DNA of 64,000 nucleotides, from assembly GCF_014202415.1 (NCBI RefSeq), contig NZ_JACHGR010000002.1, forward strand, positions 62,001 to 126,000, given 5' to 3'. Below are positions 1 to 64,000 of this stretch, piece by piece. The notes under the pieces are model-generated. The model saw only the letters and a program-made list of their open reading frames with translations, was not told the DNA's origin and did no database searches. The stretch is from Tolumonas osonensis. GTDB lineage: Bacteria > Pseudomonadota > Gammaproteobacteria > Enterobacterales > Aeromonadaceae. The stretch's first letter is position 1. Each line of letters starts with the position of its first letter. A program made the position numbers and the translations under genes.

Positions 1-699
1 TTCGGTGTCTTCACAGATTTCATTGACCATCCCTAAGTCCAGTGCCTTACGCGCAGTGATGATTTCACCGGTTAATTCAGCATAGGCATAACGTTTACGG
101 CCCATCAGTTCACGCCATGCGATTTGGATACCGTCACCGGGAACCATATTGGTTCTGAAGTGCATTTCAGTGGTCCATGCATCTTCGGTACATAGAGTAA
201 TATCGCTGAACAGCACTAAATCTGTATGGAATGCAGCACCGTTCCAAACACCGATGGTAGGAACCTGAATATCAAATACCTGGCCTTCAATATCTTTGGT
301 GCCGTCTAAGTATTGATACTCGTACATACGCCAGGCGATATCAGGCGCTGAACCAAATTCAGTGGCTGGTTGCCATTCACCTTTTTTATCAACACGGCCG
401 ATGCCTTTGAATAAATCCTTGCCGGTGCCACCTAAAATGATGACTTCGTTTTCCGGATCGCGACCTGCCCAGTCAAAGAAGTAGTGAAGGCCCTGGTGAG
501 CTTGTGCACACCATTGCAGGCTGTCGCCGTTCGTGTGCAGACGGGCTTCCAAAATGCCGTTTTTACGAGTCATGGTGAGAAAATCTTTACATTTCTCTTT
601 GTATTCTTCAAAAGGCATATGAGGGATAGTGCCCAGTTCTTCGTGAGACATTGATTTTCTTGTGCCGGCATCGTTTTCATAATTAGCTTTAAGAACCAT
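1..699 (-). CDS. crotonase (enoyl-CoA hydratase/isomerase) family protein, C-terminus cut off
   Basis: Open frame of 233 codons running off the left edge, read by translating the minus strand. The start at 699 is supported by an AGAAGG ribosome-binding site. The N-terminal 45 residues precede a crotonase-like core containing GGTGKDLFKGIGR, IQVPTIGVWNGAAFHTDLVL and MVPGDGIQIAWRELMG, then the GEIITARKALDLGMVNE segment typical of the family. The usual oxyanion-hole positions are recognisable, but the extended N-terminus and atypical sequence suggest a C-C bond hydrolase-like or otherwise divergent branch (for example 6-oxocamphor-hydrolase-like) rather than a beta-oxidation hydratase. Substrate unknown. 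It is preceded by a CRP-like site about 200 bp upstream. Confidence 0.75.
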   Translation of the reverse strand, partial: MVLKANYENDAGTRKSMSHEELGTIPHMPFEEYKEKCKDFLTMTRKNGILEARLHTNGDSLQWCAQAHQGLHYFFDWAGRDPENEVIILGGTGKDLFKGIGRVDKKGEWQPATEFGSAPDIAWRMYEYQYLDGTKDIEGQVFDIQVPTIGVWNGAAFHTDLVLFSDITLCTEDAWTTEMHFRTNMVPGDGIQIAWRELMGRKRYAYAELTGEIITARKALDLGMVNEICEDTE

Positions 700-1098
700 G
701 TTATTTACCTTCTGCTTATGTGTGTTGTGGAGATGTATGTTTTCGTTGTTAAAAAATTAGCAGTGGTATCTAACTGATTGAAATTCTATTTATTTTTTTT
801 GTTATGTTATAAATGCATAAATAATTGAAGCTTGATTTATTTCAATAAATTCAATTGGTTAATTGTGTTTTGAAAATAAATTTAATTTTGAACGGAAGTG
901 TCAGTGTGATATGGATCACGCATGTTTGAGGGTTATTTGAAAAAGAATTACATGGGTGAAATGTTATTCTGAAAGATAAAGCCTGATGCATAACCAGCAC
1001 CATTTTTCCCAGATAAATATTCATGATTCATGAATAACATTCAATTGTTCTATGAAATATCTCTGCATAATTATTTCATGCTGCATCTGTAAGTCTTC
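700..1098. other. AT-rich intergenic promoter region
   Basis: About 400 bp of AT-rich DNA upstream of the crotonase-like gene. Apart from the CRP-like site at 905-920 I see no open frame or strong repeat in it. Confidence 0.5.
905..920. promoter_or_regulatory. CRP-like binding site
   Basis: TGTGA-N6-TCACG, close to the CRP consensus TGTGA-N6-TCACA. It lies about 206 bp upstream of the crotonase-like start codon, so activation would need a distal transcription start; this is inference. Confidence 0.45.
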
Positions 1099-1242
1099 GC
1101 ATTAGGTCTTGGATGCATGCGAATGAGCTTTGGTGATAAGCCTGCTGATAAAAATGAAATGATCTCTTTTATGCATCAGGCCGTTGACCGTGGCGTGGGC
1201 CACATCCGGGCGCTGGTTCAACAGCCTCTGGCATTTGATTAG
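1099..1242 (+). pseudogene. aldo/keto reductase N-terminal relic
   Basis: An open stretch without a start reads LGLGCMRMSFGDKPADKN then EMISFMHQAVDRGV, the beta1/alpha1 region of AKR13-type aldo/keto reductases (LGLGCMGMSxGYG...). After DRGV the frame continues with unrelated residues (GHIRALVQQPLAFD) and stops at 1240-1242. The expected DTAxxYG active-site segment is missing. This is a gene remnant of about 47 codons, left by an internal deletion. Confidence 0.65.
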
Positions 1243-1272
1243 CCAAATACTAGGGGCTGCATAAAACCGGCT

Positions 1273-1827
1273 TTAGATTTTCTCAATGTAGAGAACGACT
1301 TCACCGACTTTAAAGCCAAATTTGGTAATTTCAGCGTGGTTGATCAAACGCCGTTCATCAAGCAAATACATCCAGTCGTTAAATTTCACCTTCACGGTTG
1401 AGCCATCTTTGAGTTTGAGGTTCATACGATAGTGCCAATTCAAGGTAAAACCTTGTTGATTGCCAATTGCTTCACCATCGATATCAGCAGCGGTACCAAT
1501 ATAATAATTGCCGGCTTTCTGCAGATACCAGGTTCTTTGTTCTTTACGACCATCCGCATAGACGAAGTGTTCAATCAAAGTGCCTGTCGCATCCTTTGTC
1601 CATGTACCGCTCATGTCGACGTGAAAGCGTTCGGTAACTTTCCCACTGTAGTCTTTCACTAATCCGTAAGCTTTGAGTGGACCACTGAAGAACTGTTGAA
1701 CGTCGATTTGCGGTTGGGTATTCGCATAATCTTCCGTTGTTTGTGAACATCCGGCCAGTAATGAACCACAGGCAATCAGAATCGTGCCGGAGACACGACA
1801 AACATTGTGAATCAGTTTCATCTTCAT
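1273..1827 (-). CDS. DUF3833 family lipoprotein
   Basis: 184 residues with a lipoprotein signal peptide ending in the lipobox LLAGC (Cys about residue 26). The mature part matches DUF3833: FFSGPLKAYGLVKDYSGKV near the N-terminus and a beta-rich lipocalin-like body ending KVGEVVLYIEK. It starts 4 bp inside the end of the cyclopropane-synthase-like gene, so it is the last cistron of the minus-strand operon that begins near 6270. Homologues sit with the same neighbours in RpoE-ChrR regulons of other proteobacteria. The biochemical role is unknown; a periplasm-facing lipid-associated function is inferred from context. Confidence 0.85.
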   Translation of the reverse strand: MKMKLIHNVCRVSGTILIACGSLLAGCSQTTEDYANTQPQIDVQQFFSGPLKAYGLVKDYSGKVTERFHVDMSGTWTKDATGTLIEHFVYADGRKEQRTWYLQKAGNYYIGTAADIDGEAIGNQQGFTLNWHYRMNLKLKDGSTVKVKFNDWMYLLDERRLINHAEITKFGFKVGEVVLYIEKI

Positions 1828-3071
1828 GCTCCTTCAGGTGAGAACGATAGCGGTTGTAACGCATCAAGCTGAATTACACTGATCGTGCGTTGTTTAAAAC
1901 CAGCTTCGCAGTAGCAAAAATAAAATAGCCACAGGCGATAAAAAACATCATCAAAACCGAGTGATTGGATCTGCGACCATCGCTGTTCAAAGCGACTCCG
2001 CCAGTCGGAAAGTGTTCTGGCATAGCTTTGCGCGAAGTCATAAACACCTGTGACTTGTAGGTGTGTTTGATCTTTGAGATGCCGGACAATTTCCGTCAAT
2101 GAGGGCAGGCAACCGCCGGGGAAAATGCGTTCCTGAATAAAGTCCTGGCCCTTCCGGTAGCTGTCGTAACGGCGATCATCAATCGTGATTGCTTGCAGTA
2201 ACAACCGACCACCGGGGCGGATCAAACGACCTAAACGTCGAAAGTAATCAGGTAAAAAGTCATGACCAACGGCTTCGATCATTTCGACCGATACTAATTT
2301 GTCATATTGCCCAGTGAGTGTTCGGTAGTCTTGTTTTAACAGTGTGACTTTATCTGACAAGCCAGCATCGAGAATGCGTTGTTGTGCAATCACATACTGG
2401 GCATCGGAGATCGTCGTTGTTGTGACACGACAACCATATTCTGAGGCTGCAAAAATCGCAAGGCCGCCCCAGCCGGTGCCGATTTCCAGCAAATGATCAG
2501 CGGGAGAGAGTTCTAATTGCTGGCAAATTCGATGTAGCTTTTGTGTCTGAGCTTCCGCCAAAGAACAATCATCGGTTGTATAGATACCACTCGAATATTG
2601 CATCCGCTCGTCGAGAATCAGTTGATAAAATTCGTTACTGATATCGTAATGCGCCAAAATATTTCGTTTCGAGCCCGAGAGGTTGTTTCGGTTACGGAAC
2701 TGCCGCCAAAACCGGAATGGCGTAAGTAATAACAAACTGGAGCGTTCAATCGCATCAAGCATCGGCATATTGGCCGCAAATAATTCAAGTAGCGCTGTTA
2801 AATCGGGGGTACTCCAATCGCCATCAATAAATGAATCGGCTGCACCATTTGAACCGGAGGTAAACAGCCGCATGTAAAATTGGCTGTGGTGAACTTCCAG
2901 AATGGCAGAAGGATGGCTGTCTGGCTGACCAAAAAGTAGTGTTTCGTCTTGATCACGAATCAGTAAATGCCCCTGTTTTAGCTGGGCTAATGATTTCACA
3001 ATCAACGATTTGAACCAGCGATGAGTAACAGGAAGTACAAGATCTGCTGATGCTGTTTTTTCAACTTCCAT
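1824..3071 (-). CDS. cfa: cyclopropane-fatty-acyl-phospholipid synthase family methyltransferase
   Basis: 415 residues, the usual length for CFA synthases. The N-terminal domain is followed by HYDISNEFYQLILDERMQYSSG, the substrate/SAM-side motif, and LEIGTGWGGLAIFAA at about residue 195, the SAM-binding motif I. EMIEAVGHDFLPDYF and the IFPGGCLPS loop are also typical. It transfers a methyl(ene) group from SAM to unsaturated acyl chains of membrane phospholipids. In ChrR-type regulons a related methyltransferase makes methylated or furan fatty acids, so the product here may not be a cyclopropane. It overlaps DUF1365 by 11 bp and DUF3833 by 4 bp. Confidence 0.88.
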   Translation of the reverse strand: MEVEKTASADLVLPVTHRWFKSLIVKSLAQLKQGHLLIRDQDETLLFGQPDSHPSAILEVHHSQFYMRLFTSGSNGAADSFIDGDWSTPDLTALLELFAANMPMLDAIERSSLLLLTPFRFWRQFRNRNNLSGSKRNILAHYDISNEFYQLILDERMQYSSGIYTTDDCSLAEAQTQKLHRICQQLELSPADHLLEIGTGWGGLAIFAASEYGCRVTTTTISDAQYVIAQQRILDAGLSDKVTLLKQDYRTLTGQYDKLVSVEMIEAVGHDFLPDYFRRLGRLIRPGGRLLLQAITIDDRRYDSYRKGQDFIQERIFPGGCLPSLTEIVRHLKDQTHLQVTGVYDFAQSYARTLSDWRSRFEQRWSQIQSLGFDDVFYRLWLFYFCYCEAGFKQRTISVIQLDALQPLSFSPEGA

Positions 3072-3825
3072 CTGTTTTGCCCTTCTGAGTCAGATGTCCG
3101 AAAAAAGGGACACCTTTGAGGAATAAACGTAGTGCCTGCCAATAGATGCCGCCAATGATTTTTAACGTCATCGCAGGCCAGTAGCGCAACAGAAAATATC
3201 CGAATTTTTGCTCAAATGGCTGATGTTGAAGCTGCAGCGTGGCATCGAATATTTTTTTGTCAGTGTGGTTTTCTATGTTGATCAAAATCTGTTTCTGGCT
3301 GTATTTGATACGCCATTGATACTGCATATCCAGATGCATAAATGGCGATACAGGAAACACTTTTTCATTCGGTTCAGGCTGACGTAAATCAACCAGATAA
3401 AAGTGTTGTTCCAGCCATGGGGTGTTTGTGACTTCAGCTAGTAAATAACAGAGTTGATCGGTGCGATCAAACGCGAAATAAAAATTTACTGGACTGAAAT
3501 GAATGCCGAAATTGCGAAGATTTGCGAGCTGCAATACACGGCCTTGCTCTGAAGGTTGGAGTGTACCGCCACATGCATTGAGCTGTAACCACACCGCTTC
3601 ACGCAGCGGCAATGTTGCAGGTTGTGAACGGATGAAATCGCGCCGATACCAGCTCACAGGCGCAAACCGGTTCACTCCAAACCAGCGCGCGGTATTTGCC
3701 AGATCATGCAATTCATCTGGGTCAATCGCTGTCATATAACAGCTATAGGCAAAGCGATGTTGCTTTGGGTGAAAGCGGCGATGTCGTATAACGCCTGTGT
3801 AAAAAGCACTGTTGGCAATCGTCAT
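3061..3825 (-). CDS. DUF1365 family protein
   Basis: 254 residues from the ATG at 3825, chosen because it forms an ATGA overlap with the stop of the upstream FAD oxidoreductase; an alternative start at 3849 adds eight residues. It carries the DUF1365 signatures YTGVIRHRRFHPKQHRFAY at the N-terminus, FGIHFSPVNFYFAFD in the middle and EKVFPVSPFMHLDMQYQW towards the C-terminus. The family is almost always next to the FAD-dependent amine-oxidase-like protein and a CFA-like methyltransferase. Function not established; acyl-chain modification is inferred from context. Confidence 0.87.
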   Translation of the reverse strand: MTIANSAFYTGVIRHRRFHPKQHRFAYSCYMTAIDPDELHDLANTARWFGVNRFAPVSWYRRDFIRSQPATLPLREAVWLQLNACGGTLQPSEQGRVLQLANLRNFGIHFSPVNFYFAFDRTDQLCYLLAEVTNTPWLEQHFYLVDLRQPEPNEKVFPVSPFMHLDMQYQWRIKYSQKQILINIENHTDKKIFDATLQLQHQPFEQKFGYFLLRYWPAMTLKIIGGIYWQALRLFLKGVPFFGHLTQKGKTDGS

Positions 3826-5066
3826 AGCGTTGCTCCAAAGCGCTTGCATACATCATTCGCACTTCTGACACCATCTTCATGAAAGCCGTTGTACCAATAG
3901 GCACCGCAGAAATGGGTTCTGTTGTGACCACAGATAGCGGAACGTTTTTGTTGTGCGGCAATAGCTTGTTGTGTGTAAAACGGATGACTGTAAGTGAACT
4001 GTTGAATCACGCTTTCAGGTGACATGGTGTTCGTATTGAGTGTGACGCAGAATCGCTCTGGTGCTGTGAGTGATTGCAACCGATTCATGTCATAAGTCAC
4101 GATGGCCGGCATTTCCTGATCATCACCGAGCAGATAGTTCCACGAAGCATGCGCCAAATCAGCTTTCGGTAACAAATTAAGATCGTTGTGCAGTGTTACC
4201 TGATTCGTCCGATAGCCAATTGCCCCGAGGATCTCACGTTCGTCATTACTTGGATCAGCCAACAAAGATAAAGCCTGATCACTGTGACAAGCAAAAATTA
4301 CCACATCGAATTGATACTCAGCATGTTGCGTCTGAATTGCGACATGATTTGAAAAGCGCTGAACTTTCTGTACCGGTTCAGAAAGATGAATGTGGCTGTG
4401 CCAGCTTTGGGTGAGTGGTGCGATGTATTCACGAGAACCGCCGGGAATCACATACCATTGTGGCCGGTTTGCAATCGACAACAGCCCATGATTGTTGAAA
4501 AATCGCAGAAAAAAGAACACTGGGAACTGGCGCATATCAGCCAATGATGCTGACCAAATGGCAGCGCCCATCGGCAAGATATAATGATCACAAAAATCAT
4601 CTGAGAAATGGTGTTGAGACAGATATTCGCTCAGGGTTTGTTCTTTCGATATCGTGTTATTTGCCAGATCGGTTTTAGTTAAGCGGTTAAATCTCAGAAT
4701 TTCGGAGATTAATCGATAGAACGAAGGTCTGAACAAATTACGGCGTTGTGCAAATAGCGTGTTGAGGTCATGGCCATTGTATTCAAGACCCGTAATCAGA
4801 TCGCGAACAGAGAAGCTCATCTCTGTTGGCTGTGGGGTAATGTTCAGTTTTTTCAGTAAAGTCAGGAACAGTGGGTAAGTTCGATCATTAAAAACGATGA
4901 ATCCTGTATCAACCGGCCACACTTGATCATGACGTTGAACATCGACGGTATGCGTATGGCCGCCAATGTAATCATTGGCTTCAAACAAGGTAATCTGATG
5001 TTGCTGATGCAGTAGATAACCGCATGTTAGTCCTGAAATGCCACTTCCAATAATTGCGATATTCAT
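3822..5066 (-). CDS. FAD-dependent oxidoreductase (amine-oxidase-like)
   Basis: 414 residues with a dinucleotide-binding motif IAIIGSGISGLTCGYLL at the extreme N-terminus followed by FEANDYIGGHTHTVD, as in the NAD(P)-binding Rossmann/flavin amine oxidase superfamily (COG2907 type). PVDTGFIVFNDRTYPLF and the C-terminal CGAYWYNGFHEDGVRSA, which contacts FAD, are both present. Acts in the cytoplasm, probably on lipid acyl chains given its neighbours. It lies 9 bp after the SDR gene and overlaps DUF1365 by ATGA. In Rhodobacter, proteins of this type belong to the singlet-oxygen response and to furan fatty acid formation; carrying that role over here is inference. Confidence 0.85.
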   Translation of the reverse strand: MNIAIIGSGISGLTCGYLLHQQHQITLFEANDYIGGHTHTVDVQRHDQVWPVDTGFIVFNDRTYPLFLTLLKKLNITPQPTEMSFSVRDLITGLEYNGHDLNTLFAQRRNLFRPSFYRLISEILRFNRLTKTDLANNTISKEQTLSEYLSQHHFSDDFCDHYILPMGAAIWSASLADMRQFPVFFFLRFFNNHGLLSIANRPQWYVIPGGSREYIAPLTQSWHSHIHLSEPVQKVQRFSNHVAIQTQHAEYQFDVVIFACHSDQALSLLADPSNDEREILGAIGYRTNQVTLHNDLNLLPKADLAHASWNYLLGDDQEMPAIVTYDMNRLQSLTAPERFCVTLNTNTMSPESVIQQFTYSHPFYTQQAIAAQQKRSAICGHNRTHFCGAYWYNGFHEDGVRSANDVCKRFGATL

Positions 5067-5075
5067 GAAGTTATC

Positions 5076-5798
5076 CTAAGTCCGGTTAATGAATTGACGC
5101 GCCAGTGAAGCCCATAACGAATGCGGTAGCATGTGTAACAGGGAAAAACAAAGATGCAATGACCATGGGAATCGAATCAATCGCTGCCGACGAGCGATGC
5201 CTCGTCTGATTTTTTGAGAAGCCTCAGCAACAGACATCAGCCATGGCATCGGAAAATCATTTTTTTGTGTCAGCGGCGTATCAATGAAACCCGGTTGTAC
5301 GAGTGAACATGCAATTCCTTTTGGGACCAGACTGATTTCTAGTGTTTGAGCGAGATAATCAATCGCTGCTTTTGACGCGCCATATGCCTCAGCACGGGGA
5401 AGCGGTAAGCGTGAGGCAGCAGAACTGATAAAAACGAGCTGGCTACCAGGTTTCATTTTGGGCAGACAAGCGGCTAAAACATTCAATGATCCGGTGACAT
5501 TGGTTGAAAAAACATCAGTAAACAACGTAGCATCCAACTGCATTGGATTGTCGACATACCGGCATGTTCCAGCATTTAGAATCAGCAAATCGAGCGTTTC
5601 TACGCAGGCCAATGTTGCATCAGTTTGCTCTTTGTTGGTGGAATCAAACACGAGCGTTGATGCATCACTGTGCTGAAAATGGTTGGCGAGTTTTTCAGCG
5701 TTGCGTCCGCAAGCGAACACCTGATGTTTCTCAAGCAGATAATCTTGTGCAAGCTGCAAACCTAATCCCGAACTTGCGCCAGTAATTAGAATTTTCAT
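5076..5798 (-). CDS. short-chain dehydrogenase/reductase
   Basis: 240 residues. ITGASSGLGLQLAQDY (residues 5-20) is the classical SDR TGxxxGxG cofactor motif, LILNAGTC the NAG motif, and SSAASRLPLPRAEAYGASK contains the catalytic Ser-Tyr-Lys. The C-terminal region (FPWSLHLCFSLLHMLP) is hydrophobic and might touch the membrane. NADP(H) preference is suggested by CGRNAEKL after beta2. It overlaps the NTF2-like gene by 4 bp and belongs to the membrane-lipid operon; substrate unknown. Confidence 0.87.
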   Translation of the reverse strand: MKILITGASSGLGLQLAQDYLLEKHQVFACGRNAEKLANHFQHSDASTLVFDSTNKEQTDATLACVETLDLLILNAGTCRYVDNPMQLDATLFTDVFSTNVTGSLNVLAACLPKMKPGSQLVFISSAASRLPLPRAEAYGASKAAIDYLAQTLEISLVPKGIACSLVQPGFIDTPLTQKNDFPMPWLMSVAEASQKIRRGIARRQRLIRFPWSLHLCFSLLHMLPHSLWASLARQFINRT

Positions 5799-6223
5799 GA
5801 TTGCATCATCCGATTTTTTAGCCAGAAAATGACTCGCCGCAGAAAAGGAATATTTTCATAAACCATTGCGCCAAGATCGTAATAATCCCGCTGATAGGTG
5901 ATTCGATGATCAAATTTGAGGTGCGTCACGCCTTCTAGCTGAAATGCACGCCCGCGATTCAGGCGAGCGTGCACACAATCCATTTTCCACACAATCCAAG
6001 CGGAAGAATCTGCTACATCACATTGTTGGACGGTGAAAACACACGATTTCGTGTTTTCATAGAGGGATGCAAGATAGCGCTGATAAGGCGCTAATCCGGA
6101 TATTTGTTGTACCGGATCAACAAAAATGAAATTTTCTGAAAACAGATCATCCATGTGCTGGAGCTTGTCTTGAGAAAATTGTTCAAAATATTGAATAAAA
6201 CTATCTACAAGTGTATGTGCCAT
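5795..6223 (-). CDS. NTF2-like (SnoaL fold) protein
   Basis: 142 residues from the ATG at 6223, which shares one base with the stop codon of the upstream 15-codon ORF (TGATG). The sequence VDSFIQYFEQFSQDKLQHMD followed by LFSENFIFVDPVQQI is the N-terminal cone helix and sheet of nuclear-transport-factor-2-like proteins of the SnoaL type. These small alpha+beta barrels bind lipophilic ligands or act as isomerases or hydrolases. In this operon family the gene regularly accompanies SDR, FAD oxidoreductase and DUF1365. No specific activity can be assigned. Confidence 0.8.
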   Translation of the reverse strand: MAHTLVDSFIQYFEQFSQDKLQHMDDLFSENFIFVDPVQQISGLAPYQRYLASLYENTKSCVFTVQQCDVADSSAWIVWKMDCVHARLNRGRAFQLEGVTHLKFDHRITYQRDYYDLGAMVYENIPFLRRVIFWLKNRMMQS

Positions 6224-6270
6224 CAATAGATACCACGCAACCCGTTGTAGACTTCAACTAAAGCAATCAT
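6223..6270 (-). CDS. 15-residue leader ORF of the lipid-modification operon
   Basis: ATG at 6270 preceded by a strong TAAGGAGAGCAA ribosome-binding site encodes MIALVEVYNGLRGIY and stops at 6223, sharing one base with the start of the NTF2-like gene. The NTF2 start has no good Shine-Dalgarno of its own, so its translation may depend on termination of this peptide. No family recognised. It could be a coupling or attenuating leader peptide, or a real small protein. Confidence 0.45.
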   Translation of the reverse strand: MIALVEVYNGLRGIY

Positions 6271-6325
6271 TTGCTCTCCTTAAGCCGGCGGAAATGGTGC
6301 CGGCGATGTATGAAGTTCAAAGCAA

Positions 6326-6353
6326 ATTACGATCAAAACTTTAGTTTAGATCA
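6326..6353 (-). promoter_or_regulatory. candidate ECF-sigma-type promoter overlapping an imperfect palindrome
   Basis: On the minus strand TGATCT (6353-6348) and CGTAAT (6331-6326) are separated by 16 bp, resembling the TGATC-type -35 described for RpoE-ChrR sigma promoters. The same stretch holds a 22-bp inverted repeat (6331-6352, GATCAAAACT/AGTTTAGATC with one mismatch). It sits 56-83 bp upstream of the leader ORF. No rpoE-chrR pair is in the window. Confidence 0.35.
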
Positions 6354-6423
6354 TTCAATCAATATGGCTTCAAATGGATTGATTTTTTTTGAGTCGGTAG
6401 AATGACAGAGATCCCTTTTAAAA

Positions 6424-6769
6424 TTAAATATTTTTCCCATAGAAAGACGTTAATTTTCCGATGGCCTGATTGACGTATTCTGGTTTCCAATACGTTTCAA
6501 TATGTGTCGCGTCTTTAATTAAGAATAGCTCTTTCTCTTTGGCGTTCGTTGCCAGAGGGAAGGCGCTTTCAGTCCTATAAAGGGTATCAGCCTTATCACC
6601 GGCGATCATGAGTAATGGCTGGTTAATCAACGTAACGTGGAGTGCCACCACTGCCGCCCTGATAGGCTGCATCAGCGGTAATGGTGATATAGCCATTTTC
6701 AGCTAATCGTTGTGCATATAAGCTTGCGACTTGTTCTTTTACGCAACCATTGGGATGTGCCACAACCAA
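6424..6769 (-). pseudogene. alpha/beta hydrolase relic
   Basis: Reading downstream from 6769, VVAHPNGCVKEQVASLYAQ then RLAENGYITITADAAYQG is the N-terminal half of the hydrolase family found intact at 14733-15815 and 16968-18026 (GAVKEQSS.LYAQ.LAE.GF.T). A stop at 6625-6623 interrupts it; the C-terminal piece continues in another frame as LINQPLLMIAGDKADT through ATHIETYWKPEYVNQAIGKL. The middle, including the nucleophile elbow, is deleted. The relic is fused in frame to the decarboxylase-like relic upstream. Confidence 0.7.
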
Positions 6770-7114
6770 GGCTAAATGGGTGATTTCTTCAGATATTTCT
6801 GAACGTGTAACCCCGTTCTCGAGGGCAAGATTCAGATGTGATCGAAGTTGATCCGGGCGCTCTCAAATATCGTTATAAAGAACGTTATCGGTCAGCTCCG
6901 CGAGTTTGGGAGCGGTTTCTCCCATCAATTGCTGGGCGCGGGACGGTTGCGTTGGTGCCGGCGCTGGTTTCAGTACGCCATATTGTTCGTCGGTAACTTT
7001 TTCCATCCAGTCTGCGGTTTTATTTTCTGCAGAATTTGTTTGCGGTGCAGCCGAAACAGAAAAACAAGCGGTACTCGCGGTCAGCAGTAGCAATGATTTT
7101 AGTGAAGACGTCAT
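6770..7114 (-). pseudogene. exported carboxymuconolactone-decarboxylase-like protein, broken
   Basis: Starts with a signal peptide (LLLLTASTACFSVSAA) and continues APKLAELTDNVLYNDI to an in-frame TGA at 6865-6863, where family members have a Trp codon (NDxWERP). The same frame resumes ERPDQLRSHLNLALENGV then TRSEISEEITHLA, the C-terminal half of the family, with the central segment (RDRSLVTVAAL-like) deleted. It then runs into the hydrolase relic. Intact relatives are periplasmic AhpD-like-fold proteins, commonly near aldo/keto reductases and flavodoxins as here. Confidence 0.7.
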
Positions 7115-7261
7115 ATTTATCCTTTCAGAATGTTATGCAGACAATCAAAGAAATAACAAACGGTTGCAGCACTAACTAATAGGTAATATGAATCGTATGG
7201 CCTGATGACATATTCAACAATAATCTGATTTAGCAATAGGCTTATGAATGAAATTCAGCAA

Positions 7262-7978
7262 TCACATGGCTGTTTTCCCTGCATGATTTCTGAAAATAAA
7301 CAACCATAATAAACAGCGGGTCAAATAAGCCATGAAGATCGTCATTGCCAAAAAATCGGCATAAAAAAGGGTCTTATATTCTTCAAAATCAAAGAATGAA
7401 AAATCCGTTTGCAGGAACAGATAAGACGCTATCTCCCGATGAATGAAAACGGATAACCCGTAGAATCCAATCATTGAAAAGATGATCGGCATTACCCGAT
7501 TTGCAAATAACGATGCGGGAGAAAGGCGGAGTATCTTACAGAAAAAATCAGCCAGCATTTTCCAGTGCAGCCCTAAATGCAGGGAAATAAGCAGGTGCCC
7601 CCAGTGAACACTGGCCATATGCGTTTTTCTGACAAGATCTGAGGCGTTATGTATGGCCAGGTTGGGGAACAGGTGCTGTGAGAGCATTATCCCGCTTAAT
7701 ATTGCCGATAAAACAACCAGCAGAAGCAATAGATTTATCGTCACTTGCAGTATGCGGAATGCCGTATATTCCGTCTGAAATAACTTTTCAAACCAATGAA
7801 GATTCAATCCGTTATGCAACAGCAGGAACATGGCGAAAATAACACCAAGCAATTCATGGATTCTTTCATCCCACAGATGATATCCCATCAGGGATAACAA
7901 AATCCCAGTCATTACAACATCCTGAATTACCTGGAATATGTATTTTTTCCGCATAAATAACCTGTTCTTATAAAACAA
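7262..7978 (-). CDS. DUF4405 family integral membrane protein
   Basis: 238 residues, about five membrane segments. Conserved histidines lie in HELLGVIFAMFLLLHNGLNLHW and in HMASVHWGHLLISLHLGLHWKML, the pattern of the DUF4405 (four-helix, cytochrome-b561-like) family, suggesting haem ligation in the inner membrane. The start at 7978 may be one of several; M9 (MRKKYIF) is also plausible. Lies 10 bp after the exported flavodoxin gene, suggesting that a membrane electron carrier feeds or drains the periplasmic flavoprotein. Haem binding is inferred. Confidence 0.75.
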   Translation of the reverse strand: MFYKNRLFMRKKYIFQVIQDVVMTGILLSLMGYHLWDERIHELLGVIFAMFLLLHNGLNLHWFEKLFQTEYTAFRILQVTINLLLLLVVLSAILSGIMLSQHLFPNLAIHNASDLVRKTHMASVHWGHLLISLHLGLHWKMLADFFCKILRLSPASLFANRVMPIIFSMIGFYGLSVFIHREIASYLFLQTDFSFFDFEEYKTLFYADFLAMTIFMAYLTRCLLWLFIFRNHAGKTAM

Positions 7979-7988
7979 AGGCTCGTGA

Positions 7989-8648
7989 TTATTTCACTGC
8001 AGGGAGATCATTCAGCCAGTCTTTTACTTCAGATTCGATATCGTCATCGGTGACATCATTCCGTGAAATGGCAAGACCGTCCGTGATCACGCTGGCACCC
8101 GGTTGGAGACGCTGGATTTCCTGAATAGAACCTGAAAAATGACTGCCGCCGTGAGTGGTGAACGGAATAATCGTTTTTCCTTGCAGATTATGCTGTTCCA
8201 GAAAGCTGTATAACGCCATTGGCATTTGATACCACCAGATGGGGTAACCAATAAAAACAGTATCATAGTCAGCCAGGTTATTTATTTTTGATTTCAGCGC
8301 CGGTCTGACATTATCTTGTTTCTCTTTTTCTGCATACCGGATGAGCGGTTCATGCTGAGAAGGGTAGGTGTTTACTGTTTCAATGCGGAATAATTCTCCG
8401 TCAGTCTGTTGCTGAATGAGTTGCGCGATATATTGTGTACTGCCTAACAGCTGATTGTTTTTAGATAACAGGCTGGCTCCTGAGTTTCCGTCAACACCAT
8501 CCAGTTTGACATCTTCCGGCTGAGAAAAATAAACAACCAATGTTCTTTTTTTATTGTTCTGGTCAGCGATTGCATGGAAGCTAAAAATTGTCATCAGCAA
8601 AAAGACAAATATTCGTTTCGTGAATAACTCATACGAAGATATTTTCAT
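7989..8648 (-). CDS. exported flavodoxin-like protein
   Basis: 219 residues. An N-terminal hydrophobic stretch IFVFLLMTIFSFHAIA ending AIA suggests a signal peptide. The body is a flavodoxin: TLVVYFSQPEDVK as the phosphate-binding loop, YDTVFIGYPIWWYQMPMALY as the isoalloxazine loop and TTHGGSHFSGS after beta4. Such flavodoxin_4 proteins are typically neighbours of aldo/keto reductases and carboxymuconolactone-decarboxylase-like genes, as here. It probably binds FMN in the periplasm and exchanges electrons with the adjacent DUF4405 protein; the partner is inference. Confidence 0.82.
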   Translation of the reverse strand: MKISSYELFTKRIFVFLLMTIFSFHAIADQNNKKRTLVVYFSQPEDVKLDGVDGNSGASLLSKNNQLLGSTQYIAQLIQQQTDGELFRIETVNTYPSQHEPLIRYAEKEKQDNVRPALKSKINNLADYDTVFIGYPIWWYQMPMALYSFLEQHNLQGKTIIPFTTHGGSHFSGSIQEIQRLQPGASVITDGLAISRNDVTDDDIESEVKDWLNDLPAVK

Positions 8649-8660
8649 GATTTTCTCCCT

Positions 8661-9819
<1,159 letters not shown>

Positions 9820-10149
9820 ATGAATCAGTGGATTATTTTATTAATTGCAATTTGCTCAGAGGTAATAGCAACTACCTCGCTGAAATTAAGCGATGGGTTC
9901 TCTAAACTGGGCCCGTCTGTGCTGGTTGTGCTGGGCTATGGCATCTCATTTTACTGTTTGTCACTGACATTAAGATCAATACCAGTTGGTGTTGTTTATG
10001 CGATCTGGTCCGGGATGGGTATTTCGCTGATAACCCTGGTTGGTTGGCACTTTTTTGGTGAAAAACTAAACATTCCCACATTGGTCGGTATCAGTCTTAT
10101 TTTTGCCGGGATTATGGTTATTAATTTTTATTCATCAGTTGAAGCCTGA
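9820..10149 (+). CDS. small multidrug resistance (SMR) exporter
   Basis: 109 residues with four membrane helices, the exact SMR size. The proton/substrate-coupling Glu14 lies in AICSEVIATTSLKLSDGF, followed by SIPVGVVYAIWSGMGI (helix 3) and LIFAGIMVINFYS (helix 4), all as in EmrE-type proteins. Works as an antiparallel dimer exchanging cationic drugs for protons across the inner membrane. No clear Shine-Dalgarno precedes the start. It lies alone between divergent and convergent genes. Confidence 0.92.
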   Translation: MNQWIILLIAICSEVIATTSLKLSDGFSKLGPSVLVVLGYGISFYCLSLTLRSIPVGVVYAIWSGMGISLITLVGWHFFGEKLNIPTLVGISLIFAGIMVINFYSSVEA

Positions 10150-10189
10150 TTATTTCTGTTTCTGCATAAGCTGAAAAGGTGGTGATTGC

Positions 10190-11152
10190 TTAAACAGGTG
10201 TTGCGCAATACGGCAGCATTTGCTGTGGCTGAATATTTAACTCTTCTTTATCCTTGAGCGCCAGATGAATAAAGTCTGCACAGGCTTTAACTCTGGGCGC
10301 GATCAGTGAGCGATGAGGGTATTGCACCATCATCTGGAAATCGCCAGGGTCATGTTGATCGAACAAGACTAATTTCAAGTCACCGCTTTTCAGATATTTC
10401 CACGAGAGATACACGGCTGATTCCGCAATGCCGAGTCCATCCAATGCAGCGTTAACCAGCGTACCGGGATCAGACAGCGTCAAAACGGAGGAAACGGGTT
10501 CATGCATATATACACCATCATCCGGCAGCGTGAATTTCCACGGCTGGATCCGGCTACCCAGAAATCTGCGGGAGATAAGGTGATGTCTTGTTAATTCAGA
10601 CGGATGATGTGGAATGCCATATTTTTCCAGATAAGTTGGTGATGCCACCAGACAGCGTTTGAGAACACCTAACCCTCTGGAAATCATGGAGGAATCGTGG
10701 ATATTTCCGGCCCTAATCACAAGGTCATAGCCTTCCTTAACGAAATCAATGATGTGATCATCAAAATCAATTTCAACCCTGAGATCCGGATAGGTTGCCA
10801 GTAATTCCGGTATGACCGGCATCAGCAGTTTACGTCCGATCACATTAGATACCGATATACGGACAAGTCCGGCCGGGCTGGCATCATTGGTTGTGACGCT
10901 TTCAATGGCTTCATCAAGAGATAAGAGAGCAGGGGCAACATTCGCTAAAAAATGCTCGCCTTCTGCGGTCAGACTCAGGCTACGAGTCGTGCGGTTAAAT
11001 AGGCGGATACCCAGATTTTGCTCCAGCGTCGCTACGTTTTTACTGACAGCTGCAGGGGTGATGTCCAGTATCTTTGCCGCTGCAGTAAAACTGCCGAGAT
11101 TAGCCGATTTTACGAACGCAACAATGCCATTGATGTGATTGATGGTATCCAT
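10190..11152 (-). CDS. LysR-family transcriptional regulator
   Basis: 320 residues. The winged-helix domain spans about residues 6-65 (FVKSANLGSFTAAAKILDI followed by TPAAVSKNVATLEQNLGIRL), with a C-terminal effector-binding periplasmic-protein-like domain from about residue 95. The RLFNRTTRSLSLTAEG wing places it in the CrgA/AaeR-like group that usually controls oxidoreductases. It is divergent from the DUF1330 and flavoprotein genes and shares a 108-bp intergenic region containing AGTTATATAACT (11178-11189), a possible operator. Effector unknown. Confidence 0.88.
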   Translation of the reverse strand: MDTINHINGIVAFVKSANLGSFTAAAKILDITPAAVSKNVATLEQNLGIRLFNRTTRSLSLTAEGEHFLANVAPALLSLDEAIESVTTNDASPAGLVRISVSNVIGRKLLMPVIPELLATYPDLRVEIDFDDHIIDFVKEGYDLVIRAGNIHDSSMISRGLGVLKRCLVASPTYLEKYGIPHHPSELTRHHLISRRFLGSRIQPWKFTLPDDGVYMHEPVSSVLTLSDPGTLVNAALDGLGIAESAVYLSWKYLKSGDLKLVLFDQHDPGDFQMMVQYPHRSLIAPRVKACADFIHLALKDKEELNIQPQQMLPYCATPV

Positions 11153-11177
11153 AAGGCTCAGTCTATTTTCAACTTTT

Positions 11178-11189
11178 AGTTATATAACT
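11178..11189. promoter_or_regulatory. palindrome in the LysR/DUF1330 divergent promoter
   Basis: Perfect 12-bp palindrome AGTTATATAACT between the divergent starts at 11152 and 11261; a plausible LysR site, unproven. Confidence 0.35.
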
Positions 11190-11260
11190 TTATCCTATTC
11201 ATCATCTAATTCTCAATAATCCAATCGGATAAACTTAACGAAAACAGGGGAGTTAAAGCG

Positions 11261-11560
11261 ATGACCAAACCAGCTTATTTTATCATTGATGTCAAAATCC
11301 ATAATCCCGAAGGCATGAAACCTTATGCGGAAAAAGTGGCTGAGACTTATAAGGCATTTGGTGGAAAACGGATTGTATATGGTGCAAAAGCAGAAGCCTT
11401 GGAAGGCACAGTGCCAGAAGGCCAAATAGTCATACTGCAATTTGACAGTATCGAAAAAGCAAAAGCCTGGCATGACTCGCCAGAATATCAGGCGATTATT
11501 GATTATCGGTTGGCTGCATCTGAAGGGAATGCCTATTTAGTCGAAGGTATTGCTGGTTAA
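11261..11560 (+). CDS. DUF1330 family protein
   Basis: 99 residues of the dimeric alpha/beta ferredoxin-like DUF1330 family: PAYFIIDVKIHNPEGMKPYA at the N-terminus, GGKRIVYGAKAEALEG in the middle and IVILQFDSIEKAKAWHDSPE before the final helix. A GGGGAG ribosome-binding site precedes the start. Family members resemble EthD/ABM-domain proteins that may act on small aromatic or quinone compounds, but no reaction is established. It is followed 32 bp later by a quinone-reductase-like flavoprotein; both are divergent from a LysR gene that probably controls them. Confidence 0.88.
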   Translation: MTKPAYFIIDVKIHNPEGMKPYAEKVAETYKAFGGKRIVYGAKAEALEGTVPEGQIVILQFDSIEKAKAWHDSPEYQAIIDYRLAASEGNAYLVEGIAG

Positions 11561-11592
11561 TTTAATTTTTTATTTATTCAAAGGTTTTAACA

Positions 11593-12117
11593 ATGAAAAC
11601 TCTGATTGTTGTATCACATCCATATCCTGAACAATCCCATACGATTAAATCGCTGGAACAGACGGCAAGATCTTTTTCTGACGTTGAGGTTCGCAATTTA
11701 GAATCCTTGTACGGAAATGATTTGAATAACTTTGATGTACGTGCAGAACAAATTGCGCATGAGGCGGCAGACCGGGTTATTTATATGTTTCCGGTTCATT
11801 GGTTCAATTTAACACCGATGCTGAAAGCATATATGAATACGGTATGGGCTTATGGCTGGGCGTTTGGTCCGGAAGGTACTGCGTTGAAAGGAAAACAATT
11901 CCAGGTTGTCGCCACCGCAGGGGCTGCAGAGTTCACTTATTCGCATGAAGGCATCATTGAATGCACGATGGATGAAGTCCTGAGCCCATTAAAAGCCAGT
12001 GCAAAATATGTTGGTATGAATTATCAGCAACCAATTGCATTTTATGAGGCAATGGGGGCTGATGCTGCAAAAATGAAATCGTTTAAAGAAGTTTTAGTCT
12101 CTGCATTATCCGTATAA
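11593..12117 (+). CDS. NAD(P)H-dependent oxidoreductase, KefF/MdaB-like flavoprotein
   Basis: 174 residues with the flavodoxin-2 fold: LIVVSHPYPEQSHTIKSL as FMN phosphate loop, ADRVIYMFPVHWFNLTPMLK as the flavin loop, and WAYGWAFGPEGTALKGK followed by VVATAGA for NAD(P)H/quinone binding. Members perform two-electron reduction of quinones and protect against electrophiles; the KefF branch also activates potassium efflux systems, but no kef gene is nearby. Cytoplasmic. Likely cotranscribed with DUF1330. Confidence 0.87.
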   Translation: MKTLIVVSHPYPEQSHTIKSLEQTARSFSDVEVRNLESLYGNDLNNFDVRAEQIAHEAADRVIYMFPVHWFNLTPMLKAYMNTVWAYGWAFGPEGTALKGKQFQVVATAGAAEFTYSHEGIIECTMDEVLSPLKASAKYVGMNYQQPIAFYEAMGADAAKMKSFKEVLVSALSV

Positions 12118-12173
12118 TTGAGAATGGCTGACTTACCAATATAAGTCAGCTCTCTTGTTGGAACAGGAGTGAT

Positions 12174-12650
12174 ATGAATATGTTACGGTTCCGATTCAGT
12201 GCATTTTTAAATCAAAGAAATAGAAAACATGGCTGTTTGACAGGTGTGTTTTTTGCCGTTATTGCCAATTTTGTACAGGCTGCACCAGGAGACACTGCGA
12301 TGACCCAAATTTTCTTTCAGCTTGATGGCCATGAGGTTGGAATTGTATTAGATGATAATGACGCAACCCGCGATCTGCTGACGCTTCTCCCGCAACAACT
12401 TGATTGGGATGACTATGGCAATGTTGAAAAGATCAGTTATTTATCCAGAAAAATCAGCACCCAAGGCACCCCTGATGGATATACCCCAGCGAAGGGCGAT
12501 TTTGCCTATTACGCACCTTGGGGAAATATCGTCATCTTCTGCAAAGCATTCTCTTATTCTCCGGGGCTGATAAAACTCGGACATGTTGATACCGGATTCG
12601 ATGAAGCCTGCCGCAAGGGCAAATATACTGTTGAGATGAAGATTCGCTGA
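12174..12650 (+). CDS. exported cyclophilin-like fold protein
   Basis: 158 residues. A hydrophobic stretch LTGVFFAVIANFVQAAPGD near residues 22-40 suggests a signal peptide with a long N-region. The mature part (IFFQLDGHEVGIVLDDNDAT then RDLLTLLPQQLDWDDYGN; GDFAYYAPWGNIVIFCKAF) matches the bacterial cyclophilin-like domain (Cyclophil_like2), a beta-barrel without proven isomerase activity. AACAGGAG precedes the start. Such genes commonly lie in clusters with the aldo/keto reductase, flavodoxin and SDR genes seen here. Function unknown. Confidence 0.82.
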   Translation: MNMLRFRFSAFLNQRNRKHGCLTGVFFAVIANFVQAAPGDTAMTQIFFQLDGHEVGIVLDDNDATRDLLTLLPQQLDWDDYGNVEKISYLSRKISTQGTPDGYTPAKGDFAYYAPWGNIVIFCKAFSYSPGLIKLGHVDTGFDEACRKGKYTVEMKIR

Positions 12651-12745
12651 TATAGCTATACCGTTTATCAGAAAAACACGCAGCAGCCCGCACCAAAAGT
12701 GGAGCGTTATACTTTAGAACCAGGTGTTTGAGAGAGGTTAAACAG

Positions 12746-13513
12746 ATGAGTTTCGTATTCATTACCGGTAGCACACAAGGGCTTGGTCGGGCGACTGCAC
12801 AAAACCTGATTGAACAAGGCCATCAGGTCGTGCTTCATGCCCGATCACCAGAACGACTTGCAGCAGTTAAAGATTTAATACCTCAAGCCGCAGGCGTTGT
12901 GATTGGTGATCTAAGCAGATTATCTGATATTCGGCTTGTAGCGGAACAAGTGAATCAAATCGGACGAATGAACGCTGTCATTCATAATGCGGGCGTTTAT
13001 CCTTCGAGTGGGAAAAAAGAAATTGTTGATGGCTATCCAAGCACGTTCATGGTGAATACGGTAGCACCTTATCTTTTAACTGCTCTGATACAACGTCCTG
13101 AACGTTTGATTTACCTCAGTAGCAGTATGCATTTTAGTGGTGTTGGTGATATCCATGATATCGATTGGCATTCGAGACCTTGGAATGCCAGCGAAGCCTA
13201 TTCAGAAAGCAAGCTCTTCGCCACTGCTTTAGCTTTCGCAATTGCAAGGTATTGGCCGAATGTATTGAGTCATGCCGTCGATCCTGGATGGGTACCCACC
13301 AGAATGGGCGGAAAGGATGCACCTGATGATCTGATTGAAGGTTATCTAACTCAATGCTGGCTTGCTGTCAGTAATGATGATGCAGTGCGAATAAGCGGGA
13401 GATACTGGCATCATCATGAATGTCGAAAAGCATCTTCCTTGGCTTATTCTTCATTACTTCAAGACAATCTTATAGATAAATTGTCGGTGATAACAAATAT
13501 TTCATTATTTTAA
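12746..13513 (+). CDS. short-chain dehydrogenase/reductase
   Basis: 255 residues from the ATG at 12746, where FVFITGSTQGLGRATAQNL begins almost immediately and a GAGAGAGG site precedes. The cofactor motif TGxxxGxG, VIHNAGVYP (NAG), YLSSSMHF (Ser) and AYSESKLFA (Tyr-x-x-x-Lys) are all present, so the protein should be active. HARSPERL after beta2 suggests NADP(H). The C-terminal WLAVSNDDAVRISGRYWHH is normal for the atypical-SDR group. Orientation and spacing (95 bp) allow cotranscription with the cyclophilin-like gene. Confidence 0.86.
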   Translation: MSFVFITGSTQGLGRATAQNLIEQGHQVVLHARSPERLAAVKDLIPQAAGVVIGDLSRLSDIRLVAEQVNQIGRMNAVIHNAGVYPSSGKKEIVDGYPSTFMVNTVAPYLLTALIQRPERLIYLSSSMHFSGVGDIHDIDWHSRPWNASEAYSESKLFATALAFAIARYWPNVLSHAVDPGWVPTRMGGKDAPDDLIEGYLTQCWLAVSNDDAVRISGRYWHHHECRKASSLAYSSLLQDNLIDKLSVITNISLF

Positions 13514-13623
13514 TAATAGCTGTAATTCAGGATTAATATTCAGCCTGTAGGTGTATGATTTTTCAAGGGCATTATTTTTGTGTCATGGCCGGGTACATTT
13601 ATTATGAATATAAGGAGATAACA

Positions 13624-14628
13624 ATGCGTCGATATCATTTATTGGCTGTATCATTACTTGGGGTGAGTACAATGTTAAGCGCGCAGACTGTGTTATATCA
13701 TTCAAAGGTGATTGAACCAAAACCAATGTCACTGGCTGAATTCCCTGTCAGTAAATCTTATACCGATGGCATGAAGGTCATTCAGGCTGATTTTTCAGAT
13801 CCGGATGTTACAGCATTTACCCATGTGGAATATGCGAAAAAATCGGGGATGGCGTTACATCTGAATATCCTCACACCAGCACAAGAGATTGGTGCTGTTT
13901 CTGCTCCGAAATATCCATTAATTGTGTATGTGCAAGGTTCAGCTTGGATGAAACAGGAAATGCATAGCATGCCACAATTGATCAAAATGGCGAAAAAAGG
14001 TTACGTCATCGCGATTGTCGAATACAGACACTCAGCTGTTGCAGGTTTCCCTGCGCAAACTGAAGACACCAAGACCGCCATTCGTTTTATGAAAAAAAAT
14101 GGTGAAAAATATAATGCGGATACGTCAAAAATCGTATTGTGGGGCGATTCTTCCGGTGGTCATACCGTATTAATGACGGCTGTTACCGTGAATCAGAATA
14201 AATTTGATGATGAAGGTCAGGATAAAGACCCGATTTCATTAAAAGCGGTCATTGATTTTTATGGTCCGACTGATATCAGCAAGATGAACAAGGAACCTTC
14301 GACCTGGGATCACATCACAGATAAAAGCCCGGAAGGGATGTTTCTGGGTGGCGTGAATGTTTTAGAAAATCCTGACAAAGTAAAACCAACCATACCGATG
14401 AATTATGTAGCGCAAGATCAAACAATTCCGCCAATTCTGATCGCTCATGGAAACAAAGACCGGTTAGTGCCGTTTGGGCAGAGCGTGATGATGTTCGATG
14501 CGCTCAAGAAAAATAATAAAGATGCGGTGATGTATCAGATCAATGGTGCTGACCACGGAGGTGCACCGTTCTGGAGTAAAGAGATGTTAGAGATAGTTGA
14601 TCAGTTTATTCAGCAGCATCTGAAGTAG
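13624..14628 (+). CDS. exported alpha/beta hydrolase (BD-FAE/esterase type)
   Basis: 334 residues from the ATG at 13624, preceded by AAGGAGATAACA; the longer frame from 13555 lacks a ribosome-binding site and would mask the signal peptide (YHLLAVSLLGVSTMLSAQ). The nucleophile elbow VLWGDSSGGHTVLM carries the catalytic Ser, with Asp in AHGNKDRLVPFGQ and His in INGADHGGAPFW. YVQGSAWMKQEM replaces the HGGG oxyanion loop. It probably hydrolyses carboxylic esters in the periplasm. It is monocistronic, ending at a clear terminator. Confidence 0.85.
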   Translation: MRRYHLLAVSLLGVSTMLSAQTVLYHSKVIEPKPMSLAEFPVSKSYTDGMKVIQADFSDPDVTAFTHVEYAKKSGMALHLNILTPAQEIGAVSAPKYPLIVYVQGSAWMKQEMHSMPQLIKMAKKGYVIAIVEYRHSAVAGFPAQTEDTKTAIRFMKKNGEKYNADTSKIVLWGDSSGGHTVLMTAVTVNQNKFDDEGQDKDPISLKAVIDFYGPTDISKMNKEPSTWDHITDKSPEGMFLGGVNVLENPDKVKPTIPMNYVAQDQTIPPILIAHGNKDRLVPFGQSVMMFDALKKNNKDAVMYQINGADHGGAPFWSKEMLEIVDQFIQQHLK

Positions 14629-14640
14629 TATGATTTAAGT

Positions 14641-14678
14641 AATGAGGGTGACCAATTTAATTGTTCACCCTCATTTTT
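14641..14678 (+). terminator. rho-independent terminator
   Basis: Perfect 11-bp stem AATGAGGGTGA/TCACCCTCATT with a 13-base loop, followed by a T run (14674-14678), 12 bp after the hydrolase stop. Confidence 0.85.
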
Positions 14679-14732
14679 GTGGAAAATTAATTATTTCGTT
14701 CGAACAAAGAATTAATTAATCAGTAACAGAGC

Positions 14733-15815
14733 TTATCGCAAGCTTGTCTTATAAAACTGCTCAAATTTGTCAAACGGAATTTTTCCTGCCTGGTTGTCGT
14801 ACAAATCCACATGATTCGCATTCGGCACAATGACCAGTTCTTTGTTTTTGCCGCCAATAGCTTTATAAGCATCTTCAGCAAAATAGCGGGAATGCGCTTT
14901 TTCACCTGTCACTATCAGTGCTGGAATAGTTATTTCATTTGCATAGCTCATCATCGGAATATTCATAAATGAGTGGGCAGTGGTTGCTGTCCATGCGCCA
15001 TTCGAGTTAACAGAGCGGGTATGGAAACCACGTGGGACTTTGTAATAGTCATAAAATTCTTTGATGATCGGGTTAGCGTCAGCAGGCAGCGTATTTGGTA
15101 AACCGCCGGCCATCGAAGCTGGCTTGCCGTTTTCGGCATCTGACCAGCGTTGTTGACTGATCTGGTCAAGCGCCGCATGTCGTTGTTCTGCGGTCATGCT
15201 GTCAAATAAGCCTTTGGCCATCACACGACTCATGTCATACATCACACTGGTGGCAACAGCTTTTACCCGGGTATCTGCCGCTACAGCATTTAATGCCATT
15301 CCGCCCCAGCCACAGATGCCGAGGATACCAATCCGGTTACGATCGATTTCCTGCTGAAGACCGAGAAAGTCGACAGCTGCGCTGAAGTCTTCGGTATTGA
15401 TGTCCGGTGAAGCAACATTGCGTGGTTCACCGCCACTCTCACCAGTATAAGATGGGTCAAACGCCAGCGTAATAAAACCACGTTCTGCCAGTGTTTGCGC
15501 GTATAAACCACTCGACTGCTCCTTCACCGCACCAAACGGCCCGCTGACAGCAATGGCTGCCAGTTTATTGTTGCCGCGATTTTTGGGGAGATACAAATCA
15601 CCGACCAGGGTAATGCCGTAACGGTTTTTAAAGGTCACTTTGCGATGTTCGACTTTATTGCTTTGAGGAAAGGTTTTATCCCATTCAGCCACGATAGAAA
15701 CTGGCTCGTTAGGATTGATGTTTTGAGCATACGTCATAGCGGAAGTTCCGGTTAAGGCTGCGCCCAACAATAAGGCAGAAGCGATAGTGGTCAGTTTTTT
15801 GGGTAAAATGTTCAT
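14733..15815 (-). CDS. exported alpha/beta hydrolase, dienelactone-hydrolase-like
   Basis: 360 residues with a signal peptide (SALLLGAALTGTSAMTYAQ). HRKVTFKNRYGITLVGDLYL, AVKEQSSGLYAQTLAERGF and GESGGEPRNVASPDINTED define the family, with the elbow IGILGICGWGGMAL, where Cys is the candidate nucleophile, and the C-terminal His in VPNANHVDLYDNQ. It is clearly paralogous to the product of 16968-18026 and to the relic at 6424-6769. Substrate unknown. It is divergent from the LysR gene at 16006, with a 16-bp palindrome between the two. Confidence 0.82.
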   Translation of the reverse strand: MNILPKKLTTIASALLLGAALTGTSAMTYAQNINPNEPVSIVAEWDKTFPQSNKVEHRKVTFKNRYGITLVGDLYLPKNRGNNKLAAIAVSGPFGAVKEQSSGLYAQTLAERGFITLAFDPSYTGESGGEPRNVASPDINTEDFSAAVDFLGLQQEIDRNRIGILGICGWGGMALNAVAADTRVKAVATSVMYDMSRVMAKGLFDSMTAEQRHAALDQISQQRWSDAENGKPASMAGGLPNTLPADANPIIKEFYDYYKVPRGFHTRSVNSNGAWTATTAHSFMNIPMMSYANEITIPALIVTGEKAHSRYFAEDAYKAIGGKNKELVIVPNANHVDLYDNQAGKIPFDKFEQFYKTSLR

Positions 15816-15880
15816 AGTTCAACTCCTGTTAAAACCAGTTATTGGTTCTGTGGTGAGTGTTTTTTAATCGATGTATGCAT

Positions 15881-15896
15881 TGTAGTTAGAACTACA
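15881..15896. promoter_or_regulatory. candidate LysR operator
   Basis: Perfect inverted repeat TGTAGTT-AG-AACTACA in the 190-bp region between the divergent hydrolase (start 15815) and LysR (start 16006) genes, about 66 bp before the hydrolase start. Confidence 0.45.
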
Positions 15897-16005
15897 CGTG
15901 ATTATTAGATGGTGAAAATAGATAACATTAATGCTTTTTAGTTATAAATAATTGCGATAAATCGGGCAGCGGAATTACAATGGCTGTCTGCATTTGTTTG
16001 AATGA

Positions 16006-16899
16006 ATGAATATGACAGACCGCGAAAACTACAACGATTTATATGCATTCATGCTGGTTGCACGAGAAGGCAGTTTCACCAAAGCTGCAAGCAAGCTGGG
16101 CGTTGCACAGTCAGGTATTAGTCGCACAGTTCGTGATCTGGAAGCGCGTTTGGGGGTTCAGCTCTTAACAAGAACAACTCGTAAATTGTCGCTCACGCAG
16201 GCAGGCGAACAACTTTACCGGACGGCGCAATCCAGTTTCCAAACGCTGGATAACGGGTTATCCATGCTTGCCCATTTCCGGGATACACCATCTGGTACAG
16301 TCAGGATCAACGCTAGTCAGCACGCAATCGACAAAGTATTGTTGCCAAAGTTGGCGGTTTTCAGCCAACGTTATCCAGAAATTCGGCTGGAGTTGATTAG
16401 CGAAAGTCGTTTTGTGGATATCATTGCAGAACAGTTTGATGCTGGCGTGCGGTTGGGTGGTGATGTGGGAGAGGGAATGATTGCTGTACGAATTACGCCC
16501 GACATCGAGATGGTCGCTGTGGCTACTCCTGAACATTTTAGCCGCTATGGGTTTCCGCAAACGCTAAAGGATTTAGCCGGGCATCCTTGCATTGCCTATC
16601 AGTTTGCCGATGGCAGCCTTTATCAGTGGGAGTTCTGGCTGGATGGTAAACTCATAAAGCATAAACCACAGGGTCAATGGGTATTCTCAGATAGTTATAT
16701 GGAAGCGTCAGCAGCAAGAAAGGGGCTGGGATTAGCATATGTGCCGGAGGACTTAGTGGCTGAGGATTTAGAACACGGCACACTTATTCGAGTGTTAAAA
16801 CGCTACAGTCACCGTTTTGCCGGATTGCACCTGTATTATCCTCATCGCAATGTTTCGCCAGCACTAAGAATGGTGGTGGAAACACTAAAGATGAGTTAA
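16006..16899 (+). CDS. LysR-family transcriptional regulator
   Basis: 297 residues. The HTH is FMLVAREGSFTKAASKLGVA followed by QSGISRTVRDLEARLGVQLL, with the wing TRTTRKLSLTQAG. The effector domain begins near residue 92 (GTVRINASQHAIDKVLLPKL). It lies between two paralogous alpha/beta hydrolase genes: divergent from the one at 14733-15815 and convergent with the one at 16968-18026. It is therefore likely to control the first and perhaps both. Confidence 0.88.
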   Translation: MNMTDRENYNDLYAFMLVAREGSFTKAASKLGVAQSGISRTVRDLEARLGVQLLTRTTRKLSLTQAGEQLYRTAQSSFQTLDNGLSMLAHFRDTPSGTVRINASQHAIDKVLLPKLAVFSQRYPEIRLELISESRFVDIIAEQFDAGVRLGGDVGEGMIAVRITPDIEMVAVATPEHFSRYGFPQTLKDLAGHPCIAYQFADGSLYQWEFWLDGKLIKHKPQGQWVFSDSYMEASAARKGLGLAYVPEDLVAEDLEHGTLIRVLKRYSHRFAGLHLYYPHRNVSPALRMVVETLKMS

Positions 16900-16932
16900 A
16901 AAAGACAGCCAACAATTTGTTTGGCTGTCTTT
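16900..16932. terminator. bidirectional terminator
   Basis: Stem AAGACAGCCAA/TTGGCTGTCTT shared by the convergent LysR (+) and hydrolase (-) genes. On the minus strand it is followed by six T residues; on the plus strand by a weaker TTTGTTT tail. Confidence 0.75.
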
Positions 16933-16967
16933 GTTTAACGTAACAAAACAGATCCGTCGGGCAAGAA

Positions 16968-18026
16968 TTATAAATTCTTGCTGAAGAAATCTGTCAGTTT
17001 AGCAAACGGAATCAAATCAACACGATCATATAAATCAACGTGACCTGCATTTGGAACAATATATAACTCTTTAGGCTGACCAGCGAGTTTATAGGCTGTA
17101 TTGCTGAACTCACGGGAGTGAGCATTTTCGCCTGCGATAAATAGCATAGGGCGAGGTGAAATGGTTTCAATATCGTTGAAAGGGTAGAAGTTAACAAATT
17201 TGACTGCACTCGTTAATGTTGGATGCGTTGTTAATTCAGGAGATGAACCATTCGGTGTAAATTCTCCTCGAGGAGTACGATAGAAATCATAGAACTCGCG
17301 TTGAATAGCTGGGGTATCTTTGGTTATTTCGTGGGTTGTACCACTGGTATATTTGGTTTTACCACCAGTGAATTCAACGTAACGTTGTTCGGCTGCTTCG
17401 GCCAGAATAACCTTGCGGTCTTCAACAGTCATTGGTTTAAATTCTTTGTAATGAGTCAGACCGGAACGGTTTGCTTCGCCCATATCGTACATGCTGACGG
17501 TCGCGATAGCTTTCATGCGAGGATCAATTTTTGCTGCACTAATGGCAAAACTGCCGCTCCCGCAAATACCTAATACACCGATTTTATTGCGGTCGACAAA
17601 TGGTCTTGTACCTAAATAATCGACAGCAGCACTAAAATCTTCAGCATAGAGATCAGGTAAAACAGCGTTACGAGGTTCCCCGGCACTTTCGCCCCAGAAC
17701 GACAGATCGATAGCCAAGGTTACAAAACCTTGTTCAGCAAGTTTTTGTGCATAAAGATTAGAACTTTGCTCTTTAACTGCCCCCATTGGATGACCAACAA
17801 TGATTGCCTTTTTTTTGGCGTCGTTGGTGGTATCTTTAGGCATAAATAAATTACCAGTCACATCCATTTTGTACTGATTTTTAAACGTAACTTTCTGCAA
17901 AATCACTTTGTCACTTTTATAAAAGTTATCTGCACCATTTGACATGTCTGCTGCGAAACTTGTAAATGAGGCTATAGATAACATAAAGGAAGCTATAAGT
18001 TTTTTCATGAGAATTCCCAATGTCAT
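16968..18026 (-). CDS. exported alpha/beta hydrolase, paralogue of the 14733-15815 product
   Basis: 352 residues with a signal peptide (LIASFMLSIASFTSFAA). LQKVTFKNQYKMDVTGNLFM, GHPMGAVKEQSSNLYAQKL, LSFWGESAGEPRNAVLPD, GVLGICGSGSFAISA and NAGHVDLYDRVDLIPF align block by block with the neighbouring paralogue, the candidate nucleophile again being the Cys of GICG. A possible alternative start is the Met at residue 8 (MKKLIASF). Ends at the bidirectional terminator. Confidence 0.83.
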   Translation of the reverse strand: MTLGILMKKLIASFMLSIASFTSFAADMSNGADNFYKSDKVILQKVTFKNQYKMDVTGNLFMPKDTTNDAKKKAIIVGHPMGAVKEQSSNLYAQKLAEQGFVTLAIDLSFWGESAGEPRNAVLPDLYAEDFSAAVDYLGTRPFVDRNKIGVLGICGSGSFAISAAKIDPRMKAIATVSMYDMGEANRSGLTHYKEFKPMTVEDRKVILAEAAEQRYVEFTGGKTKYTSGTTHEITKDTPAIQREFYDFYRTPRGEFTPNGSSPELTTHPTLTSAVKFVNFYPFNDIETISPRPMLFIAGENAHSREFSNTAYKLAGQPKELYIVPNAGHVDLYDRVDLIPFAKLTDFFSKNL

Positions 18027-18194
18027 ATAGACTAAAATTTAATGTGGATTAGGAGGATGTCTAAATAGGTCTGATTATCTGATAAATAAATATTCCGTGA
18101 TAGGTGTCACGTTAGAATGATTATTTAGTTAAGCTGTAATGTTAATTCCAAATTATGGAAAAGATAATTCCTGTCGAGTATCGGATATCCCCAG

Positions 18195-19103
18195 CTAATA
18201 CTGCGTGAAGAAAAAATCTGGCGATGAGAAATGCTCAACAAATGCATCATAGACAAGCCGAGTCCGGTGAGGAACCGGGCCGCTTTGTGGCCTGTACAGG
18301 AATAAATCCAGTTCGCCGCTTTTTTCCTCAAACGATTGCAGAACAGGAATTAGCTCGCCATTTTTGATATAAGGCGCGGCCATAAAGATAGCGAGCTGAC
18401 CGAAGCCTAACCCAGCCCGGACTGCGGCAAATTCAGATTCACCAGAATCCGTAGTGAAAGCTGGGTTGGCAGGTATCAGGCTGGGATGGTCAGTAAAAAA
18501 CCAGGGCCATGGCTGATTTTTGTTTTTGTCCATTAGAAGGGTGGTTGGTAGTCGATGTAAATCATCGGGCGTTTCCGGAATGCCATGTTTTGCGATTAGA
18601 GCCGGTGTTGCCACAATCACATGTCTGATTTTGGCGAGGGAACGACCGATAAAACGGTTACTGGTTAACTGGCTGCCCACCCGGATACCAATATCGATCT
18701 GACTTTCGACGACATCTGAAATGGCGTCAGAGGGGCGGACATCAAAATGGATCTCCGGATTGGCCAATGAAATTTTCTCAATCAGCGGCATCACAAACAG
18801 TCGGCATATGACGGCTGGTGCTGTGATCCTGACCGGTAAATTATCATTGACATGGGGAGCAAACATCTCATCGATCAGATTGAGTGTAGCTTTGGCTTTT
18901 TCATAGAACTGCAATCCGAAAGTTGAAACTTTGATGCTGCGCGTGCTGCGTACAAACAAAATTTCACCTAACTCGGCTTCTAATTCCTTGATACAGCGGG
19001 TGATGACCTGAGGTGACACATTTAATTCAATAGCGGCATCTTTAAATGTCTTGTGTCGTATTGTGGTACAAAATATTTTCAAGTAATCAAGACGATTAAA
19101 CAT
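18195..19103 (-). CDS. LysR-family transcriptional regulator
   Basis: 302 residues. The N-terminus MFNRLDYLKIFCTTIRHKTF with HTH AAIELNVSPQVITRCIKELE is nearly the same as that of the LysR encoded at 62567-63487, so the two are paralogues. The effector domain contains VRITAPAVICRLFVMPLIEK. It is divergent from the DUF3737-PatB-MFS genes and separated from them by 327 bp containing a 25-bp palindrome, so it is the likely regulator of those genes. Confidence 0.88.
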   Translation of the reverse strand: MFNRLDYLKIFCTTIRHKTFKDAAIELNVSPQVITRCIKELEAELGEILFVRSTRSIKVSTFGLQFYEKAKATLNLIDEMFAPHVNDNLPVRITAPAVICRLFVMPLIEKISLANPEIHFDVRPSDAISDVVESQIDIGIRVGSQLTSNRFIGRSLAKIRHVIVATPALIAKHGIPETPDDLHRLPTTLLMDKNKNQPWPWFFTDHPSLIPANPAFTTDSGESEFAAVRAGLGFGQLAIFMAAPYIKNGELIPVLQSFEEKSGELDLFLYRPQSGPVPHRTRLVYDAFVEHFSSPDFFFTQY

Positions 19104-19430
19104 TACGACACCCTCATGGATTCAAACTGTCATAACATCAGCAATGATGATGTTATATGCATTAGTGCTTTCTGGTTGGATATGGCATACCTGGCTATGG
19201 TAGCACACCGCTACTGGTAATAAGTGAAGCATAGTTAACGTTTATGGAATTAATAATTCCATAAATTGGAATTTTTGTTGTAGAGTTCCGCGGTTGATCA
19301 CCATAATTCTCAATTTAAATATCTCTTTTATTCCTGTATTCGGAATTAAGTCTTCCGTTGTGTTGTACTGATCTAAAAACAGAATCATTTTATGATAATC
19401 ACAATAAATCATGCATCCTCAGGAAAATAA
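19104..19430. promoter_or_regulatory. divergent promoter region with a perfect 25-bp palindrome
   Basis: 327 bp between LysR and DUF3737. At 19241-19265 TTTATGGAATTA-A-TAATTCCATAAA is a perfect inverted repeat; further GGAATT half-sites follow at about 19268 and 19341. This is a strong candidate operator. Otherwise AT-rich, without open frames. Confidence 0.5.
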
Positions 19431-20288
19431 ATGAACGTTATTAAAAACACCTTCTATGAAGGAGAGCGTGCGTTATACGCAAGCAAGGATCTGCTTATTG
19501 AAAATGTTAAATTTTATCCGGGTGAATCGCCGATTAAAGAATCAGAGCATATCCAGGCAGTGGCCTGTGAATTTATGGCGAAATACCCGTTTTGGCATTG
19601 TCAGCATGTGAAGATTGAAAATAGCCATTTCAGCATCTATAGCCGTGCGGCAATCTGGTACACACAGCATATTGAAATGAGAAACAGCATTATTGATGCG
19701 CCAAAAATGTTCCGTTCTGTATCGCACCTTCATTTGGAAGATACAAAACTGAATAACGCCGCGGAATGTCTGTGGAATTGTGACAATATCAATCTGAAAA
19801 ATGTACAGATGACAGGTGCTGATTATGTATTCATGAACTGTCATTCTATCCGGGCTGAAAAATATTATCTGCAAGGTAATTACTCCTTTCAGGATGCGCA
19901 GAATGTGGAAGTTTATGATTCACATTTTGATTCAAAAGATGCCTTTTGGAATACCAAAAATGTCACTGTATATAACTCCGTTCTGGATGGGGAATATTTA
20001 GGCTGGTACTCCGAAAACTTACGGCTGGTGAATTGTACCATTTCAGGAACACAGCCGCTTTGTTATGCCAAAAACCTGGTATTAGAAAACTGCACCATGC
20101 TCAATACCGATCTGGCATTTGAATACAGTACTGTAAAAGCGGATATCAAAGGACACATCGACAGCATCAAAAATCCGATGGCTGGATATATTCGGGCTGA
20201 CAGTGTCGGTGAAGTAATTTTTGATGAAAACGCCCGTAACCACGGCGGATGCGAAATTATTGTTGCTGGGAAGAATAGCTATGCGTGA
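19431..20288 (+). CDS. DUF3737 family right-handed beta-helix protein
   Basis: 285 residues built from short repeated beta-strand units ([70 protein letters not shown]), as in pectate-lyase-like beta-solenoids. No signal peptide, so cytoplasmic. The family (with [18 protein letters not shown] and [20 protein letters not shown]) is widespread in bacteria but has no known activity. Its stop overlaps the start of the patB-like gene by 8 bp, so the two are translationally coupled. Confidence 0.85.
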
Positions 20289-21453
20289 TCCCGAAATATT
20301 CGATTTACCGGTTAGCCGCCGGGCGACTGCCAGTTATAAATGGGATTCATCACCGGCTGACGATGTTATCCCAATGTGGGTTGCGGATATGGATTTTCGC
20401 ACCGCACCGGCGATCATTCGGGCACTGATACAGCGGGTGCAGCAGGGTGTTTTCGGTTATACCAAAGTACCGGATGCTTATTTTGATGCAATCATTCACT
20501 GGTTTGAACAACAGCACCAGTTTGTCGTTGTGCGGGAACATATTCTGTTTACGACCGGTGTGGTTCCGGCTCTGTCTGCGGTGGTCAAAGCACTGACCGT
20601 CCCCGGTGACAGCGTCATTGTTCAGACGCCCGTCTATAACTGTTTTTTCTCGTCTGTGCGTAACAATCAGTGTGAGCTCGTTGATAATCCGCTCTTGTAT
20701 CGTGATGGCACTTATCAGTTTGATTTTGATGATCTGGAACAGAAAGCCGCCAATCCAAACACTAAGCTCCTGATTTTGTGTAACCCGCATAATCCGGTTG
20801 GCCGGAGCTGGTCTGCGGAAGAACTGCGGAGATTAGGCGAGATCTGCTTCCGTCATCAGATAACGGTTATCTCAGACGAAATCCATTGTGACCTAGTCTA
20901 TGCATCGAAGAGACATGTTGTCTTTGCCGGCCTAGGAAATGAATTTCTGGCAAATTCAGTGACATTATCGTCACCAAGTAAAGCGTTTAATCTGGCCGGG
21001 CTCCATGTCGCCAATATTTTCTGCAGTAATCCGGAATTCAGAAAACGCATAGATAAAGCACTCAACGTGAACGAAGTGTGCGAAATCACACCGTTTGCAG
21101 TTGATGGGCTGATTGCGGCCTATACAGAAAGTGCCGGGTGGCTGGAAGCGTTAAAAAACTATCTTCGTTCCAACTATGATTATTTCTGTGAATATATTCA
21201 TCACTGTTTTCCGGAGATCAAAATACTGCCATTAGAAGCCACTTATCTGGTCTGGACGGATTGTTCGGCATTGAATATTTCAGCACAACAGTTAGCCGAT
21301 GAATTAAAAGAGAAACAGCACCTGTGGATCACCGCCGGAAGTGTTTATGGCGTCACCGGACAGAATTTCCTGCGCTGGAATATCGCTTGTCCTCGGCATC
21401 AGTTACAGGAAGCCCTAGACCGATTTCTGGTTTATTTAAAAGACGTGAACTAA
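20281..21453 (+). CDS. patB: MalY/PatB family PLP-dependent aminotransferase or C-S lyase
   Basis: 390 residues from the ATG at 20281, where the standard family N-terminus begins ([16 protein letters not shown] followed by [14 protein letters not shown]). The PLP lysine is in [15 protein letters not shown], the Asp in [12 protein letters not shown] and the Arg in [11 protein letters not shown]. These enzymes cleave cystathionine and other S-conjugates to thiol, pyruvate and ammonia in the cytoplasm. The gene overlaps DUF3737 by 8 bp and is followed 33 bp later by an MFS exporter, suggesting joint handling and export of a sulfur compound (inference). Confidence 0.88.
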
Positions 21454-21486
21454 TTTAAAATACTTTTATAAAAGACAGGATTTTCT

Positions 21487-22677
21487 ATGCAGTTAGAAAC
21501 CACATCGGATTTGAAATTCGAAGAAGCAACCACAAGCTGGTCTGCTTTTTATGCAATGTCATTATGTGTTTTTGTGCTTATTGCCTCTGAGTTCTTGCCA
21601 GTGAGTTTATTATCTCCCTTGGCCAGGGATTTAATGATCACAGAAGGGCAAGCAGGCCAGTCTATCGCGGTATCCGGTATTTTTGCGGTAATTACCAGTT
21701 TATATATTGCCGTGATAACACAGAGGATTAACCGACGCACAGTAATGCTGGGATTGACACTTCTTATGATTCTATCTGGTGTTGTTGTCTCGTTTGCATC
21801 GAACTATATCGTGCTGATGGTCGGACGGGCATTGCTTGGTATCGTGATCGGTGGGTTCTGGTCACTTTCTACCGCCACGCTGATGAATTTATTACCGGCG
21901 CATGATTTACCCAAAGGCCTGGCCATCCTCAATGGCGGTAATGCTTTGGCGGCTACAATTGCGGCGCCGCTGGGCAGTTTTATGACAACTTACATTGGCT
22001 GGCGTGGCGCGTTCTTCAGTGTGGTCATTTTAGGCGTTATTTCATTCATCTGGCAGTTGAAAAGCTTTCCATCCATGACCTCAAATAACAATAAAAACAT
22101 TTCAGTGAATGTGTTCAGATTATTTGGAAATGGCACTTTTACTGTTGGCATGGGCGCTGTGTTCTGCCTCTTTATGGGACAGTTTGCTTTATTCACCTAT
22201 CTAAGACCATTTTTGGAGTCTGTTACCGTATTAGATGACACATGGTTGTCTTTAACCCTGTTTATTCTTGGCATAACAGGGTTTGTTGGCACCGTTGTTG
22301 TTGGAAAATTATTAAAACGAACATTGTATCCGGTATTAATTCTCTGGCCTTGCCTTATGGCGTTACTCGCACTCGGGATGATTGTCAGTGGACATGAAAA
22401 AGCAGAGACAATCGCATTAATTGGGCTATGGGGTTTTATTGGTACTTCAGCCTGTATCGGCTGGTCTGTCTGGTTGGCAAAAGTAATGCCGGACGATACT
22501 GAACAAGGCGGCGGATTGATGGTTGCAGTTATTCAGTTCGCCATCACCCTCGGCGCCAGTCTTGGTGGCAGACTCTATGATCATGGTGGCTATCAGTCTT
22601 GTTTCACGTTGAGCGCATTGGTTCTGATAGGCGGTGGTGCGCTGAGTTTTATCGTATCCCGGATGCGGAACCTATAA
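21487..22677 (+). CDS. MFS transporter (DHA1 family)
   Basis: 396 residues with 12 predicted membrane segments. It has the DHA1 features ASEFLPVSLLSPLARDL in helix 1 and GRALLGIVIGGFWSLSTATL (motif C-like region), as in sugar or purine exporters of the NepI/AraJ type. Likely proton-driven efflux across the inner membrane. The RBS is not strong (GACAGGATTTTCT). It is the third gene of the DUF3737-patB unit. Confidence 0.86.
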   Translation: MQLETTSDLKFEEATTSWSAFYAMSLCVFVLIASEFLPVSLLSPLARDLMITEGQAGQSIAVSGIFAVITSLYIAVITQRINRRTVMLGLTLLMILSGVVVSFASNYIVLMVGRALLGIVIGGFWSLSTATLMNLLPAHDLPKGLAILNGGNALAATIAAPLGSFMTTYIGWRGAFFSVVILGVISFIWQLKSFPSMTSNNNKNISVNVFRLFGNGTFTVGMGAVFCLFMGQFALFTYLRPFLESVTVLDDTWLSLTLFILGITGFVGTVVVGKLLKRTLYPVLILWPCLMALLALGMIVSGHEKAETIALIGLWGFIGTSACIGWSVWLAKVMPDDTEQGGGLMVAVIQFAITLGASLGGRLYDHGGYQSCFTLSALVLIGGGALSFIVSRMRNL

Positions 22678-22949
22678 TATTTGGCTTTTTGCGCACTGAT
22701 TAACACTTTCAGACTGTCACAAATCGCCAGAAATTCATATTGAGTGAAGGCTGATAAACGGCTGTCAAAGCAGGAGATACGGGCTGTTCCGCATCTGGCA
22801 GAGCAATAATTTGTTATTGTTCGCCAGAATTTTGCTGTTCTGAGTGTAAAGAGAGCCATTTTTTTGATCTCGCAGAGGGTATAGTGCTTTTAACAGGATA
22901 AACTGCATGTTTATCAAGGATATTCAAAGGACGCCGTTACAAATCATGT
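22678..22949. other. intergenic region upstream of the cobalamin riboswitch
   Basis: About 270 bp between the MFS gene and the riboswitch. It holds inverted repeats CAATAA-TTTG-TTATTG (about 22804) and GATAAAC-TGCAT-GTTTATC (22897-22915), and a TATAGT at 22880-22885 that could be the -10 of the cob promoter, with a poor -35. No open frame worth calling. Confidence 0.35.
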
Positions 22950-23239
22950 AATAGCCAGATTTTATGTAGACGTGTATGACGATTCATCGTCCGGGAAGTG
23001 AGGTGCAAACCCTCCGCAGCCCCCGCTGCTGTGATGCTGACGACTCTGTATAAACCACTGATCTGAAAGATTGGGAAGGGCAGAGAAGGATGACGCTAAG
23101 CCAGAAGACCGACACGGATACAACAGTTTCAACTCCTTCGGTGGGAAGCGGGTTGTCTGCATCATTCACTGCCGTTTGGACAGTGCGTGTACGTGCTCAT
23201 GACAACCCCGCTTCCCGGCCACCAGGTCGGGATTTTTTT
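22950..23239 (+). ncRNA. cobalamin riboswitch with expression platform
   Basis: The aptamer core is recognisable: GGGAAGTGAGGTGCAAACC followed by GCAGCCCCCGCTGCTGTGAT (from about 22993), then the B12 box AAGCCAGAAGACCGACAC at 23098-23115. Downstream, GGGAAGCGGGTTGTC (23143-23157) can pair with GACAACCCCGCTTCCC (23201-23216) with one bulged G. This pairing would compete with a terminator hairpin at 23214-23239. It lies directly before cbiA, so adenosylcobalamin should shut off the cob operon. Confidence 0.93.
23214..23239 (+). terminator. riboswitch-controlled terminator
   Basis: CCCGGCC-ACCA-GGTCGGG stem (one G-U pair) followed by ATTTTTTT, ending 11 bp before the cbiA start. It overlaps the 3' arm of the long competing stem by three bases. 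Confidence 0.75.
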
Positions 23240-23250
23240 AGCAGGTTGGT

Positions 23251-24624
23251 ATGAAAGCGTTTTTAGTCGGCGGAACAAGTAGTGGTAGCGGTAAAACAAC
23301 GATCACGTTGGGTTTACTGCGTGCTTATGCCCGCAGAGGGTTGCGCGTTCAGCCATATAAAGTCGGGCCGGACTACATCGATACCGGCTGGCACACACAG
23401 GTAACCGGTGTTGCCTCCCGCAATCTGGATGCGTTCATGTTGCCGGAAGCCGCCATTCAGCGTCTTTTTCACTATCACACCGCCAAAGCGGATATTGCCA
23501 TTATCGAAGGTGTGATGGGGTTATTCGACGGCTACGGCGTTGATCCGCTCTATTGCAGCAGTGCCGGTATGGCCAGACAGCTGGGTTGTCCGGTGATTCT
23601 GGTGGTAGACGGTAAAGCGGTGTCCACCTCCGCTGCGGCGACAGTGCTAGGGTTTAAACATTTTGAGCCGAGCGTGCAGATCGCCGGTGTTATCCTCAAT
23701 AACGTCAATTCCGATTCCCATTTTGAGTTACTGAAAGCCGCGATTGAGCGGTATTGCCAGATCCCGGTGTTAGGGCGGGTGCCGGTGATTAAAGAAATCA
23801 ATCTGCCATCCCGTCATCTGGGGCTGGTGACTGCACATGAGCAGGCTGCGTTAGATATGCAGTGGGACAAACTGGCCGATGCCATTGAGCAGTATATTGA
23901 TCTCGATAAATTAGCGGAGATTGCAGAATTACCGGCATTGGCAGAACCGCCTGCGTCGTTAGCACCGGATGAACTGGCAGGCGCGGGTGCCGGGCTGACG
24001 CTGGCCTTGGCCGAGGATGAAGCATTCAATTTTTACTACCCGGATAATCTGGATCTGCTGGAAGCGGCAGGGGTGAACATTGTTCGCTTCAGTCCGCTAC
24101 GCGATGCCGCAATTCCTGCCTGTGATCTAATCTATCTCGGTGGCGGCTACCCTGAAATTCACGCACAAACCTTGTCATCCAATACGTCCATGCTGACATC
24201 GATCCGCGATGCGCATCAGCGTGGTGTGGCGATTTACGCCGAGTGTGGCGGCTTAATGTATCTGGGAGGGTCATTAACAACTGCATCCGGCGATTCATTT
24301 CCTATGGCCGGGATCTTCCCCGGTGAAAGTCGCATGACGTCTTCGCTGAAACGCTTCGGTTATTGCCAGGCGCAGGCACAGCAAACGACCTTGTTAGCGG
24401 CAGAAGGCGACGTGATCCGCGGGCACGAGTTCCATTACTCCGACTTTTTCAGTGATGAGCCCACGGTATTCCGGTTCAGTAAGGAACGGGATGGCATGGA
24501 AGTGACACACTGGCTGGGCGGCTATCAGATCGGTAATACGCTGGCGAGCTATCTGCATGTTCATTTTGGTCAGAATCCGGCGATGTTGCTGAACTGGTTT
24601 GAACGGGCGAGGGCAGCACAATGA
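23251..24624 (+). CDS. cbiA: cobyrinate a,c-diamide synthase
   Basis: 457 residues, normal for CbiA. The N-terminal P-loop AFLVGGTSSGSGKTTITLGL and VGPDYIDTGWHTQVTG identify the ATP-dependent synthetase domain; the C-terminal glutamine amidotransferase domain has the nucleophile Cys in AIYAECGGLMYLGG and YLGGGYPEIHAQ before it. It amidates cobyrinate at the a and c positions with glutamine. First gene of the operon, immediately after the riboswitch terminator, with a modest ribosome-binding site (AGCAGG). Overlaps cbiB by 4 bp. Confidence 0.95.
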   Translation: MKAFLVGGTSSGSGKTTITLGLLRAYARRGLRVQPYKVGPDYIDTGWHTQVTGVASRNLDAFMLPEAAIQRLFHYHTAKADIAIIEGVMGLFDGYGVDPLYCSSAGMARQLGCPVILVVDGKAVSTSAAATVLGFKHFEPSVQIAGVILNNVNSDSHFELLKAAIERYCQIPVLGRVPVIKEINLPSRHLGLVTAHEQAALDMQWDKLADAIEQYIDLDKLAEIAELPALAEPPASLAPDELAGAGAGLTLALAEDEAFNFYYPDNLDLLEAAGVNIVRFSPLRDAAIPACDLIYLGGGYPEIHAQTLSSNTSMLTSIRDAHQRGVAIYAECGGLMYLGGSLTTASGDSFPMAGIFPGESRMTSSLKRFGYCQAQAQQTTLLAAEGDVIRGHEFHYSDFFSDEPTVFRFSKERDGMEVTHWLGGYQIGNTLASYLHVHFGQNPAMLLNWFERARAAQ

Positions 24625-25571
24625 CGCTGGCGATTTATAGTGCTGCATTCTTATTAGATTTGATTCTGGGTGATCCGCAGAACTGGCCACATCCCATTCG
24701 CTGGATTGGCAACTGGATTTCTCTGGTGCAGAAAGGGATCCGCAAGGTCTGCCGTAGTGAACGGGCGCTGTATGTCGGCGGTGGTATGTTGTGGCTGTTG
24801 GTGGTGGGGCTCACCTGGCTGGTCACCTGGGCGGTGATTACCGGGTTAAGTTCTATCAATATCTGGCTGGGCCGGGCAGCGGAGCTTTGGCTGGCTTACA
24901 CCATTCTGGCTGGACGCTGCCTGAGCGATGCCGCAATGGATGTCTATCGTGCGCTGGCTTCCGGTTCGCTGGAAGAGAGTCGCCGCCAGCTCTCCTATAT
25001 TGTCGGGCGTGATACCTCGCAGCTCAATAAAACACAGATCACCCGGGCCGTTGTTGAAACTGTCGCCGAGAATACCGTCGATGGCGTGATTGCGCCGCTG
25101 TTCTATCTGTTTCTCGGCGGTGTGCCGCTGGCGATGGCCTACAAGGCTATTAATACCCTCGATTCCATGGTCGGCTACAAAAACGAAAAGTACCGGGCGA
25201 TTGGTTGCGTCTCGGCGCGCATCGACGATCTGGCGAATCTGATCCCGGCCCGGCTGAGCTGGTTGCTGTTGACCGGTGCGGCAGCGCTGATGCGGCTGAA
25301 TGTCCGCAATGCGTTTCGTATCGGCTGGCGCGATCGTTATCAGCATAAAAGCCCGAATTGTGCCTGGCCGGAAGCAACAGTTGCAGGGGCGCTCGGTGTA
25401 CGCCTTGGCGGGCCGAATTCCTATTTCGGTGAACTGGTCGAAAAGCCGTGGATCGGTGATGAGCAGCGCGAAATCAATCAGGGGGATATCAAGCTGACAA
25501 TCCGCCTGATGATGTTGTCTTCGCTGATCGCGCTTGTTTCGTTTTCCCTAATTTATCTTGTTGTTAGTTAA
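24621..25571 (+). CDS. cbiB: adenosylcobinamide-phosphate synthase
   Basis: 316 residues with about four to five membrane segments. FLLDLILGDPQNWPHPIRWIG at the N-terminus, VVETVAENTVDGVIAPLFYL, YKAINTLDSMVGYKN and SPNCAWPEATVAGALGVRLGG are the family blocks. The inner-membrane enzyme joins the aminopropanol(-phosphate) side chain to adenosylcobyrate. The aminopropanol-phosphate source, CobD decarboxylase, is not in this window. Overlaps cbiA by 4 bp and leaves 13 bp before cbiC. Confidence 0.95.
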   Translation: MTLAIYSAAFLLDLILGDPQNWPHPIRWIGNWISLVQKGIRKVCRSERALYVGGGMLWLLVVGLTWLVTWAVITGLSSINIWLGRAAELWLAYTILAGRCLSDAAMDVYRALASGSLEESRRQLSYIVGRDTSQLNKTQITRAVVETVAENTVDGVIAPLFYLFLGGVPLAMAYKAINTLDSMVGYKNEKYRAIGCVSARIDDLANLIPARLSWLLLTGAAALMRLNVRNAFRIGWRDRYQHKSPNCAWPEATVAGALGVRLGGPNSYFGELVEKPWIGDEQREINQGDIKLTIRLMMLSSLIALVSFSLIYLVVS

Positions 25572-25584
25572 AGGATCGGTACGC

Positions 25585-26229
25585 ATGAACTACATCACGC
25601 AGCCTCAGCAAATTGAACAGCACAGCTTTGAAATCATTGCTGACATCATTGCTGCGGAGTATCCCGGCTATGAGTTTGCGAATGCGTTGCAGGAAAAAAT
25701 CATCAAGCGTGCCATCCATACCACGGCGGATTTTGACTGGCTGGAGATCCTGACATTTTCCGGTGATGCCCTCGACGCGATCATCGCGGCGCTGCAACAG
25801 GGCTGCACGATTTTCACCGATACCACCATGGCGTTGTCGGGCATCAACAAAACCCAGCTGAAAGCGATGGGCTGCGATATTCAGTGTTATGTGGCACATC
25901 CGTCGGTGGCTGAGGTTGCCAAAGCACAGGGCATCACCCGTTCTATGGCGGCTGTTGATCTGGCGATGCAGACGGACGGACCGAAATTATTCGTGTTCGG
26001 TAATGCGCCAACGGCGTTATTCCGCTTGCTGGAGCTGAGTCAGCAACATCCGGCACAACGTTATCCAGTAGTGGGTGTGCCGGTGGGTTTTGTGGGGGCC
26101 GCGGAATCCAAACAGGCATTGATTGAAAGCGATCTGCCGTATATTGCAGCGAAAGGCCGCAAAGGTGGCAGTAATGTGGCGGCGGCGATCATCAATGCGA
26201 TTCTCTATCATCTTCGGGAGACGCTATGA
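25585..26229 (+). CDS. cbiC: cobalt-precorrin-8 methylmutase
   Basis: 214 residues from the ATG at 25585 ([20 protein letters not shown]), which matches the family start; the open frame runs further up from a TTG inside cbiB. The catalytic His lies in [32 protein letters not shown] and [17 protein letters not shown] are conserved blocks. It moves the C-11 methyl to C-12, giving cobyrinate. Overlaps cbiD by 4 bp. Confidence 0.94.
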
Positions 26230-27362
26230 CCATCGCGCTCGAAGACGACAAGATCTGGCACAAGGGCAAAGCCTACCGCAAGGGCTATACCACCGGTTCC
26301 TGTGCCACTGCTGCCGCCAAAGTGGCGGCACTGATGATCCTGCGCCAGCAAATCATTAACCAAATCTCTATCGTGACACCTTCCGGTGTGACCTTGCAAC
26401 TGAATGTCGAAGAACCATTAATCCACGGAGACCAGGCCTCGGCAGCAATCCGCAAAGATGGCGGCGATGATGTGGATGCGACGCATGGCATGCTGATTTA
26501 TGCGCAGGTGAAATTGCGGCAGGACACGCAGATCACCATCACTGGCGGACCGGGTGTTGGCAAAGTGACCCAGAAGGGCATCGGTTTGCCGGTTGGCAGC
26601 TCGGCGATTAATAAAACGCCGCTGCAAACCATCGAAGCGGCAGTGCGCGAAGTGCTGGGGCCGGAACGGGGCGCGGATGTCGTGATTTTTGCACCGGAAG
26701 GTGAAAGCCGGGCAGAACGCACCTTTAACGGAAGGCTTGGCATCGAAGGTGGCATCTCGATCATCGGCACCACCGGCATCGTCACGCCGATGTCGGAAGA
26801 GAGCTGGAAACGTTCGCTGGCGATTGAACTGGAGCAGAAACGGGCGAACGGGCTGGACAAGGTGATTCTGGTGCCGGGCAATCACGGTGAACGTTTTGTG
26901 CGTGAACAACTGCAGGCAGACACCAATCTGGTGGTGACGATGAGCAATTTTGTTGGCTACATGCTGCAGGAGACGGAGCGTCTGGCATTCCGGCATGTGG
27001 TACTGATTGGTCATCTGGGCAAACTGATCAAAGTTGCGGCAGGCATCTTCCATACGCACAGCCATATTGCCGATGGCCGGATGGAAACGCTGGTCACGCA
27101 ACTGGCCTTACTGAATGCGCCGAACTCACTGTTACAGCAAATCTATCGCTGTCCGACGACAGAAGCGGCGATGGAGCTGATCTCGGCCGCCGGTTATGAG
27201 CATGTTTACGATGCGATCGCGCAGCGCATTGTCGAACGGGTGCAGCAAATGCTGCGCTATTCCCCGCAGCCATTCCTCTGTGATGTGATTTTGTTTTCGC
27301 TGGACAACATCCCGCTCGGCAGTAACCGGCCGGTCGCTGGGATTGCGGAGGCACTGCGATGA
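26226..27362 (+). CDS. cbiD: cobalt-precorrin-5B C1-methyltransferase
   Basis: 378 residues. The family signature [20 protein letters not shown] is at the N-terminus, followed by [20 protein letters not shown] and [14 protein letters not shown]. CbiD is the anaerobic-pathway enzyme that methylates C-1 during ring contraction, so its presence with CbiG and CbiK fixes the oxygen-independent route. Overlaps of 4 bp at both ends. Confidence 0.95.
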
Positions 27363-27964
27363 TTTATGTCCTGGGAATGGGGCCGGGCGATCCGATGTAT
27401 CGGACACAGGTGGCGACCGATCTGATAGCGAAGGCCGATGTGCTGGTTGGCTGGCCGCGCATGTTGTCCGGATTCCCGGATTTTCACGGGGAAACGCATG
27501 TGCTGGATACCGATCTGGACAAATTGCTGAGCTGGCTGAAAGCCAATGCACAGCGGAATGTGGTGGTGCTGGCTTCCGGCGATCCGTTGGTTTTTGGCAT
27601 CGGAAAACGGCTGGCAGAGCAGTTGCCAATCGAACAGCGGCAAATCATCTCCGGCATCAGTGCGGTGCAATATCTGTTCGCTCGGATCGGGCTGGATATG
27701 AACGAGCTTTATCTCACCAGCAGTCACGGCAAACAGCCGGATTTCGATTTCATTTTTCAGCACGACAAAGTGGCTATGGTCACGGATCGGGAGATCGGTC
27801 CGTTTCAGATCGCACAGGAAATTCTGCAACGGGGATTAAAGCGAAGTCTGGTGATTGGTGAAAACCTCTCTTATGCCAATGAACAGATCCATCTGCTGAA
27901 ACCAGACCAGGTCAAACAACAATATGACATGAATGTGGTGGTGATTCTGAATGAAAGATGCTGA
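27359..27964 (+). CDS. cbiE: cobalt-precorrin-7 C5-methyltransferase
   Basis: 201 residues of the tetrapyrrole methylase fold: [20 protein letters not shown] at the N-terminus, [18 protein letters not shown] as SAM loop and [17 protein letters not shown] as the third conserved block. It acts with CbiT, which is a separate protein here (a CobL fusion in aerobic organisms). It overlaps cbiT by 14 bp. Confidence 0.93.
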
Positions 27965-28529
27965 ATTTCTGCGTGGTGAAAAGGTGCCGATGACCAAAGA
28001 AGAGGTGCGTCTGGTCGTGCTGGAACGGCTCAATCTGCGGCAGGCCACCACATTGATTGATGTCGGTGCCGGCACTGGCAGTGTGGCGCTGGAGGCGGCG
28101 CTTCGTCATCCGGAATTGCATGTTATCGCCATCGAAAAAAATCCGGCAGCGTTAAGCCTGATTGAAGAAAACCGGCAGCGCTTTGATTGTCAGAAAGTAA
28201 AAATCATCGCGGCAGAAGCGCCTTGTCCGCTGGATATTCAGGCCGACGCGATTTTCATTGGCGGCAGCGGCGGCAACCTGACCGATATCATCGACTGGGC
28301 GTTAATGCGGCTGACTAAAACCGGACGTCTGGTGCTCAGCTTTATTCTGCTGGACAACCTGAATACCGCGTTAACTCATCTGAAAAAATGTGCGGTCGCC
28401 GAGCTGGAATGTACCCAGCTGCAGATTTCTCAAATGACCACATTAGGCAATGGTTTCTATTTTAAACCCAATAATCCGACTTTCATTATTTCCTGTAAAA
28501 AGGAGGCAATAGATGCCTGCGACTTTTGA
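27951..28529 (+). CDS. cbiT: cobalt-precorrin-6B C15-methyltransferase, decarboxylating
   Basis: 192 residues, class I Rossmann methyltransferase. [19 protein letters not shown] is the family N-terminus and [18 protein letters not shown] is SAM motif [19 protein letters not shown] contains the substrate-side glycine loop. Methylates C-15 and decarboxylates the C-12 acetate. It overlaps cbiE by 14 bp and cbiF by 17 bp, which fits translational coupling. Confidence 0.93.
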
Positions 28530-29286
28530 TCCGTCACTTGTTTATTTTGTTGGTGCAGGCCCGGGCGATCCGGAATTGATTACGTTAAAGGGATATAACC
28601 TGCTCAGTCAGGCGGATGTGGTGATCTATGCCGGTTCGCTGATCAATAAAGATCTGCTGCATTACTGTAAAACCGGTGCGGCCTGTCATGACAGCGCCAG
28701 TCTGAATCTGGGCGAGATCATCGATCTGATGGCGACCGACGTGCACACCGGGAAACTGGTGGTGCGTCTGCAAACCGGGGATTTGTCACTCTATGGTTCA
28801 ATCCGGGAACAGGGTGAAGAACTGGCAAAACTGGGGATTGGCTTTTGTTCAGTACCTGGCGTCAGCTCCTTCCTGGGCGCGGCATCGGAACTGGGCGTTG
28901 AATATACCGTACCGGAAGTGTCGCAAAGTCTGGTGATCACCCGCATGTCCGGACGTACACCGACACCGGAGCGGGAATCGCTGGAATCGTTTGCCGCGCA
29001 TCAGACCTCCATGGCCATCTTTCTGTCAGTACAGGAAATCGGTGAAGTCGTGGAGCGGCTCGTCAACGGTGGTTACCCGGTCTCAACCCCAGTCGCGGTG
29101 GTTTACAAAGCTACCTGGCCGGATTGTCAGGTTGTGAAGGGCACACTGGCCGATATCGCCGGGCAGGTCCGGACTGCAGGTATCCGTAAAACAGCCCTGA
29201 TTCTGGTCGGCGCATTTCTGGGCGACGAATACCACTATTCCAAACTCTATGATGCCGGATTTACCCATGAATATCGTCAGGCCTGA
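28513..29286 (+). CDS. cbiF: cobalt-precorrin-4 C11-methyltransferase
   Basis: 257 residues. [20 protein letters not shown] is the tetrapyrrole methylase P-loop-like start, [19 protein letters not shown] the SAM loop and [20 protein letters not shown] the third block; [18 protein letters not shown] marks CbiF/CobM. AAGGAGG lies just before the ATG at 28513, inside the end of cbiT. Methylates C-11. Confidence 0.95.
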
Positions 29287-30343
29287 ATCCATCGCTGTGT
29301 TTTGTCTTACACCGGGCGGTCTGCGTCTGGCGAAAAGACTGAAACAGCATTTGCCGCTGACCTGCTATTGCAGTGAAAAGCTGCTGGAAGACGGCTTCAC
29401 CGCCTTTAGCGGTACGTTTGCTGCGACGGTTGCGCAGGCCTTTGCCACGCATACCGCGCTGGTGGTGATCGGCGCCACCGGGCTGACCGTCAGAGTGATC
29501 GCGCCATTACTGAAAGACAAACTGACCGACCCCGCGATCGTCGTGATCGACGAACAGGGGCAACACGTGATCAGCCTGCTATCCGGCCATGTCGGTGGTG
29601 CCAATGAGCTGACACGCTATCTGGCGGGGATATTAGGCGCCGATCCAGTGATCACGACCGCTACGGATGTCAATCAACTAGCGGCGCTCGATACACTGGC
29701 CGTGCAGTTGGATGCGGACATGCACAATTTTCGGCAAGCGGTGAAGGTTGTGAACCAGATGCTGGTGAGTGATCAGAGGGTGGGGCTATTTTGGGATCAC
29801 GACTCATTGCCGGAATCGGACGATCGCTGGCAAACCGAGCGTTACGATACTCGCGGCTTTGTCGCGGTAAATTCGCTGGCTGATCTGCCGTCTGATCTTT
29901 CTGCGCTGATCTGTGTCAGCGTACGGGAAAAACTGCCGGATCTGGCGATTCCGGTTTTTAAACTGGTACCGCGTCGCATCGTCGCCGGTATCGGCTGCCG
30001 GCGTGAGACGTCATTCCGTTTGCTGATCAGCTTGCTGCAGCAGCAATTAGCGAAATACGAATTTGATCCGCTGGCATTACGGGCCATCGGCAGTGTCGTT
30101 CTGAAGGAAGATGAACCGGCGTTGAAGCATCTTTCCGACTGCTGTCGTGTACCGTTCGAGATCTACAGCGTGAATGAATTACGTCAGCACGAACATTTAT
30201 TTCCTTCTTCAGATTTTGTCCGTCAGACCATCGGCGTCGGCTCGGTATCGCAGCCGGTTGCCTGGCTGATGAGCGATGGCCATCTGGTCGGCGATACCCT
30301 GAAGCAACAGGGTGTAACCATTACCTTAGGAGTTTCTCACTGA
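29267..30343 (+). CDS. cbiG: cobalt-precorrin-5A hydrolase
   Basis: 358 residues from the ATG at 29267 ([18 protein letters not shown]). Three family parts are visible: an N-terminal domain, a central [20 protein letters not shown] with [15 protein letters not shown], and a C-terminal [20 protein letters not shown] with [19 protein letters not shown]. CbiG opens the delta-lactone and releases acetaldehyde, an anaerobic-route step. It starts 20 bp inside cbiF and ends sharing one base with the cbiH start. Confidence 0.93.
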
Positions 30344-31068
30344 TGTTATATGTGATTGGAATCGGACCCGGCAGTCAGGCCACCATGACGATGGAAGCGC
30401 TGGATGCCATCAACGATGCGGAAGTTATCGTGGGTTATAAGACCTATACCCATCTGGTGAAGGCACTGACGGTCGGTAAAGAGGTCATCAAGACCGGGAT
30501 GTGCAAAGAGATTGAACGCTGTCTGGCAGCGATTGAACTGGCGCAGACCGGCAAGAAAGTGGCGCTGATCAGCAGTGGCGATGCCGGTATCTACGGTATG
30601 GCCGGGCTGATTCTGGAACTGGTCACCAAACAGAATCTGGATGTCGAAGTGCGTCTGATCCCCGGTATGACCGCTAGTATCTCGGCGGCGTCGTTACTCG
30701 GGGCGCCGCTGATGCACGATTTTTGTCATATCAGTCTGAGTGATTTGCTGACGCCGTGGGAAGTCATCGAGAAACGCATTATCGCAGCCGCGCAGGCCGA
30801 TTTCGTTATCTGTTTCTACAATCCGCGCAGCCGGGGCCGGGCCGATCATCTTGAACGCGCTTTTGAGCTGATGAAACCGTTCAAAGCCGCAGCGACACCG
30901 GTTGGTGTGGTGAAATCCGCCAGCCGTAAGAAGCAGGAAAAATGGATCACCACGCTCGGTGACATGGACTTTGAACCGGTGGATATGACCAGTCTGGTGA
31001 TTGTGGGTAATCAGTCTACCTATGAGCAGAATGGCCTCATGATCACCCCGCGGGGTTATGAAGTCTGA
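30343..31068 (+). CDS. cbiH: cobalt-factor III / precorrin-3B C17-methyltransferase
   Basis: 241 residues. LYVIGIGPGSQATMTMEALD starts the methylase fold, followed by VVGYKTY-like IVGYKTYTHLVKAL, VALISSGDAGIYGMAGLILE (SAM loop) and PGMTASISAASLLGAPLMHD. LCFYNPRSRGRADHLERAFE-like and MDFEPVDMTSLVIVGNQSTY complete the match. Short CbiH without the C-terminal Fe-S extension. It catalyses C-17 methylation and ring contraction. One-base overlaps on both sides. Confidence 0.94.
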   Translation: MLYVIGIGPGSQATMTMEALDAINDAEVIVGYKTYTHLVKALTVGKEVIKTGMCKEIERCLAAIELAQTGKKVALISSGDAGIYGMAGLILELVTKQNLDVEVRLIPGMTASISAASLLGAPLMHDFCHISLSDLLTPWEVIEKRIIAAAQADFVICFYNPRSRGRADHLERAFELMKPFKAAATPVGVVKSASRKKQEKWITTLGDMDFEPVDMTSLVIVGNQSTYEQNGLMITPRGYEV

Positions 31069-31865
31069 TGCAGCCGACGGTTCATGTCTTTGGTGGCACT
31101 TCCGATGCCCGTTTACTTTGCCGGACGCTCGATCAGGCCGCTATCGCGTATAGCCTGTCCGTTGCCAGTGAAGTGGGCAAGTCGCTGGCACAGGACGTTG
31201 CCGGTCAGATCCACGTTGGCCGGATGAATGCGGGCGAAATGCAGGCCTGGTTTCAGCGACAACAGATCGGATGGGTGATCGATGCCGCGCATCCGTATGC
31301 CACGGCGCTTCGCGCCAATATTCAGGCAGCCTGCCGGGCGCTGGGAATACCGTTACTGCGGTATCAGCGTCCCAGTGAAATTGATGTCGTGCGTCATCCG
31401 CTGATTACGCGGGTGACCAACGTTGCCGAGGCCTGTCAATGCGCCAGTAGGTTGGGGCAGCGCATCCTGCTAACCACAGGCAGTAAAGAGCTGGCGGATT
31501 ATGTCCGGTTATTACCGGGGAAAATGCTGTTAGCACGGGTTCTGCCAACGTCCGAGGTCATCGGACAGTGTGAGGCACTGGGGCTGGGTGTGGAAAATAT
31601 CATCGCCATGAAAGGGCCGTTTACCGCGGCTTTGAATCAGGCGGTGTATCAATTTTGTCAGGCCGATGTGGTGATCACCAAAGAGTCCGGCGCAGAAGGC
31701 GGCTATCAGCAAAAAATCGAACCCTGCATCGCGTTAGGCATTCCGTGCATTGTTGTGGAACGGCCAGCATCGGCAAAAACAGCTGACTACGGTGATGTCA
31801 TCACGTCACTGGATGAACTGGAAAACTACGTAACCCGCTGGATAAACCGGGAGCACTCGTTATGA
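31068..31865 (+). CDS. cbiJ: cobalt-precorrin-6A reductase
   Basis: 265 residues. VHVFGGTSDARLLCRTLDQA is the nucleotide-binding start, then VIDAAHPYATALRANIQAAC and VVITKESGAEGGYQQKIEPC, the hallmark blocks of CbiJ/CobK. It reduces the macrocycle with a nicotinamide cofactor. One-base overlap with cbiH and 4-bp overlap with cbiK. Confidence 0.94.
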   Translation: MQPTVHVFGGTSDARLLCRTLDQAAIAYSLSVASEVGKSLAQDVAGQIHVGRMNAGEMQAWFQRQQIGWVIDAAHPYATALRANIQAACRALGIPLLRYQRPSEIDVVRHPLITRVTNVAEACQCASRLGQRILLTTGSKELADYVRLLPGKMLLARVLPTSEVIGQCEALGLGVENIIAMKGPFTAALNQAVYQFCQADVVITKESGAEGGYQQKIEPCIALGIPCIVVERPASAKTADYGDVITSLDELENYVTRWINREHSL

Positions 31866-32653
31866 AAAAAGCGTTATTGATTGTCAGTTTCGGGACCAGC
31901 TATGCCGAAACATGTGAAAAAAACATCGTGGCCTGCGAACAGCGTATTGCGCAGGCTTATCCGGATCGCGATCTGTTCCGGGCATTTACCTCCCAGATGA
32001 TCATCCGCAAACTGGCTAACCGGGATGGTGTTCATATTGATAACCCACAGCAGGCACTGGCCCGTCTGGCGGACGCGGGGTATCAGGATGTGATTATCCA
32101 GTCACTGCATGTCATCAACGGTGATGAATACGAAAAAGTCGCTTTTCAGGCGCGCAGTTATGAGGATCGCTTCCTGCGATTGCGTGTGGGTGTTCCGCTG
32201 CTCAGTAGTCATGACGATTTTCAGTTGCTTATTACAGCCATGCAGGCGCAGATGCCTGAACTCGCGGCGGATGAGCGGGTAGTGTTTATGGGACACGGCG
32301 CGACGCACCATGCTTTCTCGGCTTACGCCTGTCTGGATCACATGCTGATGACGCAAAACATTCCGGCACTGGTCGGCGCGGTAGAGAGTTATCCCGAAAT
32401 TGATTCGGTGATTGACCGTCTGCGTCGCGATTCTGTCCGTAAAGTGCACCTGATGCCGCTGATGCTGGTTGCCGGTGATCACGCCATCAATGATATGGCG
32501 TCCGACGACGAAGACTCCTGGAAAATTCTGCTGCAACAAGCCGGGATTGAAGCGCAGCCCTGGTTGCAGGGATTGGGCGAGAATCCGCTGGTACAGCAGA
32601 TGTTTGTTGATCATCTGCAGGCTGTGGTGGAACAGACAGAGGAGGCTGCCTGA
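31862..32653 (+). CDS. cbiK: sirohydrochlorin cobaltochelatase, anaerobic CbiK type
   Basis: 263 residues, the class II chelatase of enteric cob operons. ALLIVSFGTSYAETCEKNI at the N-terminus, VIIQSLHVINGDEYEKV with one metal-binding His, and RVVFMGHGATHHAFSAYACL followed by HLMPLMLVAGDHAINDMAS with the others. No signal peptide, so a cytoplasmic biosynthetic CbiK and not a periplasmic CbiK-P. Early cobalt insertion defines the anaerobic pathway. One-base overlap with cbiL. Confidence 0.95.
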   Translation: MKKALLIVSFGTSYAETCEKNIVACEQRIAQAYPDRDLFRAFTSQMIIRKLANRDGVHIDNPQQALARLADAGYQDVIIQSLHVINGDEYEKVAFQARSYEDRFLRLRVGVPLLSSHDDFQLLITAMQAQMPELAADERVVFMGHGATHHAFSAYACLDHMLMTQNIPALVGAVESYPEIDSVIDRLRRDSVRKVHLMPLMLVAGDHAINDMASDDEDSWKILLQQAGIEAQPWLQGLGENPLVQQMFVDHLQAVVEQTEEAA

Positions 32654-33378
32654 TGACTGGTAAATTATTCGCGATTGGTACCGGCCCCGGCAGCAGTGAT
32701 CTGATCACCGTCAGAGCCGCCCGTTTGCTGGCAAATCTGGATGTGCTGTATGCGCCGGCAGGGCGTCGTGGCGGAGACAGTCTGGCGCTGTCGATTGTGC
32801 GCGAATACCTGACGGATCATGTGGTGATCAAAGAACGCCACTTTCCGATGAGCACGCACGAAGATGAAAAAGAAAGCATCTGGGACACCGTGGCGGAAGA
32901 GATCCGACAGGATGTCGATGCCGGCAAACAGGTGGGGTTCATTACACTGGGCGATGCCATGCTGTTCAGCACCTGGGTCTTTTTGCTGGAACGCCTGCAA
33001 GGCCGTATTCCGCTGGAGGTGATCCCCGGTGTCACGTCGTTTGCCTGTATTGCTTCCCGGGCAGTGTTCCCGCTGGCAATGGAACAACAGACCATGGCGG
33101 TGGTGTCATGCACCGCGCCTGAACCGGAACTTGAACAAGCCCTGCAGCAACATGATTGTATCGTGATGATGAAAGTGTACGGCCGGTTCAGTCAGGTTAA
33201 AGCCTTATTAGCCCGTCACCACTTGCTACCTAATGCGCTGCTGATGTCAGAAGCCTCATTGCCTAATGAACAATGCTTCCGTCAGTTGCATGAGATCGGT
33301 GATGACGTGGCACTGCCGTATTTTTCCACCATTCTGGTGAATAAACAGTGGCTGGCTGCAGAACCACAGACAGTGTGA
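32653..33378 (+). CDS. cbiL: cobalt-factor II C20-methyltransferase
   Basis: 241 residues. KLFAIGTGPGSSDLITVRAA is the methylase start; VGFITLGDAMLFSTWVFLLE is the SAM loop and IPLEVIPGVTSFACIASRAV the third block. CTAPEPELEQALQQHDCIVM fits CbiL/CobI. Methylates C-20, the carbon later lost in ring contraction. It is the last methylase gene before the transporter genes, with 26 bp to cbiM. Confidence 0.94.
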   Translation: MTGKLFAIGTGPGSSDLITVRAARLLANLDVLYAPAGRRGGDSLALSIVREYLTDHVVIKERHFPMSTHEDEKESIWDTVAEEIRQDVDAGKQVGFITLGDAMLFSTWVFLLERLQGRIPLEVIPGVTSFACIASRAVFPLAMEQQTMAVVSCTAPEPELEQALQQHDCIVMMKVYGRFSQVKALLARHHLLPNALLMSEASLPNEQCFRQLHEIGDDVALPYFSTILVNKQWLAAEPQTV

Positions 33379-33404
33379 GCTGAATAAAACGGGAAGGAGT
33401 CACG

Positions 33405-34124
33405 ATGAAAACGAATCAGATCGCGGGTCTCAGTACCATCCTGATGCTGGCAGTGGTACCACAGACGGCCTTTGCTATGCATATCATGGAAGGTTTTTTG
33501 CCACCGCTATGGGCGTTAACCTGGTGGCTGTTATTTATTCCGTTTCTGATTCTTGCAGTGAAGCAGCTCAGGCAGATCGTGAGCCAGAACAGTCATCAGA
33601 AGGTGTTACTGGCTCTCTGTGGCGCGTTCATCTTTGTGCTTTCTGCCCTGAAGCTGCCGTCGGTGACCGGAAGCTGTTCTCATCCGACCGGTGTGGGCTT
33701 GGCCATTATTTTGTTTGGTTTTCTGATCGTGCCGGTTCTGGGCGGGATCGCGCTGTTATTTCAGGCTTTACTGCTGGCGCACGGCGGAATCACTACGCTG
33801 GGCGCCAATGGTATGTCGATGGCGGTGATCGGTCCGCTGGTCGGTTATCTGGTCTGGATTTCGGCCTGCAAACTCCATTTGCGGAAAGATATCGCCGTTT
33901 TTCTCTGTGCTTTTGTCGCAGATATGGCGACCTATGCCGTGACATCGGCACAACTGGGCATCGCGTTTCCTGATCCGCAATCCGGCATCGTGGCGGCGAT
34001 TGCCAAATTTCTCGGAATTTTCTGTGTGACCCAAATTCCGATCGCGATTGCCGAGGGCCTGCTGACCGTGCTGGTTTATGACCAGCTCACTAAACGCCAG
34101 TTACTGACCATAGGGGAGCGTTAA
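33405..34124 (+). CDS. cbiM: cobalt ECF transporter S component
   Basis: 239 residues. An N-terminal signal-like segment (STILMLAVVPQTAFA) precedes MHIMEGFLPPLWALTWW. Cleavage at AFA would expose the Met-His N-terminus that coordinates Co(II) in this family. Later blocks include LPSVTGSCSHPTGVGLAIIL with metal-site His, and GITTLGANGMSMAVIGPLVG. About six to seven helices in the inner membrane. AAGGAG precedes the start. With CbiN, CbiQ and CbiO it forms the ATP-driven cobalt importer that feeds CbiK. Confidence 0.95.
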   Translation: MKTNQIAGLSTILMLAVVPQTAFAMHIMEGFLPPLWALTWWLLFIPFLILAVKQLRQIVSQNSHQKVLLALCGAFIFVLSALKLPSVTGSCSHPTGVGLAIILFGFLIVPVLGGIALLFQALLLAHGGITTLGANGMSMAVIGPLVGYLVWISACKLHLRKDIAVFLCAFVADMATYAVTSAQLGIAFPDPQSGIVAAIAKFLGIFCVTQIPIAIAEGLLTVLVYDQLTKRQLLTIGER

Positions 34125-34125
34125 A

Positions 34126-34410
34126 ATGAAAAAAACCGTGTTATTGCTTTCGCTGGTGATCGCTCTCGTTGTTTTCCCTTTTTTTATCAACCACGGCGGT
34201 GACTATGCCGGGGCAGACGGCATTGCTGAAGCTGCAATCCAGCAACTGGCGCCGGATTATAAACCGTGGTTTTCGTCATTTTTCGAACCGGCAAGCAGCG
34301 AAATCGAGAGCCTGTTATTCACGCTTCAGGGATCGATTGGTTCTGCTGTGATTTTTTACATTCTGGGTTATTACCGGGGAAAACGGGCGGCACATGCTAA
34401 TCATCGATAA
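34126..34410 (+). CDS. cbiN: cobalt ECF transporter accessory protein
   Basis: 94 residues with two membrane helices joined by an extracytoplasmic loop: LLLSLVIALVVFPFFI, GGDYAGADGIAEAAIQQLAPDY, then SLLFTLQGSIGSAVIFYILG. This is the standard CbiN layout; the loop contacts CbiM and helps load the metal. It starts one base after the cbiM stop and overlaps cbiQ by 17 bp. Confidence 0.94.
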   Translation: MKKTVLLLSLVIALVVFPFFINHGGDYAGADGIAEAAIQQLAPDYKPWFSSFFEPASSEIESLLFTLQGSIGSAVIFYILGYYRGKRAAHANHR

Positions 34411-35071
34411 ATTGTCATATCAAAGCCGCTGGTGTCAGTCTGATCCCCGGCGTAAATTCGGGCTCTATCTGATCCTGCTGGTGATTGCGTTAACCAGCTC
34501 GCCACTGGTGCAGATCGTCGAACTGACCGGAACGGCAGCGCTGACCTGCTATCTGCTGCAAATCAGTGTGCGGCGTTATCTGCGCTGGCTGGCCGTTCCG
34601 CTGTTTTTCCTGCTGGTCGGATTGCTGGGCATTCTGGTTTCATTTTCCTATCAACCGGAAAATTTGTTGTGTTCGTTGCAGATAGGCAGCCTTGCTATCG
34701 GCATCGATCCGGCCGGATTACAGGTGGCGCATCATACGTTATGGCGCAGTCTGGCCGCGCTGTCTGCCACGTACCTTTTTGTATTAACCACGCCGTTCAA
34801 TCAGCTGATCCGTTTGCTGCAGATGAGCCGGTTGCCGCATGTCCTGATCGAACACATGCTGCTGACCTACCGGTTTATTTTCATTCTGATTGAAGAAGCC
34901 AGCGCCATTCGTCAGGCGCAGTCATTGCGGTTTGGGTATTGTTCTCTGCGTTGCAGCTACCGCTCCATGGCGATGTTGGTGGGGTTATTGCTGCAGCGAG
35001 TGATTTACCGTTATCAGCAAATGGAAACCGCCCTGGATGTAAAACTCTTCGAGGGGGAATTTCATCTATGA
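34394..35071 (+). CDS. cbiQ: cobalt ECF transporter T component
   Basis: 225 residues with about five to six helices. DKLSYQSRWCQSDPRRKFGLY at the N-terminus (the region preceding helix 1), FNQLIRLLQMSRLPHVLIEHM and LTYRFIFILIEEASAIRQAQ with the coupling-helix Ala-Arg-type motifs that engage the ATPase. It links the CbiM S-component to CbiO. Overlaps: 17 bp with cbiN, 4 bp with cbiO. Confidence 0.93.
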   Translation: MLIIDKLSYQSRWCQSDPRRKFGLYLILLVIALTSSPLVQIVELTGTAALTCYLLQISVRRYLRWLAVPLFFLLVGLLGILVSFSYQPENLLCSLQIGSLAIGIDPAGLQVAHHTLWRSLAALSATYLFVLTTPFNQLIRLLQMSRLPHVLIEHMLLTYRFIFILIEEASAIRQAQSLRFGYCSLRCSYRSMAMLVGLLLQRVIYRYQQMETALDVKLFEGEFHL

Positions 35072-35892
35072 GCCTGTCGACACAGCAACTTTGTTTTCAG
35101 TACCAGAGCGGGGAGCCGGTGCTGCAGGATTTGTCGCTCGATTTCACCCGCGGTAACGTCATCGGTATTCTCGGCGCAAATGGCTGTGGCAAATCAACGC
35201 TGTTCATGAATTTGCTGGGGGTACTGAAACCGCAGCAAGGGCAGGTGCTGTGGAATGGCGACCCACTGAATTATGACAAAAAAAGTCTGCGGCAATTACG
35301 GCAGCAGATCGCCATGGTCTTTCAGGATCCGGATCAGCAGATTTTCTATACCGATGTCATGAGTGATATTGCCTTCAGTCTGCGCAATCTGGGGGTGGAT
35401 GAGTCGATCATTCAGCAACGTGTGACTCAGGCGCTGGCGCTGGTGGATGCCGGATCATTCCGGCATAAACCGGTTCAGTATCTGAGTCATGGCCAGAAAA
35501 AACGGGTCGCTATCGCCGGCGCTCTGGTGATGGACGCGGATTATCTGCTGCTCGACGAACCGACCGCCGGGCTGGATCCGGCTGGACGCCAGCAGATGAT
35601 TCATATCATTGAGCGCATTGTGGCGCAGGGAAAACGGGTTGTGATTTCCAGCCACGATATCGATCTGATTTATCAGGTTTGCGACTACCTCTATGTGCTG
35701 TCACAAGGCCGCTTACTGTGTGAAGGCAGTGAACGGAAGGTGTTTCTGCAGGCGTCACAGTTACAGGAAGCCGGGCTGGTACAACCCTGGCTGGTCAAAC
35801 TGCATACCGAATTAGGTATGCCGCTTTATAAAACGGAACAACAACTGTTTGCTGCTCATAACGGGCAGCCACGCATGCGGGAGGCATTATGA
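35068..35892 (+). CDS. cbiO: cobalt ECF transporter ATPase
   Basis: 274 residues from the ATG at 35068, which forms an ATGA overlap with cbiQ; the frame is open for 43 more codons upstream but that is cbiQ sequence. Walker A is [19 protein letters not shown], the Q-loop [11 protein letters not shown], the signature [18 protein letters not shown] and Walker [17 protein letters not shown], with the switch His in [15 protein letters not shown] ATPase powering cobalt uptake. 4-bp overlap with cbiP. Confidence 0.95.
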
Positions 35893-37445
35893 GTCAATCC
35901 ATTATGATTCAGGGGACGGCTTCAGATGTCGGTAAAAGTGTATTGGTGGCGGGTTTATGTCGGATCTTTGTCCAGGACGGACATCGGTGCGCGCCGTTCA
36001 AATCGCAGAATATGGCGCTGAACTCCGGGATCACCGCCAATGGCGATGAAATGGGACGGGCGCAGATCTTTCAGGCGGAAGCCGCCGGCATTGCGCCGGA
36101 TGTCCGCATGAACCCGGTCCTGCTCAAACCGACCAGTGATCGCAAATCGCAGGTGATCCTGATGGGGAAAGTGCTCTGTGATATGGACGCAGTCAGCTAT
36201 CACCAGTTCAAGCCGCAACTGCAAAATCAGATCCACGAGGTGTATCAGAGCCTCGCCCGTGAACACGACATCATGGTGCTGGAAGGGGCCGGCAGCCCGG
36301 CGGAAATTAATCTGCGTGACCGCGATATTGTAAACATGGGCATGGCAACGATGATTGATGCGCCGGTGATCCTGGTGGCAGATATCGATCGGGGTGGGGT
36401 GTTTGCCTCCATCTACGGTACGCTGGCATTACTGGAAGAATCAGAACGGGCGCGGGTGAAAGGCGTCATCATCAATAAATTCCGGGGCGATGTGGCCTTG
36501 CTGATGCCGGGAATCCGTCAGATCGAGGAGCTGACCGGTGTGCCGGTGCTGGGCGTGATGCCGTATCTGCAAGTCGATCTGGAAGATGAAGACGGCGTGG
36601 TTCTGCAACCGGGGAAAAACAAACAGGCTAAAGCGCGCGATCAGGTAGAGAAAGATCTCGATATTGCGGTGATCCAGTTACCGCATATCTCTAATTTTAC
36701 CGATTTCAATGCATTGGCGGCGCAGCCCGATGTCCGGCTGCGTTATGTCGCCAGACCGGAGTTGCTGGGTTCACCGGATCTCATTATTGTGCCGGGCAGC
36801 AAAAATACGCTGGGGGATCTCGCTTATCTCAACGACAGCGGACTGAGTGCCTGTATCATTGCACAGCATCATAATGGGGTCCCGGTGATAGGGATCTGCG
36901 GTGGTTTTCAGATCCTGGGAAAACGGCTGATTGATGGCGTTGAATCCGGGATTGATGAAATGGACGGACTGGGTCTGCTGGATTGTGAAACCGTCTTTGC
37001 CCGCAACAAGATCACGACACTGGTCACCGGAAACGTTCACCATCAGGTGACCGGGCTTTTTGCTTCCGGACAGTCATTACCGCTGGCAGGCTATGAAATT
37101 CACATGGGTGAGACAACCCGTGGTCCGCATGTTCGTCCTTTTACGGTCATTACCAGCCGCAATAAACAGACCATCCAGTTTGAAGACGGCGCAATCAACG
37201 AGCAGGGGACAGTCGCCGGCACCTACATTCATGGCCTGTTTGATAGCGCCGGTTTTACCCGGGAGTTACTCAATCAGTTGCGTGCCGGAAAGGGGCTGGA
37301 ACCATTAGCAGGCGCAGCGTTCAGTTATCAGCAATACAAAGAGCAGCAATTTGACATTCTGGCGGATGCCATGCGCCAACATATTGATATAGAAAAGATT
37401 TATCACATCATGCAACAGCAGCAACAAAACAGGAGTGCAGTATGA
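35889..37445 (+). CDS. cbiP: adenosylcobyrate synthase
   Basis: 518 residues. [20 protein letters not shown] (P-loop) and [20 protein letters not shown] are the N-terminal synthetase blocks; [19 protein letters not shown] and [17 protein letters not shown] carry the amidotransferase nucleophile Cys, with the catalytic His in [15 protein letters not shown]. It amidates the b, d, e and g positions. Also called CobQ. It overlaps cbiO and cobU by 4 bp each. Confidence 0.95.
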
Positions 37446-37990
37446 TCCTGATCACCGGCGGAGCCCGGAGCGGAAAAAGCAGACTGGCGGAACAATTTGC
37501 CGCCGAACAGGGTGACAACGTGCTCTACATCGCCACCTCCATTGTGACCGATGAGGAAATGGCACAGCGTATCGCCATCCATCAGCAGACCCGTCCTGCA
37601 ACCTGGCAGACGCATGAGGGCTTCAGCCAGCTCGGAAACGTGATTCGTGACCGGGGCGCAGAGCACGATGCCATTATGCTCGAATGCATCACCACGATGA
37701 TCACGAATCTGATGTTCGAGAATACGGGTGATATTCCGGCAGAAACGATGGATTTCACCGCGCTGGAAAACAAAATCAACCATCAGGTCGATGCCCTGAT
37801 CGACAGCTGCCGGTTGTGTCCTTGCCCGGTTTATATCGTCACCAATGAAGTCGGATTTGGCATCGTGCCGGAAAACCTGCTGGCACGCCGGTTCCGCGAT
37901 ATTGCCGGCCGGGTCAATCAGCGTCTGGCAGCCTTTGCGGACGAAGTGTATCTCGTCGTCTCCGGCATTGAACTGAAAATGAAAGGGTAG
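37442..37990 (+). CDS. cobU: adenosylcobinamide kinase / adenosylcobinamide-phosphate guanylyltransferase
   Basis: 182 residues. P-loop [20 protein letters not shown], then [20 protein letters not shown] with [14 protein letters not shown], where a His is the guanylylated residue in the family, and [20 protein letters not shown] towards the C-terminus. It activates adenosylcobinamide to the GDP form for CobS. Length is normal. Starts 4 bp inside cbiP. Confidence 0.95.
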
Positions 37991-37998
37991 GACGCACG

Positions 37999-38739
37999 AT
38001 GAAACTCTTTCTGGCGAATTTGCAGTTTATGACCCGGATTCCGGTGCCGGAATCGTGGACCAAAGATCTGGATTTTAACCGTTACGTTGACGGGATTGTC
38101 TGGTTTCCGCTGGTCGGGCTTGTTGTCGGTGCGATCGCCACCGGTGTGTTTTCCGCTGCCTTGCTCTGGTCCGATGTCTATCTGGCTTCCGCCTGTTATG
38201 TACTGGCGCTGGCCCTGCTGACCGGCGCTTTCCATCTGGATGGTCTGGCGGATACCTGCGACGGTATTTTTTCCGCCCGTAAACGCGAACGCATGCTGGA
38301 AATCATGCACGACAGCCGTCTGGGGACGAACGGTGGTCTGGCGCTCATTTTTATCATTCTGTTCCGCGTGCTGGCGGTCAGTCATTTGGCCAAAACGGCG
38401 CCGGCGTTATGTCCGTTCCTGTTATGGGCTGCGCCGGTGGCCAGCCGGGCATTGATGGTGGTGCTGATGTACCGGCAGCCGTATGCGCGTGAAAGCGGAT
38501 TGGGGAATGTCTTTATCGGTAAGGTTTCCGGTGCACGAACCCTCCTGACGCTATTGCTGGGGCTGGGGTTGGTCACATTACTCGGACAGGGGCAAGCAAG
38601 TATCGCCTTCCTGTTAACGCTTTTATTTTCATATGGTTATCAGCGTTTCATCCATCATCGCCTGGGTGGACAGACCGGTGATACGCTGGGTGGCGGCAAT
38701 GAACTGTTTGAGTTGGTTTTTATCCTGACGCTGCTCTAG
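37999..38739 (+). CDS. cobS: adenosylcobinamide-GDP ribazoletransferase (cobalamin synthase)
   Basis: 246 residues, polytopic with about six helices. FLANLQFMTRIPVPESWTKD begins the protein; GAFHLDGLADTCDGIFSARK with its Asp residues and ERMLEIMHDSRLGTNGGLAL form the Mg2+/substrate site. The C-terminal GGQTGDTLGGGNELFELVFI is typical. The inner-membrane enzyme joins the nucleotide loop to the corrin. It starts 8 bp after cobU. Confidence 0.95.
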   Translation: MKLFLANLQFMTRIPVPESWTKDLDFNRYVDGIVWFPLVGLVVGAIATGVFSAALLWSDVYLASACYVLALALLTGAFHLDGLADTCDGIFSARKRERMLEIMHDSRLGTNGGLALIFIILFRVLAVSHLAKTAPALCPFLLWAAPVASRALMVVLMYRQPYARESGLGNVFIGKVSGARTLLTLLLGLGLVTLLGQGQASIAFLLTLLFSYGYQRFIHHRLGGQTGDTLGGGNELFELVFILTLL

Positions 38740-38769
38740 GCAGCAAAAAACAAAAAGCGAGGTACCACT

Positions 38770-39825
38770 ATGCATTCACTGGATCAGCTGATTGATCAGA
38801 TTAAACCTCTCGATCAGGAATCAATGAAACAGGCTAAACACCGGACCGACGGATTATTAAAACCGCTTGGCAGCCTGGGTCGTCTGGAAGACATCGTCAC
38901 TCAGCTGGCCGGTATTTACCGGACGCCGGAACTGAAACCCGGCCGGAAACAGATCATTGTGATGGCGGCCGATCATGGCGTGTTTGATGAGGGCATTGCG
39001 GTGACACCGAAGAACGTCACTGCGATTCAGGCGTTCAATATGACCCGGGGATTAACCGGCGTTTGCGCTCTGGCTCATGCCGCCGGGGTTGAAGTGAATA
39101 TTGTGGATGTCGGCATCGACTGCGATCCGCTGCCGGGTGTCCTGAATATGAAAGTCGCGCGGGGATGCGGCAATATCGCCAGAGAACCGGCGATGACTCG
39201 TGAGCAGGCGGAACAGCTGCTGCTGGCCAGTGCGAATCTGGCCATAGCTCAGGTGGCTAACGGTGTCTCCGTGCTGGGCGTTGGAGAACTGGGTATCGGA
39301 AATACCACGCCAGCGGCCGCAATGGTCAGCATACTGACCGGCACCAAACCGGAACAGGTTGTCGGGCTCGGCGCCAATTTCCCCAGTGATCGTTTACACC
39401 ACAAAATCGCGGTAGTTGAACAGGCGATTGCCTGTAACCGGCCCGATCCAAATGATGGGCTGGATGTGCTGGCGAAAGTCGGTGGCTTTGATCTGGTTGG
39501 AATGACCGGTGTGATGCTGGGTGGCGCGGCCGCGGGTGTGCCGATCGTACTGGATGGCTTTCTCTCCTATGCCTGCGCATTAGTCGCTTGTCGTATTGCG
39601 CCACAAGTCTGGCACTATCTGCTGCCTTCGCATTTATCCGCCGAAAAAGGCTCCTGTGTCGCCCTGGCACATATGGATTTGAAACCGTTCCTGCAACTGG
39701 AAATGCGTCTGGGTGAGGGGAGTGGCGCTGCTATCGCCATGCAGATCATTGATTCAGCCTGCTCGATGTACCAGCGAATGGGCAAACTGGCTGACGATAA
39801 TCTGGTGTTACCAACCCCTGCCTGA
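38770..39825 (+). CDS. cobT: nicotinate-nucleotide:dimethylbenzimidazole phosphoribosyltransferase
   Basis: 351 residues. [20 protein letters not shown] at the N-terminus, [60 protein letters not shown] and a C-terminal [13 protein letters not shown]-like segment with the catalytic Glu. It makes alpha-ribazole phosphate from a lower-ligand base. No DMB-synthesis gene (bluB or bza) is in the window. Last gene of the operon; I see no plus-strand terminator after it. Confidence 0.95.
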
Positions 39826-39851
39826 ATCCGCTGCCCGCATCGTGAATCCGG

Positions 39852-39895
39852 TAAAAAAATAAGAGAGAATTATTCAGACGGATAATTCTCTCTTA
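39852..39895 (-). terminator. rho-independent terminator, distal
   Basis: AAGAGAGAATTAT/ATAATTCTCTCTT perfect 13-bp stem (39861-39894); on the minus strand it is followed by ATTTTTTTAC, so it stops leftward transcription. The plus-strand side has no T run, so it is a poor cob terminator. Confidence 0.7.
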
Positions 39896-40011
39896 GTGAC
39901 ATACAGTGACGAAATGTGAAAGCTCAGCAAACCCATTTGACATCAACACAAGATACGATGTCGCCATATCTGATGTTTTTCCCTTGTCTCGGTTCCTTTC
40001 ACCTGTCACTC

Positions 40012-40039
40012 AAAAAAGCCCCGGATTATTCATCCGGGG
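40012..40039 (-). terminator. rho-independent terminator of the PTS gene
   Basis: Perfect 8-bp GC-rich stem CCCCGGAT/ATCCGGGG with a 5-base loop; minus-strand reading continues CTTTTTTG. It ends transcription of the PTS gene 36 bp after its stop. Confidence 0.82.
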
Positions 40040-40074
40040 AAGACGCACACTAATCAATCGAGGGTATTTGTCTG

Positions 40075-41451
40075 TTACGCTTCCTGAACTTCCATGGCTG
40101 GTTTCAGCAGCGCATACATCAGGCCCGTCAGCGCAGTACCTGCCGCGATAGCAACCAGATACATCAGCACGTTACCTACCGCGTTCGGGATGGCCAGTAC
40201 AAACAGACCACCATGCGGCGCCATCAGGGTGCAACCGAACAGCATTGATAGCGCGCCAGCCAGGGCACCACCCGCCATGGTTGACGGAATAACACGCATC
40301 GGGTCACGGGCTGCGAAAGGAATGGCACCTTCAGAGATAAAGCACAGACCCAGTACGAAAGAGGCTTTACCGGCTTCACGTTCTGCTTCGGTGAATTTAT
40401 CGCGGGCAACAAAGGTGGCAACACCCATACCTAACGCCGGTACCATGCCTGCCGCCATAATCGCTGCCATCGGCAGGTAAGACTGGGAGGCCAGCAAACC
40501 TACGCCGAAAGTGTAAGCCGCTTTGTTGACCGGACCACCCAGGTCGAAACACTGCATAGCGCCGAGAATGATACCCAGTAACACCGCATTCGCTGAGGTC
40601 ATGCCGGAAAGGAACTGCGTCAGGCCAGACATCGCCGCCGCAACCGGACCGCCCACCACGTAGATCATGGTCAGGCCGGTGATTAATGAGGAAATCAGCG
40701 GAATGATCAGGATCGGTTTTAACGCTTCCATCGTTTGTGGCAGTTTTACATTATCGGCAACCAGACGGGCACTGTACCCTGCCAGGAACCCGGCTACGAT
40801 CCCGCCCAGAAAGCCGGCTCCGGCGGACGATGCCAGCATGCCACCGATCAGGCCGGGAGCCAGACCCGGACGGTCAGCAATAGAAAACGCGATGAAACCA
40901 GCCAGCACAGGCACCATCAGACCGAATGCGCCGGCACCACCGCCGATCTGCATCAGGGCGGCAGCCAGTGTTCCCGGCTCTTTAAAGGCCGTGATCCCGA
41001 AAACGAAGGAGAGGGCAATACATAACCCACCAGCGACGACCAGCGGCAGCATGTGCGACACACCGGTCATCAGGTGTTTGTAGACACCGGGTAATTCGGC
41101 TTTTCCGGCATGAGACGACGATGCCGAATTACCTTTGAAAGTATTCTGTGTTGTGAGTGCGTTATCGAGTTCCTGGGCTGTCTTCTTGAGCGCCGCGCCG
41201 GTACTGGTTTTATATAGTTTTTTACCTGCGAAGCGGGATAAATCCAGCTCAATATCAGCGGCAATAATGACCACATCCGCCTGGGCGATTTCCTCACTGG
41301 TTAAGGCATTTTTTGCGCCGACTGAACCCCGGGTTTCAACCTTGATCCAGTGACCACGTTTTTTTGCCTCTTCTTCCAGCGCTTCCGCAGCCATAAAGGT
41401 ATGGGCAACACCTGTCGGGCAGGCGGTGATAGCAACGATACGTTTGCTCAT
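40075..41451 (-). CDS. PTS fructose-family transporter, IIB-IIC components
   Basis: 458 residues from the ATG at 41451 (AAGGTGT before it); the frame extends 14 codons further to 41493. An N-terminal IIB domain has the phospho-Cys in [19 protein letters not shown], then a linker (about 105-125) and a IIC domain with multiple helices including [40 protein letters not shown] and [19 protein letters not shown]. No IIA domain. The enzyme phosphorylates fructose or a related sugar during uptake. It lies 109 bp downstream of, and in line with, the shikimate-dehydrogenase-like gene. Confidence 0.9.
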
Positions 41452-41559
41452 GGGGGACACCTTATGTTTATCTTTTGTTGTGGTGGATAACAATCACCTC
41501 AGTGAACGTCACTGTTGCCGAAGTGATTGCTGTTTTTGGAAATCGTTGGATATCTGAAA

Positions 41560-42378
41560 TTATTCCCGCGAATATTTAGCCGCCTGCCGGAATAATTCTT
41601 CGCTTGGTCGGATACCGGTATAAAGCGCAAATTGTTCTACGGCCTGTATCGCAAAAACTTCAGAGCCGGTTATCACGGTTTTATTCTGTGATTTGGCGTA
41701 ACGAATTAACGGTGTTTCGGCTGGCAAGGCGACGACATCGAAAATAACTTTCGCGTTATTCACTTCGGCTTCCTCATAGGCCAGCTTATCGCTGTCCGGT
41801 CCGCCGGCCATGCCGAGCGGGGTCGCATTAATCAACAGGTCTGCCTGAATGCCTTCCATATCCGGCCGCCATTCATATCCGCATAATTCGGCAAGTTGTT
41901 TCCCGGTTTTTTCATCAATGGCGACGATAAAACCTTTTTTGAAGCCTGCGTCTTTCAGGGCACAAGCCACGGCTTTGGCCATACCGCCACTGCCACGCAG
42001 GGTAAACACCAGATCTGTCGGCACCTGATACTGCGCCAGCAATTTCGCAATCGCGATATAATCGGTGTTGTAAGCTTTTAAATAACCATTGGTATTCACG
42101 ATGGTATTGACGGAATTAATGGATTTGGCTGAAGGATCCAACTCATCCACCATCGGAATACAGGCTTCCTTAAATGGCATTGAAATAGCACAACCACGGA
42201 TACCGAGCGCGCGGACACCACCGATTGCCGCATTTAAATCAGTCGTGGTGAACGCCTTATAGAGATAATCCAGATCCAGCGCATCATATAAATAGTTATG
42301 GAATCTGGTTCCGAAATTACTGGGTCTTGCTGCTAATGACATACAGATAGTCGTATCTTTATTCAGATTTCTGGTCAT
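41560..42378 (-). CDS. shikimate 5-dehydrogenase-like protein
   Basis: 272 residues of the HI0607/SdhL-like branch. MSLAARPSNFGTRFHNYLYD replaces the canonical substrate loop; ISMPFKEACIPMVDELDPSA contains the catalytic Lys, VNTIVNTNGYLKAYNTDY the Asn/Asp pair, VFTLRGSGGMAKAVACAL the cofactor loop and LLINATPLGMAGGPDSD a later conserved block. Such paralogues use shikimate poorly, so the true substrate may be another polyol or cyclitol. Divergent from the SgrR-type regulator, upstream of the PTS gene. Confidence 0.83.
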   Translation of the reverse strand: MTRNLNKDTTICMSLAARPSNFGTRFHNYLYDALDLDYLYKAFTTTDLNAAIGGVRALGIRGCAISMPFKEACIPMVDELDPSAKSINSVNTIVNTNGYLKAYNTDYIAIAKLLAQYQVPTDLVFTLRGSGGMAKAVACALKDAGFKKGFIVAIDEKTGKQLAELCGYEWRPDMEGIQADLLINATPLGMAGGPDSDKLAYEEAEVNNAKVIFDVVALPAETPLIRYAKSQNKTVITGSEVFAIQAVEQFALYTGIRPSEELFRQAAKYSRE

Positions 42379-42407
42379 CTCTTTAATTCCATACTTGAAT
42401 TGATATT

Positions 42408-42442
42408 TTTATTTCCGGTTTGATAAATAAGCCGGAAATAAA
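42408..42442. repeat. inverted repeat in the divergent sgrR-like/aroE-like promoter region
   Basis: TTTATTTCCGG and CCGGAAATAAA, perfect 11-bp arms separated by 13 bases, in the 159-bp gap. It may be an operator for the SgrR-type protein or an RNA hairpin in the leftward leader. A second short palindrome AACCGCCGGTT follows immediately. Confidence 0.5.
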
Positions 42443-42537
42443 CCGCCGGTTGTTTTTATGCTTGCCGTTGAGAAAATAATGGATTAAAAAGGTGTTATTA
42501 AAAATTGCTGATTTTTACTTAATTTGGTTCCTCTTTT

Positions 42538-44370
42538 ATGTCAGGACGTCGGCTTGAACAGCAGTATCTGAAACTACGCCATCACTTTGGTTCCCAGGCA
42601 GTAATGACCACGCTGCAGGAGCTGGCGGACCGGCTTTTCTGCACGCGGCGGCATATGCGTAACCTACTGACGCAGATGCAGGCGCTGGGCTGGATAACCT
42701 GGCAGGCAGAACCGGGGCGGGGACATCGCTCGATGCTGCAATTACTGCGCAGCGAGCATCAGTTGCTGAGTGATAAGGCCGATAAGCTGCTGGATTCCGG
42801 CCAGTTCAGTGAAGCGATCAATCTGCTCGGCGAGGAAAAACAACTCATTGCGCCGTTATTGCGGGCCAAGCTGGGTTATAGCATCCGGGCCGATCACCAG
42901 GTGCTGCGTGTGCCTTATTACCGCACCATGCCGAATCTCTATCCCGGCACGCCGCTGCGACGCTCAGAACTGCATCTGGTCCGACAGATTTTTAGCGGAT
43001 TGACCCGCATAAATGAGGAAAAAGGGGAAGTGGAAGCGGATTTGGCGCATCACTGGCGCATGCTGGATCCGCTGCACTGGCGTTTCTATCTGCGACCGGC
43101 AATTCAATTTCATGACGGCCGGACACTTTCTGCTGCCGATGTGATTGCTTCCTTAAACCGCTGCGCCCGGTTACCGCTGTTCTCCCATATTGAACAAATC
43201 AGTGAAGCGGGTGCATTAAGTATCAATATCCGCTTATCTGAACCGGATAACCGGCTTCCGCTGTTGCTGACCAATATTGAAGCCATGATCTTGCCGGCTG
43301 ATCATGATGCCCGATCCGATTTTGCTTCCATGCCGGTGGGGACTGGGCCATATCTGGTTGCAGAAAATGATGACTGGCATTTACGGCTCAAAGCGTTTGA
43401 TCATTACTTTGGCTACCGCGCCTTGCTTGATGAGGTTGAGATCCTGATGTGGCCGGATCTGACGTCATCGTCATTACCGGCGGCGCAGAAATCAGCCGCG
43501 CCGTCTCCTGATCCAAACCGCAAGGAGAAAGCGATCTCCGCCGAGACCGCAACCTGGCTCAGCTCCAGCCTCAGTGATGTGGATTATGCCGCCGGTTTGG
43601 CAGCCGGATTTACCGGAAAACCCTCTGACGAATTCCGGGAAATGTTTCTGGAGCGGGGCGGATATTTCCTGCTTTGTGATAGCCGATCACCCTATTGGCA
43701 AAACATAGAACAGCGTCGATGGTTGCGGGAAACGCTGAGCCCGCACAGTTTGCTGCAACAGCTGGTGGAGTCTATCCGTCATTTCTGGGTACCTACGGGC
43801 AGTCTGCTGCCCAGCTGGTTTCACTGCATGATCCCCGGCGAGTCGGAAAATCCGTTTACCTCTGAACACGTTACCACCGGGCAGTCCGCAGTTGCTCATA
43901 AACCGGATATGCCGGTGCTGAAACTGGCCTATCACGAACAGCATCCGGAATATGACATGCTGACCCGGCTGATGGCGCAGAATCTGGCGGAAAAAGGTGT
44001 TCGTCTGGAAATAACGGAACTTGATTACACGGACTGGGCCAATGGCAATGCGGAGGTTGATCTTTGGCTGGGCACCGTCAATTTTGCGGTGCCCGAGATA
44101 TGGAATGTCGGCGTCTGGTTGCTTGGAACGCCGTTACTCCGGCACTCCGTCTCCGGTGGGGATCCGCTATTGCTGGATGACTGGTTGCGAAGCTGGCGTA
44201 ACGAATCGCTCAGTTCCGAACAATTAATGAGAAGAATTACCGGTTCCGGCTGGTTGCAACCGCTGTTTCACCACTGGATGCGTCTGAAAGGGCCGGAACA
44301 GGCCAAGGGCATCCATCTGAATAATCTGGGCTGGTTTGACTTTAAATCCACCTGGATGGAGCCCGAATAG
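42538..44370 (+). CDS. SgrR-type transcriptional regulator with solute-binding domain
   Basis: 610 residues. The N-terminal winged helix (LQQ-type TTLQELADRLFCTRRHMRNL then GWITWQAEPGRGHRSML) is followed from about residue 140 by an extracellular solute-binding protein family 5 domain (LHLVRQIFSGLTRINEEKGE, WRFYLRPAIQFHDGRTLSAA, PVGTGPYLVAENDDWHLRLK). In enterobacteria SgrR senses sugar-phosphate stress and activates sgrS; here no sgrS-like RNA or setA is evident. Divergence from a PTS operon suggests direct control of it. Slightly longer than the roughly 550-residue SgrR. Confidence 0.87.
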   Translation: MSGRRLEQQYLKLRHHFGSQAVMTTLQELADRLFCTRRHMRNLLTQMQALGWITWQAEPGRGHRSMLQLLRSEHQLLSDKADKLLDSGQFSEAINLLGEEKQLIAPLLRAKLGYSIRADHQVLRVPYYRTMPNLYPGTPLRRSELHLVRQIFSGLTRINEEKGEVEADLAHHWRMLDPLHWRFYLRPAIQFHDGRTLSAADVIASLNRCARLPLFSHIEQISEAGALSINIRLSEPDNRLPLLLTNIEAMILPADHDARSDFASMPVGTGPYLVAENDDWHLRLKAFDHYFGYRALLDEVEILMWPDLTSSSLPAAQKSAAPSPDPNRKEKAISAETATWLSSSLSDVDYAAGLAAGFTGKPSDEFREMFLERGGYFLLCDSRSPYWQNIEQRRWLRETLSPHSLLQQLVESIRHFWVPTGSLLPSWFHCMIPGESENPFTSEHVTTGQSAVAHKPDMPVLKLAYHEQHPEYDMLTRLMAQNLAEKGVRLEITELDYTDWANGNAEVDLWLGTVNFAVPEIWNVGVWLLGTPLLRHSVSGGDPLLLDDWLRSWRNESLSSEQLMRRITGSGWLQPLFHHWMRLKGPEQAKGIHLNNLGWFDFKSTWMEPE

Positions 44371-44372
44371 TC

Positions 44373-46232
44373 TTAGCCGGAGGATCCATCCCGTGGCGTA
44401 TAGTGGGTGTGCAGCAGCGCGTGCGCCTTATGACTGCAAGGGCCTTCCGGCAGAAATTCCCGGTAGATCTGAAGTACCTGCGGGTTTTCGTGCGATTTAC
44501 GCACCACATAATGAGCGTCTTCGCTGTAGATCGCTTTGGCCCGTTTGGCCCGGATCTCCGGACTGGTCGGGATCGGCTGACCGCCACCACCCAGACACCC
44601 GCCCGGACAGGCCATCATTTCGATGAAATGACAGGTACTGAAAATACCCCCGTTTTTGATGTCTTCCATCACCTTGTGAATGTTGGCTGTCCCGTGTGCG
44701 ATACCGACCCGGAGGGTCACTCCTTTCAGCCATTCAAAATCGGTGAACAGATGACTGAGCAGTTCGGGCACCGGTCCGACTTCGGTCACCGGCAGTTCTG
44801 CCAGGCGAATGCCTTCGAACCCACGCACCGGAATAATGTCGGCATTTTCGAAGAAACTCTCGACCTTTTTGCCTGTGACTAGTTCCAGCACGGTGCGCAG
44901 GGCGGCTTCCATCACGCCGCCCGTAGCACCAAAAATAACCCCCGAACCCGTAGGATCGCCAAAAGGCTCGTCGAATCCGCTTTTCGGCATCTTTGGTAAA
45001 TCAATACCGGATTCGCGCATCATTTTCACCAGTTCCCGGGTGGTAATCGCAAAATCGACGTCCTGGAAACCTGACGCGGTCATCTCCGGCCGGCTACATT
45101 CAAACTTTTTGGCTGTGCAGGGCATCAGGGCCACGGAAACGATATTTTTCGGATCGATCCCTCTCTTCTCTGCGTAGTAGGTCTTGATCATGGCGCCGAA
45201 CATCTGTTGCGGACTCTTGGCAGTAGACAGCAGCGGGAGCATTTCGGGATAAAAGTATTCGATGTATTTGATCCAGCCCGGACAGCAGCTACTGAGCTGG
45301 GGCAACTGGGTAGCGGGGGATTCTCCGGTTAACGACTGATGCAGACGCTGGAGCAATTCGGTGCCTTCTTCGATAATCGTCAGATCAGCGGAAAAGTTCG
45401 TATCGAACACTGCATCGAAGCCTATGCGCCTGATTGCCGTATTCATCTCGAAGGTGAGCGGCGTGCCCGGTTCCAGCCCGAAATATTCCCCGATAGACGC
45501 CCGCGGTGCCGGGGCGGTTTGTATCACCACGTGTTTGGTCGGATCGTCGAGCATGGTCCAGACCTCGTCGGTCTGATCGACTTCGCTGAGCGCACCGGTC
45601 GGACAGTGGTTAATGCACTGGCCGCATTCTATGCAAACGGCGGTGGCCAGCATGTTCTCGCCGAACGTGGAGATTCTGGCGTTTTCACCGCGCCCGGTGA
45701 GCGTCAGGCAACCGACGTCCTGAAGTTCGTTACAGGCCCGCACACAGCGCCGACAAAGGATGCACTTGTTCATATCGCGCACGATGGAAGCACCGGAACC
45801 ATCAATGGCATAACGGGGTGCCTCCGGTCGGCCAAAACGGAAACAGTCAATACCGTACTCGGCCGCCAGCGATTGCAGTTCACAGTTGTGATTGCGCTTG
45901 CAGGTATTACAGTCGCCATAATGGGTGGCAAGCAACATTTCGAGAATATGCCGCCGGGCAGTGCGTATTGCACTACTGGTAGTGGTTATTCTGATCGGCC
46001 GGGTGATCGGATAGGTACAGGCTGTCTGCAAACAATCCACGCCTTCGATCTCAACCATGCAGATCCGGCAGATACCAACCGGTCTGAGATCCGGATGATC
46101 ACACAGCGTCGGTATCCGTACGCCGATGCTTCTGGCCGCAGCCAGAATCGTCGTTCCGGAAGGAACAGTGACCTCGGTACCATCAATCGTAACCGTGATG
46201 GCGTCGGCGGTAGTATCAACAGGCATGACCAT
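44373..46232 (-). CDS. hydA: [FeFe] hydrogenase catalytic subunit, NADH-linked type
   Basis: 619 residues. N-terminal 2Fe-2S domain (LCDHPDLRPVGICRICMVEI), His-Cys3 cluster (HYGDCNTCKRNHNCELQ), two 4Fe-4S motifs (CILCRRCVRAC, CIECGQCINHC), then the H-cluster domain with L1 SSCCPGW at about residue 317, L2 MPCTAKKFE at about 372 and L3 EMMACPGGCLGGGGQP at about 544, and a small-subunit tail. All H-cluster cysteines are present. It starts directly after the hydB stop (TAA-ATG). It produces or uses H2 with electrons from the NADH-oxidising partner. Maturases HydEFG are not in the window. Confidence 0.93.
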   Translation of the reverse strand: MVMPVDTTADAITVTIDGTEVTVPSGTTILAAARSIGVRIPTLCDHPDLRPVGICRICMVEIEGVDCLQTACTYPITRPIRITTTSSAIRTARRHILEMLLATHYGDCNTCKRNHNCELQSLAAEYGIDCFRFGRPEAPRYAIDGSGASIVRDMNKCILCRRCVRACNELQDVGCLTLTGRGENARISTFGENMLATAVCIECGQCINHCPTGALSEVDQTDEVWTMLDDPTKHVVIQTAPAPRASIGEYFGLEPGTPLTFEMNTAIRRIGFDAVFDTNFSADLTIIEEGTELLQRLHQSLTGESPATQLPQLSSCCPGWIKYIEYFYPEMLPLLSTAKSPQQMFGAMIKTYYAEKRGIDPKNIVSVALMPCTAKKFECSRPEMTASGFQDVDFAITTRELVKMMRESGIDLPKMPKSGFDEPFGDPTGSGVIFGATGGVMEAALRTVLELVTGKKVESFFENADIIPVRGFEGIRLAELPVTEVGPVPELLSHLFTDFEWLKGVTLRVGIAHGTANIHKVMEDIKNGGIFSTCHFIEMMACPGGCLGGGGQPIPTSPEIRAKRAKAIYSEDAHYVVRKSHENPQVLQIYREFLPEGPCSHKAHALLHTHYTPRDGSSG

Positions 46233-47960
46233 TTATCGGTTCCTTTCTACATCGGCTTTACCGTCAACAGACGGTGCGGCTAGACGGGCTGTTAGCTCGT
46301 CGCGGAAATACTCATTGATCGCGAGCAGGATCTTCGGACTGGTCTGGCCCAGCCCGCATTTTGACGTCATCCGGATGGTTTTGCAGAGGCTAAGCAGTTC
46401 ATCCAGCTGACGACGAGTACAGGTGCCGGCAAGCAACATCCGGATACCACTGAGCAGGATGCCATTGCCATCACGACAAGGCGTACATTGACCGCAGGAT
46501 TCATCGACAAAGAACTCAAGGTAATTTTCCGCGACCTCAAGAAGATCCCGCTCAGGCCCATAGATGATGACGGTACTGCCTGCGCCAATATCCTCATAAG
46601 CCAGCTGCCGGTTGAACGCAGCCGCTGGCAGCAGAGTTCCTGAATAACCGCCGATCTGAACGGCTTTGGCGCCTTCGCCGCCCACAAGCGTCAGCAACCC
46701 GGCGACCGTTATGCCCCAGGGTAATTCATAAAGTCCGGGCCGGGCACAGTCCCCGGAGACACTGAAGAGTTTGAAGCCTTTCGATTTGGCCGTGCCGATG
46801 CCGGAGAACCATTCCGCCCCGCGCGCCAAAATGACGCTGACTGTAGCCAGTGTTTCGACATTGTTGACCACGGTCGGCTGGCCATGCAGACCGATTTCCG
46901 TCGGGTAGGGTGGCCGGCTGCGCGGTTCACCGCGTTTTCCTTCCAGCGATTCGAGCAGTGCGGTTTCCTCTCCACAGATATAGGCTCCAGCACCCAGACG
47001 AAGATGAATCTCAAAGTTGAATCCCTTGCTACCGAGAATGTCATTACCCAGCAAACCGGCTTCACGCCGGGCTTTCAGTATCTGTTCCAGCTGAGGCAGG
47101 AGTTTGGCATATTCAGCCCTAAGATAGAGGAACCCCTTGCTGGCACCAATGGCCCTGGCGGCGATGGTCATGCCCTCAAACACCAGATCCGCGAACCGGG
47201 TCAGGATGAACCGGTCCTTGAATGTACCCGGTTCACCTTCATCGGCATTACAGACCACATAGTGGGTGTCACCACTGGCGTTGGCAGCCATTTTCCATTT
47301 TGTACCGGTAGGAAAACCGGCCCCACCACGTCCGCAAAGGCCCGATGCCGACACTTCAGCCATGATCTCATCCGCGCTCATGGCGATGGCCTGACGGAGA
47401 CCGCTGTCGGCGGTATGGTTGGCATAAATCCGGGCTGTGGTGAATGTCTCGCCGACCTTGCCAGTCAACGGACGATGGGCAAGAAATGCCTCGGTACATT
47501 CGCGGATGATTCGGGGAATGTCTTCGGTCGAGAGATGAGAAAAGACCTCGTTATTGATCATCATCGCCGGCGCCTGATCATCCATGCCGATAGAACCGGT
47601 CCACTCGAGGGAAAACATGCCATCCGGCGTGGTTTCGCCAACGCGGATGCCCAGCTCTTTTTCAAGCTGCAACGCGATCTCTTTCGCGCCTTTCATGATG
47701 GAGGCAATGTCCCGGCTCAGGCGAATAATGAACTTGCCCTTTGGACGGGTATGAATGAAACGGTAGAAAGTGGCGACACTCCAGACGCCGGAGGCATGCA
47801 TGCCCAGCAAATCGCCAACCTGTTGCATGGCCGATTCAGAAACATAACCATATTTTTCCTGAATCGCCCAGAGGATAGGGAGCAGCGCCGACCGCTGGCG
47901 ATCGTATTTCTCCACGATCTCCGTGATAAAAGTCCTGCTTTCTTCCTGCTCTGACAACAT
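46233..47960 (-). CDS. hydB: hydrogenase NADH-oxidising subunit, NuoE-NuoF fusion
   Basis: 575 residues; GGAGGAAGG precedes the start. Residues about 1-160 are a NuoE-like thioredoxin fold (LLPILWAIQEKYGYVSESAM, KELGIRVGETTPDGMFSLEW), but all four 2Fe-2S cysteines are replaced. The NuoF part is complete: GLCGRGGAGFPTGTKWKMAA for FMN, GAYICGEETALLESLEGKRG for NADH, and ESCGQCTPCRDG with SKCGLGQTSP for the 4Fe-4S cluster. No C-terminal ferredoxin domain. First gene of the two-gene operon. It supplies electrons from NADH to HydA, with or without bifurcation. Confidence 0.9.
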   Translation of the reverse strand: MLSEQEESRTFITEIVEKYDRQRSALLPILWAIQEKYGYVSESAMQQVGDLLGMHASGVWSVATFYRFIHTRPKGKFIIRLSRDIASIMKGAKEIALQLEKELGIRVGETTPDGMFSLEWTGSIGMDDQAPAMMINNEVFSHLSTEDIPRIIRECTEAFLAHRPLTGKVGETFTTARIYANHTADSGLRQAIAMSADEIMAEVSASGLCGRGGAGFPTGTKWKMAANASGDTHYVVCNADEGEPGTFKDRFILTRFADLVFEGMTIAARAIGASKGFLYLRAEYAKLLPQLEQILKARREAGLLGNDILGSKGFNFEIHLRLGAGAYICGEETALLESLEGKRGEPRSRPPYPTEIGLHGQPTVVNNVETLATVSVILARGAEWFSGIGTAKSKGFKLFSVSGDCARPGLYELPWGITVAGLLTLVGGEGAKAVQIGGYSGTLLPAAAFNRQLAYEDIGAGSTVIIYGPERDLLEVAENYLEFFVDESCGQCTPCRDGNGILLSGIRMLLAGTCTRRQLDELLSLCKTIRMTSKCGLGQTSPKILLAINEYFRDELTARLAAPSVDGKADVERNR

Positions 47961-48100
47961 TACGGCCTTCCTCCGGATTCAGCAATATCACTTTATGATC
48001 ATAGCAAGGCTGGATATGCGCGGCGGTCGGAGGGGGAAATTAATTTGGTGGCGTCATCAATCCTTCCACCCTGATAACTGGCTTGATTGTAACTGATGGC

Positions 48101-48123
48101 GGTATATACTCTAGGTATACACC
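48101..48123. promoter_or_regulatory. VapBC operator/promoter palindrome
   Basis: GGTATATAC-TCTAG-GTATACACC, 9-bp arms with one mismatch, 22 bp before the vapB start. Typical position for autorepression by the VapBC complex. Confidence 0.6.
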
Positions 48124-48145
48124 ATTTCGTAAACAGGAGATCGCT

Positions 48146-48379
48146 ATGTTGAATGGCTCAGTCTTTGTCTCAAATAAAACACAGGCAGTGCGTCTGCCGG
48201 TCGAAGCTCGTTTCCCTGATGACGTGAAGAAAGTGGTGATCCGCATTGTGGGAAATGAGCGGATTCTTACACCAGTTGAAAACACCTGGGATAGCTTTTT
48301 TCTGGGTGATGCGCAGGTGTCAGATGATTTCATGGCTGAACGTGCAACCCAGCATCAGCCAGAACGGGAATCATTCTGA
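48146..48379 (+). CDS. vapB: VapB-type antitoxin
   Basis: 77 residues from the ATG at 48146, preceded by AACAGGAGATCGCT. The N-terminal SpoVT/AbrB-like DNA-binding fold reads GSVFVSNKTQAVRLPVEARF followed by KKVVIRIVGNERILTP, and the tail (SFFLGDAQVSDDFMAERA) is the toxin-neutralising segment. It neutralises VapC and represses the operon. The stop shares one base with the vapC start. Confidence 0.92.
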   Translation: MLNGSVFVSNKTQAVRLPVEARFPDDVKKVVIRIVGNERILTPVENTWDSFFLGDAQVSDDFMAERATQHQPERESF

Positions 48380-48777
48380 TGCTGAAATACATGCTCGATA
48401 CCAACATTTGTATCTATGTCATCAAGCGCAGACCTTTAGAGGCACTGGCAAAATTTAATGAGAATGCGGGGGCGCTTTGTATCTCATCAATCACGATGGC
48501 TGAGCTTTATCACGGCGCGGAGAAAAGTGAGCAGCGTGCACGCAATCTGACTATCGTTGAAGACTTCATCTCTCGCCTTGAGGTGCTGAGTTATGGTGAA
48601 AAAGCTGCCTCGCATTATGGCGAGATCCGTGCTGATTTAGAGAAAAAAGGCACCATCATCGGGGTGAACGATCTGCATATTGCCGCGCATGCCCGTAGTG
48701 AAGCGCTAATTCTGGTGAGTAATAATCTGAAAGAATTCGAGCGTGTTGAAGGCTTACGAAGCTGTAATTGGGTATAG
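48379..48777 (+). CDS. vapC: VapC toxin, PIN-domain tRNA(fMet) endonuclease type
   Basis: 132 residues, PIN fold. Acidic residues Asp7 (YMLDTNICIYVIK), Glu42 (TMAELYHGAEKS) and Asp98 (GVNDLHIAAHA) are intact; the fourth position is Asn (LVSNNLKEFERVEGL), as is usual in the enterobacterial VapC branch that cuts initiator tRNA. When free of VapB it stops translation. Located next to the hydrogenase operon, but nothing links them functionally. Confidence 0.93.
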   Translation: MLKYMLDTNICIYVIKRRPLEALAKFNENAGALCISSITMAELYHGAEKSEQRARNLTIVEDFISRLEVLSYGEKAASHYGEIRADLEKKGTIIGVNDLHIAAHARSEALILVSNNLKEFERVEGLRSCNWV

Positions 48778-48805
48778 ATTTCAGCATATGGGATGAATTT
48801 CTGTG

Positions 48806-48844
48806 TTCATAGACATCCAGTCTAGTTGAAAGGATGTCTATGAA
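48806..48844. repeat. 13-bp perfect inverted repeat
   Basis: TTCATAGACATCC and GGATGTCTATGAA separated by 13 bases, in the gap after vapC. No T run follows on either strand, so it is not an ordinary terminator. Confidence 0.6.
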
Positions 48845-48853
48845 TCACACAAA

Positions 48854-49045
48854 TCATTTCTGGTTTGACCCAGAGCGACTTTTCTTTTCTTGATGCACTT
48901 GGTCGTCTTCGTTCGCCACCCAGTGTTCATTTGGATCAAATTTGGTATCGCACAGATCAATCGTAAATCCCATTTCTTCCACTTCTTCCAAAGTCAGGTC
49001 ATCAGCTAACTTAGTAACATCGCCAGCTTTGTTGTGTAGTTCCAT
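48854..49045 (-). CDS. small hypothetical protein
   Basis: 63 residues from the ATG at 49045, which has an excellent GGAGGCAAGTT ribosome-binding site; the frame extends 12 codons further without one. Acidic centre (LADDLTLEEVEEMGFTIDLC) and charged C-terminus (QEKKSRSGSNQK). No signal peptide or membrane helix. No family recognised. It stands alone between vapC and the GGDEF gene. Confidence 0.6.
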   Translation of the reverse strand: MELHNKAGDVTKLADDLTLEEVEEMGFTIDLCDTKFDPNEHWVANEDDQVHQEKKSRSGSNQK

Positions 49046-49164
49046 AACTTGCCTCCACCATGGTGACTTGTCTCGTAACAAGTATAGTTCGATGGTATTT
49101 ATTCCGCTTTGTTGATCCCCAAAAAGATATTCAAGAAATGAATGACTGGATATGGAATCTCTTG

Positions 49165-50385
49165 TCAGGCTATAACCACTTGGTTTTTGCCTTTTTCTCT
49201 TGCTTGATATAGCGCTTTGTCTGCCTCTGATAACAGTGATTCTTCCTTTTTTATTGATGTGACGTTATCTGCAGTGGATATACCCATACTCACTGTTACA
49301 GAAAACGACTCATCCACGGAACCAAGTTTAAGTTTTGAGATGGCACGACGAATACGCTCCGCTACAATCATCGCGCCGGTAGCATCGGTATCATCTAAAA
49401 CAATCAGAAACTCTTTTCTATCGTACCGACCGACGTTGTCATATTTCCGGAGATGATGGACTATTGTTTTAGCAACCTGCTGCAGAACAGCGTCGCTCAC
49501 AATATGACCATATATATCATTAATGGCCTTGAAGTTATCTACATCGACCATGATCACGGATACAGGCGTTTTCTTACGCACACCTGCATGCAGATTTTTC
49601 CCCAGGAATTCCATGATAGTTCCGCGGTGATAAACACCGGTCAACACGTCACGACAGGCCTGTTCTCTGAGTAAGGCCATTGCGTCGGCAAGACTATGGT
49701 TGAGCTCGTATACCTGCTGATAAAGTCGGCTTCTCTCAATAAGAAGCGACACTTGCTGAGCGATATAAACAAATATTTTCTGATGTATATCACGATAAGT
49801 ATTCTTTTCCAGACTGGAGAAGAAAATAAATCCAATGGTTTTTCCGTTAGCAACCAGAGGACAGGTCAAGCTTGATTGCGTCCCCTCGGCGATCATCAAT
49901 CTGGTTGAGTTTGACTTGGGGTGATCCCCCAGATATTCCTCCAAATCGTTCAGGATCCTGGGCTGTTTTGTTTGGGCGATGAGGTCCAGACTACTGCCTG
50001 TCAGCGGGGCTGAAAATCCACGGGCAAGCTGGATGTTTTCTTGATAATTGGTTTTTACCCAATGAGTGATGACCTCATTACCATCATCGGATATCAGCGC
50101 ACAGCCGATTCGATCATAAGGTATCAGGTCCTGGAAGGCATGATAGATCCGGTCAATAACGTCAGAGAGGAGACTACCATTGCTGATTTCAGTGGATATT
50201 TCATGAAGCTTATTAATCTCCCGAAACCGTTGATCAATCCATGCGCTAAGCTCTATCAGGTCATTTTCAAAATCACGTAAATGGCTATCAGTGGTGGAGG
50301 CAGGGAAGGAGATAAAAAAATCACCGTCTTTCATCTTCCGGATTGCGTTTTTGTATAAGGCTAGGCGATCTTCTGGTTGCATCAT
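49165..50385 (-). CDS. GAF-GGDEF protein with degenerate GGDEF motif
   Basis: 406 residues. A GAF domain spans roughly residues 60-215 (LIPYDRIGCALISDDGNEVI, SSLTCPLVANGKTIGFIFFS). The GGDEF domain begins near 240 (DVLTGVYHRGTIMEFLGKNL, VIMVDVDNFKAINDIYGHIV). The active-site loop reads DRKEF (codons at 49408-49422) instead of GG(D/E)EF, so cyclase activity is unlikely. The inhibitory RxxD site (RKYD) just before it is kept. No transmembrane segment. Probably a c-di-GMP or other ligand sensor and not a synthase. Confidence 0.85.
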   Translation of the reverse strand: MMQPEDRLALYKNAIRKMKDGDFFISFPASTTDSHLRDFENDLIELSAWIDQRFREINKLHEISTEISNGSLLSDVIDRIYHAFQDLIPYDRIGCALISDDGNEVITHWVKTNYQENIQLARGFSAPLTGSSLDLIAQTKQPRILNDLEEYLGDHPKSNSTRLMIAEGTQSSLTCPLVANGKTIGFIFFSSLEKNTYRDIHQKIFVYIAQQVSLLIERSRLYQQVYELNHSLADAMALLREQACRDVLTGVYHRGTIMEFLGKNLHAGVRKKTPVSVIMVDVDNFKAINDIYGHIVSDAVLQQVAKTIVHHLRKYDNVGRYDRKEFLIVLDDTDATGAMIVAERIRRAISKLKLGSVDESFSVTVSMGISTADNVTSIKKEESLLSEADKALYQAREKGKNQVVIA

Positions 50386-50599
50386 CTGAAATCCTTTTTA
50401 TAACGTTTAGAATATAACGTGTTGGATTTTATGAAATAAAAGCTACCGTATGACGCATTCTATGATGATCGGTGAGAGTTAAGACTTGAGTGCGTCTTGA
50501 AGATATAAGGTAGGTGAGCATATGGATAGAAGCAACGAATTTCTCAATTGAGGATGATCAAGGTCAACAATTTTTTGTATAGCTCTCCTCAAGGTATAA

Positions 50600-50627
50600 A
50601 ACACAAAACGGGCCCCTCAGGGCCCGT
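50600..50627 (-). terminator. terminator of the GH3 gene
   Basis: ACGGGCCC/GGGCCCGT perfect 8-bp stem with a 4-base loop (50608-50627); the minus strand continues TTTGTGTTTT. It lies 10 bp beyond the stop of the GH3 gene. Confidence 0.8.
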
Positions 50628-50636
50628 CTCACTCCA

Positions 50637-53033
50637 TTACTCAGATACAGTCGTGAATGATGCCGCATCAACGCCATCCGGCAGGGCCAGGGCGCCTGCG
50701 GTGGTACCGCTGACACGGATCTCTTTTGCTACCGTGAAGGTTACCGGTGCTACATCGGATACATCAGACGATGGACTGACGTAGGCTTTATAGGTACCGG
50801 GTTCAACAATCCACGCATTGGATGATGGATCAAAGCTTGCCAGGATTTTGGCAGGGATAGTGAACGTCAGTTTTTCAGCGGAACCGGCGCTCAGCTCACT
50901 GGTTTTGGCAAAGGCTTTCAGCTCGATAGTTGGTTTTTTCAGCTTCACTTCCGGCGCTGAAATATAAACCTGTGCGGCTTCCTTACCGGCAACGCTGCCG
51001 CTGTTGGTAATTGTGGCTGTCAGCGTTATGCTGCCTGCGGCACCTTTGGCATCCAGTGTATTGTCAGTAACTGCCGCATTGGCATAACTGAAATCGGTGT
51101 AGGACAAACCATATCCGAACGGATAGGAAACAGCTTTATCAAAGCTGCTGAAGTAACGATAACCAACGTAGATACCTTCGTTGTAGTAGATATCGTTTGG
51201 CTTGCCATCACCGTCCGTATCAACACCTGGGAAGGTTGCGGATGACGGTACGTCGTTGTAGCTGGCCGGGAAGGTTTGCGCCAGTTTACCACTCGGGTTC
51301 ACGTCGCCGGACAGAACATCTGCAATCGCGTTCCCTGTGTCCTGACCACCCATATAGGCTAACAGGATGCCATCCACTTCGTTTTTCCATGAATTGGTAT
51401 CAATGACGCCGTTGACGTTCAGCACAACCACCACTTTTTTATCTTGTGCATGGAACGCGGCAGCCACTTTCTCAATTAATGCGGCTTCGTTCGCACTCAG
51501 CAGATAATCGCCTTCGGTAGAGGCTCTGTCGGCACCTTCACCCGCCTGGCGGCCGATATTGATAACCGCCACATCTTCACTGAGCGCAGACGCAGTGATC
51601 AGATCAGTTAGCGCCTGATTATCAGTCACGGATGCTTCAGCACAGGTGTAGTAGCCCGCCGCACCGAACTGACCGGCATGGTAGACCTTGTTTGCCTCAT
51701 AGAACTCGCTGTAATAGGTCTCCAGATCCGTGTTGACCGTAAATTTATTCGCCAGACCCTGCGCAATGGAAACAGTGTAGGCTGCGTTGACGTCACCACT
51801 GCCGGTACCGCCTTTGTAGGTCGCAATCTGGTTCACACCAAAAGAGGCCACTTTTTGAGAAGCGGCGGCAATCGGCAGGGCAGATTCATTTCGCAATAAC
51901 ACCATACCTTCTGTGGCAGCGGTTCTTGCCAGCACCGCATGGGCATTCAGATCCGGGTTATTTGAAAAGACATAATGATTGTAAGAAGGGGATTTCTGCA
52001 CTTGCGTCAGAATATGAACCACGTTTTCGTTCAGTTGCGCTTCGGTTAAATCACCGCTGTCCATGGATGCCTGCAGGTTATCTTTCTGTCCGCCCGGTTC
52101 GATCAGATCATTACCGGCATTCAGTTGCGCGGCGGCAGAGCTGGCATCATTGCGCACATTACCGGCAAACCAGTCGGACATCACCAGACCGGAGAAGCCC
52201 CATTCATCACGCAGGATACTGGTGACGGTATCACGGCGCTGGTTAACATAAGTTCCGTTCGCCTTGTTGTAAGAGGTCATCACCGCCCATGGTTGCGCTT
52301 CATCCACGGCGATCTGGAAACCACGCAGATAGATTTCACGGAAGGTGCGGGGCTCGCCGATAGAATTGATCGAGTTGCGGTTAGTTTCGGAGTTATTACC
52401 AAAATAGTGTTTGATAGTGGTGCCAACCCCGTTTGATTCAACGCCGTTCACCATGGCCGCGCCGATTCTGCCGGTCACTAACGGGTCTTCGGAATAATAT
52501 TCAAAGTTACGACCGTTCAGCGGGTTGCGCTGAATATTCATGCCCGGTGCCAGCAGAATATCAACACCGTATTCTTTGATTTCTTCACCGACCGCTTTAC
52601 CCACCTGTTCAATCAATGTGGTGTCCCAGGTAGACGCCAGCAGGGAACCGATTGGCCAGGCAGTCGCATAATACGTACCGCTATCACCATCGCGGGTGCC
52701 TGAAATACGCAATCCGGCCGGGCCATCCGCCAGTTTAATCGCAGGAATATCCAGCTTGTCGTTTTTAACCCCGTTAATATAACCAGCAACGCCGGATACA
52801 TTATTCTCAAGATTGATTGGTGTACCGCCCATGCCCGGCCCGGACGCAATGTCCAGTTTCTCACTGGTGGTCATCTGGGCGACCATGCTCTCGGCCAATG
52901 ATTTGTAATAGTTATCGTCTTTTACGGTTGTCGCTGTTTTGTCAGAAGAGTCGTCATTACAGGCGGTAATTCCCGCCATCGCAACCAGCACCGCCATGGA
53001 GACAATTTTCAATCTTGGTTTGAAATCACTCAT
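50637..53033 (-). CDS. exported glycoside hydrolase family 3 lipoprotein (beta-glucosidase-like)
   Basis: 798 residues. A lipoprotein signal (VSMAVLVAMAGITAC) is followed by a low-complexity linker. The GH3 N-terminal barrel shows LADGPAGLRISGTRDGD, LLAPGMNIQRNPLNGRNFEY and the nucleophile Asp in FSGLVMSDWFAGN; the GH3 C domain has GRQAGEGADRASTEGDYLLS, and a fibronectin-III-like domain ends the protein. It hydrolyses beta-linked glucosides or xylosides outside the inner membrane. AAAGGAATAAG precedes the start. Divergent from an AraC-type gene, its probable activator. Confidence 0.9.
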   Translation of the reverse strand: MSDFKPRLKIVSMAVLVAMAGITACNDDSSDKTATTVKDDNYYKSLAESMVAQMTTSEKLDIASGPGMGGTPINLENNVSGVAGYINGVKNDKLDIPAIKLADGPAGLRISGTRDGDSGTYYATAWPIGSLLASTWDTTLIEQVGKAVGEEIKEYGVDILLAPGMNIQRNPLNGRNFEYYSEDPLVTGRIGAAMVNGVESNGVGTTIKHYFGNNSETNRNSINSIGEPRTFREIYLRGFQIAVDEAQPWAVMTSYNKANGTYVNQRRDTVTSILRDEWGFSGLVMSDWFAGNVRNDASSAAAQLNAGNDLIEPGGQKDNLQASMDSGDLTEAQLNENVVHILTQVQKSPSYNHYVFSNNPDLNAHAVLARTAATEGMVLLRNESALPIAAASQKVASFGVNQIATYKGGTGSGDVNAAYTVSIAQGLANKFTVNTDLETYYSEFYEANKVYHAGQFGAAGYYTCAEASVTDNQALTDLITASALSEDVAVINIGRQAGEGADRASTEGDYLLSANEAALIEKVAAAFHAQDKKVVVVLNVNGVIDTNSWKNEVDGILLAYMGGQDTGNAIADVLSGDVNPSGKLAQTFPASYNDVPSSATFPGVDTDGDGKPNDIYYNEGIYVGYRYFSSFDKAVSYPFGYGLSYTDFSYANAAVTDNTLDAKGAAGSITLTATITNSGSVAGKEAAQVYISAPEVKLKKPTIELKAFAKTSELSAGSAEKLTFTIPAKILASFDPSSNAWIVEPGTYKAYVSPSSDVSDVAPVTFTVAKEIRVSGTTAGALALPDGVDAASFTTVSE

Positions 53034-53307
53034 GTCTTATTCCTTTAATCGATTCAGCATGCTTTAATTCTTATCAAATACCGTGTGACGAGTTATCTGC
53101 CAAAGCGGAACTCATCCCGTCATCAAAATAACGGCATGCTTACCGAATTAATTGGCGTTCGGGTGCAATGATTTTGCATCCAGGGGCAGTGTTAAGATTA
53201 TGTGAAGCCGACGCGACATTTACACTTCGTTACATGTCTGAACATAATATGATTCATATACTCCATCCCATGAACGAACCGGAATACTGAATAGTTAGGG
53301 TGAGGAT

Positions 53308-54327
53308 ATGACCAGAAGCGTTTCCAATATCATCATGCGAAATGTGCTTAACCGATTGAAAAATGATGGTATTAATCCAAAACCGATTATTGATTATTGC
53401 GGCATATCCGATTACGAAATAGAAAAATTGAACGGCCGTATTCCGGAAAGCAAACATTATCGTTTCATGCTGAAAGCCAATCAGTATATTGAACCGATTA
53501 ATGAAATATTTCTGGAAAAGGTGATAGAACGCTCCTTTCGGAATTTTCCCGACTTTATCAGTATTTGTCTGAATGAAGAAACAGCAGAAAATGCACTTGA
53601 TGTTTTCATGCGATATCGGGTGATTATAGGCAATTGCGATAATATTCTGAAAACGGAAAGCTTTAATAAAAAAAGGTTTGAATATGTTAATATGGGGCCG
53701 GAACAACTTGGAGCTACGCAGGCGATACATAATTTTATCATGATCTACAGTATAGCGAAAAGCTATCAGCATGATTTGAGTGTCGAGATCGGATTTATAG
53801 GAAAACCAAGGTCAAAATCATTTCTTCTGGATGATTTCTTCAAGACTAAATGTCTGTGGGGGCAGGAAAGCAATTATATCTGTTTTAAATATGCGGATAT
53901 CAGCATCTCATCGGGTATATATAATCCCACGTTACATATCTTGCAGGAAAATCGGTTAAATGAGATATGTTCTGAACTGGAATTAACAGATAGATTCTCC
54001 TCATTAATAAAAGACATGATTAAGAAATCCATTTCTGAAGATCAATATACCAACGATCATGGCGTACTCGATCACATCTGTAACACGTTAAATATCAGCA
54101 GATGGACTCTGAACAGACGATTACAGAATGAAAGCGCATCGTTTTTGTCACTGCTAAAAGATGTGAAAGTGAAGGAGTCGTGCCGGTTATTAACAGAATC
54201 TGCCTATTCGATACAGGAAATCGGCGATTACATGGGCTTTTCATCGCAAAGTGTATTCAGCCGCTTCTTTAAATCGCATGTATCGGTCAGCCCGATGACT
54301 TTCCGGGCACAGCATAAAAATCAATAA
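53308..54327 (+). CDS. AraC-family transcriptional regulator
   Basis: 339 residues of the OruR/ArgR-like AraC subgroup with an N-terminal ligand-binding domain (Arabinose_bd-like, about 20-200) and a C-terminal double HTH (about 240-335): CNTLNISRWTLNRRLQNESA and IQEIGDYMGFSSQSVFSRFF with KSHVSVSPMTFR. GTGAGGAT lies upstream of the ATG. Divergent from the GH3 gene across 274 bp, so control of it is likely. Effector unknown; a glycoside or sugar is the obvious guess. Confidence 0.87.
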   Translation: MTRSVSNIIMRNVLNRLKNDGINPKPIIDYCGISDYEIEKLNGRIPESKHYRFMLKANQYIEPINEIFLEKVIERSFRNFPDFISICLNEETAENALDVFMRYRVIIGNCDNILKTESFNKKRFEYVNMGPEQLGATQAIHNFIMIYSIAKSYQHDLSVEIGFIGKPRSKSFLLDDFFKTKCLWGQESNYICFKYADISISSGIYNPTLHILQENRLNEICSELELTDRFSSLIKDMIKKSISEDQYTNDHGVLDHICNTLNISRWTLNRRLQNESASFLSLLKDVKVKESCRLLTESAYSIQEIGDYMGFSSQSVFSRFFKSHVSVSPMTFRAQHKNQ

Positions 54328-54414
54328 GATATTTCTACGCTCCGTTACAGTGGCTGATTTGACGGGGTGGTGTACCCATGATACTTTCAAAGTTCTCAAC
54401 TTAAAGGTAACTGC

Positions 54415-54825
54415 GTGTACTTAATGGATAAACTCAAGTGGTTCATCATCGCGTTCGTCCTCGGACTGACGTTGTGTGCCCATGCGTTTTATCCGGCTAA
54501 AATTGAGTTGTCTTCATCTGTCTCTCATTCGGCGTCGCAACAGCTTTTGGAAAACGGCGATTCTTTTAAGTTCATCGCCAGTAATCAGCAGTTAAGATTA
54601 CGTCTGTCTTCCGTGGTCAGCGATGACGATGACACATCTGATCCGGTTCTCTTTGATTTAATCAAAACCTGGGGCGGGGACGTGCTTGCGCTGTTCCTTG
54701 CCGGGTTGATATGGCTGATTCTCCCGTTACGCCATCAATCCAGCTCAGGTGCATTTGCCCGCTTCCCGGCAAATTACTGGAATCCTAAACACCTCCAATT
54801 CCGTTTTTCTCATTCCGGAAACTGA
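54415..54825 (+). CDS. small exported/membrane protein preceding secDF
   Basis: 136 residues from a GTG with AAAGG seven bases upstream; an ATG at 54424 is the alternative. MDKLKWFIIAFVLGLTLCAHA is a classic signal peptide with an AHA cleavage site. A second hydrophobic segment (VLALFLAGLIWLILPL) lies near residue 100 and a basic/aromatic tail follows (FARFPANYWNPKHLQFRF). No family recognised. It sits 75 bp before secD in the same direction. In Vibrio an exported arrest peptide, VemP, controls a secDF pair from this position; whether this protein is an analogue is speculation. Confidence 0.65.
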   Translation: MYLMDKLKWFIIAFVLGLTLCAHAFYPAKIELSSSVSHSASQQLLENGDSFKFIASNQQLRLRLSSVVSDDDDTSDPVLFDLIKTWGGDVLALFLAGLIWLILPLRHQSSSGAFARFPANYWNPKHLQFRFSHSGN

Positions 54826-54900
54826 TTTTTTCTCACCCAAAGTCTATTTACCGATCTATGCCTAATTTTTTCCGGCGTAGCGATTATTTCATTTTTGAAT

Positions 54901-56715
54901 ATGAATCAGACCATGATGAAGAAAAATACAGGTTTCATCAGAAACCGGATGAGCAAGTGGCAATACGCCATTCTTGCCTTGATATTTATTACATTCAGTT
55001 TTTATTCAATGCCTACCTTTTTCGGGGAAAGACCGGCGCTGGGCTTACATTACGCGCAGGCATGGGGCGGGAAAGATAAAACCATTCTGCAGGACAATCA
55101 GGTATCTCCCGATACCGTGATCCAGTCCGGGGAAAAAACATTACTGGTTTTTTCTTCACAAACCGATCAGCAGCGTGCTAAACAGCTATTGGAACTTAAT
55201 GGCTATGACAGCAGTGCGCTGACGCTGGAATACTTCTCCGATTCTCCGGCCTGGATGCAATCGCTGGGTGCAGCACCGATCCGGTTAGGGCTCGATCTCA
55301 GAGGGGGATCGCAGCTACTGATGGGCGTGGATACCGACTTCATTATCCAGAGTCATATCCGTAATTTTGCCGATACCTTACGCACGCAGTTTAAAAAGGA
55401 AAAACTGCGGGGAAGTACCATAGCGACAGGTGATGATGAGGTGGTCATTACCTTATCGGCGGAACAGGAAATGGCGCCCTGGCTAAAAATAATACGCCAG
55501 GAAACAGCAGGACAAACCAACACCTGGCTTTCTCAGCGTGAGGATAACCGGATTGTGCTCAGATTAAATGAAACCGAGCGCAATACCCTGATCAATAACG
55601 GGGTGACGCAGAACCTTTCCATTCTGAAAAAACGAATCAATGAACTCGGCATCGTGGAAGCGTCTGTGCAACGTCAGGGACAGAATGGCATCCGCATCGA
55701 GTTGCCCGGGGTGCATAACCCGAAACAGGCAAAAGATGTGATTGGTGCCACCGCGTCGCTGGCTTTTTATCAGGTCAGCGACAGAGGTAGTTACACACTT
55801 CAGGATAAATCGGACCGAACCATCAGCATGATGCGGGAACCCGTGCTCAGCGGGGAACATATCGTGGATGCACGAGCAGGCTCCGATGAAATGGGTCGTC
55901 CGCAAGTCAGTATTGTGCTGGATAAAACCGGTGGCGACAAAATGAACTGGTATAGCCGGAACAATGTCGGTCAGGCCATGTCGACGGTGTTTACCGAATA
56001 TAAAAATGCGCCAGATGGTTCGCTCAAAGCCAATAGCCAGGTGATTAACGTCGCCACGATACAGACAACATTAGGCAATCAGTTCCGGATCACGGGGCTT
56101 GATAATCTGGCAGAAGCGCAGGAACTGTCCATGTTATTGCGGGCTGGTGCACTGACGGCGCCACTGAAAATACTGGAAGAACGTTCGATAGGGCCGACCC
56201 TGGGGACGGAAAACATCAAAGCCGGTTTCACCGCATTGGCATTTGGCATGGCCGGCATGATGCTGTTCATGTTGATCTGGTACCGCCGCTTTGGCTGGGT
56301 AGCAATTGCCGGGCTGGTCATCAATTTACTGATGCAGGTTGGTTTACTGGCGCTCTTGCCGGGGGCCGTGTTGACGTTACCCGGTATCGCCGGACTGGTG
56401 CTCACCGTGGGTATGGCGGTCGATACCAATGTTCTGATCTTTGAGCGGATAAAGGATCGTTTACGCGAAGGCGGCACCCTGGCCAATGCGATCAACTTTG
56501 GCTACCGCTCGGCGTTTGTCACCATTTTTGACGCCAACATCACCACGCTGATCAGCGCTGTCGTGCTTTACAGCATCGGCTCCGGCCCGCTGCAAGGCTT
56601 TGCCATTACGCTGATCCTGGGTCTCATCTCGAGCATGGTGACCGGTGTCTGGGGAACCAGAGCCATCATCAATCCTATCTGGGGAAGAAGTTCCCTCAAA
56701 TTGCTGCGGGTATAA
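54901..56715 (+). CDS. secD: protein translocase subunit SecD (second-copy type)
   Basis: 604 residues from the ATG at 54901; TTG 54895 and internal ATGs to 54949 are possible, as no Shine-Dalgarno is clear. Six helices with a large periplasmic P1 region. Motifs: RLGLDLRGGSQLLMGVD, LKKRINELGIVEASVQRQG, GLVLTVGMAVDTNVLIFER carrying the coupling Asp, and TIFDANITTLISAVVLYSIG with GSGPLQGFAITL. Uses the ion gradient to pull proteins out on the periplasmic side. No yajC or tgt is nearby, unlike the housekeeping secDF locus, so this is probably an additional copy. Confidence 0.92.
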   Translation: MNQTMMKKNTGFIRNRMSKWQYAILALIFITFSFYSMPTFFGERPALGLHYAQAWGGKDKTILQDNQVSPDTVIQSGEKTLLVFSSQTDQQRAKQLLELNGYDSSALTLEYFSDSPAWMQSLGAAPIRLGLDLRGGSQLLMGVDTDFIIQSHIRNFADTLRTQFKKEKLRGSTIATGDDEVVITLSAEQEMAPWLKIIRQETAGQTNTWLSQREDNRIVLRLNETERNTLINNGVTQNLSILKKRINELGIVEASVQRQGQNGIRIELPGVHNPKQAKDVIGATASLAFYQVSDRGSYTLQDKSDRTISMMREPVLSGEHIVDARAGSDEMGRPQVSIVLDKTGGDKMNWYSRNNVGQAMSTVFTEYKNAPDGSLKANSQVINVATIQTTLGNQFRITGLDNLAEAQELSMLLRAGALTAPLKILEERSIGPTLGTENIKAGFTALAFGMAGMMLFMLIWYRRFGWVAIAGLVINLLMQVGLLALLPGAVLTLPGIAGLVLTVGMAVDTNVLIFERIKDRLREGGTLANAINFGYRSAFVTIFDANITTLISAVVLYSIGSGPLQGFAITLILGLISSMVTGVWGTRAIINPIWGRSSLKLLRV

Positions 56716-56716
56716 C

Positions 56717-57643
56717 ATGATGAATCTTTTCCGTGTATTAACACTGACCCATTACCGATACGCCGGGCTGATGCTTTCTATCGTTCTGACCTTATCGTCC
56801 GCCATTATTCTTTCGATCTATGGCCTGCACCTTGGGCTGGATTTTACTGGCGGGGTATTGCTGGAGCTCAAGATCCAAACCCTGAAAAACGCAGTGGAAC
56901 TGAATGCGTTACTGGATCCATCATTGTCGGACCACATTCAGCTGCAGTATAACGGCGTACCAGGCGACTGGCTGGTCAAACTACCGCCGCAGGACAGCGG
57001 GTTTGTGGCGACCGAACTGGTGCAGCAAATCAGTCAGGATCTGAATCTGCCGGTTGAATTGAGTAAAACCACCATTATCGGGCCACAGGTCGGAGCCGAA
57101 TTGTTTGAGCAGGGACTACTGGCGCTGCTGGCGGCATCCATCGCGATTTCGGTATATCTGGCGTTTCGTTTTGAATGGCGACAAGCCGTGGGGGTGCTGC
57201 TCTCCGTGTTGCACGATGCGGTGATCGCCCTGGGGGTATTGTCATTTATGCAGATCGAATTCGATCTCAATGTGATCGCCGGCTTAATGGCGGTAATTGG
57301 TTATTCTCTGAATGACAGCATTGTGATTTCCGATCGCTTACGCGATCTGCTGCGAAGTCCGTCAGCCGGAAATATTTACCAATGTTCCAATAGGGCGATA
57401 CGGGCTACTTTCAGCCGGACACTGATCACCTCGGGAACAACCTTATTCACCGTGAGCGCATTGCTGCTATTTGGTGGCGAAGCATTGTTTTCGTTCTCTT
57501 TTATTCTGTTTATCGGGGTATTGGTCGGTACGGTGTCCTCGATCACGATTGCTTCGACCGTCCAGGAGTTACTGGGCTTGAGTGCAGAGGCATACCTGAA
57601 AAAAGAGGTGCCTGAACAGGATGGCATGATGGAGTCGCTCTGA
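56717..57643 (+). CDS. secF: protein translocase subunit SecF (second-copy type)
   Basis: 308 residues from the ATG at 56717, one base after the secD stop (TAAC-ATG). Six helices. LGLDFTGGVLLELKIQTL near the N-terminus, VIGYSLNDSIVISDRLRDLL with the conserved Asn-Asp pair, and RATFSRTLITSGTTLFTVSA with LLLFGGEALFSFSFILFIG are the SecF blocks. Forms the SecDF complex with the preceding gene product. Confidence 0.93.
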   Translation: MMNLFRVLTLTHYRYAGLMLSIVLTLSSAIILSIYGLHLGLDFTGGVLLELKIQTLKNAVELNALLDPSLSDHIQLQYNGVPGDWLVKLPPQDSGFVATELVQQISQDLNLPVELSKTTIIGPQVGAELFEQGLLALLAASIAISVYLAFRFEWRQAVGVLLSVLHDAVIALGVLSFMQIEFDLNVIAGLMAVIGYSLNDSIVISDRLRDLLRSPSAGNIYQCSNRAIRATFSRTLITSGTTLFTVSALLLFGGEALFSFSFILFIGVLVGTVSSITIASTVQELLGLSAEAYLKKEVPEQDGMMESL

Positions 57644-57764
57644 CAGGAATGAGGGTAATACCCCGCAGCAAAAAACAGGTCGCCGATCCGGATGTTCTGC
57701 ATATGAATGAAGTGAATTATGGAGTATAAATAGAGGGTGTATGACAGATGCAATCGAGATTTGT

Positions 57765-58070
57765 ATGAACCCGAAATTACTGGCTTTAGCCACGTTGATT
57801 GTTTCTGCCACCGCCTCGGCAGATAGTACATTACGCTGTGGCAATTCACTGATTTCGGTCGGTGATACCAAGTTCGAATTAGTGATGAAATGCGGGGAAC
57901 CTATCACCGGTACCAGCAAGGAAATCATCGTATTAGATGAATACGGGTTCAGAACTGCGGTTATCAAGGAAACGCTGACCATTGATATGGGGAAGGACCG
58001 GCTGCTCGGACTGGTCACTGTGGTCGATGGGGTGATCACATCAATAGAAGATGGCCCCAGAAACAATTAG
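57765..58070 (+). CDS. exported DUF2845 family protein
   Basis: 101 residues from the ATG at 57765, chosen because the signal peptide (LLALATLIVSATASA) then begins at once; an upstream ATG at 57741 would add eight residues. The mature part STLRCGNSLISVGDTKFEL with VMKCGEPI is the DUF2845 core with two cysteines that could form a disulfide. Periplasmic, function unknown. It follows secF by 121 bp; membership in that operon is uncertain. Confidence 0.8.
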   Translation: MNPKLLALATLIVSATASADSTLRCGNSLISVGDTKFELVMKCGEPITGTSKEIIVLDEYGFRTAVIKETLTIDMGKDRLLGLVTVVDGVITSIEDGPRNN

Positions 58071-58091
58071 CGGGGGCGTTTTGCCAAGAGA

Positions 58092-58127
58092 TAATGAGCT
58101 CCAATAATACGGAGCCCATTCATTTTT
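58092..58127 (+). terminator. possible terminator after the DUF2845 gene
   Basis: ATGAGCTCC / GGAGCCCAT stem with one A-C mismatch and an 8-base loop, followed by TCATTTTTAC. Weak to moderate. Confidence 0.4.
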
Positions 58128-58150
58128 ACTTTATGGCATCTGAAAAACGT

Positions 58151-59242
58151 TCAGCGCTTATAACGTTCGAGCCAGTGCGCATAAGGGGCGGGCAGTACCC
58201 ACGACGGACGTTCTACTTTCAGCGCCTGTGCAGCCTGATAAGGCCAGTTTGGATTGGCCAGATGCACCCGGCCAATCATCACCAGATCCAGTTGTCCGTC
58301 TTCGACGGTTTTGTTGGCAACAACCGGGTCATCAATTCCCCAGGATGAAGCCACCGGCAGATTGGCCTCCTGACGCACACGCTGGGCCACCGGTGCCAGG
58401 AATGCCGATCCCCATGGGATCTTGGCATCCGGCGTTGAGAAGCCGACACTGACATTGAGCATATCCAAGCCGTTATTGCGGAACAGTTTGGTCAGCTCAA
58501 TGGACTCTGCCAGTGTTTCTTCATCCCGGCCATCATATTCGATGACACCAAAACGGGCCGTGAGCGGCAGATTTTCCGGCCAGACTTCACGCACCGCCGC
58601 CAGTGTTTCCAGCAGGAAACGGCTGCGGCCGGCAAAATCACCGCCGTACTGATCCGTACGCTGGTTGGCATGCACAGAGAAGAAGCTCTGCGCCAGATAA
58701 CCGTGCGCAAAATGCAATTCCAGCCATTCAAATCCGGCATCACGCGCTCGGCGGGCGGCATTAACAAAGTCATTTTTTACCCGGTTAATGTCGTCAATGC
58801 TCATCGCTTTCGGCACTTTAGGCAGATTTGCCCCAAAGGCAACCGCGGAAGGGGCGATGGTTTCCCAGCCACGAGCATTGTCCATAATATGGTCGTCACC
58901 TTCCCATGGGATATTGGCACTGGCTTTACGGCCCGCATGGGCGATCTGGATCCCCGGTACGGCGCCACCGGCCTTGATGCTACGGGCAACCCGCGCCAGC
59001 GCTGCGGCCTGTTCATCATTCCAGATGCCGGCACAATGCGGCGTGATCCGTCCTTCCGGTGACACGGCGGTTGCTTCAACAATGACCAGTCCGGCACCGC
59101 CTCTGCCTAGGCTGGTGTAATGGACTTCGTGCCATTCGTTGATCATCCCATCCACCGCTTTGTATTGGCACATAGGCGGAATGGCAATGCGGTTACGGAG
59201 TGTCACATCTTTTAATTGGAACGGTGAAAATAGTGCTGACAT
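58151..59242 (-). CDS. Old Yellow Enzyme family NADPH dehydrogenase (YqjM/NamA-like)
   Basis: 363 residues, FMN-binding TIM barrel. RNRIAIPPMCQYKAVDGMIN carries the Cys typical of the YqjM class, GIQIAHAGRKASANIPWEG the His, WLELHFAHGYLAQSFFSVHA and NQRTDQYGGDFAGRSRFLLE the active-site and phosphate regions, and LVMIGRVHLANPNWPYQ the C-terminal phosphate loop. It reduces activated C=C bonds of enones and nitro compounds in the cytoplasm. It lies 26 bp downstream of the medium-chain reductase gene, in the same direction. Confidence 0.9.
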   Translation of the reverse strand: MSALFSPFQLKDVTLRNRIAIPPMCQYKAVDGMINEWHEVHYTSLGRGGAGLVIVEATAVSPEGRITPHCAGIWNDEQAAALARVARSIKAGGAVPGIQIAHAGRKASANIPWEGDDHIMDNARGWETIAPSAVAFGANLPKVPKAMSIDDINRVKNDFVNAARRARDAGFEWLELHFAHGYLAQSFFSVHANQRTDQYGGDFAGRSRFLLETLAAVREVWPENLPLTARFGVIEYDGRDEETLAESIELTKLFRNNGLDMLNVSVGFSTPDAKIPWGSAFLAPVAQRVRQEANLPVASSWGIDDPVVANKTVEDGQLDLVMIGRVHLANPNWPYQAAQALKVERPSWVLPAPYAHWLERYKR

Positions 59243-59268
59243 TGTGTTCTCTCTGTTATGTCTGATCT

Positions 59269-60249
59269 TTAGATGGTGGCAACCAGTTTTCCTGAAAAAT
59301 TACGGTTTTTAAGCGCTTCCAGCTTTTGCTGAATTTCAGCGAAACTGCAAGTGTGGATCTGTTCTGTCCGCAGGTGTCCTGACGCGATCTTCCGTAGCAG
59401 AACTTCTCCGGCTTCGGTTAATTCCTGCCAGGCTGCGCCATCGCCATACTGATGCAATGCGCCTAATGCGACTTCGTGCAGTGAGATGGCCTGGCTGAAA
59501 GGTTGGGTTGGCCATTGGTCGGGGCGGCCCTGAATCGAAACCAGGTGGCCATTCGCCTGAATTAACGCGACTAAATCAGCCGAACGTGCCGGGCTGACGG
59601 TATCGATGACAGCATAGAATTGAGGTTTCTGTTTCTGCTGCAACAGCGCTGGCAGCCGCTGGCTATCCAGAAAATGCTGCGCACCGAGATCCATCAGATT
59701 TTCGCGATGACGCGGGTTTGCCATGACACTGACCTCAAAACCACGGGATACCGCCAATTGCGTCAGATAGTGGCCCACGGATCCACCAGCGCCGCTGATC
59801 AGCAATGATCGGCCGGATTTGCTCGGGATCTTTTCCAGTGCCTGCCAGGCTGTTAGCGCGGGGCAGGGGATACTGGCTGCGGTGGCATAATCAATTTCAT
59901 TAGGGATGCGGATCAGTACCGTTGCTTTGATCGGGGTATATTCGGCAAAACTGCCGGGCCGGTGCAGATTCTGGTGATATGCAACCCGTTGACCCATCAG
60001 AGAAGTCTGAACATTTTCACCTGCAGCAACGACAACGCCGGCACCATCGACACCGGGAGCTAGGCCATGTTTTATATCCAGCACTTTCCAGTCAACCGGG
60101 TTTAATCCGATCGCGAAATTACGAACCAGCACATCATCAGCGGCCATAGCCGGCAAGGCGACAGATTCCTGTTTCAGCGTCTGAAGTGAATCACTGTCAT
60201 GCCATATCCATGCCCGGCAGAAACCGGGATTCATTCCGTCATTTATCAT
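59269..60249 (-). CDS. medium-chain (zinc-independent) alcohol dehydrogenase/quinone reductase
   Basis: 326 residues. N-terminal GroES-like fold (NFAIGLNPVDWKVLDIKHGL, APGVDGAGVVVAAGENVQTS) without zinc-ligand cysteines, and the Rossmann motif LLISGAGGSVGHYLTQLAVS. Probably NADPH-dependent reduction of quinones or enals. An inner Met (residue 6) could also be the start. Divergent from the LysR gene at 60345 and cotranscribed with the Old Yellow Enzyme gene. Confidence 0.87.
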   Translation of the reverse strand: MINDGMNPGFCRAWIWHDSDSLQTLKQESVALPAMAADDVLVRNFAIGLNPVDWKVLDIKHGLAPGVDGAGVVVAAGENVQTSLMGQRVAYHQNLHRPGSFAEYTPIKATVLIRIPNEIDYATAASIPCPALTAWQALEKIPSKSGRSLLISGAGGSVGHYLTQLAVSRGFEVSVMANPRHRENLMDLGAQHFLDSQRLPALLQQKQKPQFYAVIDTVSPARSADLVALIQANGHLVSIQGRPDQWPTQPFSQAISLHEVALGALHQYGDGAAWQELTEAGEVLLRKIASGHLRTEQIHTCSFAEIQQKLEALKNRNFSGKLVATI

Positions 60250-60344
60250 CTATCAATCTCTAACGATGCTTAATGGTGTAAGCGTATGCTAGACTATTCA
60301 TAATGAAAACTATCCAACCATTATGAATTTGATAAGAGTTTCTT

Positions 60345-61247
60345 ATGATTAATCCCCAATGGTTAAGGACATTCTCGGTCCTGGCTGAATTGCGTCATTT
60401 CACAAAGACAGCAGACCGGCTCGGTCTGACACAGGCTGCGGTGAGTCAGCATTTACGGCATCTGGAGAGCGAGTTTGGTGCTTTATTTGTCAGAAAAGGG
60501 CGTCAGCTTGACATCACGCCGGCTGGTCAGGCATTGCTGGATTACGCGCTGGAGATGGAGCAGGCGAGTAACCGGCTGACGCTCAGGCTGACAGAAACGG
60601 ATGCCGAACATGGCGAAATCCGTATTATCACACCCGGCAGTATCGGTTTGCTGATTTATCCTATGCTGCTGGAGTGGCAGATACAGCATCCGGATTTATC
60701 GGTTCGTCATCGTTTTGCGCCTGATGCCGAAGTGCTGGAGGCGGTGCTGAATAATCAGTATGAGTTGGGGATACTGACATTTAAACCGGACGACCCCCGA
60801 ATTATGGCCACCCCGTTTGCAGAGGAAACGCTGGAGCTGGTTGCGCCGGCAGATCATAAGCTCTGCACATGGGCTGATCTGATGGATCTTGGATTTATTG
60901 ATCATCCGGACGGGCAGGCGATGGCCACCCGTTTATTCAGCCGTCGTTTTCCCGGTAATGCGGGTATCCGCTCTGTACCGGTGAAAGGATATTGTAATCA
61001 GGTTGGGTTATTGCTTGAGCCGGTAGCACGCGGATTAGGGTTTACCGTGCTGCCTTGTTATGCCCGGCAGGCATTTTCCCGGCAAGATGAGATCGCGGTA
61101 ATGGATTGCGGCGTTTCGGTAGTGGATCAGCTCTGGCTTATCCACCGGGCAGAATGGCCACTTTCCTGCCGGGCAGAGGTGACGGCTGATTATCTCCGGA
61201 CACAGGTCGGCAGGGCTTATCAGAGCTGCATACAGGCATCGGAATAA
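60345..61247 (+). CDS. LysR-family transcriptional regulator
   Basis: 300 residues. HTH: FSVLAELRHFTKTADRLGLT then QAAVSQHLRHLESEFGALFV. The effector domain starts near residue 90 (HGEIRIITPGSIGLLIYPML). The 95-bp gap to the divergent reductase gene contains a TATGAATTTGATA-like stretch and the shared promoter. Expected to control the reductase and Old Yellow Enzyme genes in response to an electrophile. Confidence 0.88.
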   Translation: MINPQWLRTFSVLAELRHFTKTADRLGLTQAAVSQHLRHLESEFGALFVRKGRQLDITPAGQALLDYALEMEQASNRLTLRLTETDAEHGEIRIITPGSIGLLIYPMLLEWQIQHPDLSVRHRFAPDAEVLEAVLNNQYELGILTFKPDDPRIMATPFAEETLELVAPADHKLCTWADLMDLGFIDHPDGQAMATRLFSRRFPGNAGIRSVPVKGYCNQVGLLLEPVARGLGFTVLPCYARQAFSRQDEIAVMDCGVSVVDQLWLIHRAEWPLSCRAEVTADYLRTQVGRAYQSCIQASE

Positions 61248-61368
61248 TCCGCTATTATCTGAGTATTTATTCCTGCTGCAGGAATTATAAAGATCAAAAA
61301 TCTGAATAACCCTTTCTTGCTGTATCGGGAATAATAGGCTGTCTTTTCTATCTTTTTAGTGATTCTTT

Positions 61369-62565
61369 ATGAGCAATGCTGACGCGTTATCAAGCCATAC
61401 TCTGACACCCGCCAGAACCGTATTACTGGCGATAACATCCGGGCTGGCAGTAGCATCCATGTATTATTGCCAGCCTCTGTTAGGGCTGCTGATGTCACAA
61501 CTGAATGTGAGTAGTGAACAGGTGGGTTATCTTCCCACCGTGACGCAACTGGGCTATGCCTGTGGCATGTTATTGCTGACGCCATTAGGTGACTGTGTTG
61601 ATCGTCGCGGGTTGATCACCGTCAAAGGCGTGTTGTTAAGCGGGGCTCTGCTCATTACCGCATTCGCGGATTCGATTTCGATGCTTTATATGACCAGTCT
61701 GGCTATCGGGTTGCTGGCAACACTGGCGCAGGACATGATCCCCACGACGGCTGCACTGTCAGAACCTGATCAGCGGGGGAAAAATGTCGGTAAAGTTCTG
61801 GCGGGTCTTCTGATTGGTGTTCTGCTGTCACGCGTGGCCAGCGGTTTTCTGGCCGAATGGCTGGGCTGGCAATCCATCTTCCTGATTGCCGCTGTCTGCA
61901 TGGTGTGTATCACGTTTATGCTGCGCGCCGTTTTACCCGTGTTCCAGCCTATGGTGACACTGCCATACCATGAGCTCATTTTTTCTCTGTTCCGTTTGCT
62001 GTTCCGATCTCGGGTATTACAGCGTGCCGCGCTGGCGCAAGGGCTGCTTGGAGTCGCTTTCAGCGCATTCTGGTCGACACTGGCGGTGATGCTGTATCAG
62101 GCACCGTTTCATCTGGGCAGTACCGCCGCCGGTTTATTCGGGATCGCCGGTGCGATCGGTGCGTTCATGGCGCCGCTATTCGGTAAATACGCCGACCAGC
62201 TGGGTGCCCGCAAAGTGACTTTATTTGGTACGTCATTGGTTGCCATCTCCTTTCTGATCATGCTGCTGATGAACTTCACCGGGGCGACGGTGCCGGAACA
62301 ACTGGCCGTGATGGTCGTGATGACCGTGTTATTTGATATCGGGGTTCAGGCGACATTTATTGCGCATCAGACGTTGATATATCAGGTCGATCCGTCCGCA
62401 TTAAGCCGGTTGAATGCTGTACTGGTTGTGAGCGTCTTTATCGGGATGTCGCTGGGCGGATTTATTGCCAGCCATGGCTATGCGAGCTATGGCTGGGTGG
62501 CGGTGACGGCATTGGCAACCGTCGCTGGCATTGCCTCATTTGTGGTTCGGTTGACGGCAGACTGA
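61369..62565 (+). CDS. MFS transporter
   Basis: 398 residues with 12 helices. The first half has SGLAVASMYYCQPLLGLLMS and LLTPLGDCVDRRGLITVKGV (motif A: GDxxDRRG), as in the YgaY/YajR-like group of drug or metabolite exporters. Proton-driven efflux is likely; substrate unknown. Spaced 121 bp after the LysR gene. It ends 1 bp before the convergent LysR gene, so no terminator lies between them. Confidence 0.87.
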   Translation: MSNADALSSHTLTPARTVLLAITSGLAVASMYYCQPLLGLLMSQLNVSSEQVGYLPTVTQLGYACGMLLLTPLGDCVDRRGLITVKGVLLSGALLITAFADSISMLYMTSLAIGLLATLAQDMIPTTAALSEPDQRGKNVGKVLAGLLIGVLLSRVASGFLAEWLGWQSIFLIAAVCMVCITFMLRAVLPVFQPMVTLPYHELIFSLFRLLFRSRVLQRAALAQGLLGVAFSAFWSTLAVMLYQAPFHLGSTAAGLFGIAGAIGAFMAPLFGKYADQLGARKVTLFGTSLVAISFLIMLLMNFTGATVPEQLAVMVVMTVLFDIGVQATFIAHQTLIYQVDPSALSRLNAVLVVSVFIGMSLGGFIASHGYASYGWVAVTALATVAGIASFVVRLTAD

Positions 62566-62566
62566 T

Positions 62567-63487
62567 TCAGACTGCGGTTTCCGGAATCCGCACCGGAAAG
62601 AAGTCCGGATCCTGAAAATGCTGAACCAGAGCATCGAAGATGATCCGGACCCGGGATGGTACAGGGCCGCTTTGCGGGCGGTAAATGTATACATCCCATT
62701 CATCTAGCAATTCAAACTCGGTTAACACCGGCACAAGCACACCTCGCTGAATGTAGGCTGCCGCAACTGACACCGAAATCTGACCAAACCCAATACCGCT
62801 CAGAACCGCTTCAAGTTCCGCATCCGCATCATCACTGATGAGCACCGGCGCTTCCGGCCTGAAACTCTGATTTTCTTTGAAAAACCATTCCCAGGGCTGA
62901 TTCCGGTTGTTATCGAACATGGTCGTCACGGGCAGATGCTGCAGATCTTCAATACACGTCGGTTTGCCAACGCGAGCAATCAGCTCAGGCGTACCAACTA
63001 CAACATGATTAACCTTACACACCTGACGGGCAACAAAACGGTTGTCCGTGATAGGGCGTCCGGCCCGGATCCCGATATCGATTTTATCTTCCACCACATC
63101 CGCTATCTGATTGGTCAGACGCAAATCAAACTGAATCTCAGGATACTCCCGCGAGATCTTTGCCAGAACAGGGATCAGGAACTGTTTTGCATAGGAGGGC
63201 GGCGCCGTAATTTTAACCGGCAGGTTCTCATGAGGCGTGTTGTGAAAAACATCATCCAGCACCGTCAGGGCCGATTTGGCCTTTTCGAAAAACTGCTCGC
63301 CGAAGGTCGTGATTTTGATATTCCGCGTGCTTCTGACAAACAGAATTTCTCCAAGCTCGGATTCCAGCTCTTTGATGCACCGGGTAACAACCTGCGGGGA
63401 AACATTCAGCTTGAGAGCCGCATCGCGAAATGTGCGCTGTTGTGCCGCAGCACAGAAAATTTTCAGATAATCCAGTCGGTTAAACAT
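62567..63487 (-). CDS. LysR-family transcriptional regulator, paralogue of the 18195-19103 product
   Basis: 306 residues from the ATG at 63487, where both paralogues begin MFNRLDYLKIFC; the frame remains open for 22 codons upstream. HTH AALKLNVSPQVVTRCIKELE and wing EILFVRSTRNIKITTFG. The effector domain starts near residue 90 (VKITAPPSYAKQFLIPVLAK). It overlaps the end of the next LysR gene by 8 bp, giving two LysR genes in tandem. Confidence 0.87.
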   Translation of the reverse strand: MFNRLDYLKIFCAAAQQRTFRDAALKLNVSPQVVTRCIKELESELGEILFVRSTRNIKITTFGEQFFEKAKSALTVLDDVFHNTPHENLPVKITAPPSYAKQFLIPVLAKISREYPEIQFDLRLTNQIADVVEDKIDIGIRAGRPITDNRFVARQVCKVNHVVVGTPELIARVGKPTCIEDLQHLPVTTMFDNNRNQPWEWFFKENQSFRPEAPVLISDDADAELEAVLSGIGFGQISVSVAAAYIQRGVLVPVLTEFELLDEWDVYIYRPQSGPVPSRVRIIFDALVQHFQDPDFFPVRIPETAV

Positions 63488-64000
63488 AGCTATCCAAGTC
63501 AAATAATAAAGCCCGGAGCCACTGATGCGCCGGGTCATGGTGGGTTCGTTCATGCCAGGCCGCCACTTTGGTAAACCCCGGGATCGCCAGCGGCGGTTCG
63601 GTCACACAAAGGTCGGCCTGATGCTGAACCAGTTTTTCCGGCACGACCGCAATCAGATCGCTGGTCCGCAGTATTTCCGTCAGTACCAGAAAGCTGGAGA
63701 TGGACAGTGTGACATTGCGGGCGCGTCCCATCTTTTCAAGTGCGACGTCAGTCGCGCCGCGAAAAGCGCCACCTAGATAGGAAACAATAGCATGATTGGC
63801 CGTACAGAACTGATCCAGTGTCAGCGGTAATTGCATCACCGGATGATCTTTGCGGAAAGTACAGACATACCGTTCATCAAACAACCGACGGGCGTGTAAA
63901 TCAGGTGGCGTGGTTTCCGGTGTCATCAGGGCAATATCGACCTGACCGGTTTCCAGCTGGGTTTGTATCCGCTCATCTTCGATGGTTCTGACCGACAGAC
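63480..64000 (-). CDS. LysR-family regulator, C-terminal part only (runs off the window)
   Basis: The frame is open to the right edge. The visible part is a LysR substrate-binding domain: VRTIEDERIQTQLETGQVDI then ALMTPETTPPDLHARRLFDE, YVCTFRKDHPVMQLPLTLDQ and VPEKLVQHQADLCVTEPPLA, as in the NodD/LeuO-like group. A Met at 63926 is internal and not a start. HTH lies outside the window. Confidence 0.82.
   Translation of the reverse strand, partial: LSVRTIEDERIQTQLETGQVDIALMTPETTPPDLHARRLFDERYVCTFRKDHPVMQLPLTLDQFCTANHAIVSYLGGAFRGATDVALEKMGRARNVTLSISSFLVLTEILRTSDLIAVVPEKLVQHQADLCVTEPPLAIPGFTKVAAWHERTHHDPAHQWLRALLFDLDSYV

Follow-up and report, generated by a model that had tools for sequence, protein, structure and literature searches.

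The small gene immediately upstream of the second secD-secF pair of Tolumonas osonensis probably encodes a divergent VemP-family monitoring substrate, which would use elongation arrest to monitor export or insertion and would induce secDF2. In the proposed mechanism, the signal peptide would direct the nascent chain to SecYEG and, after about 130 codons, a C-terminal motif (W/L-x3-[NH]-LQ[YF]RF-x-[HQ]) would lie in the tunnel beside the peptidyl-transferase centre and arrest elongation; the P site would then be about 4-6 residues past the Tyr/Phe. A second transmembrane helix would at that point be just out of the tunnel. When export or insertion works, the arrest would be released by pull on the chain and by partitioning of the helix; when it fails, the ribosome would remain in place and secD2-secF2 would be translated.

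If borne out, this would extend VemP-type SecDF control to the Aeromonadaceae, which are mostly freshwater bacteria, outside the reach of the published motif criterion, and the leader would be a gauge of how far an arrest peptide can drift while its geometry is kept. Should ribosomes stall on it, [NH]LQ[YF]RF would be a new arrest motif, and the protein a naturally occurring arrest peptide that carries its own force-generating helix.

The leader gene upstream of secD2

The window analysed here is a stretch of 64,000 nucleotides with one secD-secF pair (Table 1); another pair of the Tolumonas genome is located on contig C6. The leader frame encodes 136 amino acids from the GTG or 133 from the ATG, the shorter form being used for numbering. 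The sequence AAAGGT (54403-54408) ends 6 nt 5' of the GTG, making this start, chosen in the initial annotation, plausible. Export signals were judged from sequence and hydropathy (KD19 windows, cut-off > 1.6), and by both the Tolumonas protein carries the N-terminal export signal expected of a VemP; it is also encoded by a uORF immediately 5' of a secD2-secF2 pair, as VemP is. Windows above the cut-off start at residues 82-87 for helix 2, which ends about 27 residues ahead of the predicted arrest site, and the C-terminal tail is basic and aromatic. The secD2 ATG lies 75 nt 3' of the leader stop codon. The frame, signal peptide, second hydrophobic helix, basic-aromatic C-terminus and 75-bp gap to secD described in the initial annotation were thus all confirmed by sequence, hydropathy and Pfam/NCBIfam. 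The frame appears to be a real gene, given the orthologues with 72-73% identity in three other Tolumonas genomes and a pN/pS of 0.43 (pS 0.447) for the whole protein among 28 Aeromonas orthologues.

Table 1. Features of the leader and secDF2 region (positions in the window; residues of the 133-aa form).
Feature	Position	Strand	Remarks and basis
Small exported protein gene, VemP-like leader	54415..54825	+	GTG 54415 or ATG 54424; stop 54823-54825
Signal peptide, residues 1-21 (..LCAHA)	54424..54486	+	Sequence; KD19 > 1.6, windows starting at residues 4-7
R60	54601..54603	+	Invariant in 24-sequence alignment; hhalign pairs it with an Arg that most of the VemP set has
PVLFDLIKTW, residues 74-83	54643..54672	+	Equivalent of VemP PxYxLxxEF
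Second transmembrane helix, residues about 84-102	54673..54729	+	KD19 hydropathy
C-terminal motif W119-N-P-K-H-L-Q-F-R-F-S-H-S131, putative arrest motif	54778..54816	+	Alignment and constraint
Leader complementarity CTATGCC/GGCGTAG, loop 11-12	54856..54880	+	Readable in 4/4 Tolumonas leaders
secD2	54901..56715	+	ATG 54901 or start 54913; Pfam/NCBIfam
secF2	56714..57643	+	Pfam/NCBIfam

Relationship to VemP and other arrest peptides

The initial annotation compared the gene with VemP and left convergence as an option. The likeness to a secretion-monitor leader of a second secDF was upheld, but hhalign points to homology rather than convergence, with a score of 48.8 (E 1.1e-7) for the leader profile against VemP, and of 40.8 (E 5e-6; reverse direction, E 2.4e-5) with the full sets. 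Controls reached at most 12.5 among 60 column shuffles, 15.9 for reversed profiles and 19.3 in 12 comparisons with six unrelated profiles. Both halves of the protein support the homology separately, since the score was 33.6 with the C-terminal motif removed and 27.1 for the C-terminus by itself. Without the VemPs ending in [YF]RF the score fell to 34.1, and without two f16 sequences as well it fell to 26.5 (E 0.0015); with the motif and the N-terminus both cut it was 20.9 (E 0.0055), barely over the best control. Judged from these profiles (E 1e-7 to 2e-5), the leader protein is a divergent VemP homologue in which most arrest residues have changed and a transmembrane helix has been added.

The two proteins share their place before the same SecD2 family, the signal peptide, the PxYxL block, and a spacing of 49-50 residues from this block to the C-terminal Tyr/Phe. 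F77 stands 49 residues ahead of F126, and the same [YF]xL-to-Tyr/Phe spacing was found in 4/4 Tolumonas proteins, 19/25 VemPs (47-50 in the others) and 21/22 nqrE-linked proteins, with 49-51 in 37/37 other secD-linked proteins. By spacing and hhalign alignment, R60 is the likely equivalent of V. alginolyticus VemP Arg-85, a residue tied to Sec translocation according to PMC7793623. Among the VemP tunnel contacts R139, W143, K144, Y150 and N154, position 150 alone is kept throughout, as Tyr/Phe (F in 4/4 Tolumonas). A W143 equivalent is present in 4/4 Tolumonas proteins and 1/37 others, and W143A eliminates arrest in V. alginolyticus VemP according to the same paper; equivalents of R139, K144 and N154 occur in none of the collected secD-linked proteins. 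Accordingly, the RxxxWKxxNxxY-like motif used as a criterion in PMC10987492 is missing, with R and K absent and Tyr/Phe alone kept; a residue matching its N was found in 3/4 Tolumonas proteins and 0/37 others. The Aeromonadaceae leader thus differs from VemP in having mostly lost the RxxxWKxxN part, and in the RF that follows Tyr/Phe in every collected member. In other families of the order, SecD2 orthologues have VemP-type uORFs upstream: WKxxNxx[YF] was found in 25 of the 29 uORF loci inspected (out of 68), and 6/27 collected VemP-type uORFs end in [YF]RF.

A further difference is helix 2, which takes the place of a segment that is soluble in most VemPs: KD19 exceeds 1.6 in this region in 2/25 VemPs, against 40/41 secD-linked and 20/22 nqrE-linked proteins. 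The helix lies 27-28 residues ahead of F+5 in Tolumonas. MifM, encoded before yidC2 in Bacillus subtilis, also has a hydrophobic helix ahead of its C-terminal arrest region; the likeness is one of architecture only. We consider it rather unlikely that the leader is an arrest peptide which, like MifM, monitors membrane insertion (by YidC or the lateral gate), with helix 2 as the means, instead of Sec export or SecDF work. Such a role would suit a helix that is one tunnel length away from the motif (medians of 29 aa for secD-linked and 26 aa for nqrE-linked proteins) and mostly missing from VemPs, but the gene downstream is secDF2 and not yidC or yidC2, and the Arg-85 equivalent is retained.

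The initial annotation recognised no VemP, SecM or MifM motif in the protein, which for VemP holds only by eye, since the profiles match. Neither the SecM motif FxxxxWIxxxxGIRAGP nor RIxxWIxxxxxMNxxxxDEED, the MifM motif as quoted in PMC7897499, was seen in the Tolumonas protein. SecM shares the general logic of a secretion-monitoring leader, although its downstream gene is secA rather than secD2. Closer in setting are uDF_RQH_Enterobacterales and other RAPP-like (RQH) peptides, which are exported uORF products preceding secDF2; six exact variants (RAPP, RGPP, RAGP, RAPG, HAPP and QAPP) were absent from the 63 collected proteins, and a loosely RAPP-like HASP in the final residues of L051 was the sole such case.

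Constraint and linkage to secD2

Amino-acid constraint among the 28 Aeromonas sequences peaks near the C-terminus, at HLQYRFSQS, where pN/pS is 0.12 (pN 0.051, pS 0.437) compared with 0.43 for the whole protein, 0.23 for the middle region and 0.60 for the final three residues. The low pN/pS at an ordinary pS suggests that selection acts on the peptide and not on the RNA. All 63 collected proteins contain [YF]RF (41 secD-linked and 22 nqrE-linked), and the residues after the motif Arg form a variable tail, 5-13 long. The initial annotation had predicted that the C-terminal residues would be the most constrained, which they are, and had taken conservation concentrated in the middle as evidence against a monitor. 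On this point the result was mixed, as the peak is C-terminal but the middle (around the Arg-85 equivalent) and helix 2 are also conserved; helix 2 and its borders hold four of the seven invariant residues, which means that conservation extends beyond the C-terminus.

These data bear on two alternatives. The leader could be a VemP remnant without arrest, a passive leader peptide coupling secD2 translation to the upstream frame, in line with the loss of most VemP contact residues and the conserved hairpins of the Aeromonas leaders, one of which has compensatory changes. We regard this as highly unlikely, given that purifying selection is strongest at the motif, where synonymous divergence is ordinary, and that [YF]RF is universal in the collection. 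It is also improbable that the protein simply serves SecD2F2 as a small membrane partner, a YajC-like accessory that is active when finished and binds SecDF2 through its C-terminal motif. Strict co-occurrence with secD2, two hydrophobic helices and a conserved middle region would agree with such a partner; against it stand the VemP homology, the peak of constraint close to the stop codon, followed by a variable tail, the occurrence of a paralogue with the same motif before nqrE2 rather than a sec gene, and the lack of any Pfam/NCBIfam match above cut-off, to a YajC domain or another family, for the Tolumonas protein.

In a search of 75 Aeromonadaceae genomes, a leader match was found in all 42 that bear secD2 (one match being cut by a contig end), and among the 33 without secD2 only in Aeromonas fluvialis, which has decayed remnants of both leader and secD2. 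The expectation that the protein always precedes secD therefore stood for every secD2-bearing genome of the family, but not for the family members before nqrE2, away from secDF. The leader protein alone gave no match as a query against the genome contigs. In a class-level draw of 369 genomes only its own genome matched, and in the class and order searches the best 10 candidates were scored in most cases, so that distant relatives may escape. A second match in its own genome (E 0.029), antisense in a relA-like gene, and three weak matches elsewhere in the order (E 0.001-0.008), which end before the C-terminal motif, were taken as chance. A tree of 27 SecD sequences separated 19 Aeromonadaceae SecD2 from 7 VemP-lineage SecD2 (branch 100/98), although it adds little because its lone SecD1 outgroup is very long.

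Leader RNA and the nqrE2-linked sister family

Pairing between CCGGAAA (54815-54821) and TTTCCGG (54869-54875) was also proposed in the initial annotation. Both arms are present in the window, but the pairing is lost by eye in the leaders of the three Tolumonas orthologues, and this 7-bp stem was rejected. The CTATGCC/GGCGTAG complementarity includes two G-U pairs in one of the four Tolumonas leaders; the minimum-energy fold contains it in the window's leader, and in the remaining three leaders the fold has overlapping helices instead.

For Aeromonas, a ribosome-triggered RNA switch with a stop-codon hairpin opposed to anti-SD pairing was examined in 27 of 28 close Aeromonas leaders (L040, near-identical to L033, and more distant loci were omitted) and is not supported by energy tests. 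The opening energy of SD plus start was 9.37 kcal/mol against 9.07 for dinucleotide shuffles in Aeromonas, 7.28 against 5.65 (sd 2.17) in Tolumonas (n = 4) and 8.82 against 8.89 for nqrE2. Masking by a stalled ribosome changed it by -0.74 in Aeromonas (null -0.17, sd 1.46) and by -0.81 in Tolumonas (null -0.08, sd 1.29). The leaders were also compared with the VemP arrangement, in which a stem-loop sequesters the secD2 ribosome-binding site. In the 27 Aeromonas leaders, anti-SD complementarity with SD plus start holds in 92.6% of cells without covariation, as one side is nearly invariant, and the stop-codon hairpin shows one-sided changes only. A second hairpin covaries, with 6/9 pairs changed on both sides, though only 72% of cells pair; jointly, the two hairpins gave a covariation score of 0.281 vs 0.157 when shuffled. 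The alifold z, computed on 29 leaders after identical ones had been collapsed, was -8 against column shuffles, a weak null.

In Aeromonas, a paralogue that shares the C-terminal motif stands before a solitary nqrE2, a spare Na+-NQR subunit, and among 37 Aeromonas genomes it was found in exactly the 22 that bear nqrE2. We tentatively suggest that a VemP-derived sensor may have been rebuilt in the Aeromonadaceae so that a transmembrane helix of its own generates the force, and duplicated in Aeromonas to control alternative SecDF and NqrE2. If so, a cell with faltering sodium-driven export or insertion would remodel both its export motor and the sodium pump feeding that motor, and a VemP-type monitor would be working outside the protein-localisation machinery. 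The sister family offers a direct and testable connection of the respiratory sodium pump with nascent-chain sensing.

Second nqrE copies were surveyed in 10 genomes (more f6 genomes have two matches). Those of eight f6 genomes and G319 have an nqrD-like frame directly upstream, preceded by an nqrC-like frame, indicating second nqr operons that are no parallel to the nqrE2 leader; upstream of the solitary nqrE of G339, no recognisable monitor was found. The nqrE2-linked occurrence likewise places a family member directly 5' of a membrane-protein gene.

The small exported protein and its linkage to secD2

The window spans 62001-126000 of contig C2 in the 3.29 Mb source genome and carries a gene for a small exported protein (see table). 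The anatomy proposed in the initial annotation was recovered in full: a signal peptide, followed by a further hydrophobic helix (residues ~84-102 by hydropathy) and a basic-aromatic tail, with 75 nt between the gene and secD. Comparison of the protein with Pfam and NCBIfam gave zero families above cut-off, and one Pfam model was found below it at E 0.21.

Location of the small protein gene in the window
Feature	Positions	Strand	Basis
Small exported protein gene	GTG 54415 / ATG 54424 to 54825	+	Frame, signal peptide, helix and tail by sequence and hydropathy

Three further genomes of the genus carry orthologues (72-73% identity), and in a fourth, G007, a contig end leaves just the C-terminal part. 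With the downstream SecD of the window as query, SecD2, the SecD of the second SecDF set, was detected in 42 of 75 family genomes at 64-100% identity (5/11 in the genus, 35/37 in Aeromonas and 2/3 in genus g5). Reading 5' of secD2 yielded 41 complete small proteins, 24 of which were used to build the A2 profile; TTG was the inferred start in all 28 close Aeromonas sequences. The profile matched 43 of the 75 genomes, namely the 42 with secD2, including G007 (through its C-terminal piece alone, E 0.013), and the Aeromonas fluvialis genome G024. The latter is without a full secD2, and its small gene was matched as three frame pieces, which by eye adjoin apparent remnants of secD2 and secF2. Six of the 32 genomes with no match are <90% complete. 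A motif-ended frame was found in 29 of 30 named loci, counting the decayed one, and L143, on the G007 contig, is cut off. The 5' neighbours of the cassette vary between Tolumonas genomes. On the proposed check of whether the protein always precedes secD, all 42 secD2 genomes match the profile, but a paralogue precedes nqrE2, a solitary spare gene for a Na+-NQR subunit, in Aeromonas.

At two A. fluvialis loci, L087 (G024:C57) and L172, the small gene, secD2 and secF2 have apparently decayed jointly, and the frame of the C-terminal motif is still legible.

The Aeromonas secD2 leader contains one covarying hairpin and a conserved anti-SD/SD complementarity; in energy tests, the Aeromonas, Tolumonas and nqrE2 leaders were indistinguishable from shuffles. 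Promoter-like sites showed no excess in 54250-57900 (2 found vs 4.6 expected), where terminator-like sites numbered 7 vs 3.8 (sd 2.2).

Sequence constraint and relation to VemP

Selection was assessed as pN/pS over 28 Aeromonas sequences. Values were 0.12 at HLQYRFSQS, 0.19 for the eight residues preceding it, 0.23 in the middle block, 0.30 at VVYELIMSW, 0.50 in helix 2, 0.52 in the signal, 0.82 in the loop and, over the final three residues, 0.60. The nine-codon window of lowest pN was QRQHLQYRF (0.037), followed by windows near HQNHLLRLE (0.044), and the residues invariant in the 24-sequence alignment were R60, L79, W83, L92, G94, R127 and F128. Constraint on the protein is thus strongest at the C-terminus, without being confined to it.

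Hydropathy in 19-residue windows exceeded 1.6 at helix 2 in 40/41 secD-linked and 20/22 nqrE-linked proteins, and at the equivalent place in 2/25 VemPs. The median distance from the end of this helix to the fifth residue after the C-terminal Tyr/Phe, in the predicted arrest site region, is 29 residues; for Tolumonas it is 27 and for the nqrE-linked proteins 26. According to force-profile work, such a distance suits pulling force by membrane insertion. SecYEG-mediated insertion is described as pulling on an arrest peptide in PMC13307174.

Profiles of the small protein and VemP (24 vs 25 rows) aligned over 83 columns reaching the C-terminus, with an E value of 1.1e-7; the VemP alignment did not include V. 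alginolyticus VemP itself. The full sets (41 vs 27) scored 40.8, against at most 12.5 in 60 column shuffles, 15.9 on reversal and at most 19.3 with six unrelated profiles. The score was 34.1 without the VemPs ending in [YF]RF and 26.5 when family f16 was left out as well. Of the VemP tunnel contacts described in PMC5449182, the small-protein family keeps throughout just the Tyr-150 position, as Tyr/Phe. The small protein is therefore homologous to VemP, yet the published motif criterion would miss it. Its putative monitor or arrest function is strongly suggested by its anatomy together with linkage, selection and homology.

Among 394 genomes sampled across the order, 89 had a SecD2-type match (E <= 1e-150), and 68 of these genomes do not belong to Aeromonadaceae. 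In 25 of the 29 upstream regions read from these 68, a uORF carries WKxxNxx[YF] close to its end; three f16 loci have a related-looking uORF with an altered end, and at one locus none was seen. The VemP at L114 has a mid-protein Arg 58 residues ahead of the Trp of WK, the same spacing as between Arg-85 and Trp-143 of V. alginolyticus VemP, where Arg-85 acts during translocation and is crucial to stable in vivo arrest (PMC7793623).

The f16 uORFs, located 5' of secD2 (L130-L132), are exported and VemP-related and have no WKxxN motif; two end in LTHNL.RFAAWR.. and the third in THLLALFAAWRG, making f16 a further lineage with an altered VemP arrest end. Six VemP-type uORFs (L114, L120, L123, L135, L137 and L138) contain WKxxN, yet end in [YF]RF as in the Aeromonadaceae family.

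A sister leader before nqrE2

The Aeromonas paralogue gave 61-83 bits with A2, and its profile scored 113.8 (E 5.8e-19) against the secD family; the nqrE-linked profile alone showed similarity to VemP below significance (score 14.4). The paralogue ends in HHLQ[FY]RFCH or a close variant, with HLRFRF in 2/22. The paralogue precedes solitary nqrE2 in 22 of the 37 Aeromonas-type genomes (L080-L084 and L090-L106), with a gap of 151-203 nt in 19 measured loci and the other three assigned by eye. These are exactly the genomes with nqrE2, which was found in 0/53 of the other family genomes. By eye, the frames listed for the 22 loci include no nqrF-like one 3' of nqrE2. A recJ-like frame lies 5' of the paralogue in the two loci read whole, and a crude recJ-tail pattern matched in 13/22. 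NqrE2 shares 89-100% identity with the query copy and ~71% with the other NqrE of the same genome, which is assumed to be operonic and is present in 22/22. Cys26 is kept in 22/22 and Cys121 in 21/22; cysteines at about these places are Fe-S ligands.

Outside this group, G339 (family f19; L183) has a solitary nqrE with 64% identity to NqrE2, preceded by a LexA-like gene and no recognisable monitor. Eight f6 genomes read (L184-L191) have second nqr operons, with consecutive nqrC-, nqrD- and nqrE-like frames.

Relation to published arrest peptides

PMC10987492 surveys uORFs ahead of secA, secDF and yidC and assigns VemP by cluster membership and motif; neither aeromonads nor Tolumonas came up when its main text was searched for these names. 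The same paper describes YwcI, before sacT, as an arrest peptide outside Sec, and cites CruR and CutF as proposed ones; therefore, an arresting nqrE2 leader would have precedents outside Sec. Literature searches found nothing joining VemP with nqrE, VemP with Tolumonas, or nqrE with recJ and Aeromonas, and nqrE was absent among the matches listed in a looser search. VemP and Aeromonas do co-occur in some papers, which name VemP one to three times each. Overall, the small protein is a diverged leader of the VemP type that carries its own membrane helix, of which the literature searches gave no description, and a sister leader precedes nqrE2.

Elsewhere in the window, two overlapping small frames at 48083-48777 resemble, by eye, an antitoxin and a PIN-domain toxin of the VapBC type.
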